Assembly (NCBI GenBank): GCA_963922205.1
Contig: CAWUHX010000096.1
Coordinates: forward strand, 868,001 to 932,000
DNA from: Romanomermis culicivorax
Taxonomy: Eukaryota; Nematoda; Enoplea; Mermithida; Mermithidae
DNA: 64,000 bases
Direction: 5' to 3'
In this document: piece by piece, positions 1 to 64,000 of the stretch
Position numbering within the stretch: the first letter of the stretch is position 1
Layout of the letters: every line of letters starts with the position of its first letter
The notes under the pieces: generated by a model
The model's input: only the letters and a program-made list of their open reading frames with translations
Databases searched by the model: none
Told to the model about the DNA's origin: nothing
Program-made: the position numbers and the translations under genes

Positions 1-310
1 TTCTTTGCTGCACCCCCTCATTTTAATGCACCATTTTTTTTTCAAACGCTCTCTAGAGGGTGCGTCTATTCGACAGCTGCGTTAATTCGAGGGGTGCGTT
101 TATTCTTCCAAACCTCAATTTGGGGGGTGCGTCAATTCGAGTTAAGGATAAACGCAACCATCATTTTCCAATTTTATTCAAATTCAACGTTGAAGAAACA
201 ACAAAAATAAATTTTTTTTTGTATGTTAACCTACAACATACCACCCGTAGGATTGATGTGTCACGTGTCGCACGACAGTACATCACCCCTTCGTAACAAT
301 CGCAATGCTG

Positions 311-379
311 GCTCGGTAGTTCAAATTGAAGAACGCTGCACTATAATCACAGACACCTGGGTTCGAATCCCGGTTGAGC
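311..379 (+). repeat. tRNA-like SINE head, copy 1
   Basis: Folds as a tRNA: a 7-bp acceptor stem using G-T wobbles, a 4-bp D stem (GTTC/GAAC), and a T arm with a perfect B box (GGTTCGAATCC). The anticodon stem is poor and the loop would read ATA, so this is not a credible functional tRNA. The same unit with the same flanks (tail with ATTATTTTT and AACAGTGTT) recurs at 580, 4214, 4483, 25196, 25466, 35458(-) and 35894(-), which marks it as the head of a tRNA-derived repeat. Confidence 0.75.
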
Positions 380-579
380 ATTATTTTTCGAACAGTGTTT
401 GGCCATGGTTACAATGGCAATGCGTTTATCCAATACATGTCATGGCGAGGCTTCGATGGTCCCACATTGGTGGGCTGCAGGAACCTGCATCTTCAACAGA
501 TGAGGTCGTCCTTCTTTCAAGGGGGAATTTCATGTGTCGCACCGCTGTACGTCACCCCTTCATAACAATCGTAACACTG

Positions 580-648
580 GCTCGGTAGTTCAAACGGAAG
601 AACCCTACACTATAGTCACAGAGACCCGGGTTCGAATCCTGGTCGAGC
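580..648 (+). repeat. tRNA-like SINE head, copy 2
   Basis: Second tRNA-like unit, 269 bp downstream of copy 1 in a tandem arrangement. The flanks (a TGTCGCAC motif upstream, AACAGTGTT downstream) match copy 1. The T stem pairs through a G-T wobble and the B box is intact. Confidence 0.72.
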
Positions 649-699
649 ATTATTTTTTGAACAGTGTTACGATGGCAACGCGTTTATCCAATACGTGAC

Positions 700-838
700 A
701 GGTGTTTTAGCCAATTCAACGGGTCCCGAACCTGGTCATTTTTGTTGAGCCTTGGTCGGGATGGTTACACCTACGCAGACATTGGCCAATGATGGGGCAG
801 CTCCGGTGCCACCCAGGAAGCCCTTCAACATTGTAACG
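700..838 (+). repeat. Dispersed repeat of the CAACAT family
   Basis: A ~140-180 bp repeat with the landmarks CATTTTTGTTGAGC, GGTCGGGATG and CCCTTCAACATTGTA. Further copies or fragments lie at 4603-4741, 6419-6800, 9638-9790, 40895-41415 and nearby, in both orientations. No coding capacity is seen. It is probably a non-autonomous mobile element. Confidence 0.7.
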
Positions 839-1353
839 CAAGTTTCCTATTTCGAATGATTTTTATTTCCAATGAAAACCTCGGATTATTTTTAATGAAT
901 AAAAATCCACGAAATCCTAGTTTTCTAGCTAGAAGTCTTATATGGAAGTATTAATCAAATTCAACCTGCTATACAGTTATTAATTTTAGATTCATTTGAT
1001 GATGGAACAGCATATCGAAAGTAAATGAATTTTGTCGAAATCGACCACGTATATTGCTTTTTGGTTTCTAATTTAATTATAATTTAGATAAATAAAGTTG
1101 AATAATTGAATGAAATTTCATTCTTCTGTATTCCTCGCGAGCTTGCATGCATTTGCAAGATGACCAAAATTCCTCTTTTTGTATAACATATGTTGCAATC
1201 ATTCCACTGAAATTCACAATATTGATCATCTTAGATATGGAATGCGGTACCTGCACATCATGCAGGTGCCAATGAACGTCTGATTTTTGCCCGCATGTAT
1301 TATTTTGTGTCCACCATGGACCTATGAAAATTTATTATTGCGTCATTTTCGCA

Positions 1354-1361
1354 TATAAATA
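1354..1361 (+). promoter_or_regulatory. Candidate TATA box of chemoreceptor A
   Basis: TATAAATA, followed about 30 bp later by a pyrimidine-rich segment (ATTCATTCGTCTC) suited to initiation. It lies ~275 bp before the ATG at 1633, which implies a long 5' leader or a leader intron. The same motif is at 5257 in the duplicate. The call rests on sequence alone. Confidence 0.4.
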
Positions 1362-1632
1362 GTTGAGTCTTTCGTCGAGTATTCATTCGTCTCTTTTCGT
1401 CTTCCTGTCATCTTTGTTTACGGTCATGTACGTAATGGATACCTCCACTATATTGTATGTGCGGGCCGCCAGTAGAGGATAAACCTAGTGACCCACATTT
1501 GTATATTTTTTCAAATTAGGAACCATTTGATGGGGTGTCGAAAAAATTATTTTTCTCATTTAGTGATGCTAGCGCATTCGCTGACATAGATAATCTCTTA
1601 TAAATGGTTACCCCTTAAACAAGCAATCTATC

Positions 1633-3505
1633 ATGAACTATAGCCAGAACTCTAAAAATTTATGCCAAATATCTCTCGAACAATACGTAATAGCCACGGC
1701 GTACTTTTCGATCTCGGTTTTCTATTTCGTACCTTACGTAATATGCGTGATGATCATCATGACAAATCAAGGCCTCCGTAGTCAACAATATTATCGCATA
1801 GTCGCTAATATGGGCATTACCGACATATTACAATTGACGTTCAACGGGATGTTTGCCGGCATCTTTACCTACGCATGCGTCGATTTTACAAAATCTGATT
1901 TAAAAATGTACGTTAACAAATTCGTAGGCGGTTTGATGAATTTCAATTGGGTCATCTATTGCTTTTTTGCTCATTTGCTAGCTTTCAACAGATTTTGTCA
2001 TATATTTTTCCCGAATCATATAAATTTTATATTTTCGCGTCAAAATACAAATTTAATGCTTTTGATGGTTTGGGTGTATGGTTTCGGTTGGTTCGTAGCC
2101 TATATGGTACCAAATTTCAATTTATTCTATTACGTAGAAGAATACAAATGGGATTATGATATAATACCGTTGTCGAGGAAAGCTTGGCTATCGGAATTGA
2201 TATCTGATTCGATACACGCAACTGGAATGGTGATATGGTATACATGCATTTTGGTGAAGTTGAGAATCAAGGTGACTATTTTACGTAATTTTATTAGCAA
2301 CAGTTGGATAGCACAAAAATTATTTTTCTGTACAAGTCCAAAAATGGTGAAATGCTTCATTATAACACATATTATAACAAAACAATATAATGTATGTAAC
2401 AGAACAATATGTATACGTGACGTTTCAGCAGTAATCCTACTACATTCTTCAGGCTTTCTACAACTTTTACCAAATTTTGACTATCTACCCACGAGCATAT
2501 ATAGAAAATCTAGCCATATGAAAAATGTCCCAAATGGCCTAGTCGATAGTGCTCTTGACTAACAATCTCAAAGCTCACAGTTCCAACAACTCTCCAGTCT
2601 GATAAAAGTTGTAAAAAGCCTAAGTAAGGTAATAAGATTACTGCGGAAACATCACTTATCCATATTGTTCTATTACATACATTGTATTGTTGTGTTATAT
2701 TGTGTGTTATAATAAAGCGTTTGACCATTTTCATGCGGTTGTACAGGGCAAAAAGCAGACAGCAAAAATGGGCTTAGGCTTAGGCTTAGGCTTAGGCTTA
2801 GGCTTAGGCTTAGGCTTAGGCTTAGGCTTAGGCTTAAGTCAGTGCTCAATTGTCGGCGCTCAAATGTCTGGGGCTCAGCTGTCGGTGCTCAAATGTCTGG
2901 TGCTCAGTTGTCACGGGGCTCAGTTGTCACGGGGCTCAGTTGTCAGGGCACTCAATTGTCGGGCGCTCAGTTGTCGGTTAAGCGTACTTTCATTTTTATT
3001 TTCTTTTCTGAGGCGTATACTCACGTTATTTTTTTTATTCAGATGAGTCAAATTCAAAACAAGCAACTTACAACACAAGACAAAAAAGAACGACGCGTCC
3101 TCATGCAAGCCATACTCGTTTGTTTGCTAACCATTTTGACGTTGATCGGCTTTTTCTTAATTCCGGCCATTGTAGAAAATCGTTGGGCGAATTTCGTTTC
3201 AAATTTCCTTTGGCTAGGTTGCGCCGGCAATAATGCAATTATCTATATAATGCTAAACAGGTACGTGAAAGCGACATTTTTAGCTACGAATGCATTTAGT
3301 AACGATGAATATTTTCAGCACTATAAACCGCAAATTCCGTAAACTGGTATTTCATGGTAAAAACGTTTTCGTCAGTAGAATAGTTCCGACCAGGGTTTCG
3401 ATGGTCGTTCAACATTGTTCGACAATTTCGACAAAGAATAAAGAAACTCTAGAGAAGAGGGAGCGATTAGCGGTGAATAATCGACTTACAACCATGCATT
3501 CTTAA
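1633..3505 (+). CDS. Serpentine chemoreceptor A, srt-like (three exons)
   Basis: A seven-transmembrane receptor, inferred to sense chemicals at a sensory neuron membrane. Exons are 1633-2271, 3043-3260 and 3319-3505, giving 347 aa with splice phases that join cleanly (0, then 2). Exon 1 carries TM1-TM5: a TM2 with the MGITDILQL pattern typical of nematode srt receptors, and a TM3 end reading AFNRF. Exon 2 carries TM6 and TM7 and ends in the family-like GNNAIIYIMLN. Exon 3 is the cytoplasmic tail. Intron 2 is 58 bp. Intron 1 is 771 bp and holds a foldback element, a TTAGGC array and a minisatellite. The same exon structure is shared with B (5536-7633) and C (13577-17469). The receptor class is certain; assignment to srt rather than a related srx-type family is from pattern memory. 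Confidence 0.85.
2340..2735. mobile_element. Foldback (long inverted repeat) element in intron 1 of chemoreceptor A
   Basis: The arms at about 2340-2485 and 2590-2735 are inverted copies of one another. Both contain ATTATAACACA, ACAATATGTAT/GGAT and CTTTCTACAACTTTT or its variants. A single arm is also present at 19073-19235. Both orientations give an open frame that is merely read-through of the repeat, not a gene. This looks like a non-autonomous foldback transposon or MITE. Confidence 0.75.
2771..2836 (+). repeat. Interstitial telomeric repeat (TTAGGC)11, intron 1 of receptor A
   Basis: About eleven uninterrupted TTAGGC hexamers, the nematode telomere unit. It is followed immediately by a 14-bp minisatellite (2838-2985). 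It lies in an intron, far from any sequence end visible here. Confidence 0.95.
2838..2985 (+). repeat. 14-bp minisatellite (GCTCAGTTGTCGGC-like) adjoining the TTAGGC array
   Basis: About ten degenerate copies of a 14-15 bp unit with the constant core CTCAGTTGTC or CTCAATTGTC. The same unit flanks the telomeric array at 18.4-18.7 kb. The order, TTAGGC then minisatellite on the same strand, is identical at both places. Confidence 0.9.
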
Positions 3506-3902
3506 ATTAGAAGATATGAAAAGAATGTGATTAACAGTGAATCAAATTTTTGTATATTTTACAAGAATTTACGGGCATATAATTTGTAAAACAGCTCAAA
3601 AGTTAAACAGATTGTAAAATTTGTTTTGCAGTTGTGATGTTGGATAAGGGCTATATAGTAACATAAAATACATGGGTGTCCCAAAAGTTACTTCCAATTT
3701 TTGAATGTTGATAACTTTGTTCAACAAAGTATTCAGCGTACTACCCCAAATAAACATACAGTGCACTTTTTTTTTCAAATGGTTGCTGGAGGTCTATTCA
3801 AGGGGTGCATTAATTCCATCATTTTCCAATTTTTATTCAAATTCAACATTGAAGAAACAACGACAAAAATTGAAATTCCAAATCTACCTCATCATCATCA
3901 TC
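3506..3902. other. Short intergenic gap between receptors A and B
   Basis: No gene is seen. At 3670-3790 there is a segment with GGTGTCCCAAAAGTTAC, reminiscent of a transposon end, followed by a partial copy of the motif found at the start of the 3903 duplication. Confidence 0.5.
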
Positions 3903-4213
3903 TTCTTTGCTGCACCCCCTCATTTTAATGCACCATTTTTTTTTTCAAACGCTCTCTAGAGGGTGCGTCTATTCGACAGCTGCGTTAATTCGAGTGGTGC
4001 GTTTATTCTTCCAAACCTCAATTTGGGGGGTGCGTTAATTAGAGTTAAGGATAAACGCAACCATCATTTTCCAATTTTATTCAAATTCAACGTTGAAGAA
4101 ACAACAAAAATAAATTTTTTTTTGTATGTTAACCTACAACATACCACCCGTAGGATTGATGTGTCACGTGTCGCACGACAGTACATCACCCCTTCGTAAC
4201 AATCGCAATGCTG

Positions 4214-4282
4214 GCTCGGTAGTTCAAATTGAAGAACGCTGCACTATAATCACAGACACCTGGGTTCGAATCCCGGTTGAGC
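4214..4282 (+). repeat. tRNA-like SINE head, copy 3
   Basis: Identical to copy 1 (311-379), carried by the 3903-5620 duplication. Confidence 0.72.
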
Positions 4283-4482
4283 ATTATTTTTCGAACAGTG
4301 TTTGGCCATGGTTACAATGGCAATGCGTTTATCCAATACATGTCATGGCGAGGCTTCGATGGTCCCACATTGGTGGGCTGCAGGAACCTGCATCTTCAAC
4401 AGATGAGGTCGTCCTTCTTTCAAGGGGGAATTTCATGTGTCGCACCGCTGTACGTCACCCCTTCATAACAATCGTAACACTG

Positions 4483-4551
4483 GCTCGGTAGTTCAAACGG
4501 AAGAACCCTACACTATAGTCACAGAGACCCGGGTTCGAATCCTGGTCGAGC
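4483..4551 (+). repeat. tRNA-like SINE head, copy 4
   Basis: Identical to copy 2 (580-648), carried by the duplication. Confidence 0.72.
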
Positions 4552-5256
4552 ATTATTTTTTGAACAGTGTTACGATGGCAACGCGTTTATCCAATACGTG
4601 ACAGGTGTTTTAGCCAATTCAACGGGTCCCGAACCTGGTCATTTTTGTTGAGCCTTGGTCGGGATGGTTACACCTACGCAGACATTGGCCAATGATGGGG
4701 CAGCTCCGGTGCCACCCAGGAAGCCCTTCAACATTGTAACGCAAGTTTCCTATTTCGAATGATTTTTATTTCCAATGAAAACCTCGGATTATTTTTAATG
4801 AATAAAAATCCACGAAATCCTAGTTTTCTAGCTAGAAGTCTTATATGGAAGTATTAATCAAATTCAACCTGCTATACAGTTATTAATTTTAGATTCATTT
4901 GATGATGGAACAGCATATCGAAAGTAAATGAATTTTGTCGAAATCGACCACGTATATTGCTTTTTGGTTTCTAATTTAATTATAATTTAGATAAATAAAG
5001 TTGAATAATTGAATGAAATTTCATTCTTCTGTATTCCTCGCGAGCTTGCATGCATTTGCAAGATGACCAAAATTCCTCTTTTTGTATAACATATGTTGCA
5101 ATCATTCCACTGAAATTCACAATATTGATCATCTTAGATATGGAATGCGGTACCTGCACATCATGCAGGTGCCAATGAACGTCTGATTTTTGCCCGCATG
5201 TATTATTTTGTGTCCACCATGGACCTATGAAAATTTATTATTGCGTCATTTTCGCA

Positions 5257-5264
5257 TATAAATA
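5257..5264 (+). promoter_or_regulatory. Candidate TATA box of chemoreceptor B
   Basis: Duplicate of the TATAAATA at 1354 with identical surroundings, ~280 bp before the ATG at 5536. If it is a promoter, both receptor genes start from the same element. Confidence 0.4.
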
Positions 5265-5535
5265 GTTGAGTCTTTCGTCGAGTATTCATTCGTCTCTTTT
5301 CGTCTTCCTGTCATCTTTGTTTACGGTCATGTACGTAATGGATACCTCCACTATATTGTATGTGCGGGCCGCCAGTAGAGGATAAACCTAGTGACCCACA
5401 TTTGTATATTTTTTCAAATTAGGAACCATTTGATGGGGTGTCGAAAAAATTATTTTTCTCATTTAGTGATGCTAGCGCATTCGCTGACATAGATAATCTC
5501 TTATAAATGGTTACCCCTTAAACAAGCAATCTATC

Positions 5536-7633
5536 ATGAACTATAGCCAGAACTCTAAAAATTTATGCCAAATATCTCTCGAACAATACGTAATAGCCAC
5601 GGCGTACTTTTCGATCTCCGTTTTCTATTTGGTACCTTACGTTATATGCATTATGATCATCATGACAAATCAAGGCCTCCGTAGTCAACAATATTATCGC
5701 ATAGTCGCTAATATGGGCATTACAGACATTCTACAATTGATATTCAACGGAATGTTTGCCGGCATTTTTACGTACACATGCGTCGATTTTACGAAATCCG
5801 ATTTAAAACTCTACGTCAACAAAGTTGTCAGCGGCGTGATGAATTTCAATTGGGTCATCTATTGCTTTTTCGCCCATTTACTAGCTTTCAACAGATTTTG
5901 TCATATATTGCTGCAAAATCGTATCAATTCGATTTTTTCGCGTCGAAATACAAATGTGATGCTTTCGATGGTTTGGCTGTACGGTCTCTGTTGGTTGGCC
6001 GCATATTTGATACCCAATTTCAATTTATTCTATTACGTGGGAGAATACAAATGGGATTACGGCAAAATGCCATTGTCGAGGAAAGCTTGGTTGTTGGAGT
6101 TGATATCGGATATGATACACGTCACTGGAATGTTGATATGGTATACATGCATTTTGGTGAAACTGAGAATTAAGGTAATTACTTGTTTTACTTTAATAGT
6201 CAAAGATAGATAACATGAAAAATTTTAATTTAAACAATTATTGTAATGCAATGTAATGCAATATAAATCTAAATAGTGTAACATAATAAAATACATTGTA
6301 ATATAATTTAATATATATCATAATATATCATAATGCAATATAACGCGAAATAATAGAATATTACATAATATTACATAATACAGTCTACAATCTAAAATGT
6401 AATATTACATTATATTATGTTGAAGGGCTTCCTCAGTGCCACCGCAGCTGACCCATCGCTAGCCAATATCAGGGTAGGTCCGAGCATCCTGATCAGGGCT
6501 TGACAAAAATGGTCAGGTTCAGAACCCATGGATTAACGTAAATGTCATTCCTACTTGTGGAATGTCATATGTTATCATACAACATCCCTGCCCCATGGAG
6601 AAACAGGGGCCCCTGATAGGGTCATCAGTGTTGAAGGGCTTCCTGGAGGGTGCCGGAACTCTCTAGTGAATGGCCTATGTTGGGGTATGTGCGACAATCC
6701 CGACCAGGACTCGATGGGAATGGATGGGTTTGAAACCAGTGGATTAGCTGAAACATCAATCCTACAGGGGGAATGCTGTATGTTATCATACAAGAATTAC
6801 TTAATTCAATGTACGATGTAATATATTGTAGTATATTGTAATATAGTGTGAGGTATATAAAGTAATTTAACGTGACATAATTTAATATCATGCAATGTAT
6901 TGCAATATGATGTATAATGTAGTATAATTTAATACAATTTAACATATTGTAATGTATAGTGTAATATATTGTTAAATTATGTGATGTAATGTAAAGTATT
7001 TTAAAATAATGTAGTGTAATGTAATGTAAGGTAATATAATTTAGTATAATGTAATATAGTGTCATGTGATATAATATATTAAAATATTACAATGTAATAA
7101 TATCAATACTAACATACATAGTGGAACATCATTAATGTTTAAAAAAAGTATTTCACCGTGTTTTCTATTTCAGAAGAGTCAAATCCAAAACAAGCAACTT
7201 ACAACACAAGACAAGAAAGAACGAGGTGTCCTATGGCAAGCGATACTGATTTGCTTGCTAACTACTTTGGCGTTGATCGGCTTCTTCTTAGTTCCTTCGA
7301 TAGTAGAAAATCGATGGGCAAATCTCATATCAAATTGTCTTTGGTTGGGTTGTGCCGGCAATAACGGAATTATCCACATAATGCTAAACAGGTACGTAAA
7401 AGTGGCATTTTTAAGTACAAATTCATTTACGAATACGTACTTTCAGTACTATAAACCGCAAATTCCGCGAATTGGCCTATCACGGCAAAAACTTTTCGGT
7501 CGGTAGAGTGGTTCCAATCAAAGTTTCAATGGCTGTTCAACATTGTTCTACAATTTTGACAAAGAATAAAGAAACTGTAGAGAAGAGGGAGCGATTGGCC
7601 GTGAATATTCAAGTTGCAACCATACACTTTTGA
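5536..7633 (+). CDS. Serpentine chemoreceptor B, srt-like (three exons)
   Basis: Tandem paralogue of receptor A. Exons are 5536-6174, 7174-7391 and 7447-7633, giving 347 aa, the same length as A. The first ~28 codons are identical to A at the DNA level, then the genes differ at scattered positions. All seven hydrophobic segments remain: five in exon 1, two in exon 2. Intron 1 (999 bp) lacks the telomeric array found in A and instead holds AT-rich sequence and CAACAT-family repeats; intron 2 is 55 bp. No premature stop or frameshift is seen, so B appears intact. Expression under the same promoter region as A is likely because their upstream 1.7 kb is shared. Confidence 0.85.
6175..7173 (+). 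repeat. Intron 1 of receptor B: AT-rich repeats and two CAACAT-family fragments
   Basis: 6419-6600 and 6625-6800 are related copies of the family seen at 700-838 (shared CTTCCT, GACCAGGAC and ACAACAT or related motifs). The rest is a simple TAATGTAATATA-type low-complexity tract. No exon is seen. Confidence 0.65.
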
Positions 7634-8066
7634 ATCTGCAGATATCAGGGCAATGAAATATTCTCCGCTAGAAACATTTGATAGAATTTGTTTAGTGAAA
7701 TTGATCTAACCATATAAATTTTATTTAAATTTTTGCAGGTACACATACCCATATTCATATGTCTGTGAGGACATGCTATAAGGTCATATAGGTGCGTATC
7801 TTATGTGAAAGGCCCCCTATGGGTGATTTTTATTTCCTAGTGCAGGCCCTATCCCACAGGCTGGTGCCATGGGACTTGTTTGGCTATTTACCTCATAATG
7901 GAATAGGCCCACGTCCTCTTGTCAGAGGGTCTATTCCTCTGACCTTTGGTCCTCTATTTATTATTATTCTCATTCTTGTTGTAGTGGTGCGTCTGGCTAT
8001 TCATTACGCGGCATGCCCAGCACTCACCACCACCACTACAACCACAATTTCCAAACCATCCATGTG
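7634..8066. other. Intergenic, dispersed repeat fragments
   Basis: No gene is seen. The segment around 7920-7970 (GTCAGAGGGTC...TTTGGTCCTCTAT) is shared with 31055-31100. 8010-8060 (CACCACTACAACCACAATTT) is shared in inverted form with 41215-41260, next to another tRNA-like unit. Confidence 0.5.
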
Positions 8067-8139
8067 GCTCCGTTAGCGCAGTTGACAGCGTGTCTGCCTT
8101 GTATGCAGAAGGTCGAGGGTTCGAGCCCCTCACAGAGCG
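8067..8139 (+). tRNA. tRNA-Thr(TGT)-like gene or SINE head
   Basis: Folds as a 72-nt tRNA. The anticodon stem (TCTGC/GCAGA) and T stem (GAGGG/CCCTC) are perfect, the loop is CTTGTAT with anticodon TGT (threonine), and the D stem uses one G-T pair. The acceptor stem has one C-A mismatch at pair 5. The TTAGCGCAG start resembles elongator tRNA-Met. A diverged inverted copy with the same flanks lies at 41162-41230, so this may be a SINE head rather than a working tRNA. Confidence 0.5.
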
Positions 8140-8216
8140 TTATTTTTCTGACACACCGGCCACGTGGATTTGGGCATACGACATTCTCTAGAGTCCTTTG
8201 TTGATAAAGTTTTCTG

Positions 8217-8627
8217 ACACAATTAAGGAAAAGATGTTTCCTTAATTGCTTCCCTAATTGCGTAAAACCGAAAGGAGAGGATTTTCTACCTTTATATTAT
8301 GCAATCGAAAACAAAACACTTACGCACAAGTGAACAACGGGCGAGAAAATAAAGCGAATCCCTCCCAGGCACTGGGATGAGAAAACAAATGGGTTTCGTG
8401 CGGGGAGGCGGGGAATGGCAAAAATAAAGTGGCCAGCGGGGCACACGTTTAGTACAAAAAACATATATCAATAATAATGCACCATCAGAGAGCCAGTGCA
8501 CGCGCACCGACGTGCGCTACAGTAAGATGACTGTTGATGGTCCGCGTTGCTCACTCCACTTGCTACCTGCAGGCCTCATGTGCGCTTTGACAAAATGACG
8601 AAAATCGGCGGAAAATACACTACAACA
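8217..8627 (-). mobile_element. TGTTGTA MITE, truncated copy (minus orientation)
   Basis: Reverse-strand copy of the family whose complete members are at 28030-28601 and 29571-30129. It keeps the TACAACA end at 8621-8627 and the internal CAAGTGGAG...TACTGTAG block, but lacks the other terminus. No coding capacity. Confidence 0.75.
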
Positions 8628-9637
8628 GATTTAGTGAGTGTGTGTTTCCCGAGGCAGCCAGATCTGTCTCTGAGTTTTTGGTTGGAGTTCAGTAAATTAG
8701 TTCCCGTAGCGACGAGTCGGAGTGGGGCTCAGGTAAGTGACCCTAGATCCCTGTTACTCAGTGTGCAGGGCTAGGCGGAGGTGGTAGCGATCGTGTGGTA
8801 TTTTTGTGTTTCGTATTTATAACTTACATTTTTGTTATTGTTCGTTTGTTTTTCTTTAATACTAATCTCCTTTCATAACACCTCTTCAGCTAGGTACTGT
8901 AGGCAGTTAGGTTCTCTGAGCATTCTTGCTGGGTTAGCGTTAGAGGCCGTACCATATTGCATCTCCCAAGAATGGCGTCCAGGTAGCCGACGGTATACGC
9001 CAGCTTACATTTATAACAATATTATTCTTGGTACAAAAAACTAAAAATTGATAAGAATGTTTTGCATAACTGTGTTTAGTTGTCATTTGGCACCATTTGC
9101 AATTTTTATTCATTTGTTACTTACGCAAGTTTTCTCTTTGATGCTTCGTGGTATCAATACTTTTGTGGCGTCCTAAGCCATTTGTGTTTATTTTCAAAGT
9201 TCATTTCGGTGTACTAGTGCGTAGTTTCTTGGAGAGTGTGTCCTGTTCGTCAGTGTATCTTGGTCTCGTCAGAATCCTGTCTTATTTTTCTGCTAGGTGG
9301 CATATAAGCAGTGAGGAGTTTTCCCGGGATCTGTGGCTCTCAGGGCTGACCCTGGTATTTAGTGAGTTATGGCACCGTTTCCTATTCTTCTAACCTGTAT
9401 TGTGTTTGTTCATTCAGTAATAACAATTTCGTTCCATCCCAGTCTTTGGCTAGGTACTACCTTTTCTCTCCCTCATCTCACGTAGTTAGCATTAGGGTTG
9501 GTTAGAACTAAGTTAAGATCTCCCAAGGTAGTCAGGGTATATGTGCCATCATTATACGTATATGTATACATTTACATATACATATACCTATAGTTTACAT
9601 ATATAATTATACAATATTATTCATGTATATATAAAAT
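8628..9637. other. Gene-free segment with dispersed repeat pieces
   Basis: No convincing coding sequence. 8890-9000 (TTAGCGTTAG...TCTCCCAAGAATGGC) and 9430-9545 are related to 33705-33800, all ending in a CAGGGTAT or CGGTATAC-like motif. They look like fragments of one retroelement or repeat family. Confidence 0.5.
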
Positions 9638-9790
9638 TGTTGTATGGCAACATACAACATTCCACCCATAGGATTGATGTTGTAGCCAATCCACGGGTCC
9701 TGAACCCGGCCATTTTTGTTGAGCCCTGGTCGGGATGCTTACACCTACCCCGACATTGGGCAATGGTGGGACAGCTATGGCGCATAGAAG
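9638..9790 (+). repeat. CAACAT-family dispersed repeat
   Basis: Starts ATGGCAACATACAACATTCC and contains CATTTTTGTTGAGCCCTGG and GGTCGGGATG, as at 700-838. Noncoding. Confidence 0.7.
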
Positions 9791-10206
9791 GTGGAGCAAC
9801 CTTTTGATAAGTTTCGAGAATTTTCATCCCCCACAGTAGGCGGAGCATAACTAACGTGCTCAATTCTGACTGGTTGGCTATCTCAATTTTTTCATCTTGA
9901 TTCCTAAAAAAAGTTGTTGAAGATTATTCTTCTGTACTCAGAATGATTTTTGAGAACTAGATCCATCATTTGAAAGCAGATTTAGCCAATGCTCATAATT
10001 ATATAAATTATATTCGTAATTATAGCTTGATAAGCATTATCTGATACATATCTTAGGCTATGATAACGTTACATGATGTGCAATTACAAATGATACATAT
10101 CCTACAGTATGATGACATTACATGATGTGCAAGTATGCATGTCTTTCAGTATGATCATGTAATATGATGTGCAGATACATTTCATGCAATGCATTTTTGT
10201 GAAAAG

Positions 10207-10300
10207 TTCTGGAACCTTCCAGAATATTCTATCATATACTTTACATGTACATTCTACAATGTTGTAGAACATTCTGTGATTTTCTGTCATAGTATATAAG
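10207..10300 (+). promoter_or_regulatory. Five-unit heat-shock element with downstream TATA box
   Basis: 10207-10229 shows five alternating TTC/GAA triplets, each separated by exactly 2 nt, a perfect extended heat-shock element. A second, inverted TTC...GAA pair is at 10249-10270, and TATATAAG follows at 10293. It lies in repeated DNA: a related HSE-plus-TATA unit is at 11743-11786, and both are followed later by the shared motif ATTAAACTTAGCT (10795, 11823). Most probably the promoter of a mobile element. No downstream coding sequence is recognised. Confidence 0.65.
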
Positions 10301-10839
10301 CTGTGTTGTTTTGCATAGTTGTGCCGTATATGCAATGAAGATTACGGAAATTACACAATCGTAATAAAATGCAGGAGAAAAACTGGCTCATGTTGTTAAT
10401 CCATGGAACTTCCCTTAATCGTTCAAGGTTTTTGGATGCCCAAACTTGGCATGCATTAATTTATCCAAATGTTCAAACCATTTTCCAAATAGTTTGACTC
10501 AAACTAGATCACACGTTTGGACTCCCTTTTCACAAAATATGCAACGTGCGGAGCCACACAAAAACCGACTGCTCAGGAAGACAAAACAAAACAAGAATGA
10601 AAACTTGCATCACTTCTTCGGCTACAGTAGCCACGCCCCTTTTCGGACTTCTCGCTTTTTCATCCTTTAATGCAAACTTGCTGATCTTTTGTGACAAATG
10701 ACAAACATTTTGATATTCACCCTGAATCACTCCATTACATTCATTCATTCATTTATCAAGTACCTGAGTATTGTAAGTTGTGTTAGTTAGCCTTATTAAA
10801 CTTAGCTGTTTTGTAATGACCAGATTTTGTGAAGCACTT

Positions 10840-11705
10840 TGCTTTAACCCAATGGGACGTTACGGCGGAAACGGCTATAACGGAACGGGGCGCGGGCGAG
10901 ACGATAATACAATTATGGTGGGTTCCACGATCCCTTGATTCATCGAATAAACAAAAATGAACGTCGCGTTTGCTTGCAAATAATGAACGGGCCTCGGTTT
11001 AACTGCTTTCGTAAAATTGGCTGCTTGCAAATATAAAACGAAAACGAACGCGGTTTGAGAAATGAAGAATTCAATAATCCAATAATAATAAAATCACGCT
11101 TTGCTTCTCTTTAAATACGGCGTTTTTGGCCACTCGCTGGGCGTCGCGGGAGATCGTGCTTCTGTCCATCTTCTTCCGCCAATCATCGCTTCCGGCTTTG
11201 CTTTTCATGCTTACTTAGCCACGCCCTTTAACGCTTTTCTAGTACGGTATGCTTTTTGTGTATTGCTTGCTTCCTACGGTGGGCTTAGCCGCACCTCTGT
11301 GCTTCTGTGCATGCTTCCTGTATCTGTTTCTCTGAATACACATGTTTTGTGGGGCCGTCGCTACCATTACACTTGAGACTACTGTCTGGCCGGGCTTTGA
11401 CTTATTTTACTGTGTGCAGGTGTTGTTTACGATTTTTACGGGGGATTACGGTAGCCGTGGAATGTGTAGTTTAGTGTAGGTTCTAGGGGGCCAGCTGCCG
11501 TTTGTGCAAATTAATTGGGGCATCTTAATTGGGCTACTGGGGTGTGAACGGATCAAAATAAAGTACTTCACGTAATCTTATAGGAATGTTTGGGTGTGAA
11601 TCCCAGACACCCTTGAGACGATAAAATACGAAAATGAAATAATATTTAATAAATGTCTATCACATACAGTATGCTACATATTTACAGTACTGCTTTAGCA
11701 GGTAC
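10840..11705 (+). repeat. Dispersed ~0.8 kb repeat, copy 1 (second copy 41740-43020)
   Basis: Shares many blocks in the same order with 41740-42340 and 42935-43020: AACAATAATGAACG-type start, CCAATCATCGCTTCC, GGGCTTAGCC, CACTTGAGACTA/GGT, GTTTACGATTTT, and a CCTTGAGACGATAAAAT-type end. The second copy is interrupted by a G-rich repeat. No intact protein is encoded. Confidence 0.7.
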
Positions 11706-11742
11706 GTTACAGTTTGCAAGTTTGTATTGTAGTTGGATATTG

Positions 11743-11786
11743 TTCTAGAATACAATGTTCTGGAATATTCCATGATGGTATATAAA
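11743..11786 (+). promoter_or_regulatory. Second heat-shock element plus TATA box
   Basis: TTCTAGAA at 11743, three contiguous alternating triplets (TTC, GAA, TTC) at 11758-11770, then TATATAAA at 11779. Same arrangement as 10207-10300. It sits ~480 bp upstream of the Kunitz-PAN coding exons, so it could in principle drive that gene, but its repeat context suggests it arrived with a mobile element. Confidence 0.6.
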
Positions 11787-11830
11787 CCCTGTTATGTTAA
11801 TATTGTATGTTGTATTTAGCCTCATTAAAC

Positions 11831-12266
11831 TTAGCTATTTACCAGCTAGTATTCCAGTCGGATTTTCACCAATTATCCAATGACTAATTGTTTTTATGCT
11901 TTTCATCAAGCATTAGCTTTATCACGTCACTTGGATGCAAAATGTTTGAATGTATTTTATACGAAATAGTATGCTATGTCATTTTTTGGTCAATTTTCTT
12001 TGTTTATCATAAAAAGATGTATCAGAAATTGCTAAATAAGCAAAATAGATCTTATCTATCAATTTGCGGAATGACAAAAACAAGCTAATGCATCTAAAAA
12101 CTTCATTTTTATAAATTTACTGTTCCACTAAACTTGTATTTTTTTGTGCCCAAATATGATATTTTTATTACAAATATTTATTCTATACTTATTCAATTCA
12201 GCTTTGGTATTTTAAACTTTCAATTTTTTTAAACATAAAATTGTAGTTCATTAAATTATTTTATAG
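11831..12266 (+). other. AT-rich segment expected to hold the first exon of the Kunitz-PAN gene
   Basis: No signal-peptide exon can be placed with confidence. An open frame around 11942-12000 begins MFECIL and is hydrophobic, and could supply a signal peptide, but its splice donor would be weak. Confidence 0.3.
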
Positions 12267-13345
12267 GCTTTTTGGCCCTCAGATTTGGAAGTTGTGACAC
12301 CTGAAGACAAAAGTGAGCATCGAAAGTTATTTTATATGCTTAACATTTTATGCAAATGTTTTAATCTCAGTTGTTAATCATACGACAATTTGCCTACAAC
12401 CGGCGGTTGTCGGCGAATGTCGCGCTCTGCATCGAAGATGGCATTTCAACAAAGCTACGGGCTTTTGCGAGCAATTCCATTACGGAGGTTGCGGAGGAAA
12501 TGACAACAATTTTAAGCAGCTAGCCGAATGTCAACGGGTTTGCGAGGATAATCAACGTGAGGTTTGTATAAATATTTGGCTCCCAGATACTTGAACATAA
12601 AAGTTTTAGCATGCAACAAAATGCCGGAAAAAGTTCCCGGTCATTATAAGAAGACCACTCGACAAAATGATAGAGGTTGTCCAGTGTATAAAGTTACAAC
12701 GGATACCAGTAAGTTAAGCTTGTTCAGTCTTCTTTATATACCATATGTTGAATTTTTCAGAACGAACTTTCATAGTCTATGAAGGCGCAATTCTAACGTT
12801 CAATTGCAATGTCGTAACACGTGAAGAAAAGTCGGTTCATGAAGTTAACCATGAAAGATGCGCTGAATTATGCAAATACAAATTGAGGTAAGAAATAATG
12901 GAGCCTAAGCCTAAGCCTAAGCCTAAGCCTAAGCCTAAGCCTAAGCCTAAGCCTAAGCCTAAGCCTAAGCCTAAGCCTAAGCCTAAGCCTAAGCCTAAGC
13001 CTAAGCCTAAGCCTAAGCCTAAGCCTAAGCCTAAGCCTAAGCCTAAGCCTAAGCCTAAGCCTAAGCCTAAGCCTAAGCCTAAGCCTAAGCCTAAGCCTAA
13101 GCCTAAGCCTTAGCCTAAGCCTAAGCCTAAGCCTAAGCCTAAGCCTAAGCCTAAGCCTAAGCCTATCAATGCTGATCAATCACCCACCAATTTTTTCTTC
13201 CAGTTGCAACACTTTCGTTTGGTCCACAAAACCCGGCCACCCTGTTTGCCGCTTGTTGAACGTGAAAAGTATTCAAGATTTGAGGAAAGATAGCGTTTCC
13301 GCCCTGGAAGGCGTTTGTGGTGTTTTCTTGGACAAAATAAAATGA
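12267..13345 (+). CDS. Secreted Kunitz-PAN domain protein (5' exon not found)
   Basis: Exons are 12267-12312, 12371-12556, 12610-12708, 12761-12887 and 13204-13345; they sum to exactly 200 codons including TGA. The second exon encodes a Kunitz/BPTI domain with all six cysteines (from ICLQP to CQRVC, with the GFCEQFHYGGCGGN core), normally a serine-protease inhibitor fold. The last two exons encode a PAN/apple-like module (CAELCKY, then CNTFVW, CRLLN, GVCGVF). The first listed exon starts in phase 0 after TTTTATAG, so an upstream signal-peptide exon is expected. Introns are 58, 53 and 52 bp, except the last, 316 bp, which is almost all TTAGGC repeat. AATAAA overlaps the stop. A broken paralogue lies at 20458-20940. 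Confidence 0.82.
12902..13166 (-). repeat. Interstitial telomeric array (~44 TTAGGC units) filling the last Kunitz-PAN intron
   Basis: Reads CCTAAG on the plus strand for ~264 bp, with one obvious variant unit near 13108. Without it the intron would be about 52 bp. The matching intron of the pseudogene at 20600-20653 is 54 bp with no telomeric repeat, so the array is an insertion. Confidence 0.95.
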
Positions 13346-13576
13346 AGCTACTCATATGTTTGATGTCCTAGAATGGTTTTGGATAATTTAATATGTATTT
13401 AAAAAGTATAAAAATATATTAATTTTATTATTAAATAAAATGAATGATAACTTAAAACTAAATAAATGAATAAAAAATATAAAATTTGAAATAATTGCAA
13501 ATATGAAATATATTTTTGATAATTGGGACCATAAAATGCTTGTAAATGATATTTCCAAGTTTGATGAGAAAAAAAT

Positions 13577-16500
13577 TTACATATTCGCAGTTGCTTCCTT
13601 ATTCCTCAATTGATCATTCTTCTCTTGCGTATCTTTATTCTTGGTCGAAAATGTAGAATAATGTTGAACTATGGTTAAAACTTTGCTCGGAACCACTTTA
13701 TCGACGAAAACGTTTTTGCCTTGAAACACCAGCTTTTTGAACTTTTGATTTATAGTACTAAAAATATTTAAATAAATTCATGTGTAAAAAAAATCATTTT
13801 TAAATATATACCTATTCATTATTATATAGATAATAGCGTTATTGCCCGCGCAACCTAGCCAAAGGCAATTGGATACGAAATTTGCCCAACGATTTGCTAC
13901 TATCGAAGGAATTAAGAAAAAGCCGATCAACGTCAAAATGGTCAATAAACAAACGAGGATCGCTTGCAATAGAACGCGTCGTTCTTTTTTGTCTTGCGCG
14001 GTAAGTTGCTTGTTTTCGATTTGATTCATCTGAAGTAAGAAATAAGTATGAATTTAAAGATTGTAAAATAATACGAACTATTTGAGGCGATTTGGCGACA
14101 TCGTAAACATGCGTCAATTTTGAAAGATCAGCAAGTACAATTGGAAAAGATTGTGTCGAGAATTCCGGGAGGCGTGGCTACTTTAGCCTGGAGAAATGAT
14201 GAAAGATTCATTGTTGTGTTTTGTAGTGCTGGTGAACAGTTGTGTATATTTTGTGTGTGATATTTTACGAGTGAAGCGGTGTAGTTCTTTATACCATAGT
14301 AAAGGCCGATTCGCATGGCGACATTTTGCGCAACACATACCTGGCATACATGTTGGGACATATGCGACATACAGTTGAACACAGTTAATGAACACCCCGA
14401 GTGAACTGAAATAAAAGTGTTCACTATCCGTAAGTGTTCATTATCAGAACTCCATCAAATTCAACATAAATTTTACTTCAACATGAATCACTTATCATCA
14501 TTTAAAAAATGACGTTATTTTAGACTGTTTCAACGACGCAATATGACTTGTATCCATAAAATCATCAATAGAATTTACAGAGGCAAGTATTTCATCAGAA
14601 GATTCCTTTGGAAACAAAAAATTTCTGACAACCGATATAGCTCGTTTGGCTTCTTCAAACGTAGGTATTTTTTGAACAGCGCCTTAATCATCACAGTCAC
14701 TATATCGATTTCAGTGGTTTCAATTTCTGGTTCATCCGGTTTTCTCACTAAATCAACAATTGATTGTTGTGTTGTATTAAGATATTTCTAGAAGTTTCTG
14801 GAAGTTTCTGTAATCGATAAAGTGTACATATTATCTGTACACATCGTGTTTACTAAGCGTAGATTAAAGCGTGTTCAATATCCCTCAACACGTGTTCATT
14901 AAACGTAGAATTTAACGTGTATCAAGATATGCAGAGATTCTACCAGGTGTGTTCATTATCGGTTAACCGCGTGCTCATTAACCGTATTATCAACATATAA
15001 GAAACTATAGGAATTGAGTTGGGACTGTGCTACAGCGTGTTTATTAAGCGTAAATGCTCAATATCCAGAGTGTTCATTAACGGTGTTCGACTGTATGTAT
15101 GTCCATCCTCAGATGTGAACGAGCACAACATAAGCCTGACATACAAGTGACATACACCAGACATACAGTTTGCTTTTTGGCTCAGCCAGCTATTTTAGGC
15201 TACATATAGCACAACATTTGATACTATTTGTATGCTTGGTACACATAATCGTGACAGGCCCAAAATAAACTCATCATCCAAAAGTAGGGAAGGACCGAAA
15301 ATAGCAACAGAATACTGGGATGGAAAATGTCATGTTGTATGTCATGGAATATGTCATACATGATGTTACCTTAAATGTAGCACGTATGAACATCTTAATG
15401 TTGCAACATTTTTGGAAAAAGCATATATGCCGCATTACGTATGTCGGGAGAAACTTTGTCATCTGAACAGCTGAACCTCGATCTATTGGGGAAATAGCAA
15501 CCATGTTTACCCACACTACTATTGAAAATTGAATGAAGCAGACAAACAAGGTTTACAAGGTTCAAGCTATGTTAAAGCATTTGTATGTTATAGCATATCT
15601 GTCAGGGTTACTGTAGGTGTGCGTGTTCAACTTCTGGTATCCGTGCGCAGGCAGTGGATGCAGCAAAAAGTGCTGGGAAGAAAATGATAAATTTACATAG
15701 ATTTATTATGCCACTGTTTTGCGTATGTTTTGCTATATTTCATTATTACTTTTTTGATTATACTGGACGCGTCGCCCTGGTGGTCTTTTTATATATTTTA
15801 TGATATTGACATCATTGCCTTATTTTCCCAATATACGCTCAACACATTAATTCTTTCGTTTTGTGAGTGTAGTGGAAGGTTCAATAAGATTAGGATTTGA
15901 GGCCGGTGTAAGAGCTCCTGAGGTACCCATGGAGGTGTTCGGCCTGAGACTTTGGGAAGTACTGGTGAAGGTATCTATGAGTCCCCTGAGAGAATTTTGG
16001 TGTGTTTGTGGTTTGTTAGCCTGTGGTCAGAAATGTTGCAACTTCTTTTGTATAAACCCAAAGGCCAGTTACATCATCTAAACCCACGGAGGCCTAACAT
16101 ATCCATAGTGTCATGTCATAACATGGAGTTATATTATAACACAGTGCTATGTTATAATATATCAGTATGTTATAATGTCTAGAAATGAAAAAAATTGCAT
16201 GTTAAAACATAGGATCATGGCTGTAATATAACATTTCCGGATGTAATAACGTGTCATTAGTTATAACATAGGACAATGTTATAACATACGACCATGTTTT
16301 ACTAAGTTGTAACATATCAGTTCAACAAGAAAATTTTTTCTCTATATGATAATATAGGCCCATGGTATAAGATGAGGGTACATTGTAATATAGGTTTATG
16401 TTGAAATTTATATAATGTATAATATTGTCACATACTTAAAAATTTATATATTACACGTATTATCTTTATGTAGTTAAAATGTATATGTATTACAAGTAAT

Positions 16501-17469
16501 GCAGTTATATATTAACAAAATAAGTATGTGATATGTAATATAGTTATATCCTTCAAATATATATCTAATTTATAATATAATTTTTTATTTTGCATATTTA
16601 GATGTATATATATATATATATGTATATATATGATATAACATATATATTTCAAATATATATGCCTATATATGCATATATTTGATATAGCTGAATATTTTAC
16701 ACTCTAATTATATACCTTATATCAAATACTATTGCTGCTGAACTTGATATTGTTTTATCCCAGTAGAACAGTACTACAGCTAAAATACAATTACCTTGAT
16801 TCTCAACTTCACTAAAATACACGCGTACCATATAACCATTCCAACTGCATTTACCATATCCGATATCATCTCGGACAGTCTAGCTTTCCTCGACAATGGT
16901 ACTTCATCATAATCCCATTTGTATTCTTCCACGTAATAGAACAAGTTGAAATTTGGTACCATATACGCAATGAACCAAACGAAACCATACATCCAAACCA
17001 TCAGAAGCATTAAATTTGTATTTCGACGGGAAAAAATCGAATTGATATGATTGGGGAAAAATATATGACAAAATCTGTTGAAAGCTAGCAAATGAGCAAA
17101 AAAGCAATAGATGACCCAATTGAAGTTCATCACGCCGCCTATGGATTTGTTGATATAGAGCTTCAAATCAGATTTTGTAAAATCGACACATGCAAATGTA
17201 AATATTCCGGCGAACATCCCGTTGAATGTCAATTGAAGTATGTCGGTAATGCCCATATGAGCGACTATGCGGTAATATTGTTGATGGCGTAAACTTTTGT
17301 CAGTCATGATGATAATGAGGCATATGACGTAAGGTATGAAATAGAAAACTGAGGTCGAAAAGTATATTGCGGCTACTATATATTGTTCAACAGTTATTTC
17401 ACATATATTGCTGGAGTTGTTGTTGTTGCTATTATTTGCTATGGATTGTCTGTTGAGAGATATAACCAT
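13577..17469 (-). CDS. Serpentine chemoreceptor C, srt-like (three exons)
   Basis: Third member of the receptor family, on the opposite strand. Exons (minus) are 17469-16795, 14029-13812 and 13757-13577, giving 357 aa. The N-terminus is about 12 residues longer than in A and B, with a run of Asn residues. The IVAHMGITDILQL, AFNRF and GNNAIIYIIMN landmarks are kept. Exon 2 has the same 218-nt length and phases as in A and B, which supports the model. Intron 2 is 54 bp. Intron 1 is 2765 bp and contains a decayed pogo/Tigger-like transposon and a TTATAA-rich satellite. It converges on the Kunitz-PAN gene, whose stop is only ~230 bp away. No disabling change seen. Confidence 0.85.
14371..15092 (-). 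mobile_element. Decayed pogo/Tigger-like DNA transposon in intron 1 of receptor C
   Basis: The ends are inverted: CAGTTGAACACAGTTAATGA from ~14369 and, on the other strand, CAGTCGAACACCGTTAATGA ending ~15092. Both are flanked by TA, the usual target duplication of this superfamily. Internally, minus-strand codons at ~14498-14660 end in a C-terminal motif of pogo/Tigger transposases (PTFEEAKRAI...LKQSKITSFFK then TGA). The frame is broken upstream and most of the transposase is missing. Repeated GTGTTCATTA motifs fill the remainder. Confidence 0.75.
15095..16090. other. Rest of receptor C intron 1, no gene seen
   Basis: Unique-looking intronic sequence without recognisable exons or repeats of known type in this window. 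Short dyads (CATACAAGTGACATAC-like) occur around 15140. Confidence 0.4.
16090..16760. repeat. TTATAACATA-type satellite in receptor C intron 1
   Basis: Many degenerate palindromic TTATAACAT/ATGTTATAA units followed by a TATATA dinucleotide tract at 16600-16680. Related to 17870-17950 and to the longer array at 19260-20080. Confidence 0.75.
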
Positions 17470-17479
17470 TATTGAATAC

Positions 17480-18050
17480 TATCGTACAGTAAAATGTATC
17501 AGTTGATAACTTTGGAGTTTCTGCAAAATTAGTTTCTGCAAAATCAAAATTAAGAATATATTTAATTAAGGTTTTTGCATCGTAGGGAGCAATAATAAAA
17601 ATAATGAAAGTCACTGACTTTTCATTTTGAATTATTACTTTTCCTGACAAACATTGTAATACATTTAGGAGTACATCAAAATGGGAGCATGGATTACTGT
17701 ATTTTTTTTGAAGTTCATCTCCGACCAAAACGTTTTCAGCCGCCTAATATTCTCGCAATGCTTTTGTATAGTCCTAAAAAGCACTTAATCTATAATATAA
17801 AAACTCAAATGTCCATCTGTATGTCACAACACAGAAAATAAGAGCAATTTATAAACATGTAGTACATTAAATATACCTACACCATAATGATATATGTTAT
17901 AACACAGCCCTATGTTACGACAAAGACCTATGTTATAACGTTGCATTTTCCAAAAAAATTACCCTACACTGTATCATATAAAAAATTTTTATTTTCAAAA
18001 CTTTCTTTTCGAAGCCATATACTATAAGGGACTTATATTATAACACATAA
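17480..18050. other. Upstream region of receptor C, no further gene
   Basis: Contains AT-rich sequence and a short TTATAACA repeat patch (17870-17950). Presumably includes the receptor C promoter, but no clear TATA box can be fixed. Confidence 0.4.
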
Positions 18051-18054
18051 TGTG

Positions 18055-18290
18055 CGGTGCACCGACAATTGAGCGCCGGACAATTGAGCCACATCAATTG
18101 AGCGCCATGACAACTGAGCGCCGAAAACTGAGCGCCGACAACTGAGTGCCGACAACTGAGCGCCAGACAATTGAGTGCCGACAATTGAGCGCCGACAACT
18201 GAGCGCCAGACAATTGAGCACCGACAACTGAGCACCAGACATTTGAGTGCTGACAACTGAGCGCCGACTATTTGATGCATTATAATTGAG
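18055..18290 (-). repeat. 14-bp minisatellite, left block (minus orientation)
   Basis: About fifteen units reading GACAACTGAGCGCC on the plus strand, the reverse complement of the unit at 2838-2985 and 18750-18970. Confidence 0.9.
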
Positions 18291-18433
18291 TGTTTTTTCA
18301 TTTACTGAGCGCTACAGAATACTAGCATTTCAGTGATTATCTACCGTAATGATTATCTACCGTAATGTATATATGTCCATACGTCTAATATTATGAATCA
18401 AACAAATATGGTCATTTTTGATTCCTATGACGA

Positions 18434-18696
18434 AGCCTAAGCCTAAGCCTAAGCCTAAGCCCCTAAGCCTAAGCCTAAGCCCCTAAGCCTATGCCCCTAA
18501 GCTTAAGCCCCTAAGCCTAAGCCCCTAAGCCTAAGCCCAAGCCTAAGCCTAAGCCTAAGCCTAAGCCCAAGCCTAAGCCTAAGCCTAAGCCTAAGCCTAA
18601 GCCTGAGCTTAAGCCTAAGCCTAAGCCTAAGCCTAAGCCTAAGCCTAAGCCTAAGCCTAAGCCTAAGCCTAAGCCTAAGCCTAAGCCTAAGCCTAA
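18434..18696 (-). repeat. Interstitial telomeric array with TTAGGGGC variants
   Basis: ~260 bp of CCTAAG units on the plus strand. The left half contains several longer variants (CCCCTAAG), whereas the right half is homogeneous. It is bracketed by the inverted minisatellite blocks at 18055-18290 and 18750-18970. Confidence 0.95.
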
Positions 18697-18749
18697 ATGC
18701 AAAATAGTTACTTCAAACTGATTGGGTTATTTATCTGACATTAAATAGT

Positions 18750-18970
18750 CGGCAGTCAGTTGTCGGCGCTCAGTTGTCGGCACTCAGTTATCTGGCACTC
18801 AGTTGTCTGGCGCTCAGTTGTCTCGCTGCTCAGTTGTCGGTGCTCAGTTGTCCGCGCTCAGTTGTCGGCACTCAGTTGTCGGCGCTCAGTTGTCGGCACT
18901 CAGTTGTCTGGCACTCAGTTGTCGGCGCTCAATTGTCGGCGTTCAATTGTCCGGCGCTCAATTGTCGGGT
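18750..18970 (+). repeat. 14-bp minisatellite, right block (plus orientation)
   Basis: About fifteen units of CTCAGTTGTCGGCG with variants. Orientation is opposite to the left block, so the telomeric array sits at the centre of an inverted structure. Confidence 0.9.
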
Positions 18971-19072
18971 CACGGTTATAACACAAGCCCATAACAATCA
19001 TCTGCGTGTTTGTTGCAGCTGATTGTAACAGCTCATTTTTGCTGTTTGCATTTTTGAGTGTACAACCACATA

Positions 19073-19235
19073 AAAATGGTGAAATGCTTTATTATAACAC
19101 ACAATGTAACCCATGATATAACACAACAATACAACATATGTAACAGAACAATATGGACAAGTGACGTTTTATCAGTAATCTTACGACCTTCATCGGGCTT
19201 TCTACAACTTTTACCAAATTTCGACTGGAGTGAGG
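19073..19235 (+). mobile_element. Single arm of the foldback element of receptor A intron 1
   Basis: Matches 2340-2485 and, inverted, 2590-2735 (shared ATGGTGAAATGCTT, GTAACAGAACAATATG and CTTTCTACAACTTTTACC). Only one arm is present here. Confidence 0.7.
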
Positions 19236-19259
19236 TTTGAACTGTGAGCTTTGAGTTTG

Positions 19260-20080
19260 TGAGTCAAGAGCACTGTGCAATGGGCAACCATGTCATAACA
19301 TAGGACTATGTCATAATGCAATGCTATTTTAAAACATAAGGCCATTTCACAACATATCACTCTATTATATGCCTTCCAAAAGAGAGCTTTATTATTAATC
19401 ACTGTTACATGACTTGGTTGCTAAATTTTATAGAATAGGATATGTTATAAGATGGCATATATTAGAACATGGGACATGTTATAATGTATGATATGATATA
19501 AAATATATGTTATAACATGTTATTTGTTTTAAAATTAGATATTTTACAAAATTTGATATGTTGTAACCTGGGATATGTTATAATGTGGGATATGCTACAC
19601 TGTGTGTATGTTATAACCCAGAATAATTAATCACATGGGATATGTTATAACATATGATATAATATATTGTGGTATATGTTATGATATAGAATATGTAACA
19701 ACATGTGATATGTTATTGCATAATATATGATATACACTGGTATAAGTTACTGCATAGAATATGTAATAAGATGGGGCATGTTATGGCATAGGATATGATA
19801 TATTGCGCTATATGTTACAACATAGAATATGCAATGGCATGGGATATATTATCACATAGGATATGCTATAATGTAACATATTCAATAGGGTCATACTTAT
19901 TATGACGTAAGATATGTTATAATATAGGATATGCAACAACATGGGATATGGTATAGCATGGGATATGTTATAACTTGGCGTATGTTGTAATGTAGTCTGT
20001 TAAAATATAACATATTGTGTTAACATATATCATGTGTTACATATACCATGTTATAACGTATAGACTGACTTTGTAACATA
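19260..20080. repeat. TTATAA satellite (ATGTTATAACATGGGATATG-like)
   Basis: ~800 bp of diverged ~20-bp units built around GGATATGTTATAA. Noncoding; stop codons in all frames. Confidence 0.8.
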
Positions 20081-20457
20081 TATTAGCTTCGCTGTCCAAA
20101 AACGTGGAATTTTTGCCTTCAGAGACATTGGGTCATCAACTTTAACGTGTCTCAGTCAAGCTGAGGTGTAGTTTCTACGTTGAGGATCGAATGTACTTTG
20201 TACATCAGTCAATAATTTTACACATTAAAGCTCCAGGTGTACTTTCCACATCCCCTGTATTGCCCTGCATGTTATACGAATTTGGATCATATTACGTCAT
20301 CAACGATACTTTCTGTTCCATTTCCACGTAAGTGCTCATTGCATCATTTAGCATGAAGCAATGATGCAATAATATGTTACAATATCTATCAAAAGTTATA
20401 CCTTCTATTAAAATTCTAAAAATAACTTTATGATATCAAAGGTATCAATCACTTGCT

Positions 20458-20940
20458 TCATTTTATTTTGTCGATAAAAAGCCCATAAACACCTTCCGAA
20501 GTGATAACGCTATCTTTCCCTAAATCTCGAATACTTTTCACAATGAACATACGGCAAACAGGGTGACCAGATTTCATAGACCAAACCATACTGTTGCAGC
20601 TGGAGAGTTAAATTGATAAGCGACTGACAGGTGTCAACTTGATTATTGATTACCTTAAATCCTATTTGCAAATTTCGGCGCATTTTTAATGATTGATTAT
20701 GTGAATGGACTTTTCTTTAATGAATGCCGTGACGTTACAATTGAATGTAAAAATACCACCTTCATAGACTAGAAAAGTTTGGTCTGAAATATTAAAACAT
20801 ATGGTGAAATATGAATACAAAAAATGTGGATTTAAGCTTACTGGCGTCTGTGGTAACCTCGTAAACTGGACAACCTTTAATATTTATTGGCAAAGTTTTC
20901 TCCTAATGACTCGGAACTCTTTCCGGCTTGTTGTTATATG
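20458..20940 (-). pseudogene. Broken paralogue of the Kunitz-PAN gene (3' part only)
   Basis: Three exon-equivalents on the minus strand, 20940-20842 (99 nt), 20783-20654 (130 nt) and 20599-20458 (142 nt), match exons 3-5 of the gene at 12267-13345 in order, splice borders and nearly in length (99, 127, 142). Each of the first two contains in-frame stops (TAG where the gene has TAT; TAA and TAG near the exon-4 cysteines), and one conserved Cys codon is lost. The final exon is still open and ends in the same DKIK-stop. The Kunitz exon and anything upstream are absent. The two introns are 58 and 54 bp, with no telomeric repeat. Confidence 0.88.
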
Positions 20941-23900
20941 CTAAAATTTGTAATTTTCAAGGATTGAATATGTTATATTTTAGAATAAATGGTCGTTTGC
21001 GGTGGCTCTGACCGATTTCTTGCCTCCTTGATCCGTGGGATCGGAGGAAGGAGTTGAAATCAGTAAGAGGAATTGAAGTGCAGGAGAGATAGCCAGGGAT
21101 CGACCTTAACGCCAGTGCTTCCCTGCGCCTGCCCTAAACCTCGGAATGACTCCTCACTCAGGGGCGAGAAGTCAAGAACAGAATACTACCTTCCCGAGAA
21201 ATGCCCCACTAAAACTAGTCAGACAAGGTAACACACTTTTGGACACAAATAAAACGCTTTTCCAACTAAACATTTATTTATAAAACTTACCCATAAATTG
21301 CCCCTTCCAAAAATCTGACGTCTTACTAATATAAAGGCAAGGCGAATAATGTACAGGCGAAATAATAGTTATGATATAAGAGGCGAGGTGCGTGAGAATA
21401 ATCAATAATATTCACTTACTGATTCACAAAAACCATCTTCTACAGTAACCGTCGTGCTGGGCCAGGTCATGCATGGTCACACATTTCTACCTGTGGGCGT
21501 TTTTACAAAATTGACACACTATAGAAAACTGCTCCCAACCTCCATGAAATACAAGAATGAGTTTATGGCAAGTTTAACAGTGTTGGAGTAATCCTCCACA
21601 TTGCGAACCTTCTAGAAGCTTGAATACCAAACAATGTTATCTTGCAAATCAGTTTATAAAACTGACAAATTTAAGCTGTCACATTAAGTAGAAATTGGAG
21701 CCATGTCACATTAAGCGAAAACTGTGGCCAGTCACATTGATGGGAAGACCCATGCCATATTCATAAAAATACAGCCATGTCACTGTGGGTGGCACGCTGT
21801 GACCCTCTTGGGTGGCTCGCTTTGGTTATCTACTTCGGGAACCTAACCCAGATGGTACTGCCTATAAGAGAGCCTACAGGGTACCTCGGTACTGTCCTTG
21901 GGTTCTGCTGTAGAATAATGGACAATGCCGCCAGGTCAGGGGTGGCAATCCCTGGTCCCATTCAATGAGAATGAAGGACAAGGCCATTCGTGGAATGGCT
22001 TACTGTGGGGGAACCAATTGTAAATCTAAATCCTCTTTTTGGCCCTAACCCTAGAGGTACCAGGGCGGCTCTAACTGAGGGGATTCTCAAGGGAAAACGG
22101 ACTTATGGAAGGGTTCCCACAAATACACCCCCAACAACAATAATCCCCTGAGAAGACTTACCTAGTCCTTTTCTCAACTACGACTCAGCACAGGGCGACG
22201 GGTTCACGGATCCTGGGACGACGGGAATGGGGTTGACGGCGGTCTAGTTTGGGTTCGGCGCAGGGTGTACTATAAACCAGTCGGCAGGCGAGGCAAACGA
22301 TCCACTAATGGAGCGATGGGCAGGTGCTGAGTGAAAGGGCGATGGGTAACTCCTATGCACAGGTATGGTAACGTAATGTAGTGACGAGCACTAAGTCGTA
22401 TGCAAATTTATTCAAAAATATAGGCGGCGGACGCAGTATATGTAAATTAGTATAAAATAAAGTCGACAAACTCAAGACTCAAGCTAAAACACAAAAGGAA
22501 CGATTAAGGCCCAAAAAAGAGTACAAAACTAATGAAACAAGCCCTTTTAAAGGGCCTCGTAGACCTACTGTATGCCCTGGGCGGAGCTAACAACACCCAA
22601 GCTAACTTCTGCAGCGAAAATTGCTGCAGAAGATGCCCATGGTCAAATAGACATTTTCCAGTTCGAATACCTTAAGCATTGGGGCGAGTTCCACTCTCCA
22701 TGCTAAACATATGAATGTCTTCCAGAGAGAATCTCCAAACTAGTTGTTTCCCGTTGTGAAACTTTGCTAGTTTTCACTGATAAGAGGTGAACGTAATGCT
22801 CCAATTATGGCCATGAGCCCGTAGAGCTTATCTTGGCCGAAATTCTAACTAATGGGTTACGTACTGTAGTCTACGTGCGCAATGGCAAAATAACAAACGT
22901 AACGGAAAGGAAAATACAAAATGAAACAGAAACAAAACACAAAAATGTACACAAAAACGCATGTAAACTATAATGAACGAAAAACGCAAAAATAAGAGTA
23001 AGTGACTGTTAAACAAAAAGTGGTGAAAAATATAAAGTGTTGGCATGATGTGAATCACGTGACGTTGGGCAAAATTGATCGGCACGTGACAAAGCTAATG
23101 GCTAACAAAACCCTATCACATTGTCATGTGCCGATCAAGATCACCAAGGTCACGTCATTTCTTATGCTGATATTTTACTACTTCTTGCGCACAGCTATTT
23201 TGCATGGCATTACATGCACCCTGTGTCAACAAAGTGAGCTTTGCTCCTGCTGATGCAAACCAATAGCTGCAGGAACTTTTGCTTAAAGAGGTTAATATGT
23301 TTAGCACAGGCACTAATTGGGCCCCAATGCTAAACATTTTCAAACTGGGCAAGTGCATATGTGCACGCAGGCCTTTCCTAAAGCATTATCTCTGCAGAAT
23401 TTGGCCTAGGCGTTGTAAACTCCACCCAAGTCTTACTGTAGCGGATGAAGTGCTTTAACACTCATGTCACTCTGTAATTTTGCTCATTTCTGGGTCCTGC
23501 AGCATCTTATTGTTTTAGCTGTCCCTTCCCGGCGACTTTTATATTCATTTTATTGGTCCGCTGTGTATTAGCGCCATCTCGGCTCTCCATCTTACTCATG
23601 CCCTTCGGGTCACATTAATTTGCATATTTTCACCCCCTCTGCAGTCAAATAAAACCGTCTACCATATGCACCATTTAGCCTTTGTAGCCAATCTGTTCCA
23701 ACCTATCCTCGCTGTCCCACGTTACCCATGCCCCCTGTCCAATTCCTTGGTGTAGCTGCCCCAGCCAGACTAGGTAAGTTTCAGGATATACTATTATTAG
23801 GTGTAGTTTAGGGTATTCCCTTCTCAGCAGGTTTTCCACCCTAGCTTTCCCCTAGTTACCAGTAGTCTCTTCTCCCTGAGGTCAGGTGAAAAGGGATCTC

Positions 23901-24258
23901 TGGGTTCACAGCTTCTAGATCATCTTATGGATGGCACCGTCCATTGTCTACACAGGCTGGACATATATTGTTCACCGCTAACCTCGTGACATTGTCATTA
24001 CTCTACAGTAGTAACCCCAGAGCAGCACCACAGTACCTATAGTTTCTCCTATAGCAAGTACTCACGCGGTTAGGCAATAGCAATAAAAAGGACCAGCACC
24101 TTAGTGCCTGGCCCAGGGCCCCACTACAGTCGGCATGGCTGAACCCTCTGCCAATGGCAGAGGTAGTAGTTTCAAAACTAGTCCACGTTGATGCTTGCCA
24201 TGCTGTATATATAGATACCAGACGGAAGGGTTTAAAGAGGATTTTCAAGAGCGTTGGG
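20941..24258. other. 3.3 kb without genes: transposon and repeat debris
   Basis: No exon recognised. 21100-21290 (CTTAACGCCAGTGCTT, GACTCCTCA, ACACACTTTTGGACAC) is shared with 39685-39860. 21690-21780 has three short GTCACATTAAG repeats. 21780-22560 has a moderate-GC, LTR-like character but no ends could be proven. A palindrome lies at 23055-23157. Confidence 0.5.
23055..23157. repeat. Imperfect inverted repeat with CACGTG/TGACGT motifs
   Basis: Arms 23055-23092 and 23120-23157, spaced by ~27 bp. The inner 17 bp (TTGATCGGCACGTGACAA against its complement) differ at one position. Could form a hairpin or bind a bHLH/bZIP dimer. It may simply be the end of a mobile element. Confidence 0.6.
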
Positions 24259-24646
24259 TACACTACCAGGCGAAACTAACCGTCCATGCTGGACGCGTCC
24301 GGGATGCACCCAGGATGCGAAAAGCACACTATACCGACAATAAAATTGACAGGCTATGTGCTTGTGTCACACAAAGCCAAAGAATTTTGCTGATGCTTCC
24401 TGCTTACCTCCCTATAGAAAGCACAAATTATTTACCAGATATAAACGAAAGGTGAACTGTTTTCATACTGTAGGTGAAAACAAAGTGCATATCCACTACA
24501 CATTATGAAAAAATTATGATTGACGGTTATTGCATGAATGTCAATTACTAAGAAAGATTAAGGTTTTCTTTGTGCTGCCGAAAAAGACGCGACCTGGATG
24601 CATATTGGACACCAATTTTTGAGGGTTAGTTTCGCCTGGTAGTGTA
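24259..24646. mobile_element. 388-bp MITE with long TIRs and TA target duplication
   Basis: Left end TACACTACCAGGCGAAACTA and right end its exact reverse complement; the inverted match runs ~23 bp and starts with TA on both sides, as expected of Tc1/mariner-type insertion. No transposase. A second copy spans ~45764-46164 and a lone right end is near 46492. Confidence 0.85.
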
Positions 24647-25140
24647 TGTGCTTACAGAAGCAGTCATCGCATCTATGAAAAATTCTGCTGAATGGAGCGA
24701 ATGATGCTAACTTTGTAAGAAGGTTTGATAGTGAATCATTTGTTCATGGCTTGCCTCATAGGTGAAACTGTGAGCTGAAGTGGGTCCCCGCAATTACCCG
24801 TGGAGGATCTTACCCCTCATGCACATTGAATATAGTGAGTTTCTAGTTTTAAGTAGGAGCCTGCAAGAAGCAGCTTGGTGAAACCCTGCACGCTTTTCAA
24901 TTGCAAGCCTTTGTTGGATTTCAGTTATCAAATACTGACCAAAGGATGTGTTTAGCTCTGCTAAAGAACTGCTGCACCGTATCAGACTTTAACGACAGGA
25001 AACTAATTTGAGTGGCCTATGGTAATTAGTTGGGTACAAGCCAATAGACTCTAGCTTTGTTGGGTGTGTCCTTTGACCAGAGACTTGTTCTGCATACGGA
25101 TCCAATGAAAATGCTGGGTTTTGTGGAAAAAAACTATTTT
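24647..25140. other. Intergenic, no feature seen
   Basis: No open frame, repeat match or RNA gene recognised in this interval. Confidence 0.4.
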
Positions 25141-25195
25141 AGACATTTGTCACGTGTCGCACGGCCATACGTCACCCCTTTGTAACAATACACTG

Positions 25196-25264
25196 GGTCG
25201 GTAGTTCAAATGGAAGAACGCTGCTCTATAGTCACAGAGACCCAGGTTTAAATCTGGGACGAGC
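25196..25264 (+). repeat. tRNA-like SINE head, copy 5
   Basis: Same unit as 311-379; the B box is mutated (GGTTTAAATCT), so it is more decayed. Confidence 0.65.
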
Positions 25265-25465
25265 ATTATTTTTGGAACAGTGTTTGGTGATGGTTACAAT
25301 GGCAACACGTTTATCCAATATGTGTCATGGCGAGGCTTGGATGGTCCCACATTGGTGGGCCGCAGGAACCTGCATCTTCAATGGACGAGACCATCTTTCT
25401 TTCAAGGGGGGAATGTCACGTGTTGCACGGCCGTACATCACCCCTTCGTAACAATCGCAACACTG

Positions 25466-25525
25466 GCTCGGTAGTTCAAATGGAAGAACGCTGCACAGAT
25501 ACCCGTGTTCGAATCCCGGACGAGC
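25466..25525 (+). repeat. tRNA-like SINE head, copy 6 (anticodon arm deleted)
   Basis: Acceptor, D and T arms are present, but ~9 nt of the anticodon arm are missing. 270 bp from copy 5, the same tandem spacing as copies 1 and 2. Confidence 0.65.
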
Positions 25526-25827
25526 ATTATTTTTTGAAAAGTGTTTGGGGATATTTACAATGGCAACGTGTTTATCCAATACGTGTCACATTATTCCGAA
25601 AAAGTCAAAAATGCTTGTTTTTAACATAAAATGGGGTATTTGATCGGGATAATTATTTTCTGATTCTTATGTATTACTGCTACAGATAGCAAAATATCAT
25701 GTCTTGATAAAATATAAATTTCGAATATATTGACTTACTTGACAAAAACTTATCAAAATTAAAAACAGTCAAAAATATTTGAAACACATCCAATTCGCGA
25801 CATGATTTCATCTAGCAATCAACATTT

Positions 25828-28800
25828 TCAAACTGTAAAAGTAAAAAAAAGAGAATATTTACAGTATCCAGAACATTTTCTTAGTTCAGCTTACTCACCG
25901 GACAATATTTTCTCATTCAAACCGCACTTGTTTCGGGAACTTTTTTCGATAGTCTTATCAATTTGTCTTTTGGTAGCTGCTTTTTTCAAAAAACAGAATG
26001 TCATTCCATTATTGTTTGGTTGACCAAACCACGTGAAATGTGTGCACCTAAAAACAATAATTGTAGTATAAAATTTTTTTATTTTGACTATTGTAATAAT
26101 TTACGTTGGATTCTCGATACAAATGGTTTTGCATTTTTCGGCCGATGAAGTATACTTGCCCTTTTTGTAAATATCCATCCCTTTATAATTGCAATTGTCT
26201 TTAATTTTCTTGTCGTAATTCATGTCCATTTCTGGAAAATTAAAAAAAAAGTTGAGTTAAACTCCATTCTATGCGACATTTCGCTAACCTTGGATAAATT
26301 TCTTAATCAAACCGCATTTGAACCCCAATTGGAATTGGAAATTTGTTGCCACTTGATGATTCAGGTAAGAAAAATATAGGTAACATTCTCTATTGCCTAT
26401 ATCCCACATAAAATGATTGCATCTGTAATTTTAATGTAATTAAATTAAGGAATAACACTCAAATGGCAAAATTTAATTACACGCTGTGTTGGAAACATCT
26501 ATTCAGGCAGTGATCGATGGAACTGGTAGTAAATTTGTCAAATTGTTCTTCGTCGAATTTGCAACTATCTTTGATTTCGATACCATATGCATCAACAATT
26601 TCTATGAAAATTGATGACCAAAGTGGAATTCTAATTTTGGGAGTAGTTATATGGGTCCATATAGAGGGTACACAAAACATAGGCATGTGTTGTAGTGTGT
26701 TTTCGGCCGATTTTGTCATTTTTGTCAAAGAGTACATGAGGCCCGCAGGTAGCAAGTGGAGTGAGCAACGCGGACCATCAACAGTCGTCCTACTGTAGCG
26801 CACGTCGATACGCGTGCGCTGGCTCTCTCTCATTATTCATTCTTCTTTTATTATTGATATATATTTTTTGTACTAAACGTGTGCCCCACTGGCCACCACT
26901 GTTTTCGTCATTCGTCGCCTCCCCACACGCAACCATCTATTTTCTTGACCCAGTGCGTGGGAGTGAATAGTTTATTTTTCTCACCCGCTTTCACCTGTAC
27001 GTAAGTGTTTGTTTTCCTTTTGATTAAGTAATATAAAAAGGTAGAAAACTCTCTTCTCTCAGTTATTACACAATTAGGGAGACAATTAAGGAAAGACCTT
27101 TTCCTTAATTGGTGGGATAATTAGTGTCCGGTTTAAGTACAAGTAATTAAGTTAATCGGGTAAACATGGGGGTGGGAAACACGTACATTAAGGACGAACC
27201 CTGGGATCCCAATCCTGCTCATGACTCATCAGCACCCGACTTATTTACAAACACAACACATGTTATAAGTATAGACCTCAAGGGCCGTCACTTATAATGT
27301 GTAGGGCTGTACAGGGGATAGTGTAGTGATGGAAAGGACCCGGATTTTTCATGCAATCAGATTCGGACACGGACTTGAAATTTTTGACAGGTCGGACTCA
27401 GACTCGGACTCGGACTTAAACAATGCTTCCATACCCGAGGTCTCGGACTCGGATACCAGTCCCATCCCTACTATAGGTATACATGACTGGTGTTACTCGG
27501 ACTTGAAATTTTTGACAGGTCCAATTCCAACTTAGAATTCTTGCCTGGTCAGACTCCAACTTGAACAAATGCTTGGATACCCCAGGTCTCGGACTTGGAC
27601 ACTGGCCCCATCCCTAATAATTTGTATAACATGCAGGGCAATACAAAGAGTGTAGAAATTACAGTAGACACTTCGAACATACAAAATTCTATATCAATGT
27701 AGAAAGTACGCCCAAAGCTTCAACATATAAATCCCAGGTTGATGTAGAAAGTAGCAAAAGTCGACCCAACTCAGCTTGGATGTCAAGAATTCAGTGATGT
27801 GAACTTGTCTTATGGCGCAAGAAATTTGAGAAATTAAAAAAAAATTTTGTGCCCTTTTTACTCATTTTTAAAAATTTTCCACAAAAATTTTACAAAAATA
27901 CAAAAATGTAGCTTTTTATACTCAAAACTTGGCAGTTTCATGGGTTTCCTCAACTTTTAAAAAGTTTTTACAAAAAGTTGAAAATTTTAAGTTTTTATAG
28001 AAATTCGTCAAAAAGAACTTTGCGCATTATGTTGTAGTGTGTTTTCCGCGGATTTTCGTTATTTTTGTCAAAGCGCATATGAGGCCCGCAGGTGGCAAGT
28101 GGAGAGAGCAACGTGGACCATTAGCAGCCGTCTTACTGTAGTGCACGTCGGTACATGTGCGCTGGTCTCTCTCCATTATTATCCCTTTTTTTATTATTAT
28201 CGTGTGTTTTTCGTATACTAAGTGTGCGCCCCGCCGGCCACTTTTATATTTTCACCATTCGTCGCCTCCCACCACACAGCCTTCTTTCTCGCCCCAGTGC
28301 GTGGGAGTTGATTATTTACTTTTCTCACCCGCTTTCGTTTTGTACGTAAGTTTTCCTTTGTTTTTATTGTGTAATATTAAAGGTAGAAAATTCTCTCCTT
28401 CCGTTTTACGCAATTAGGGAGACAATTAAGGAAACTCATCTTTTTCCTTAATTGATGGGATAATTAGTGTGGGGTTTAAGTACAAATAGTTAAGTTAATC
28501 GGGTAAACGTGGGTGTGGGAAACACGTACATTAAGGACGAACCCTGGAATCCCAATCCTGCCTGTGACCCATCGGCCACTGACACGCCTACAAATACAAC
28601 AATTAAAGTCCAGAGCATACTTTCTACAGGAATGTGAAATTTTGTATTTTGAAGCTGTATGTAATACAAATCTGGATAGAATTTCATGCTCCACCATACT
28701 TTCTATGCTGCATCTATTGCCTGACATGTTATAAGCCGCACCTTCAAAGCCTATACTTATAACATGCCTATGTTTTGTGTACCCCTTATAGGGACCTGTA

Positions 28801-31800
28801 TAACTACTATAGTGCTTTAGCACTCATCATTATGAGTTACCACGTCAAAGTTACCTCTGAATCTAGTCGGTACAAAACCACACTTGCTTCCCGGATCCTT
28901 CTCTATACTATTGTCGATATCTTTTTTCGTATTATCATGTTTGAGTGAACACATAGTAGGAGTTGCTTTCCACGTGAAATGAGTACATCTGGAAAAATTG
29001 CGTAAAAAATCATTAATTACGCAATCGACGCTTTTTACGAATAGTCTTTCAAACAGGCGTCTAAACAACCATCGGCAGTTTGGATATTTTCGTTTTTGAT
29101 TTCGCTATTCTTATAACTACATCCATCTTGAATTCCGAATCCATTATTGAAATTGTCATCTATTGAAGAAAATAGTTCTACATAATGGGGTTCATTGACA
29201 GATTTTTTACCTTGAAAAAATCTTCCGATAAAACCGCATTGATCACCTCTACCTTTTTCGGAATACAAATACCGTTCAACTTCGAATATAGTATCTTTGT
29301 AATATAAGGCGCAATGACCCATTTTTTGGAACCAGGTGAAATGGTTGCACCTGAAAAATTTTCACCTGCACAAGGGGGAGATGGGCCCATGCAGGGGGTA
29401 CACAAAAGATAACCATGTACAAAACATAGGCATCAAAGTATCCGCTTTGACTGTGCCTGGTGATACAGGGGGTACAGAAAGTATAGTCGATGATGTCGGC
29501 AGGATGTTTCCTGCCACCCACACTTACCCGAAAAGGACTAAACTTAAGTAAATAAACCCAAAAATGGTGATGTTGTAGTGAGTTTTCCGCCAATTTTCGT
29601 CATTTTTGTCAAAGCACGTATGAGGCCCGCAGGTAGCAAGTGGAGCGAGCAACATGGACCATCAACACTCGTCTTACTGTAGTGCACGTGGGTACGCATG
29701 CGCTGATCTCTCTCTATCAGTATTATTCTTTTTATTATTGTTGTATGTTTTACGTACTAAGCGTGTGCCCCGCCGGCCACTGTTGTTTTCGCCACTCGTC
29801 GCCTCCCAGCACGCAGCTCTTCTTTTCTCATCCCAGTGCATGGAAGTAGAAGTTTTCTCGCCCACGTTCGCCTGTACGTGAGTGTTTGTTTTGATTGCGT
29901 AATATAAAAAGGTAGAAAACTCTTTTCTCTCAGTTCTTACGCAATTAGGGAGACAATTAAGGAAACACATTTTCCTTAATTGGTGGGATAATTAGTGTCG
30001 GGTTTAAGTACAAGTAATTAAGTTAATTGGGTAAACATGGGTGTGGGAAACACGTACATTAAGGACGAATCCTGGAATCCCAATCCTGCCTGTGACTCAT
30101 CAGCGCCTGACACGCCTACAAATACAACAGTGATCCAAATTAGCAAGCCAGTGGTTTCCTAACTTGAATCTACCTCAGCTTATTTGAGAAAGAGGAGTGG
30201 TTTCTTCTAAAAGAAGGCGATTACTAGTGAACAATATGAAAAAGGGGCGCGGTTATACACAAGTTTTGCACGTGCTGGGCAATGACAAATTGGGGCGCAC
30301 GGGGAAACCAAAGACCAAAGCGAATAATACAAATAAAAAACTCATGCACACAATTCACCTCCTACAGTAAACAGCCTGGAATGGCCCACTATGCTCGATC
30401 CAAATGGTGCCTGCGGGTGCTTCTTCGATAATGACAAACTATTACAAAATTTTACAGAAATCAATGGAAAACACACTACAACATGCTAGGGGATATGGGA
30501 GAAATGACGCCTGAAGTTGTAATGTGTAAAATTCAACTTCCATGTGTGAAGTTTTAATATGTAAAATTGGACTTTGATGTAGAAAGTATAATTAAAGATT
30601 TATGCAGAAAGAACGCCTCGGGCGTTAAAATTGACGCCACAATGTCTCCCAAAATGTTTTTTAAAAACGCCAAAGGCTCACAATCTAATGATCTAACAGT
30701 TTTATTCAGTGTTTTACACAATTTTTACATATTCATGACATGTTTTTCGATGATTTTCTATGCTTTAGCGCTGTTTTTGGGACATGTTCTTCATGTTTCA
30801 GGACACAATTTTCAGTCATTCAGGACCTTTTCTTGCAAAATGCAGGTGCTGAAACGGTGAAGAATGTGTCCCAAGGACAATGCTTAAGCATAGGGAATCA
30901 TTGGAGAATGTGTCCTGAATGAATGAAAATAGCGTCATTTTTGTGAAATTTTTTTAAAAAATGAGTAAAACCGTTAGATTGTTGGATTCTGACAGTCACA
31001 TTTAAAATTTTTTGGTGGACATAGCATCATCAATTTTAACTTCCGAGTCAATTGACTGTCAGAGGGTCAATTCCTCGGGCCTTTGGTCCTCTATCATTAT
31101 TTATTTAATTTCCAAAGTTCTTTGTTTTCAAAGCAGGTCCACTTTTTATTAGGTAAACAAATATGTCAAAACGGTTTGTGTTATACAAAATTTTGGTTCA
31201 AAAATAAATGGATGGCAAATTTGGCGTAGTATTTAGACTTATCGTTTGGCATCGTTTTTGTTGTAGTGTGTTTCCGCCGATTTTGTCAATTTTTGTCAAT
31301 CTGCGCATGAGGCCCGCAAGTACCAAGTGGAGCGAGCAATGCGGACCATCAACAGTTGTCTTACTGTAGTGCACATTGGTAGGCATGCGCTGGCTCTCTC
31401 CAAGGTGCATTCTTATTGTGTGTTTTTCATAACGTCAGCCCCTTTAAAGTTACTTCGTACTCATTGCCTCCCCGCATGCACGTCTTTATTTGTTTTTCTT
31501 CCCAGTGTGTGGGAGTGAACCATTTGTATTCTCGCTTCACCTCGTTTGTTAGTAAGTGTTTTGCGTAAGATAAAATTAGAAAGGTCTTTCCTTCCCGGTT
31601 TTCATTTAATTTGGGAGACAGTTAAGGAAGCATCTTTTCCTCAATTGGTAGGCTTATTAGTGTCAGGTTTAAGTACAATTTATTAAGTTAATCGGGTAAG
31701 CATGGGTGTGGGAAATACGTACATTAAGGACGAACCCTGGAATCCCAATCCTGCCTTAATTCATCAGTCCCCGACTCATTTGCAAATACAACATTTTTGT

Positions 31801-34167
31801 CTTTAAATAAGTTCTTAGTTTTATTTTCTGGTTGGTAGACAGTAGACATGCGCAGCAAGAATTTTTGAGGGGGGAGGGTCTGTGGACTTTTTTCGCTGCA
31901 GGGTAGGGGGTAGGATAAGCAAAAAAAGCAAAAAAAAGTTCTGCAAGCCAAATTTCCACAAAAGTTGTGGAAAAAGACCCCTTGGAAAAAATTCCGGGGG
32001 AGGTTGTTTGATGATTTTTTTTGGCCAGAGGCTGACCAGGGTTTCAGGTATGGGGGTGAACCCTCCCGTGCCCCCTATATATATGTGTGGTAGACAGACG
32101 CCTGGACTGCCTGTGAAGTCATGTCATGATTTTTGTATGTGTACAGTGTGCCTCACTGATAATGCTTTTTCTTCAATGTTCAGTTGTTGTATTTTACTCT
32201 CGTGGGGGTTTTGAGAATGAAGGCAGGCAGGAGTGGGTTACAGAATTTGTCCTTAATGCACCTATTTTCAACACCCATGCTTACCTGATTAATTACTGAA
32301 TTAACATACTTAAACTGGACAATATTTAACCCACAAATTAAGAAAGCTTAGTTTCTTAATTTGCCTTCCTATTACATAATGTAAAAGAGGAGAGAATCTT
32401 CTCCTTACTTTTATCCAACACAAAATAAACTCTTACGCATATAACCAATGAGTAGGCGAGATAACATGAAAAATCCCTCGTGCTGGGAAAAAAACAGTAT
32501 ATTTGCGCATGGGGAGGCGAACTAGTGGCGAATATATAACACACAATTAATAAAGAGCAAACCCAACCCGCGCGTGCCGAATTTTCACTACAGTAAGACG
32601 CCTCTCGATGGTCCACATAGCTCGCTCCACTTTGGACTTGCGCGCTTCTTCATACAAACGACAAGCGTTGAAAAAATCTTGCAAATCGGCAGAAACACAC
32701 TTACACGACACGGTATTTTTCTGAGTCTTCAAATTAGTAGTCAGTGCCAAGTATATTACTTTCTTAGGTATCTAGTGTCAGCGTTATGTCAGAGGTACCG
32801 GTACTACAGGTCAGGCTACTGTGAGATTGATATGTACTTAGGGAAGTTGAGTTTTCAGTTTTACAAATTTACAACTTACAACCTTCGTACAAATATGAAA
32901 TTCACGTTGATTCGATACGAAACGTAAAACTGGTGTGAAAAACACAACGTAAAACTGGTGCGACAATACACAACGTAAAACTGGCGCGGAAATGCACAAA
33001 ACGAAATAACGGTCCAGACACGGGACGATTCTCGTAAGGAAAAATTACCGACGGAATCCAGCGCGGGATTCAACTGCTGAGGTCGACGCGAAAAACCAAA
33101 GACTGGTTATCTTCCCCAAAAACAGGGTCTTCTTCTTCGTTTCAGACGCACTTGACCCACATTTCAGACATGAAAAACACCCACAGTGGTCGGTGCGGAC
33201 CAGACTTGAATTGACATTAAAAACATCCACAGTGGTCAGCGCGGACCAGACTCGAATTGACATTAAAAACATCCACAGTGGTCGGTGCCGACCAGACTTG
33301 GATTACTGAAGGTTCTGAAATCCACAGGGCGCCACAATTAGCCCTGTTACGCAAGTGTCCGTAATTAGTGTTTTTGAGATGTCGCCACTGTTTCCGTTGA
33401 AGTGTGCATAATTACAATAAAACTCGTGCTTGAGTGCATAAAACTTGTAATTTCAACAAACGACAAATAGCTGTACAAAAACAGGTTTTAACCGGAATTT
33501 TTGGGGGAAAACATGGTAGAATTTGCAGAAAATGTACAGTACATAATTTTCCATAACTTTACATTTTTGTCACTCCTCGTGACACTAGTACATTTGCGGC
33601 TAGGCAATTTAGTTTCCTTTAGTGTATGGTACAGTCATTTTGGTACAGTTTAATGTTTATCGCCGATTAATAACTTTTGTATTTCATCACCGATTGGTAG
33701 CCTCCTTCACTGAGTTGGATCCAGTTAGCATTAGGGTAACAATCAAGTTAGAAGTCTCCCAAGAACGGCAGCAAGGTAGCCAGGGTATACAAGCCAGGTA
33801 CAGGATATAAGTTGAGGTAGAATTTTACACATTGAAGCTTCAGGCATACTTTCTAGACCCCCTATGTTGCGAAATTTGAATCCTCAACTGTACTTTCTAC
33901 ACCCTCTGTATCGCACGGCACAGTTAAGGCTGTATACTTTGATGTTGTACATGGACCCCGGTAGGGGCCCGTATATAGTGATAAACGTTACTAACATGCC
34001 GTGATTGATACAAGTGGCGATGCATTGATCAACGGATTCCGCATTACGATCGTGGAAGGCGTATCCTCCGAACTGACAATCCTGGGTTATATTGACGGAA
34101 AATTCATCCAGAATATCTCTAGTTTCATTAGAAAAGTTTTCATTCGACTGCAAACTCACGACAACAT
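25828..34167 (-). CDS. Multi-PAN/apple-domain extracellular protein (5' end not resolved)
   Basis: Minus-strand exons: 34167-33996, 29350-29211, 29159-29039 (or from 29177), 28988-28855, 26601-26481, 26422-26289, 26231-26105, 26047-25899 and a 5-nt last exon at 25832-25828 ending in TGA. They encode four PAN-like repeats. In each, the first exon gives a DxCxxxG/KN motif and a CLxxC motif, and the second gives C(N/T)HF(T/M)W, an inner Cys and KCGF/L. All first-half exons start with 2 nt and end in phase 2; all second-half exons end in phase 1. The total (368 codons with one preceding base) is in frame throughout. PAN modules bind proteins or carbohydrates outside cells. No membrane segment is visible. 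A signal-peptide exon must lie upstream of 34167; a cysteine-containing open frame near 34450-34680 does not splice in the right phase. Confidence 0.75.
26688..27258 (+). mobile_element. TGTTGTA MITE copy, TSD CATG
   Basis: Starts TGTTGTAGTGTGTTTT, ends ACAACA, and is flanked on both sides by CATG. Lies in the intron of the PAN gene between 28855 and 26601. Noncoding. Confidence 0.85.
27340..27830. repeat. GGACTCGGACTTG-rich patch and GTAGAAAGTA repeats in a PAN-gene intron
   Basis: 27345-27610 repeats GGACTCGGACT and GGACTTGAAATTTTTGACAGG. 27640-27760 is a GTAGAAAGTACGCC-type repeat also found at 33830-33920 and 44190-44450. Confidence 0.65.
28030..28601 (+). mobile_element. TGTTGTA MITE, complete copy, TSD ATTA
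   Basis: 572 bp. TGTTGTA at the left, TACAACA at the right, flanked by ATTA on both sides. The interior has a GAGGCCCGCAGGTGGCAAGT block and a small CCTTAATT dyad (AATTAAGGAAA...TTTCCTTAATT). It carries TATA-like and polypyrimidine tracts but no protein. Serves as the reference copy for the family. Confidence 0.9.
29571..30129 (+). mobile_element. TGTTGTA MITE, complete copy, TSD GTGA
   Basis: Same ends and interior as 28030-28601, flanked by GTGA on both sides. In the large PAN-gene intron. Confidence 0.9.
30360..30483 (-). mobile_element. TGTTGTA MITE, one-end fragment
   Basis: Only the TGTTGTA end and the adjacent ~120 bp survive (minus orientation, end at 30483). Confidence 0.6.
30580..31050. 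repeat. Dispersed repeat shared with 44880-45130
   Basis: Shares ATCTAATGATC(T/C)AACAGTTTTA, GGGACA, TTTTCAGT and ATTTCC/TCTATGCT motifs with 44920-45070. The open frame across it is not conserved there, so it is treated as repeat, not gene. Confidence 0.55.
31259..31793 (+). mobile_element. TGTTGTA MITE copy, TSD TTTT
   Basis: TGTTGTAG at 31259, TACAACA ending 31793, TTTT on both flanks. More diverged inside than the 28 and 29.6 kb copies. Confidence 0.85.
31845..32090 (+). repeat. G-rich dispersed repeat (GGGGG...GTTCAGG...TACCCCC type)
   Basis: One of several copies with the order GCAAGAATTTT, GGGGAGGGTC, GGACTTTTT, AAAAAAGTTCTGCAAGCC, GGGGTGTTTGA, TATGGGGGTGAACCCTC. Others are at 34195-34435, 38350-38540, 39430-39690(-), 45835-46070 and 47800-48045(+). 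Confidence 0.75.
32185..32709 (-). mobile_element. TGTTGTA MITE copy, minus orientation, diverged
   Basis: Left TGTTGTA at 32185, internal GGAATCC-equivalent and CTACAGTAAGACG blocks in reverse, worn right end near 32709 (TTACACGACA). Confidence 0.75.
32880..33600 (+). repeat. ~0.7 kb dispersed repeat, copy 1 (inverted copy 62870-63610)
   Basis: Shares long colinear blocks with the reverse strand of 62870-63610: repeated AACGTAAAACTGG, GGGACGATTCTCGTAAGG, CCAGCGCGGGATTCAACTG, CCCACAGTGGTCGG, AAGTGTCCGTAATTAGTG and GTTGAAGTGTGCATAATTAC. Inside copy 1 a ~46-bp unit (CCACAGTGGTC...TTGACATTAAAAACAT) is repeated three times at 33178-33300. Possibly solo LTRs or a non-autonomous element. Confidence 0.8.
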
Positions 34168-34194
34168 CTGAAAAGAAAAACTATTAGATCAAAG

Positions 34195-34435
34195 ATCCTA
34201 GGCAAGAATTTTGCAGGGGGAGGGTCTTCGGACTTTTCATTAAGGGGGGGGGGTGTGTGAAAGTGGGTGAGAAAAAAAAAGTTCCCCAAGCATGCTTTTC
34301 ACACAAAAATGTCAAAAAAACTGTCTTCAAAAAAGTTCAGGTAGGGGTGTTTGATGATTTTTCAGGCCAGGGAGGGGTGATCAGGGTGTCAGGTAGGAGG
34401 GTTCACCTCCCCCTGACCCCCCCCCCTATGTGAAT
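34195..34435 (+). repeat. G-rich dispersed repeat, copy just upstream of the PAN exons
   Basis: Same family as 31845-32090, bounded by GCAAGAATTTTGC and a CACCTCCCCCTGACC-like end. Lies between the first recognised PAN exon and any signal-peptide exon. Confidence 0.7.
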
Positions 34436-35457
34436 ATTATGTACAATAATTGTAATACTTTTCACATACATTGCCATATCAAAATCCATAAGATTGGGAA
34501 TTTGCCTTTGGTCATAATTTTCTGGAAAGCTCCAACACAGTGAACATACAAGTGTATTATAGAAAGGCAAAGGTTTTATTTTTGTAAAAAAATGGTAATG
34601 TTTTGCTTCGTGGCAAAAAATCTTGGAAGCAATAAAAATTTGCATAACTTTTATGGAACATTTAAATTGCAAATACAAGGATGTGATTTTGCTTAAACAT
34701 AATAAAGTAGGTTAAAAAAATCTTCGAGAAAAAATTTTCAACGTGCTATAAATTATTTCACAAAAAAATATGGAAAAAATAAAATATCAACACAGAAAAC
34801 ATGAAAATATAAAATATTTAGATTTAATGTTAATTATTAAAATGTTGGATATTAGAATATCAAAATATCAGAATATTATATTATAAAATATTGAAATATT
34901 AAATATTGAAATATTAAATATTGAAATATTGAATATTGAAATATTGAATTTTGAAATATTGAATATTAAAATATTGAATATTAAAATATAAAATATTCCA
35001 AAAAAACAAGAAAATAAAAAAAAGTAAAACATGAAATATTAAAATGTAGAATATTAAAATATAAAGTATTGAAATATAAAATATTAAATATTGCAATATA
35101 CTCGCAGAATATTAAATATGAAATATTAAAATATCAAAATATGGAATATTGAAATATCAAAATATGGAATATTAAAATATAAAGTATTGAAAAATATATT
35201 AAAATATATAATATTAAAATATTAAACATTAAAATATTAAATTTTAAAATATTAAAATATTAAATATTAAAATATTAAATATTGAAATATTAAATATTGA
35301 AATATAGAATATTGAAATATTAAATATTGAAATATTAAATATAAAAATCTTGAATATTAGAATATTGAATATTAAAATATTGAATATTGAAATTGACGCG
35401 TAAAAGGGTAAACGCATTGCCATCCTAACCACCCCCAAACACTGTTCGAAAAATAAT

Positions 35458-35526
35458 GCTCAACCTGGATTCAAACCCAGGTCTCTGTGACTATAGTGCA
35501 GCATTCTTCCGATTGAACTACCGAGT
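35458..35526 (-). repeat. tRNA-like SINE head, copy 7, inside the AT satellite
   Basis: Reverse-strand version of the 311-379 unit with flanks TGTCACGTGTCGCA and AACAGTGTTTGGGG. Its island is duplicated 436 bp downstream with the surrounding satellite. Confidence 0.7.
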
Positions 35527-35893
35527 GAGTGTTGGGATAGTTATGAAGGGGTGATGTACGGCCCTGCGACACGTGACAAAGTATTGAATATTGAAATATT
35601 GAATATTGAAAATTGAAATATTGAATATTGAATATTGAATATTGAAATATTGAATATTGAAATATTGAATATTGAGATATTGAATATTGAAATATTGAAT
35701 ATTGAAATATTGAAATATTGAATATTGAAATATTGAAATATTGAATATTGAAATATTGAATATTGAAATATTAAATATAAAAATCTTGAATATTAGAATA
35801 TTGAATATTAAAATATTGAATATTGAAATTGACGCGTAAAAGCGTAAACGCGTTGCCATCCTAACCACCCCCAAACACTGTTCGAAAAATAAT

Positions 35894-35962
35894 GCTCAAC
35901 CTGGATTCGAACCCAGGTCTCTGTGACTATAGTGCAGCATTCTTCCGATTGAACTACCGAGT
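35894..35962 (-). repeat. tRNA-like SINE head, copy 8, inside the AT satellite
   Basis: Near-identical to copy 7. The intact B box (on the minus strand GGTTCGAATCC) makes it the better preserved of the pair. Confidence 0.7.
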
Positions 35963-38039
35963 GAGTGTTGGGATAGTTATGAAGGGGTGATGTACGGCCC
36001 TGCGACACGTGACAAAGTATTGAATATTGAAATATTGAATATTGAAAATTGAAATATTGAATATTGAAAATTGAAATATTGAATATTGAAATATTGAATA
36101 TTGAAATATTGAATATTGAAATATTGAATATTGAAATATTGAATATTGAAAATTGAAATATTGAATATTGAAATATTGAATATTGAAATATTGAATATTG
36201 AAATATTGAATATTGAAATATTGAAATATTGAATATTGAAATATTGAATATTGAAATATTGGATATTGAATATTGAAATATTGAATATTGAAATATTGAA
36301 TATTGAAATATTGAATATTGAAATATTGAGTATTGAAATATTGAATATTGAATATTGAAATATTGAATATTGAAATATTGAATATTGAGATATTGAATAT
36401 TGAAATATTGAATATTGAAATATTGAAATATTGAATATTGAAATATTGAATATTGAAATATTGAATATTGAAATATTGAATATTAAAATATTGAATATTA
36501 AAATATAGAATATTCCAAAAAAAACAAGAAAATAAAAAATAGTAAAACATGAAATACTAAAATGTAGAATATTAAAATATAAAGTATTGAAATATAAAGT
36601 ATTGAAATATAAAATATTAAATATTGCAATATACTCGTAGAATATTAAATATAAAATATTAAAATATCAAAATATGGAATATTGAAATATCAAATTCGGA
36701 ATATTAGAATATGAAATATTAAATACAGAAAATTAAAAAACAAAATATTAAAATAAAATTTCAAAATATAGAATATTGAATATTTAAATACACAATATTA
36801 AAATATGAAACATTAAAATATAAAGTATTGAAACATTAAGTATAAAAATATTGAATATTAAAATATTGAATATTCAAATATTGAATATTAAAATATTGAA
36901 TATCAAAATATTGAATAATCAAATATTGAATATGAACATATTTAATATCAAAATATTGAATATTAAAATATTGAATATCAAAACATTGACTATCGAAATA
37001 TTGAATATTTAAATATAAAATATTCCAAAAAAAACAAGAAAATAAGAAACAGTAAAACATGAAATACTAAAATGTAAAATATCAAAATACGAAACATTAA
37101 AATATAAAGTATTGAAAAATTAAATATTAAAAAATTAAATATTGAAATATTGAAATATTGAATATTGAAATAAAGAATATTAAAATATAAAATTTTAAAA
37201 TATCAAAATATAGAATATTAAAATATTAAATATTAAATGTGTAAAATTAAAAAACAAAATATTAAAATATAAAATTTCAAAATATAGAATATTGAAATAC
37301 ACAATATTAAAATATAGAATATCAAAGTATGAAACCTTAACATATGAAACCTTAAAATATAAAGTATTGAAATATTAAATATTAAAATGTAGAATATTAA
37401 AATATAATACGTTAAACTATCAAAATATGGAATATTAAGATAATATTAAAGTATAAAATATTAAAATATGAAATATTAAAATGTAAAATGTTAAAATGTT
37501 AAAATATATAAATGTAGAGTATCAAAATATAAAATATTGAAATGTAAAAAATCAAAATATCAAAATATTAAATGTTAAAATATAGAATATTAAAATATAA
37601 AATATTAGAATATAAAATATTAAATGATTTAATATAAAAGATTAAAATATTCAATGTTCTAATATAAAGTATTCAAACATAAAATATTAAATACTCAAAT
37701 ATAAATAATATAATAAAAAGTGTCCAATATAAAAATATAATACTAAAAAACAAAATATTGGAATATAAAAGAATGAAAATATAAAATATTTTGATATAAA
37801 ATATTAAGATCCAAAATATTAAAATATAACATTAAAATATGAAATATTGAAATATCAAATATTAAAATATAAAACGTTAAAATATAAATGTTAAAAAATA
37901 AAATATTGAAATTTTAAATATTAAAATATAAAATATTAAATATTAAAATATTAAATATTAACAAAAAAAAGTCAAAAACGTCAATTTGGTAAGCGCTTAG
38001 TGCCATAAGTACATTCCTTATCATTTTTTAGACAAAAAT

Positions 38040-38400
38040 TAGTACTTTTTGAACTGTTTTTGGAACTTTTTCCATGAAAAATCGAATTTTTTCCATCGGA
38101 AATACCCTCACCCCAAAATTTTGGAAATTACTGACCCCCGGTCCGAAAAAAGTGCTCCGACCCCCCTCCAGACCTCGGAGCTCCATTACATGTATGGTAT
38201 GGTAGGGGGGTGGGTGAGCGAAAAAAGTGCTCCAACCCCCCCCCCCAGACCTTGGAGCTCGATTACATGTTTACATGTATGGTACGGGGGGGGGGGAGGG
38301 GTGTGTGAGCGAAAAAAGTGCTCCGCCCCCCCCAGACCTCGGAGCTCCGTTACATGTATGGTAGGGGGGTTGGGTGAGCAAAAAAAGTTTTGAAAGCTTG
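38040..38400 (+). repeat. Dispersed repeat with three tandem CCCCC...GGAGCTC(C/G)(A/G)TTACATGTATGG modules
   Basis: 38040-38200 is a partial copy of the family at 42500-42765 (shared ACAAAAATTA(G/C)TACTTTT and ATTACTGACCCCCGG). The terminal module AAAAAAGTGCTCC...ACATGTATGG is then reiterated three times to 38400. Confidence 0.7.
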
Positions 38401-38548
38401 TTTTTCCTACAAAATATGCACCAAAATCATCAAAAAAGCTGTCTTGAAAAAGTTCAGGGGAGGGTGTTTGACGATTTTTTTGGGCCAGGGGGGTGGCCAG
38501 GGTCTCAGGTATGAGGGTTGACTTCTCTACCCCCTATGTGGATGTATG

Positions 38549-38862
38549 TGTTGTATTTTAGTATGTTGTCGGGGCTTTGGATGAAGGCAGGCAAGAGTGG
38601 GTTCTAGGGTTCATCCTTAATGCACGTATTTCCAACACCCACGCTTACCTGATTAATTACTTAATTAGAGTACTTAAATCCAACAAAGCTCACCCCAAAA
38701 TTGAGAAACCTTGGTTTCTTAATTTTTTGATTCTGAGTTTGAGTTACAGTAAGACGCCCTTCGATGGTCCACGTAGCTCACTCCACTTTGGACTTGCAGG
38801 CCTCTTCAAACAAACGACAAATTTCGGAAAATCTTACAAATCGGTGGAAACACAATTTAACA
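38549..38862 (-). mobile_element. TGTTGTA MITE, internally deleted, TSD TATG
   Basis: TGTTGTA at 38549; the opposite end decays to TTTAACA at 38862; flanked by TATG on both sides. Only ~314 bp because the centre is deleted. Lies ~150 bp upstream of the GILT start codon. Confidence 0.8.
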
Positions 38863-39017
38863 TATGAAAATAACGTGACTTTATGTTTTAAGCACGATTT
38901 TCCATCACCGTAAATAAATGTCAAACATTTTCTTATCATCAATGTTTACTTTAAGCGACTTAAAACTTTCCAATATATAACTAAAAAGTTTTCATTTTGT
39001 ATATATCGAAAGCTAAT

Positions 39018-42000
39018 ATGCATTTTTTGAGCAGACTTTTGGTAGTTTCGCTTTCAATTTCCGGCTTGTTTTGTTGCGACATTCCGCCATCGGCGTGGTG
39101 TCAAAATGATCAAATTGACGAAAAATGTAACATTACGCAACAATGTCGAAAATATAAATCGGAAATGAGCGGTCGAAAATTCCAAATTCAATTATTGTAC
39201 GAAACTTTATGCCCCGATTGTCAAAATTTTATTAAACGGGAATTGAAACGCGAATATTGGAAAATTGCCCGAGAATTTGTCGAATTCGAATTTTTACCGT
39301 ATGGTAATGCTAAGCAGTTGTCGACGAGCGGCGATATTCAATGTCAACACGGCGCTTTGGAATGTTCCTTGAATAAATTACATTCTTGCGCTATAAAGTA
39401 TTTGGCCAACGACAATAGGTGGGTATATAAAATAGAAATAGGGGGGTGGGGGTACACGGAAGTTAACCACATAGGGGGGTACCCCCTTAACTTAGACCAT
39501 GGTCACCCACTTGGACCAAAAAAATCTCAAAGACCCGCTGATTTTTTTCCAAGACAGCTTTTTTGATGATTTTCGAGCATATTTTGTATGGAAAACAAGC
39601 ACACAGAACTTCTTTTCCCTCACCGACCCCCTACCCCCTGGATAAAAAGTCCTAGGACCCTACCCCTGGAAAATTCTTACCGTGACCTTAACGCCAGTGC
39701 TTTCGAAATTTGAATGACTCCTCAGCCAGGGTGTGACGTCCAGAATGGAAAATCTCCTTATCCAAGAAAAGCCTGACTAAAATTAGCTAGACTAGGAAAC
39801 ACACTTTTAGACACAAAGAAGAAGATTTTCTAACCAGAAAATTCACTAAATTGTGTTTTACAGTAAACCATCACATAGAGCCAGGCGCGACATGGTCTGG
39901 CATATTGTACCTGCACGCTATTCTCAAAAACTGACAAATCCTTCAGTTTTCGCACTAGAAAGGATTTCATTAACAGCATATAGTTTGTGATCACGGAGTT
40001 GTGCATTTTTCTCCAAAGGCATAGGCTTGATCTCGCTCATCCAAGTTACAGGATCGGACCTGAATTTTTGTGACGAGCACTGCTTCGCTCGCAATGGGTG
40101 CTGCACCATACATGTTACGGAGCCCCAAGGTCTGGGGGGGGGGGGGGGTTGGACGACTTTTTTTTGGGCCAGGGGTCAGTAATTCCCAAAACTTTAGGGG
40201 GAGGGGTCTCTCAAGCAGAAAAAAATCTTTTTTTCGAAAAAAGTCCAAAAAATAGTTCCAAAATATGGTAATTTTTCCAAAAAAGGGCCTAAAAAATGTA
40301 TTCATGGCACTATGCGCCCAGAGAATGCACATTTTTGACCATTTTTTGTTCAAAAATTGACATTTTTCATTGAAAAAATAACATTTTTTAGTATTTTCCC
40401 GACCAAAAGTATGAGGGTTCCTACGGCTACCATATGGCTAGCCATAGGATTGGAAAATCCTGGGGTGATGGGTGGTCACCCAATGGCTAGCCATATGGCT
40501 GACGATTTCTGGGGGTTCCCATAGCACTCCCCCCAATTACATGTATGTGCTGTACTCTGTGGTAAAGCAGGGGGACCCTTGGAAGCCTGAACACTAGGGG
40601 GCCCTCGGCTGCCTCAGCAGGGGGTTGTCAGGAGGGTGTCACACTTCCCTAGGAGGACAATGCGACATTACAAAAGAGGTACAGTGGAACATTTTCCTTT
40701 CAACCTGTAGACTTGATTTTGTTCATCGAAGTCGTGGGTCCACACCCAGATTTTTGTAAGGGCCACTGCCGCCATCACATCCGCTGATGCAGCAGCTACC
40801 ATCCAGTATGTGAAATTGTTACTTGGTGAGCATACCAGGAGGCCCTTGCCTGCTGCAGCAGGGGAGGCGTGTTGTGATGAAGGTGTCACACTTGCAGAAG
40901 GTTTCGGAACATGTTGATAGGCCGAAATATCTATCATAGAACTGGAATGTTGTATCCTACAACACAGCATCTCTCCCCTGCCCTTGGAGCAACAGAGGCC
41001 CCAGGTACAGTGGAGTGGCCAGTATCAAAGGGCTTGCCAGGCGTGTGGTATGCCTAAATCCCCTACAACATCCTCTCCCCTTTGAGAGAGGTTCCTGCAT
41101 TGTCACCAATGTTGTATGCCCAAATCCATGCGGCCAGTGAATCAGAAAAATAAGGCCCAGTGAGGGGCTCGAAACCTCAACCTTCTGCGTACATCCCCAC
41201 CAGCCGCACTAATCGAGCCACAGTGATAGTTTAGAAATTGTGGTTGTAGTGTTGGGGAATGCCATGCGATGAACAGCTGGATGCACCACTACAGCAGGTG
41301 ACACTGAAACTGATTCACCACTGGCCAATATCACAGAGGTATGACCATCGCAACCAGAACTCAACAAAAATGGTCAGGTTTGGGATCTGCGGATCAGTTC
41401 AAACATCAGTCCGACATGTTACTTTACGAAAAGTGAATAGAGACTGCTTGAATCTGATTGGTCAATTTTGCTTACAGTTCTGAAGTTGATGACTGGACAG
41501 TCTCAATATACGCGTCCATTTGATAAGCTTGAAAAGTGGGGTGTAGCCAGGAGTTGAACCTAGGTTACCAGCACTCCGGGCTGATGTGCTCACTACTGGA
41601 CCACCTCACCAATAGTCGTAGGTTCACAACCACCAAGCATTGGAGTTGTATGCTAAAAATCTTAGCCAAGGGGGCACCTTAATCTGGGTTTACCTCGTGG
41701 TGTGGTGAGGAGCACTGTGTGATACCCGATTTTCACTATACTTTTACTTGTCTCAATTTACTCGTTTCCCGATATCCTTGAGACGAAAGCACAATAGTGA
41801 GACGGGGGATGTACGGTATGATAAACAATAATGAACGACAATATGATTTCGCCGACTGCTTCACTAGGCGTCAATGATACACACTTACTTTTACATGGAT
41901 TTCTAACATGCGAATTTAAAACGAAAATACGAAAAACTAAATTATTTCATGCTTCCTTCGCTTTTTATCCTGCTTCCTGTTGGCCACACCCTTGATCCAT

Positions 42001-43506
42001 GGGGGTCTGCTTCCGAAATCTTCTTTCAACCAATCGTCGCTTCCTGCTTCATACGCTTCCATGTACTGTATGCTTACATAACCGCGCCTTTTATGCTTTC
42101 TAACTATATTATGCTCTACCACGCCTTTTTGTGTTATGCTTAACTTCTCTGTCTATGCTTCGGACTTATGGTGGGCTTAGCCACGCCTACGAGCTTCCTT
42201 TTTAATTACACATGTATATGCTTCTGTAATGAACTGGGGCTACTGTTCCACTTGAGACTGGTGTCTGGCTTGGGGTTTCTACATTTTTATTACAGGACAG
42301 GTGTATTTACGATTTTGGGGAGAATTATTCTACCTATGGGAAAGCATACATGTAATTGGGGGGAGGGGGAAGTGCTATGGGAACCCCCCTAGAAATCGTC
42401 GACCATATGGCTAGCCATTGGGCGACCCCCCCTCCAGGATTTTCCAATCCTATGGCTAGCCATATGGTAGCCCTAGGGACCCCCATAGTTTTAGTCCAAA
42501 AAAATACTGAAAAATGTCAATTTTTGAACAAAAAATGGTCAAATATGTCAATTTTCTTGGCGCTTCACACCATAAGTACATATTTTATCATTTTTTAGAC
42601 AAAAATTACTACTTTTCAAACCGTTTTTCGGACATTTTTCATGGGAAAAATCGAATTTTTTCCTTCAGGGACCCCTCCCCCCAAAATTTTGAGAATTACT
42701 GACCCCCGGCCCCAAAAAAGTGCTCCAACCCCCCCCCCAGACTTCGAAGCTCCATTACATGTATGTGGGAAAGTGTATCTTCATGTGAGTTATGAGGACC
42801 AGATGCCGATGCGCAAATTAATTATGTAACGTCTTTAATTGGGTTAAAAACGGCTTCTGGGTGCAAGACGTTCAAAACAGAACACTTCAAGTGAATTTAC
42901 AGAAATGTCAATATAGGGAAACTCAGACATCCTTGAGACAATAAATTATGGAATAAATTTAAATACAATAATAGAATACACATATTGTACATTGTGAATT
43001 TACACTGATGCATTAGCATCTATATTACAACTGGTAACCAAGGTTCGACTCCTGGCTACACCTTATTTTTCAAATTTATTCTCACTACAAAAAATTCTAT
43101 ATAATTTTCACATCTAGTAATCTATTTCGTATTCAGGTGGTACCCATTTATCTACTGCATGGAAGAACAACTAAGCCGCCACGTGGACCCCGAGAGAGCC
43201 ATTCAAGGGTGCTTCAACGCCTCAAGGATCAAATCTCTGGAACAAAAATCTATCAATGCATGTCGCAATGGAACAGAAGGCGACCAGCTGCAGCTCGAAG
43301 CTGGTCGGCGAACGAACAACATTGGACCCGAAAAGCACACTTTTGTTCCTTGGTTGACCATCAACGGTGTCAGTTTGAAAAATTTCCAATTGTACCAAGA
43401 TGGTTTGATCAATTTTTTGTGTACTTGGTACCCGGGGGACAAAATGCCAGCTGGTTGTTCAATGTTTGAAGTTGACAAAAGTGCTACTTGTAAAAAGAAG
43501 AGCTAG
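39018..43506 (+). CDS. GILT-type lysosomal thiol reductase, two exons
   Basis: Gamma-interferon-inducible lysosomal thiol reductase family; these enzymes reduce disulfides in acidic compartments or after secretion. Exons 39018-39418 and 43137-43506 join in phase 2 to give 256 aa. A signal peptide (MHFLSRLLVVSLSISGLF) is followed by the CxxC active site CPDC at residues 65-68, PYGNA at about 94-98, and the GILT signature CQHG-x2-EC-x2-N-x4-C at 109-124. Exon 2 opens with the family motif WYPFIYCMEE and contains FVPWLTINGV near the end. Without exon 2 the first exon would read into a non-homologous tail, so the 3718-bp intron is needed. That intron is packed with repeats, including an inverted pair at 40085 and 42335. 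Start chosen at the ATG of 39018, which begins the signal peptide. Confidence 0.92.
39430..39690 (-). repeat. G-rich dispersed repeat in GILT intron (minus orientation)
   Basis: Reverse copy of the 31845-32090 family, followed at 39690-39860 by a fragment shared with 21100-21290. Confidence 0.65.
40085..40550 (-). repeat. ~460-bp repeat in GILT intron, inverted partner of 42335-42770
   Basis: On the minus strand it runs from ACATGTAATTGGGGGGAG to CATGTATGG and matches 42335-42770 block by block (CATATGGCTAGCCATTGGG, CCAATCCTATGGCTAGCC, TTTTTGAACAAAAAATGGTC, TTACTGACCCC). Ends CATACATGTAAT/ATTACATGTATG are inverted, suggesting a TIR element. Confidence 0.8.
40660..41250. repeat. Cluster of dispersed repeats in GILT intron
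   Basis: 40675-40870 belongs to the family at 43660-43930 (GTAGACTTGAT, CAGATTTTTGTAA/GACAGG, CAGCAGGGG). 40895-41070 is CAACAT-family sequence. 41162-41230 is an inverted, decayed copy of the tRNA-Thr-like unit at 8067. Confidence 0.6.
41528..41611 (-). repeat. tRNA-like unit of a second SINE family
   Basis: On the minus strand it starts GGTGAGGTGGTCCAGTAGTG and ends with a B-box-like GGTTCAACTCC and CTGGCTACACC. Fragments of the same 3' half with the tail CCTTATTTTTCAAAT or CCTATTTTTCAAAT occur at 43030-43075 and 47665-47710. Not a canonical tRNA. Confidence 0.55.
41740..43020 (+). repeat. Dispersed repeat, copy 2 of the 10840-11705 family, with nested insertion
   Basis: Colinear with 10840-11705 over 41740-42340 and 42935-43020. 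The interval 42335-42770 is a different repeat nested inside it, so it is the younger insertion. Confidence 0.65.
42335..42770 (+). repeat. ~440-bp repeat in GILT intron, plus-strand partner of 40085-40550
   Basis: Inverted with respect to 40085-40550 and ~1.8 kb away in the same intron, so the pre-mRNA could fold on itself. A partial third copy is at 38040-38200. Confidence 0.8.
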
Positions 43507-43659
43507 ATTTGTGACTTGATATTTTGCTCATATTGCATGTTAAATATATTTATTACATGTGGAGACTTTACTATGAATATACATTGAACTGTTGAATGTG
43601 ATAACATTATCTAAAATTGAATTGATTTGGAGCTCAGGTTATGAAACATTTTTTGTTAA

Positions 43660-44130
43660 TAATGTGACGATGCGCAAAAGGTGCCATCGTGCATTTTCCT
43701 CTGAACCAGTAGACTTGATGTTGCTCATCCAAGTGAGGGGCCCAGACCTGGATTTTTGTGACAGGCCCTGCTGCAGGGGCAACAGGTGATGCAGGGCTGC
43801 GCAGTCAGTGGTAGAGGAGCTACCGCCCAGTGCGCAAGAACCTTTACATGGTGACCGTACCAGGGGGCCCCTTGCCTGCCTGAGTAGGGGGAGGGATGTT
43901 GTGAGGAGGGCATCACACTTCCCTAGGAGGAGAATGTGACAATGCACAAAAAGTGCCATCATGCATTTTCCTCTGAACCCGTAGACTTGATGTTGCTCAT
44001 CCAAGTCACGGGCCCAGACCAGGATTTTTGTGACGGGCACTGCTGCAGTCGCAACAGGCAATGCAGGGCTGAGCAGTTGGTGGTAGAGGAGCTACCACCC
44101 AGTGTGCGACAACCATTACAATAACTTCAG
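43660..44130. repeat. Tandem ~273-bp repeat downstream of GILT
   Basis: 43663-43935 and 43936-44110 share GTGC(A/C)CATC(A/G)TGCATTTTCCTC, GTAGACTTGATGTTGCTCATC and GATTTTTGTGAC. Related single copies are at 39960-40080 and 40675-40790. No gene. Confidence 0.75.
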
Positions 44131-44189
44131 GCAACTATAAGTAGTTATATGGGCCTGTACAGGGAGTATATAAAATACACCCATGTACA

Positions 44190-44450
44190 AAGGCATCAAA
44201 GTATGACACCTTAAATGAGGGGGTGATACAGGGAGCATAGAAAGTATAGCCTATGATCTGAATTTGTTGAACCTGTAGGGTGATACAGAGGGTGTAGAAA
44301 GTAGGCCTGAAGCTTTAACATGTAAAATTTGACTCCGATGTAGAAAGTACTGCTCGACATATTAACAGGTAAATTTCGACCTCGATGTAGAAAGTACCCT
44401 CGAAGCTTTAATAGATAAAATTCGACCTAAATGTAGAACGAACGCCTTGT
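44190..44450. repeat. GTAGAAAGTA repeat patch
   Basis: At least five copies of a ~60-bp unit with AAGCTTTAA(C/T)A, AAATT(C/T)GACC and GATGTAGAAAGTA. Related patches are at 27640-27760 and 33830-33920. Confidence 0.65.
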
Positions 44451-44496
44451 GTTGAGGCAACCTGTTCCCGCCACTCGGGGCTTCAGTAAAAGTTAG

Positions 44497-44569
44497 GCTC
44501 GGTCTGGGACTTGAACCCAGGACCTTGCGGCTACCGTCCGCACGCTCTAACCAACTGAGCCAACGGAGC
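44497..44569 (-). repeat. tRNA-like unit (anticodon-loop GGT), tandem copy 1
   Basis: On the minus strand it starts GCTCCGTTGGCTCAGTTGGT. Good D, anticodon (TGCGG/CCGCA) and T stems, but the loop lacks the universal U33 and the acceptor has a C-C mismatch. With its ~229-bp surroundings it is repeated at 44726, so a tRNA-derived SINE is the better reading. Confidence 0.65.
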
Positions 44570-44725
44570 AGCGGGAAAGGCGCACTCTTTTTGCAACAAT
44601 TGGTAGTTGAGGTGGCTGCTTTGGCCACTCTCAACATCCCTCCGCCATTGAGTTTGACGGACCGCCAAGGGCCACCAGTGTTAAGGCAACCTTTTCCCGC
44701 CACTCAGGGCTTCAGTAAAAGTTAG

Positions 44726-44798
44726 GCTCGGTCTGGGACTTGAACCCAGAACCTTGCGGCTACCCTCCGCACGCTCTAACCAACTGAGCCAACAGAGC
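44726..44798 (-). repeat. tRNA-like unit (anticodon-loop GGT), tandem copy 2
   Basis: Second copy of 44497-44569, 229 bp downstream, with a few substitutions; also lacks U33. Confidence 0.65.
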
Positions 44799-45763
44799 GG
44801 CGGGAAAGGCGCTCTCTTTTTGCAACAATTCGTAGTTGAGGTGGCTGCTTTGGCTACTCTCAACACTTGGATGACTCAGATGTTGAAATCGACGACCCAA
44901 TGTCCCCCAAAAAAATTCTAGTGTGACTCTTAGAATCTAATGATCCAACAGTTTTACTCAGTTTTTTTACAAAAAATCTTGTTTGAGATACAATTTTTAC
45001 ATGTTTGGGACACATTTTTCAGTGATTTCCTATGCTCGAGCATTGTTTTCGGGACACATTTTTCATTGTTTCAGGTGACATTTTGTTACAAAATGCATAA
45101 AAATTGAAGTCTTTATGAGACATGTGGAGTGTCTTTTCATATCAAAGACGCAAAAAATGGATTGGAGACATATGAAGTGTCTTACTGTAGCTGTTCAATC
45201 TATTTATATTGTTTGGGTCTACAGTGAGAGTTCGGCTGGGTATGCAACCCCAACTGGTGACCTTGGGGGCTAATATCAGCATTGTCTGAGAAACTGAGCT
45301 ATTCGAAAGGCGCTCTCAATTGGCAGCTGCGAGCCATGAGTGATTTTAAAGCAAAAAAATCTATTTTTTTCCACCAATAATCTCCAAATATAAAAATAAA
45401 ATAATTTTTTATAAAAAAACCATAAAATAAATTTTTACAGTGCTTAGCATTAAAAAACTCGCCACTTTTATTCCTTTTTTAAATGGCAATTTTTTGCCCA
45501 AAAATGGTTTCTTTTTCAGTTTTGATTGGACACCCTCTTGCCGGCCATTTCAGGATCAGGAAGTCGACATTCAAATCAATGATAGGTGTCTGGCTGGTGC
45601 AGATAAATTAGCCTGGCAATGGAGCACCAAGGAAAGAAGAAAAATGATGATGAAAATCATTCTAGGTTTTTATTATTTTAGCGAATGCCGACACCCATCT
45701 CCACGTCATGTCTTTAATTTACTATCTTCAAAATTTTTGGATATAGAGTTTCCTCGCAGAGCC

Positions 45764-46164
45764 TACATTACCAGGCGAAATTAATCCTCAAAAATTTGTG
45801 TCCGAGACCTGTCCAGATCAGACATGCATGGCAAGAATTTTCCAGGGGGGGGGGGGGGGGTCCATGGACTTTTTCCCTGTGGGGTAGGGGGGGTAAGCAA
45901 AAAAAAAAGGTCTGCAAGCCTGTTTTTCATAAAAAATATGCACAAAAATCATGAAAAAAGCTGTCTTGGAAAAAGTTCAGGTAGGGGTGTTTGAAGATTT
46001 TTTTTGGCCATGGGGCATGGCCAGGGTCACGTGTATGGGGGTTTACCCCCCTATGTGCATGTATGGCCCAGATGCATCTTTTTTTGGAACACAAGGTGTG
46101 CTGAATGCTGATTCCATCTCGGACGCGTCCAGCATAGATGGTTAATTTCACCTGGTAGTGTACA
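45764..46164. mobile_element. Second copy of the CACTACCAGGCGAAA MITE, with nested G-rich repeat
   Basis: Left end TACATTACCAGGCGAAATTA, right end GGTTAATTTCACCTGGTAGT, imperfect versions of the TIRs at 24259-24646. The centre (45835-46070) is a G-rich repeat of the 31845 family, so the elements are nested or share internal sequence. 46165-46600 has no gene; a lone MITE right end is at ~46492. Confidence 0.75.
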
Positions 46165-46685
46165 AGGTTCATTCTGAGGACTCATTTATTGGTTAGTGTT
46201 TGGTGTTGCGAGGTCTAGGTGAGAACTATTGCACTAGATCCGAGGCTTAGCTAAGGAGTAGTTCTAACTAGTCTGCCAAACTATAGATATCACACCTTTT
46301 TTGATCAGAAGTATTGGGCTCGCTAAGCTGTTGGTCAGAAAAATGCTGAGAAAATGTCAATTTTTGGATGAAAAAAGATCAAATCACCTTTTGAACTTCT
46401 TTGATGAGAAAATCTTTTTTTTTTGTTTAGGGTCCCCCTAGAATTTTGGATCATTGATGACCCTCCATATTACCTTGAGAGGTCACTTTTTGCCTGGTAG
46501 TGCACAGTTAGCTCAGAACTAATTCTGGCTATTCTAATTCACTCAATCTATGTTTTTTTGAGGTATGATTATTATGATCTCATTTCAACGCAATGAATAA
46601 TCTATTAAAAATTTTAAAACTGATATGAAAGAGACTGTATAAAGCTAAAAAGTAAAACAAAATCGTAGATCCGCACTTCTCTGAT

Positions 46686-49600
46686 TTACACCAATGTTCC
46701 GCTATTGTTCAAAGTCCCACTATCTGGGCCACTTTCCGATGCAATCTGCGTCGAAGGCAAGGTTGTTGCGGCACCTTCAATTGGGGTACTTGCTTCACTT
46801 TCTTCCATTGCTACGAATGCTTCATTGACGACACCATCCAGAGGCACCGTGGGATGTTTCAAGGCATCATCGTAGGTTGGCGGTGCCTCAAAAACTCTGG
46901 TTGCGGCATTCGCTGTCGCAGCCGGCCAAACGAATAAACGTCGCTCACCCATCTGATGTATCGACGGTCCAGGAACGCTACCAACTTCCCTGCTGTTATC
47001 TTCGACAATAGGAGCCCTCAACTGGTGCTGTAAAGCGGCTAATCGCTGTCGGTAGATTTTGCCTGCTACGACAGTCACGATCAATAGTACGATGATCAAA
47101 CCAATTATGCACGAGATCAAGATTATGGTAGTGGCGTAAGCACCTCCGGCATTAATCGACGGCGAAGATTCAGTTTCGACTAAATATTTTTTAATGTATT
47201 GATTTTGTAGCAGTATATCCGATGATGTAATTTCTTTCATATCTGGAAAAACGAGTTTAATAGCAAAGATAGAGAGTGTTTCAGATATGTTACTCACTAA
47301 AGCACAAGTTGGGTAATTCATCGCTATAATCGCCGCAATGGTCATTTTCGTCGCACTGTAAATTTCCGGCGATGCATCGACCATTGGCGCAATGATATTC
47401 GCGAGCATCATTGCATACTATAAAGGAAACTTTTTTACTGTAATTTTTGCACTTTGCATGTTTTCCTTTGTTTAATATTTGTACATGGTCATCAGATTTT
47501 TAGCATACAACTCCAATGCTTGGTGGTGGTCATGAACCTGCGACCTTTGGCAAGTAGCAGCCTACCTGCTGCTTTGAACTGCGAACCAATGAAGTTGCCC
47601 TCAAAACTAGACCACCAAAAGCACCTTAATCTGAGTTCACCTGGTGTCCAGTAGAATGCTGCTAACCCAGATACATTCGACTCCTGGCTACATCCTATTT
47701 TTCAAATTCAGTTCCACCCCAAAAAATTCCATATAATTTTCATTTCTAAAAAGTCAGCTACTTCATTGGTCGACAGTTCAAGGCAGCAGCTATGCTCAGA
47801 CATGCACGACAAGAATTTTCCAGGGGGTAGGGTCCTTGGACTTTTTATCCAGGGGGTAGTGTCCTTGGACTTTTTATCCAGGGAGTAGGGGAGCAAAAAA
47901 ACAAAAAAAAGTTCTGCAAGCCTATTTTTTTATACAAAATATGCACAAAAATCATCAAAACAAAAGTTCAGGGGGTGTTTGAAAATTTTTTTGGGCCAGG
48001 GTCTCAGGTAAGGGGGTTTACCACCCCCCTACCCCTTATGTACGTGTATGGGTATGCTGCTACTTGCCAAAGGTCTTGCCAGGTTCACGACCACCAAGCA
48101 TTGGAGTTGTGCACTAAAAATTGTAGCCAAGGGAGCACCTTAATCTGGGTTCACTTCATGGTGTGGTGATCTAGGCAGCTCTGAAAAAATTTGCAGCTCT
48201 AGCTCACCAGCATTGGCCCACTTATAAAATTGCGTAAAAATCAAAGCCACGCCAATACCACCGAGGTAGAAGCCCTTCAAGCGAATATAAAATCCACACT
48301 TTTCGTAGCCCGTAGTTCGGCCATCAGGCAAATTCAGGACAAAACTGTCATTTACAATTGGGAATTGAATACTATAATCCGAATCGTCATAGTTGTTGAT
48401 TAATGATGATGTTCCGTAATGAAAAAGTAACGGTGATTGGCTAGTCAATCCTTGTCGTATTTCAAAAGACAAATTTTTATGGCTGTGCTTCAAAATAGAC
48501 AAATCCCTGATTTTCAAATAAATTTGATCATAAAGTGGGCTACTAAAACGCGATTTCGACACTAGCCAAATACAATCGATGTAAATATTCGGTGTATTGA
48601 TCAATGACGGATCTAATATGATTACGCCAGCTTTTTGGTCATAGATTTTATCGCAAGCTAAAAGTTGTATGAGAAATAAAAGTTACAGTAAGCTAGAGTA
48701 AATTAGATTTACTTTTACAGACTGGATTGTTAGGCCAATGAGCACGTAGGGTAAACTTGTATTCAGCCCTGAAGCCAATGTCTGTAGCGTAAGGCCCTGA
48801 TGAGAATAACAACGTGAGTTTTGGACCGGATGAGCTCACAGAGCAGGGTCGTGTAACAGAATAGTCGTTAGCTGAAGTTGCACCATGTATCACAGTACCA
48901 TCCGAGTCAAAAATCTAAAATGAAAAGCATGTACGTCAAGAAACTACAGTATCTCGCAATAAAACTGCATATATCTATAAGGTTTAATCACACATTAGAT
49001 TTCCAAAATGGCCAACTGGCTAGTTCTCCTATTTCGCAAGCCAATGCTCCGGGTTCGAATCCCGGCAGAGTAAAAATTTTTTTTCTACCTTAATACTCGA
49101 CATATAATGTAACTGATAGTCGGAGAACAACAATTGCACGCCACCAATCGGATTTTCATTAATGAACGTATAATTAACGACAATATTTTGCGGGTAACTT
49201 TTCGGATACCAAGGACTAGTAATGACGCCGATAGAATTTGATGTCGAATTTGAATTTGGATCGTAAAGCGCCCATGCTCGAAAGATTACTGTATTTTCTA
49301 CAAAAAAAATATTTTCCTCAAATTTAAATTAGAATACGGCTAGAAAAAATACCTGTAAGAGCTCCGACTAGTTGGGGGGGGGAGGGTAAACGTCAAATTT
49401 TGAGGTGGGTGTCCCAAAATTTCCAAAATTTGGGGAATAGGGTGGAAAAACCCTCAAAAGACAAAATTTCGAACATTTTCCCGGAGAGGCCAAAAAATCC
49501 ACTTTTTTCCTCATTTTTTCAGAGTTTAGGGAGTTGGATATGTGGTTGACCAAGTTGGGGGTGTGGTCCCCCCTCAACCTCCCCCCCCAATTTCAAGTAT

Positions 49601-50156
49601 GCTAGAAAATCTCACCAATAACTTTAAATTCGATAACGGGGAAATTTATAGACTTTTCTCCCAGCGTAGAAAACGTAATTAAAATTAGTTTATTAATCGA
49701 CGATGTGAAATTTTTAGAAATTTCGCCCTCTCCTGCATTTTTGATTGTCGAATTTTGGTAAAAAATGGGATATTTTCTACATTTGGGTTGGAGGAATTCG
49801 TCGGACGGCCTTTCTTCTAAAACGGAAATTTCCGCGCCGGCGGCGATTTTAGTATTTGACGAAGCGCCAAAATCGCATTTATCATCGAAATTTGTTAAAA
49901 AATCCGATTCTAATCGCCAATTCAATTCTATTAAACAATTTTGACATGCTAATAATTCTAATTTACACGTCGTTTTAGTCAAATTTCCGACGAAAATGCG
50001 GCCGTAATCGCCTGAATTCAAAATTTTCCGATTATTAGTCGTTGTTTTACGGCCGCAAATTGTCAAATCGTCTAATAGTCGAGAAGCGAAAACCAAATAC
50101 GTCGTCGTAGAAATAATGAAAAAACAAAAAAGCGTAGAATAATATAGGTTTTTCAT
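46686..50156 (-). CDS. CUB-LDLa type I membrane protein, LEV-10/NETO-like
   Basis: Minus-strand exons 50156-49616, 49297-49089, 48914-48713, 48657-48208, 47417-47298 and 47242-46686 give 692 aa; all phases agree. Order: signal peptide (MKNLYYSTLFCFFIISTTTY), a CUB-like region to ~180, a clear CUB domain at ~181-317 (GVITSPWYPKSYPQN), a third CUB-like region to ~467, one complete LDL-receptor class A module at ~469-507 (six Cys, CDENDHCGDYSDE), a transmembrane helix at ~544-568, and a ~125-residue cytoplasmic tail with a PPTY motif near 628-631 that could bind WW/Nedd4 proteins. CUB repeats, a single LDLa and a TM helix are the plan of receptor-clustering auxiliary proteins such as LEV-10, SOL-2 and NETO. 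The exact orthologue is not settled. Confidence 0.85.
47800..48045 (+). repeat. G-rich repeat in an intron of the CUB-LDLa gene
   Basis: Another copy of the 31845-32090 family, lying antisense to the host gene between the CUB3 and LDLa exons. A fragment of the 41528-type tRNA-like repeat (47665-47710) is in the same intron. Confidence 0.65.
49005..49075 (+). repeat. Partial tRNA-like sequence in a CUB-LDLa intron
   Basis: The 3' half has a perfect T arm (CCGGG TTCGAAT CCCGG) and B box followed by a T-run, but the 5' half does not form an acceptor or D stem. Probably a tRNA fragment or SINE remnant, antisense to the host gene. Confidence 0.45.
49345..49600 (-). repeat. Second G-rich repeat family (CCCAAAATTTCC type) in intron 1 of the CUB-LDLa gene
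   Basis: Shares GTTGGGGGG, GGTAAACG, CCCAAA(A)TTTCC, AAAACCCTC/AAAACGCTC and GGGGAGG motifs with the array at 61130-61560. Confidence 0.6.
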
Positions 50157-50182
50157 TCCCCTTGATTTCTGAAAAAAAAAAA
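50157..50182 (-). promoter_or_regulatory. Putative spliced-leader acceptor site
   Basis: Reading the minus strand, an uninterrupted poly-T tract ends in CAG at 50169-50171, 12 nt before the ATG at 50156. This matches the trans-splice acceptors of nematode mRNAs. The scribbler-like gene ends 347 bp upstream on the same strand, so the two may be co-transcribed. Confidence 0.55.
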
Positions 50183-50514
50183 CAAAAATAACGAAGGAAA
50201 AACCCAGTTTTTTCGACAATTGAGTTAAGAAAGAAGATTTTAAATGAAAAATATGCAAATTTGCACATGGATTTTAAAGAATTCCTTAAATCCGCATCGA
50301 AACAGCGCCACTCGAAAATCCGGATGAGAATGTTTCGATCGATAATTCGATTTCTACAGTAAACTGAACGTTGTTGCGATATATTTAGTAACCGCATACA
50401 CTTGTCGATTACATTCGGAAAAGTCACACACTAGTCACGTTGTAATTCAAGAAATACAAAAACTTTTACATAACTTTACAACATACTAAAGTACAAAACA
50501 AAACATCTCCAATT

Positions 50515-53500
50515 TTATTTGGGCACGTAGGGCGGATAGGCGCCGACAATTCCGGCTGCAGCCGCAGCGGCCGCTTGTTGCCCTGCGGCAAGCAACGCTG
50601 AACGAGAAAATTTCAAATTATAGAAAAAAAATTCAAATCAGTCGCCAAAAAGTCGAAACTCTCACCGGCGTAAGGATCGACGGCAGCCGCAGCTGACGTC
50701 AGCAACGCCGGGTAAGCGTGCGTGTGATGATGCGTATGCAAGTGCCGTTGGACGGGCGGCGATTTGACGTTTGCGGCGTCCTGCGTTTTTTCATTTTTCT
50801 TGGACGGTAGCGGCTGCGGCGGCGCGAAAAACGTCGGCGGTTGAGCGACGAAAATTGCGTCGTAAGGTAATAACGGAGCTAGAAAAGAAAAGACGCTTGC
50901 TGACGTCAAGAAATTCTCTTCGCTCGCGGGCGTCAAGATTTTACCCGCCAAAAACGACGACGTTTCCGGCTGCGGTTCTTTCTTCTTTTTAGGCGGCGTT
51001 TTCATCTCGTGCTGCGGCGGCGGCGGCGACGATAATAAATGACGTTCGAGCGTCGGCGCTTCGTCGGCGTCCGAAACGTCGGAAAAAGCGGGCGACGGCG
51101 GCCGACGTTTTTTGCTAGGTTGCGGCGGCGACGCGCTGATGTTGCTGACGTCAGGCGATACGATTTTGAATAAATTTTCTAAACTAGCGTTTTCGCGATC
51201 GCTCAACGTTTTTTTCCCGTCGACGGAATTTTTTTTTCCGTCGACGATGTTTTCCGGCGTAACGTTTTCCGTCGTGGTCGTCGTTTGAACATCGACGTCG
51301 ACGCGCGTCGAAAGATCGCCGCGCGTCGACGTCGCTGCGTCGCGAAAGTCGGCGACGGCGACGTCCGGGTGAGCGCCGCTTTGATGGTAGATTAAGGCGA
51401 CGGGCGACGTGAATTTTTTGCCGCAACGGGCGACGGTGCAGGGCGTCAACGACGGCGACGACGGTTCGAGGATTGCGGCGCGATTCTGAGGACGAAAAAA
51501 AAACATTTTTTTTAAAACTTTCTTCTAATGTTTCAGAATTTGGTTTTTTTCCCCAAAAAAGTTTTTTTTTGAAAATTTCTTTTGTTTAAATTTTTCTCTA
51601 CTTTCCTCTAAAATTTCAAAAAAAATTTTTTTTGAAGCTTTTCTCGAATGTTTCAAAAATTTTATTTTTTTCAAAAAAAATTTTTTTTTTTGAAGCATTT
51701 CTCGAATGTTTCAAAAATTTGATTTTTTTCAAAAAAAAATTTTTTTCCAAACTTTCCTCTAATATTACAATTTTTTTTAGTCTTTCCTCTAATGTTAAAA
51801 AAATTTTTTTTTGAAATTTTTTCTACTTTCCTCTGAAATTTCAAAAAAAAATTTTTTTGAAACTTTTCTCTAATGTTTCGAAAATTTGATTTAAAAAAAA
51901 TTTTTTTTTCAAACTTTCCTTTAATATTACAAAAAAATTTTTTTGAAACATTCCCCTAATGTTCCAAAAAATGTTTTTTTGAAACTTTCCTGTAATATTT
52001 CAAAAAACAAATTTCTTGAAACTTTCCTCTAATGTTTCGAAAAATTTTTTTTTTGAAACTTTCCTTTAATGTTTCAAATTTTTTTTTTAAATTTCCCTCT
52101 AATTCATGGAAAAACAATTTTGTAGCTTTCCCCTAATGTTTTTTTCTCGAGGAATTTTTAAAAAAATATTTACAAAATTTGCCATCAAATTCACAACTTT
52201 CATAATTTTACGAAAAAAATTAATACGATTTATCAAGAAATTCATAGATTCTACCAAATTTCCTAAAAAATTTACAAATTTTTAACAAATTTAACAAATT
52301 CTTAGAAAGAAATTTACAAAATTAAAAAAATTAAACTTGAAGAAAATTTACAAAATTTCCTAACAAATATTATGAATTTTACAAATTTTTAAATAATTTA
52401 GAAAATCAAAAAAATATTTAAAATTTCGTATAAAAATTTAAAAAATTACAAAAAAAATCACCAAATTTCCAAAGAAATTTACAAATTTTACAAATTTGAA
52501 AAACTTTACACAATAAAAAAATTACAAAATTTCCTGGTAAATTTATGCATTTTAGAAAATTTCGACAGATATTTACAAATTCCTAAAAAAATCACAAAAT
52601 TTCTAAAAATAAATGAGAAAATATGAAGAAAAAATTAACAAAATTTTTTCAAAAAAATTACAAAGTTTCCTAATAAATTTACAAATCTTTAAAAAAATTT
52701 ACGAAATTTAGAACAAAAACTAAATAAAATTTACTAAATTTCCTGAAAAATTTAGAAGGAAAAAACAAGAGTTTGAAAGGAAAAAATTGAAAAAGATTTG
52801 TAAAATTAAAAAATTTTTTACAAATTTTACAAATTCTAAAAAAATTAACAAAATTAAAAAATTTGCAGAATTTCCCATGAAAATTCAGAAAAATTAAAAA
52901 AATTACCAAAAATGTACAAAATTCCTTGAGAAATTTACAAATTTTACAAATTAAAAAAAAATTTTAATTATGTAAGAGAATTTGGAGAAATTTGAAAAAA
53001 AATCGGAAAAACAAAATTTCATAAGAAATTTACAAATTGTATAAATTTTTAAAAAATGTACAAAATTTCCTTAACTTTTAAACTTCGATTATTTCCTTAG
53101 AAATTGACAAAAGTTCCTACGAAATTTACAAAATTTTTTGAGAAATTTACAAATTTTTGAAAAATTTAGAAGATTGTTTCAAAAAAATTTACAAAATTTC
53201 CTATTAAATTTGAAAAAATCTACAAAAAAATGTACGAAATTTCTCAACAAATATGAATTTAACAAATTTTTAAATAATTTACAAAGTTAAAAAATATTTA
53301 AAATATCCTATGAAAATTTATAAATACAAAAAAATTACCAAATTTCAAAAGAAATTTACAAATTTGAAAAACTTTACACAATAAAAAAATTACTGAATTT
53401 TCCCAAGAAACTTATAGGTTTTAGAAAATCTCCATAGAAATTTACAAATTTCTAAAAAATCACAAAATTTTAAAAAAGAAGCGTAAAAATTTGAGAAAAA

Positions 53501-56500
53501 ATTAACAAAATTTTTTGAAAAAATTTACAACGTTTCCTAATAAATTTACAAATCTTCAAAAACTTTACAAAATTTAAACAAAAACTAAATAAAATTTACT
53601 AAATTTCCTGAGAAATTTGAGAAAAATTTGGAAAAAAAACAAAATTTTGAAAAGACGATTGGCAAAATTTAAAAAAACTTTATTTCACAAATTCTAAAAA
53701 AATTTACAAAATTAAAAAAAAATTTGCGAAATTTCTCAAGAAAATTCAGACAAATTAAAAAAATTACCGAAAACGTAGAGAATTCTTCAAGAAATTAAAA
53801 AACTTTACAAATTGCATAAATTTTTAAAAAATGTACAAAATTTCCTTAATAACTTTTAAACTTCGATTAGTTCCTTAGAAATTGACAAAAGTTCCTACGA
53901 AATTTACAAAATTTTTTGAGAAATTTACAAATTTTTGAAAAATTTAGAAGATTGTTGCAAAAAAATTTACAAAATTTCCTATTAAATTTGAAAAAATCTA
54001 CAAAAAAATGTACGAAATTTCTCAACAAATGAATTTAACAAATTTTTAAATAATTTACAAAGTTAAAAAATATTTAAAATATCCTATGAAAATTTATAAA
54101 TACAAAAAATTACCAAATTTCAAAAGAAATTTACAAATTTTACAAATTTGAAAAGCTTTACACAATAAAAAAATTACTGAATTTTCCCAAGAAACTTATA
54201 GGTTTCAGAAAATCTCCATAGAAATTTACAAATTTCTAAAAAATCACAAAATTTTAAAAAAGAAGTGTAAAAATTTGAGAAAAAATTAACAAAATTTTCT
54301 GAAAAAATTTACAACGTTTCCTAATAAATTTACAAATCTTCAAAAACTTTACAAGATTTAAACAAAAACTAAATAAAATTTACTAAATTTCCTGAGAAAT
54401 TTGAGAAAAATTTGGAAAAAAAACAAAATTTTGAAAAGACGATTGGCAAAATTTGAAAAAAAATTAATTTCACAAATTCTAAAAAAATTTACACAATTAA
54501 AAAAAAATTTGCGAAATTTCTCAAGAAAATTCAGTCAAATTAAAAAAATTACCGAAAACGTAGAAAATTCTTCAAGAAATTTAAAAATTTTACAAATAAA
54601 AAAAAATTAAAAAAATTTACAAATTGCAGAATTTTTAAAAAAAATGTACAAAATTTCCTTAATAATTTTTAAACTTCGATTATTTTCTCAGAAATTCACA
54701 CAAGTTTCTACGCAATTTGCGAAATTTCTCGAGAAATCTACAAATTTTAAAAAATTTCGAAAATTGTTTCAAGAAAACTTACAAAATTTTCTATTAAATT
54801 TGAAAAAAATCTACAAAAAATGTACAAATTTTCACAGAAAATTAACAATATTTTAAAAAAAATATTTTAAAATTTAGAATTTCAAAAAAAAATAATTTTT
54901 TTTTAAATTTTCTTTTAAGGTTTAAAATTTGCATAACAATTACCGGACTTTTTTCTACGAAATCGTCATTTTTATTGACGTTGACGGGCGAATCGATCGC
55001 CGGCGATTTGATCGACGGCGCGGCGAAATTTAAATTTAAATGCGAATTATTGTTACGTTTCAATTTACGTCCGCTACCGCCACCGCCGTTGCCGCGGTTG
55101 CTGACGTCATCCTGAGCGTTGGGCGAATCGCAAAATCTTCTTTGATAGATCAAAAATTTTGAATCGATAATTTTGAAAAATTAAAAAAAAAATAAAATAA
55201 AAATTGAAAAAAATTAAATAAAATTCAAAAAATTCAAATTTCCTCGAAAAATCTACAAAATTCGAATTTTACCCTTCAAAAAATTAATTCCACAAAAATC
55301 GAAAAATTTCACAAAATTCAACATTTTTTACAAAATTGAAAAAATCCAACTTTTTTTCCAAGTCGATCAAATTCGAATTTCACACTTCTTTACAAGCTAG
55401 GTTTTGCTTCAAAAATGTAGAACTGGTAATTAAGAAAAGACAAAAAATTTTACAAAATTTTACAAAATTAAAAAAATTTCAAAAAATTCAAAATTTTGAA
55501 TTTTCCACATTAACTTCAAACTTTAGCTTTCGCTTTAAAAATTAAAAACTGAAAATTCTGAAAACACAAATTTTTTTTTAGAAAATTCTAAAATTTTCAC
55601 AAAATTTAAAATTTTTCACAAAATTCAAAAATTTTCACAGAATTCGAAAAATTTCACAAAATTCGAAAATTTTCACAAAATTCAACAATTTTCGCAAAAT
55701 TCAAAAATTTAAATTCAAAAACTAACAAATTTCAAAATTTTGAATTTTTCACATTTTATAGTTTATAGCTTCTTTACACTATAGCTTTTGCTTTGAAAAT
55801 TTGTAACTGATAACTTTGAAAACACAAAAATTTTGACAAAATTAAAAATTTTTTTGCATATTTTCCATATCTCAGATTATTTATACTTCGGTTTTTACTT
55901 CAAAAATTCAAAACTGATAATTCTGGAAATACAAAAATTTTGGAAAAATTCAAAATTTTTCACAAATTTCAAAATTTTTCACGAAATTCAAAATTTTTCA
56001 CAAAATTCAAAAATTTTCAAAAAATTCAAAAATTTTTAATTTTCCATATTTGTCACGTTTCAGCTTCCTTACACTTTAGGTTTTGCTTTGAAAATTCAAA
56101 ACTGCTATATAATTCTGAAAACACAAAATTCAAAAATTTACACAGATTTCGAAAATTTTCACGAAATTCTAAAATATTTACAAAATTTTAAAATTTTCAC
56201 AAAACTCAAAAAAATTTTACAGAATTAAAAAAATTTCACAAAATTCAAAAATTATTAATTTTCCATATTTGCCAAGTTTTAGCTTCTCTACACTTTAGGT
56301 ATAGCTTTGGAAATTCATAACTGATATATATTTCTGAAAATACAAAATTCAAAAATTTTCAAAAAATTCAAAAATTTTTAATTTTCCATATTTGTCATGT
56401 TTTACCTTCCTTACACTTTAAGTTTTGCTTTGGAAATTCAAAACTGCTATATAATTCTGAAAACACAAAATTCAAAAATTTACACAGATTTCGAAAATTT

Positions 56501-59500
56501 TCACGAAATTCTAAAATATTTACAAAATTTTAAAATTTTCACAAAATTCAAAAAAATTTTACAGAATTAAAAAAATTTCACAAAATTCAAAAATTTTGAA
56601 TTTTCCATATTTGCCAAGTTTTAGCTTCTTTACACTTTAGGTATAGCTTTGGAAATTCAAAACTGATATATATTTCTGAAAACACAAAATTCAAAAATTT
56701 TCAAAAATTTCAAAAATTTTGAATTTTCTATATTTGCTATGTTTTAGCTTCTTTACACTATAGGTTTTGGTTTGGAAATTCAAAACTGCTATATAATTCT
56801 GAAAACACAAAATTCATAAATTTACACAGATTTCAAAAATTTAAAAAGATTTCAAAAATGTTCACGAAATTCTAAAATATTTACAAAATTTTAAAATTTT
56901 CACAAAATTCAAAAAAATTTTACAGAATTAAAAAAATTTCACAAAATTCAAAAATTTTTAATTTTCCATATTTGCCATGTTTTAGCTTCTTTTCACTTCA
57001 GGTTTTGGTTTGGAAATTCAAAACTGCTATGTAATTTTGAAAACACAAAATTCAAAAATTTTCACGAAATTCTAAAATATTTACAAAATTTTAAAATTTT
57101 GACCAAATTCAAAAATTTTCACAAAATTCAAAATACCCAATTTTCCATATTTGCCATGCTTCTTTACACTTTAGCTTTTGAATTAAAAATTTGAAACTGA
57201 TAATTTTAAACATGGAAAAATTTTCGCAAAAGAATCTGGATTTTTAAAAACATTTAGAATTAAATTTTTTTCGATTTTAAAATCTTAAAAAATTAAATAA
57301 ATTTTTTTGTGTATAAATTCTTAAAGTTGAAAAAATTGATCATAATTTGAATAATTCGAAATTCTGAAATTTTTCAAAATATGTTCAATATCAAAAACTC
57401 TTGAAAAAATTTTAAAATTCAGTTTGTTTGATTATAATTTTATAGAATATATAAAAATGTGAATTTTAAAAATATCGAAAACTTGCAAATTTTAACAAAA
57501 AAAGGAAAAAAATTCAAATTTTGAAAAATTCAAAAAACTGAAATTAAAAAAAATACCGATTTTAAATTTTTTAAAATTTAAAATTAAAATTTCACCTCGG
57601 TGTCGACCATTCCGATTTCGAACAATCGATCAAAGTTCCGATATACGATTTTCCTCTCCAAGTTACATTAACGACTAAAACGCCTGAAAAAAAAACAAAA
57701 AAAAAATTTTTTTTTGACCTTATCTCTACAGTAATCCGGTCTCGAAACAAAACGAATAAAAAAAATCCCATCGCCTGCTCGTCATTTTTAAAAATTGACA
57801 TTTCCAATTTTTCCCACCGTTTTTCGTTTCGTTCCATACGACGCCCTCCAAAACGATCGACGTGCCCGGTTCGCAGGGTCCCAAAAATTCCGGTTCCACG
57901 ACCGTGGCACCCACCGTACGTACCCAGGTGCCGGCGGCGCGAAATTTCTGGAAGGAAAAAAATTTGACGTCAGCAATATGCAAACTGGGATGGCGTCTGC
58001 AAGGTAGAAGTCAAAATGGCGTCAGCAAGCTGCAACCATCCACAAGCAAATGACGCCATTTGGTTGACGTAGACGGAAAAATGTTTTTATGACGTGCATC
58101 AGATTTTTGATGACGTCAACTTCGTTGCTGACGTCAGCATCAAAAATTCATAAAAAAAGACAAATTAGATAGAGGTGAACAGAACGAAAATCAAAATGAC
58201 GTCAGCAAAATGCAACAACCCGCGAGTAGTTGACGTCATTTAGCTGAAATCAACGTCAAATTATTTGCTGACGTCAACGTCAGTCAATAATGTTGCGGCA
58301 TCAACTTTTTGATGACGTCAATTTTATTGCTGACGTTCAATGTGAAAATGACGTCATAAAAATTTCAACAAGTCAGTAGCATGAAAATTGGTATAACTTG
58401 AGAAAAACGCAACCATCCACGTGTTATAGACGTCGTTTTGCTGACGTCAACGTTGACTTTTTAATTGCAGACGTCAATTTCCGACAACAATTCCTTTAAC
58501 CGACGTCAACGTCAAAATGACGTCAGCAAACGGCGAACTGGATTGACGTTAGCAAATTGAAATTAAACACATGGTCAACGTCATTTTGAAGACGTCAATT
58601 TTTTGCCGACGTCAACGTCAGTCAATAAATCTGCGGCGTCATTTATTGCTGACGTCAACTCCGAATTGCGTCAACAGGGGGCAAATTAAATTGACGTCAG
58701 CAACACGAAAGTTGAAGTGACGTCCGCAAAAAGCAACCACCCACACGTTGTATACATCCTTTTTCTATACTCAACGTTAAATGTCTTGCTGACGTCAAAT
58801 CCTGACATCAGTCTTTTACTGGCGTCAGCGTCAAAATGACGTCAGCAAGGCAACATATATTGACGTCAGCAAAATGGAAATTGCAACAACGTCAGCGAAA
58901 TGCAACCAACCACAAGTAGCTAGCGTAATTTTGCTGACGTCAACATCAATTTTTTATGACCTGAATGTGCCTATCAAGAAATTCGCGACACCAATTTTCG
59001 GAACGACGTCAGCAAATGACGAATTGAGTTGACGTCAGCAACATGAAAATTAAACTGACGTCAGTGCAAAATGCAAACATCCGCAAGTTGTTGACGTCAT
59101 TTTGCTGACGTCAAAATCAATCAATATATTTGCCACATCAATTTTTTCTGACGTCAACCGACAAATATTTGACGTCACATAAAAACAGAATTCTCTCACA
59201 GAGTTTTTTGATAACGCCAATTTCAAAATAACGTCAGCAAAGAGTAATTTGAATTGACGTCAGCAACATGAAAACTGGAATGACGTCAACCGGGAAATAG
59301 TTGACGTCATCTAATTGACGTTACTGACGTCTTTTTCGTTGCTGACCTTAACGTCAAAGTGACGTCATCAGAGAGAAATTTAAATTAACGTCAGCAACAC
59401 GAAAATTGAAGTGACGTCAACCGACAAATATTTGACGTCATTATGCTGACGTTTTATTGACGTCACAAAAACAGAATCCTCTCACAGGGTTTTTTGCTGA

Positions 59501-60631
59501 CGCCAATTTCAAAATAACGTCAGCAAAGAGTATTTTGAATTGACGTCAGCAACATGAAAACTGGAGTGACATCAACCGGGAAACAGTTGACGTCATCTAA
59601 TTGACGTTGCTGACGTCATTTTCGTTGCTGACCTTAACGTCAAAGTGACGTCATCAGGGAGCAATTTAAATTAACGTCAGCAACACGAAAATTGAAGTGA
59701 CGTCAACCGACAAATATTTGACGCCATTATGCTGACGTCACTTTTTCTTTATTGACGTCACAAAAACAGAATCCTCTCATAGGGTTTTTTGCTGACGCCA
59801 ATTTCAAAATAACGTCAGCAAAGAGTGATTTAAATTGACGTCAGCAACATGAAAACTGGAGTGACGTCAACCGGGAAATAGTTGACGTCATCCAATTGAC
59901 GTTACTGACGTCATTTTCGTTGCTGACCTTAACGTCAAAGTGACGTCATCAGAGAGCAATTTAAATTAACGTCAGCAACACGAAAATTGAAGTGACGTCA
60001 ACCGACAAATATTTGACGCCATTATGCTGACGTCACTTTTTCTTTATTGACGTCACAAAAACAGAATCCTCTCACAGAGTTTTTTGCTGACGCCAATTTC
60101 AAAATAACGTCAGCAAAGAGTAATTTGAATTGACGTCAGCAACATGAAAACTGGAGTGACGTCAACCGGGAAATAGTTGACGTCATCTAATTGACGTTAT
60201 TGACGTCATTTTCGTTGCTGACCTTAACGTCAAAGTGACGTCATCAGAGAGCAATTTAAATTGACGTCAGCAACACGAAAATTGAAGTGACGTCAACCGA
60301 CAAATATTTGACGTCATTATGCTGACGTCGTCCTTTGCTTGCTGACGTCACGGATAAAACGCAGAATCACCTCTTTCATCGTGGCGCAATCTTTAAAACT
60401 GCCGGCGATTTTATTATTATTATCGTTTAAATTTCGTAGCGGTAATCTATTATTGTTGATAATGTTAAGTTCATTAATTGGCGTAGTCGTCGTTTTTCTC
60501 TTAATTTTCAAACTTTTCGACGACGACGACGACGAATAATCTTCCTCTTCCGAGTAGAATCTTCTAGAAGAATGTTTTTCTTTTTCGTCCTCCAAATTAG
60601 AATGCGATTCTAATTTCGTTTCTTCGGTCAT
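50515..60631 (-). CDS. Scribbler/ZNF608/ZNF609-like zinc-finger nuclear regulator
   Basis: Minus-strand exons: 60631 to ~60347 (end uncertain), 57947-57818, 57683-57596, 55136-54944, 51485-50666 and 50597-50515. The joined exons 2-4 read [33 protein letters not shown] and EWSTPRFCDSP, the signature block of Drosophila scribbler/brakeless and vertebrate ZNF608/ZNF609, which act as transcriptional co-regulators in neurons and muscle. Exon 5 starts with one C2H2 finger ([10 protein letters not shown]...YHQSGAH), then a low-complexity region rich in Pro, Ser and Lys; exon 6 ends AYPPYVPK. Exon 1 is acidic and Ser-rich. Phases agree for exons 2-6. The exon 1 donor is ambiguous because it abuts a GACGTC repeat. 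Intron 1 is ~2.4 kb of that repeat, and introns 3 and 4 are 2.5 and 3.5 kb of AT-rich tandem repeats. AATAAA overlaps the stop. Confidence 0.87.
51490..52150. repeat. CTTTCCTCTAATGTTTCAAAAA minisatellite, intron 4 of the scribbler-like gene
   Basis: A ~45-60 bp unit centred on TTTCCTCTAATGTTTC with poly-A/T spacers, repeated about ten times. Noncoding. Confidence 0.8.
52150..54900. repeat. AATTTACAAATTT-rich intron with ~0.8 kb tandem triplication
   Basis: Extremely AT-rich. A landmark (AAACTTCGATTA) recurs at 53083, 53861 and 54674, with ~780-810 bp between, and the sequence between is closely alike in the first two units. Small open frames here are artefacts of composition. Confidence 0.8.
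55140..57590. repeat. AT-rich tandem repeat, intron 3 of the scribbler-like gene
   Basis: Repeats of TTTCCATATTTGCCA, GTTTTAGCTTCTTTACACT and GAAATTCAAAACTG, about every 120-240 bp from ~55380 to 57180. No exon seen. Confidence 0.75.
57960..60345. repeat. TGACGTCA array filling intron 1 of the scribbler-like gene
   Basis: About 60 GACGTC cores by hand count in ~2.4 kb, mostly as the palindrome TGACGTCA and often as TTGACGTCAGCAAC or its complement. From ~59186 the sequence is a regular tandem repeat of ~286-296 bp (landmark CAGAATCCTCTCACAG at 59472 and 60062, variants at 59186 and 59766); the left part is irregular. TGACGTCA is the consensus site of CREB/ATF-type bZIP factors. The array touches the last codons of exon 1, which contain the same motif. 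Confidence 0.92.
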
Positions 60632-60639
60632 TAGGGCAA

Positions 60640-61080
60640 AATTTCGCCTTCTAGAAGAATGTATATATTTATATATAGATATATAATAAACGCTTTAGTA
60701 AACATACGAGGCCTATATATTCCTATTATATGTATATAATATGGAAAAATATCGATCGATAAAGAGAAGATGGAAAACCAGTTTTTGAGAATAACGAGGC
60801 ACTTTTGTTCTGAAAAGTGAGAACGGATAAACACGCAAAAAAGGGTGAAATAGAACGAAATTTTGTAAAATTTGGAATTTTATTTGGATCAAAAAACCTC
60901 AACTCGAATTTTTCTTTAAAAAACTCTAATTTTTGAGGGAAATTTCGCAAAAAAATTGGAATTAGCCGGGAATCCGGACCCGAAACAAGACCCGAATTAT
61001 CCGACTATTTTGTTGGACCCGGATCCGGACCCGATATTTCTAAAATTTTGGACCCTGACGCGATATATGACGCGTTACTA
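60640..61080. other. 5' flank of the scribbler-like gene
   Basis: Contains TTCTAGAA dyads near 60545 and 60649 and a TATATA tract at 60660-60690 that could act as promoter. Nothing else recognised. Confidence 0.4.
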
Positions 61081-61640
61081 GAGATGTATATCAGGTATCC
61101 GGACCCAAAATTACCCGACCATTTCGGTTGATCGAAATCCGATTTGAGGGAGGGTAAACGCATAATTTTGGGGATAGGCCTCGAATATCCCGAAATTGGG
61201 GTTCCAAAAATCCCATAAAAAGTTGGAAATTTCCAAAATCTTCCCAAAAAGGCCAGAAAACGCTCCTTTTTCCCCAATTTTTTCGAGTTGGAGGTCCTGA
61301 CATTTGACAACACAGGGTTGGAATTCCACCAACTTACATACCTGTAAGACCTCCGACCAGTTGGGGGGAGGTCGAAAAAAGTCGAAATTTTTCCCAAAAA
61401 AGGCCAAAAAACATACATTTTGATGCAAATTTTTTTAATTTTTTCCAAACTGGAGGGGGGGTTGAGTGATGTTGGGTATATGGCTGGCCAAGCTGGGGAG
61501 GTCCCCCCAACCCCCCTCCAAGTACAGGTATGCCAACTTAGGAGGTCCCCCCCCCCAATCACCTTATTCTTAAAATTTTGGACCCGGACTCCATATTTCC
61601 AAAACATGCTACCACACCACCCCATACACATCCCTAATAA
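60960..61640 (-). repeat. GGACCCGGA and G-rich dispersed repeats
   Basis: 60960-61100 repeats CCGGACCCGA. 61130-61560 holds two tandem, diverged units of the 49345-49600 family (GGCCAGAAAACGCTCC / GGCCAAAAAACATAC, each after CAACTTAC...AGGTC). Open frames are repeat-derived. Confidence 0.6.
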
Positions 61641-61750
61641 TTAACGCTTATTAATAGAAATTTTTAGTCTCCGAAACTTTATTATATCGCACGCCGGTCG
61701 GAGTAAATAAAATCACGAATAATTAATTGATATGCAAATTAGCTAATTAA

Positions 61751-62204
61751 TTAATTAGCGCATTTTTTCTCGACAATCTTGTCGAATAAAAAATCCGTTT
61801 TTTGCCGATAATATCGCCCGTATTCGCCGTATTTCCCGTTGTCGTAAAATTGTAACCATAACGAGATTTTTTCCGCTTCGGGCGCGAATGGTAGATAGGC
61901 GCGCGCTAAAAAGAGGTAAAAAACCGCATTTTCCCCCAATTGAGTTTGTACAGTAAACACAATCATATTGTGATTAAACATGTACTGTTGCAAACTTGCT
62001 TTTCGGAAAATAAAATCGACAGATAAATGTATCACTCACTTTCGCCGCAGAAATGGCACGTACGAGGGCATAATTTGGACACTGAGGAAGCCAATCCGAA
62101 ACAATCGCCCCGTTCGCGCAACGAGTTGCAATTCAATTCTTCATTATCGCGGCATTCTACGTCGAATAGTGGTTGTTCTTTTTCGGCATAACCGTGATTC
62201 GTCA
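61751..62204 (-). CDS. ShKT-domain secreted protein, last two exons
   Basis: Minus-strand exons 62204-62040 and 61905-61751 join in phase 1. The first encodes one ShKT (SXC) domain with six cysteines (ECRDNEELNC, GDCFG, LCPRTCHFC), a short disulfide-rich module very common in nematode secreted proteins. The second, after CTCTTTTTAG, encodes ~51 residues rich in Tyr and charged residues, with no family recognised, ending KKCAN. The exon at 62204 begins with 2 nt of a codon, so upstream coding exons exist but cannot be seen up to 64000; the gene is 5'-incomplete. The intron is 134 bp. Confidence 0.75.
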
Positions 62205-62299
62205 CTGTTCCAGAAAGAAAGTTTATGATATGGTAGAATCCAGGAGCCTGTGGGGCCTAAACCTGAAGTTATATCACCCCTCCCCCCAGCCCTCATCCT

Positions 62300-62650
62300 G
62301 GTCATTTGCCACATCCTAGTCATTTGTCAATTTTGAAGATTGATCAGCAAGTCCAAAAAATTCTATAATGATCCTACTGTATGTGATAATGTGATTGATT
62401 CATTCTTGTATTTTGTGTTATTCATGAGTGGTTGTCTTCTGTGCTTTTCCTTTGTGCTTAGATGAATAGTGAACATCCTGGTCATTTGTCAATTTTCAAG
62501 ATTGATCAACAAGTTCATATATTGTATCGGTTAAAGTTTCCAGAACGTCTGATATCAATCCTACTGTATGTGATGAAAGTTTTTAATCATTCTTGTGTCT
62601 CGTGTTCTGCGTGAATGGTCGTCTTTTGCGCTGTTCTTTCGAATAGTGCG
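62300..62650. repeat. ~160-bp tandem duplication
   Basis: 62315-62470 and 62475-62640 share CATCCTGGTCATTTGTCAAT, AAGATTGATCA, ATCCTACTGTATGTGAT and TCATTCTTGT. No gene. Confidence 0.75.
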
Positions 62651-62869
62651 AGTTTACGGGAAGAAGTGATACATTGCGTAATAAAATCTAAATTGAATTT
62701 TGTTTTCTAGGTTGAGTCAAACTAGTCGGAGATTATGTTGAGTATTGGTTACAAACCCTAGATTGCTATGAAGGCACATTTCCATGTTTCAGCATCCGGA
62801 CAACTTTAGCAAAAGAGGGAAGATCCTTGGACGCATAACGTTATCCTCTCTACAAGCTAGTCAGAATGT

Positions 62870-63610
62870 CACGAGAAGTGACAAAAATGTAAAGTTATGA
62901 AAAATTACGTACTGTACATTTTCTGCAAATTCTACCATGTTTTTCCTCAAAAAATTCCGGTTAAAATCTGTTTTTGTACAGTTATTTTTCGTTCGTTAGA
63001 ATTACGAGTTTTATGCACTCCAGCACTTTTTATTGTAATTATGCACACTTCAACGGAAATGGTGGCGACAACTCAAAAACACTAATTAGGAACTCTCGTG
63101 TAATTATGCACACTTCAACGGAAACAGTGGCGACATCTCAAAACACTAATTACGGACACTAGCATAACAGGGCTGATTGTGGCAGTAGATTTCAGAACCT
63201 ATAGTAACTCAAGTATGGTTTGCGCCGACCACTGTGGGTGTTTTTCTTGTCTGAAATGTGGGTCAAGTGGGTCTGAGACGAAGAAGAAGACCCTGTTTTT
63301 GGAAAGATGACCGGTCTTGGTTTTTGGCATCAACCTGAATAGTTGAATCCCGCGCCGGATTCCATCGGTTATTTTTCCTTACGAGAATCTTTGGTTTTTG
63401 CGTTGACCTCAGCAGTTGAATCCCGCGCTGGATTCTGTCAGTAATTTTGCCTTACGAGAATCGTCCCGCAACTGGACCCTTATTTCGTTTGTGCATTTTC
63501 GCGCCGAGTTTTACATTGTGTAATTTCGCGCCCATTTTACGTTTGCGTTTTGCACCAGTTTTACATTTCGTGTCAAACCAACGTTTGTACAAAGGTTGTA
63601 AGTTGTAAAT
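62870..63610 (-). repeat. ~0.7 kb dispersed repeat, copy 2 (inverted relative to 32880-33600)
   Basis: Minus-strand match to 32880-33600. It contains an extra internal duplication of the AAGTGTGCATAATTAC block (63040-63135) and of the CCGCG(C)(T/C)GGATTC block (63350-63440). The rest to 64000 shows no gene. Confidence 0.8.
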
Positions 63611-64000
63611 TAGTAAAGTCAAAAACCCAACTTGCCTAGGTACACATCAACCAGTTACAGTAACCCTGACAAGAACATCTCAAGTAAAAGTAAGTTCTGT
63701 GTTGCGAACATGTTAATCTATATATTGCATAACCACTCAAATTTTCCACTATGATATTTACCCTGACACTTACGCATGCCCCTGCTCTTGAGAATAGAAC
63801 GTCACTAGAAGACCGAGTAACAGGGCCGTCTGCGAATATTTGTCATTTTTCAAATCTGATCTGCAAGTTCCTACGCTCTAACAAGAAAAGCTTTGGAGCA
63901 AGTTATACTGTAATGTGGTGTAAGATATTCTTCATTTTTGTTTTTTTTGTTGCTTGTGGATGGTTGTCTTTTAGGCTGTAGGTTTCCACATTTGTGTAGC

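What the first reader, a model, noticed from the sequence alone, without database searches (positions are those of the whole stretch)
57960..60631. ~60-copy GACGTC/TGACGTCA array in intron 1 of a scribbler/ZNF609 homologue, abutting and echoed in its exons
Intron 1 is made almost wholly of sequence around the CREB/ATF palindrome TGACGTCA, commonly extended to TGACGTCAGCAA. The same core occurs in the coding exons: at the end of exon 1 (RDVSK), in exon 4 (DDVSN, ~55100) and in exon 5 (PDVSN ~51140; LTSAS ~50900; LLTSA ~50692). Such density in the first intron of a conserved transcriptional regulator could be a bZIP-binding enhancer or decoy array, or an autoregulatory element. The alternative is a satellite seeded from the exon 1 border. 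Right-hand units are ~290-bp tandem copies, so part of the count reflects recent amplification.
Basis: partly seen in the sequence, partly recalled or inferred. Interest (0 to 1): 0.85.

Follow-up and report, generated by a model that had tools for sequence, protein, structure and literature searches.

The report
CRE/MARE-motif satellite filling a worm intron
The first long intron of a worm gene related to ZNF609 is filled with a repeat built around one 8- to 12-base palindromic word that looks like a protein-binding site, and the same word turns up four times in the gene's own coding exons, which chance and codon use do not explain.

Summary
The array is real. TGACGTCA occurs 57 times in the window (0.64 expected): 53 in intron 1 and 4 elsewhere, all 4 in exons of the same gene. 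Intron 1 holds an old block of six degenerate units (21 cores) and a young block of four ~295-bp copies (32 cores). Two results go beyond repeat growth. First, all four exonic copies read TGACGTCAGC on the coding strand, in two reading frames, and include both TCA serine codons of the gene; 0 of 20,000 synonymous shuffles give four. Second, in the old block cores stay intact between units more often than GC-matched spacer words (46% against 2%; 25% against 2% with cores hidden from the aligner), but with hidden cores the mean mismatch is no lower than in spacers. The word is half of the Maf element TGCTGACGTCAGCA. Best reading: a gene-internal cluster of bZIP-type sites, amplified as an intronic satellite. 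Rivals: a satellite that recombines at its cores, or a genome-wide motif. No genome or relative was available, so binding, function and genome-wide distribution remain untested.

The parts
57948..60370 (-). intron 1 of the ZNF608/609-like gene (acceptor ending TTCCAG at 57948, donor GTGATT from 60370)
   Evidence: open 1575-nt CDS with GT/AG at all five introns; donor chosen by eye and phase
57960..59168 (.). old block of the array: six degenerate units as cut here, 141-197 bp and one of 324; 21 perfect cores
   Evidence: anchored units and alignment, counts
59169..60351 (.). young block: four tandem copies of 288-306 bp as cut here, 94% matches; 32 perfect cores; the copy looked at falls into two partly similar halves
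   Evidence: Tandem Repeats Finder, alignments, counts
58125..58140 (.). TTGCTGACGTCAGCAT: the one intronic core of 53 with GC on both sides; the 14-bp C-MARE TGCTGACGTCAGCA is 58126-58139
   Evidence: sequence, flank listing
   Evidence: donor choice
60371..60631 (-). exon 1 (ATG to GAG), no core inside; no homology found for it, so its coding status is inferred
57818..57947 (-). exon 2, conserved [13 protein letters not shown] segment
57596..57683 (-). exon 3, conserved VLVVNVTW segment
54944..55136 (-). exon 4
55098..55109 (-). exonic TGACGTCAGCAA, within DDVSN
50666..51485 (-). exon 5
51142..51153 (-). exonic TGACGTCAGCAA, within PDVSN
50897..50908 (-). exonic TGACGTCAGCAA, within LTSAS in another frame, using the rare codon TCA
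50692..50705 (-). exonic TTGCTGACGTCAGC, within LLTSA, using the rare codons CTG and TCA
50515..50597 (-). exon 6, ends the CDS at TAA

Best explanation
Intron 1 and exons 4-5 carry a homotypic cluster of one sequence-specific protein-binding word, TGACGTCA, often extended to TGACGTCAGCAA. The word is a CRE palindrome whose extension makes it half of the CRE-type Maf element. Most copies were multiplied when the intron grew as a satellite in nested steps (an older unit of roughly 170-200 bp, then a ~295-bp unit). The inferred mechanism is that a bZIP dimer of Maf, CREB or ATF type binds many sites along the gene body and acts as an intragenic enhancer, hub or sink for this regulator gene; selection then holds enough cores intact while spacers drift, and holds the exonic copies at the expense of normal codon choice. 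Shown: the array, its two ages, core retention on some measures but not on all, and non-chance exonic copies. Inferred: protein binding, its identity, and any effect on transcription.
For: 57 perfect cores in the window, all within this one gene. Old block: a core in one unit is intact in the aligned unit in 46% of comparisons (n=83) against 2% for GC-matched spacer words (n=853), and 25% (n=75) against 2% (n=851) when cores were masked during alignment; young block 82% (n=93) against 55% (n=336). With four aligner settings the old-block intact fraction is 38-46%, and 0 of 2000 circular shifts reach it, also with masked cores. Consensus-based, five alignments: core words intact 46-50%, other words 15-18%. 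Old block, partner core kept (up to 1 mismatch): GC-bearing flanks conserved at 0.92 and 0.95 per base (n=24, 23) against 0.55 and 0.69 for other flanks (n=52, 27), unmasked and masked. Exons: 4 TGACGTCAGC in 1575 nt; 0 of 20,000 synonymous shuffles and 0 of 20,000 codon permutations reach 4; no one-mismatch copy in the CDS; TCA is 2 of 55 serine codons and CTG 1 of 36 leucine codons, and by the reading frames all three lie in motif copies; flanks match the array no better than random CDS windows for 3 of 4 copies (P 0.60-0.99), the fourth at P=0.04, so what is shared is the short word. 23 of 53 intronic cores have GC on at least one side, against a GC dinucleotide frequency of 0.039 in the array. 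MafB binds TGCTGACGTCAGCA (passages of PMC7606469).
Against: With cores masked in the alignment, mean mismatches in cores (2.87) are no lower than in other windows (2.98, shifted 2.93, P=0.42) and slightly above GC-matched spacers (2.67); per base, non-extended cores then score 0.40-0.60, below much of their flanks. The column-based comparison on the old block is weak (0.72 against 0.63, rank 10 of 168 shifts; 0.68 against 0.66 in the first 100 columns). Young block: P=0.05 for mean mismatch and 0.08 for intact fraction; variable columns 3 of 64 in perfect cores, 3 of 40 in one-mismatch cores, 13 of 170 in spacer; flanks conserved alike with or without GC (0.95, 0.94). The six old units are few, were cut around an anchor that I chose, and their comparisons are not independent; the aligner may pair cores that are not orthologous. 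Core positions show no 10.5-bp phasing (resultant 0.07 and 0.12; not tested further). Other long introns of this gene are also full of tandem repeats, so a repeat-filled intron is ordinary here. No binding, accessibility or expression data, no relative and no genome were available.
Confidence: 0.42

Rival explanations
1. Selfish or neutral intronic satellite. The palindromic core is where unequal exchange or template switching starts and ends, so recombination between perfectly matching cores keeps them alike while spacers drift. The exonic copies are the original seeds or short templated insertions from the array.
For: Two generations of tandem unit and a young 295-bp amplification; 112 tandem-repeat rows in the window (many overlapping), with introns 3 and 4 of the same gene full of other repeats; core conservation not raised in mean mismatch with the masked alignment and only marginal in the young block.
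Against: Exonic copies share only the 10-12-bp word with the array, not flanking sequence, for 3 of 4 copies, the fourth being marginal, and sit in two frames. Quasi-palindrome repair, one form of this idea, predicts symmetric double changes: 0 of 28 two-mismatch sites are symmetric (1.3 expected), a weak test.
Confidence: 0.33
2. A dispersed, genome-wide 12-bp motif of this worm with a chromosomal role, comparable in layout to C. elegans pairing-centre motifs (clusters of short sites bound by zinc-finger proteins), which happens to be dense in this gene. Binding is again by protein, but the gene is a bystander.
For: The word ignores reading frame and the exon/intron boundary and is clustered over ~10 kb. 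In C. elegans, ZIM/HIM-8 binding sites lie in clusters throughout the pairing-centre regions (passages of PMC9908027).
Against: No perfect copy in the other 53,883 bases of the window outside the gene, and 16 one-mismatch copies there, although that DNA differs in composition. No binding protein of this kind was looked for or identified.
Confidence: 0.17
3. RNA-level element: the palindromic copies make the intron fold into strong hairpins, or pair with exonic copies, affecting splicing or back-splicing of the gene.
For: Fold energies of four stretches on both strands lie 3.7 to 10 s.d. below 60 dinucleotide shuffles each; the gene-sense strand has the lower z-score in 3 of 4.
Against: Any array of palindromes folds well; the other strand is also far below its shuffles in all four (z -3.7 to -8.4) and lower in one, which points to DNA palindromes rather than RNA selection.
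Confidence: 0.05
4. Base composition or codon bias alone.
For: Exon 5 is CpG-rich (observed/expected 2.14), and GACGTC is expected 2.9 times in the CDS under synonymous shuffling (7 observed, 146 of 20,000 shuffles reach it).
Against: 0 of 20,000 synonymous shuffles and 0 of 20,000 codon permutations give four TGACGTCA; two copies use the gene's rare codons.
Confidence: 0.02

Closest known systems
CRE-type Maf recognition element (TGCTGACGTCAGCA) and CRE (TGACGTCA)
   Same: The recurrent word is the CRE palindrome with one, once both, of the GC(A) flanks of the MafB site.
   Different: 53 copies in one intron plus 4 in exons, mostly unextended or half-extended; no binding is shown. That such elements usually occur singly or in small groups is recalled.
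Heat-shock elements inside Caenorhabditis Helitrons (PMC6927752, abstract seen)
   Different: There the carrier is a dispersed transposon; here a tandem repeat known from one intron only, with exonic copies outside it.
Ca_SR8, a 150-bp satellite in DNA eliminated from C. auriculariae somatic cells (PMC13370393, preprint; abstract, sections 6, 7, 25 and passages seen)
   Same: A nematode satellite whose FISH probe contains TTTTGACGTCATCAG; the array shares the 12-mer TGACGTCATCAG with it.
   Different: Beyond the core the probe matches this array no better than with shuffled flanks (P=0.71); 20 bases of the probe have no match in the window at up to 3 mismatches. Homology is not supported; the 150-bp unit itself was not available.
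C. elegans meiotic pairing-centre motif clusters (PMC9908027 passages)
   Same: Clusters of sites for a sequence-specific binding protein.
   Different: The motif letters were not looked up (the source paper is not held); no evidence here on chromosome position or meiosis.

Membership tests
homotypic cluster of CRE/C-MARE sites | many copies of one bZIP site in a short region, above chance | tested here: met
   57 observed, 0.64 expected, 0 of 100 shuffles
homotypic cluster of CRE/C-MARE sites | sites held more strongly than their surroundings | tested here: inconclusive
   Met for intact 8-mers in the old block; not met for mean mismatches with cores masked; weak in the column-based test and marginal in the young block
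homotypic cluster of CRE/C-MARE sites | bound by a bZIP protein in the organism | not testable with these tools
   no genome held; no ChIP or ATAC data
intronic satellite / minisatellite | head-to-tail tandem units | tested here: met
   period 295, 4.0 copies; older degenerate units
intronic satellite / minisatellite | same repeat at other loci of the genome | not testable with these tools
   no genome held; no perfect core elsewhere in this window outside the gene; 0 hits of a 21-mer of the unit in viral contigs
Ca_SR8 satellite of C. auriculariae | sequence identity beyond the 8-bp core | tested here: not met
   only the 23-nt probe was available, not the 150-bp unit
ZNF608/ZNF609/scribbler gene | conserved LGPCEPGTS...VVNVTW...CDSP segment | tested here: met

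The most novel reading that the evidence does not exclude
A short DNA word is written through a whole gene, in the intron by the dozen and in the coding exons regardless of frame and against codon preference, as a locus-wide address for a sequence-specific protein (a bZIP hub or a pairing-centre-like chromosomal site), with the coding sequence itself bearing part of the code.
Probability: 0.15. Interest if true: 0.8.

Novelty: new variant of a known kind. Interest (0 to 1): 0.5.

Why it matters
If the cores are bound, this is a natural array of more than 50 CRE/half-MARE sites in one intron of a conserved regulator, a ready test of how satellite growth builds or tunes regulatory DNA. The exonic copies make it sharper: they let one ask whether a DNA-level code constrains codon choice in the same gene. 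If the cores are not bound, the locus may show a satellite that keeps a palindrome intact by recombination, and a genome-wide count would go far to separate the two.

Tried and rejected
Relatives: exon-joined peptide in viral contigs, 5 pattern matches, none confirmed; a word of the 14-bp repeat and a 21-mer of the unit in viral contigs, 0 each. Of these 145 loci the densest held 12 cores in 2.4 kb (L045, L088); the six whose sequence I printed (L045, L088, L107, L006, L049, L058) show short-period repeats; no link to this locus was seen.

Ca_SR8 homology: not supported beyond the core. The other satellite probe of that paper: 0 matches. Phasing of cores: nothing at 10.5 bp. Quasi-palindrome repair: 0 of 28 symmetric double mutants. 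Composition and codon bias: rejected for the exonic 10-mer. Other array words in the CDS, with the four sites masked: 76, 235, 237 and 1000 of 1000 synonymous shuffles reach the observed number for k=10, 11, 12, 13. Rfam: 8 matches, all tRNA, none in the array. My first core/spacer comparison suggested little difference; later measures show more intact cores but not a lower mean mismatch with masked cores; all are reported. Papers: the 12-mer appears in 2 papers of the library, unrelated by their titles (listing only). Listings (satellites, palindromes, CREB, minisatellites) gave PMC13370393 and PMC551538, which I opened, and no other paper that I followed. One search gave PMC9908027; searches gave nothing used.
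Full report
What is there. The window is nematode-like: TTAGGC arrays, Srt/Srx chemoreceptors and a GILT gene; that TTAGGC and these receptors mark nematodes is recalled. No genome of the organism is held, so the species is unknown. On the minus strand lies a gene whose six exons (60631-60371, 57947-57818, 57683-57596, 55136-54944, 51485-50666, 50597-50515) join to an open CDS of 1575 nt with GT/AG at all five introns. Pfam gives only a sub-threshold C2H2 finger (E=0.11). Exon 1 has no homology found and is inferred.

The array. TGACGTCA occurs 57 times in 64 kb, 0.64 expected: 53 in intron 1 and 4 in exons 4 and 5 of the same gene. The intron holds two generations of repeat: six degenerate units of 141-197 bp, one of 324, as I cut them (57960-59168, 21 cores), and four ~295-bp copies at 94% matches (59169-60351, 32 cores), of which the copy looked at falls into two partly similar halves. 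Introns 3 and 4 of the gene are also rich in other tandem repeats, so a repeat-filled intron is not special in itself.

The word. Of 53 intronic cores, 12 have GC only on the right, 10 only on the left, 1 on both sides and 30 on neither, while GC makes up 3.9% of dinucleotides in the array. TGCTGACGTCAGCA is the MafB site (passages of PMC7606469), so the recurrent TGACGTCAGCAA is a CRE plus half of that element. A CRE-type 7-mer, TGACGTC, is among the top-scoring conserved words upstream of C. elegans and C. briggsae genes in one survey (passages of PMC551538).

Exonic copies. All four read TGACGTCAGC on the coding strand, two in each of two frames, within DVSN or LTSA; three have TGACGTCAGCAA on the coding strand and the fourth has it on the other strand. 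For TGACGTCAGC, 20,000 synonymous shuffles give a mean of 0.06 and a maximum of 2; 20,000 codon permutations give a mean of 0.003 and a maximum of 1. TCA is 2 of 55 serine codons and CTG 1 of 36 leucine codons of the gene, and by the reading frames all three sit in motif copies. There is no one-mismatch copy in the CDS, while the 53,883 bases outside the gene have 16 one-mismatch copies and no perfect one. Outside the motif the flanks do not resemble the array for three copies (P 0.60-0.99), with one at P=0.04. The shared thing is a short word.

Are cores held? In the old block, taking each unit in turn as reference, a core is intact in another unit in 46% of 83 comparisons, against 2% of 853 for spacer words of similar GC. 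With cores hidden from the aligner it is 25% of 75 against 2% of 851. In the young block it is 82% of 93 against 55% of 336. In the old block none of 2000 circular shifts reach the intact fraction, with four aligner settings (38-46%) and with hidden cores; in the young block 8% do. Where the partner core is kept in the old block, GC-bearing flanks are conserved at 0.92-0.95 per base, other flanks at 0.55-0.69; in the young block there is no difference. Against this: with hidden cores the mean mismatch is the same as in spacers (2.87 against 2.93-2.98, P=0.42; 2.67 for GC-matched spacers), and non-extended cores then score 0.40-0.60 per base; the column-based comparison is weak (0.72 against 0.63, rank 10 of 168); the young copies show only a marginal difference. 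Six units with several cores each give dependent comparisons, and the aligner may pair cores that are not strictly orthologous. I read this as suggestive, not conclusive, evidence that cores are retained.

What it most likely is. A satellite-grown homotypic cluster of bZIP-type sites within a regulator gene, with exonic members (0.42). The main rival is a satellite that recombines at its cores, with the exonic copies as seeds (0.33); a genome-wide dispersed motif comes next (0.17). A symmetric-repair mechanism finds no support (0 of 28, 1.3 expected). RNA folding is strong on both strands, as palindromes require, and so says little about RNA function.

Comparison with the known. HSE-bearing Helitrons in Caenorhabditis (PMC6927752, abstract) are the nearest precedent I found for factor sites multiplied by repeats. 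The C. auriculariae satellite Ca_SR8 carries the same core in its probe (PMC13370393), but similarity to this array stops there. The library search for the 12-mer found two papers, unrelated by title. I therefore call it a new variant of a known kind, with function unproven.

Noticed in passing
51486-54943 and 55137-57595: Introns 4 and 3 of the same gene are 18-20% GC and made of repeats of A/T runs with autocorrelation near 10 and 19-21 bp, resembling the periodic An/Tn clusters recalled for C. elegans germline genes; the 10-bp band was 2.98 times background in intron 4 and 1.27 in intron 3, but one of four intergenic controls scored as high (3.11).
   Followed up: partly
2771-2836, 12902-13165, 18433-18696: Interstitial arrays of the nematode telomere repeat TTAGGC: 11, 44 and 42 copies at 100, 99 and 88% matches.
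   Followed up: no
44496-44569 and 44725-44798: Two tRNA-Thr (GGT) genes inside a 229-bp tandem duplication.
   Followed up: no
310-650 and 4213-4553: Pairs of weak tRNA-like matches (30-31 bits) repeated 3,903 bases apart, under reading frames with identical translations (211-588, 4114-4491) and each followed by a chemoreceptor-like frame; possibly tRNA-derived short elements in a duplicated stretch.
   Followed up: no
L058:3710-3843: A Prevotellaceae MAG contig carries a 21-bp tandem repeat with TTGACGTCAGCA; unrelated to this gene as far as seen.
   Followed up: no
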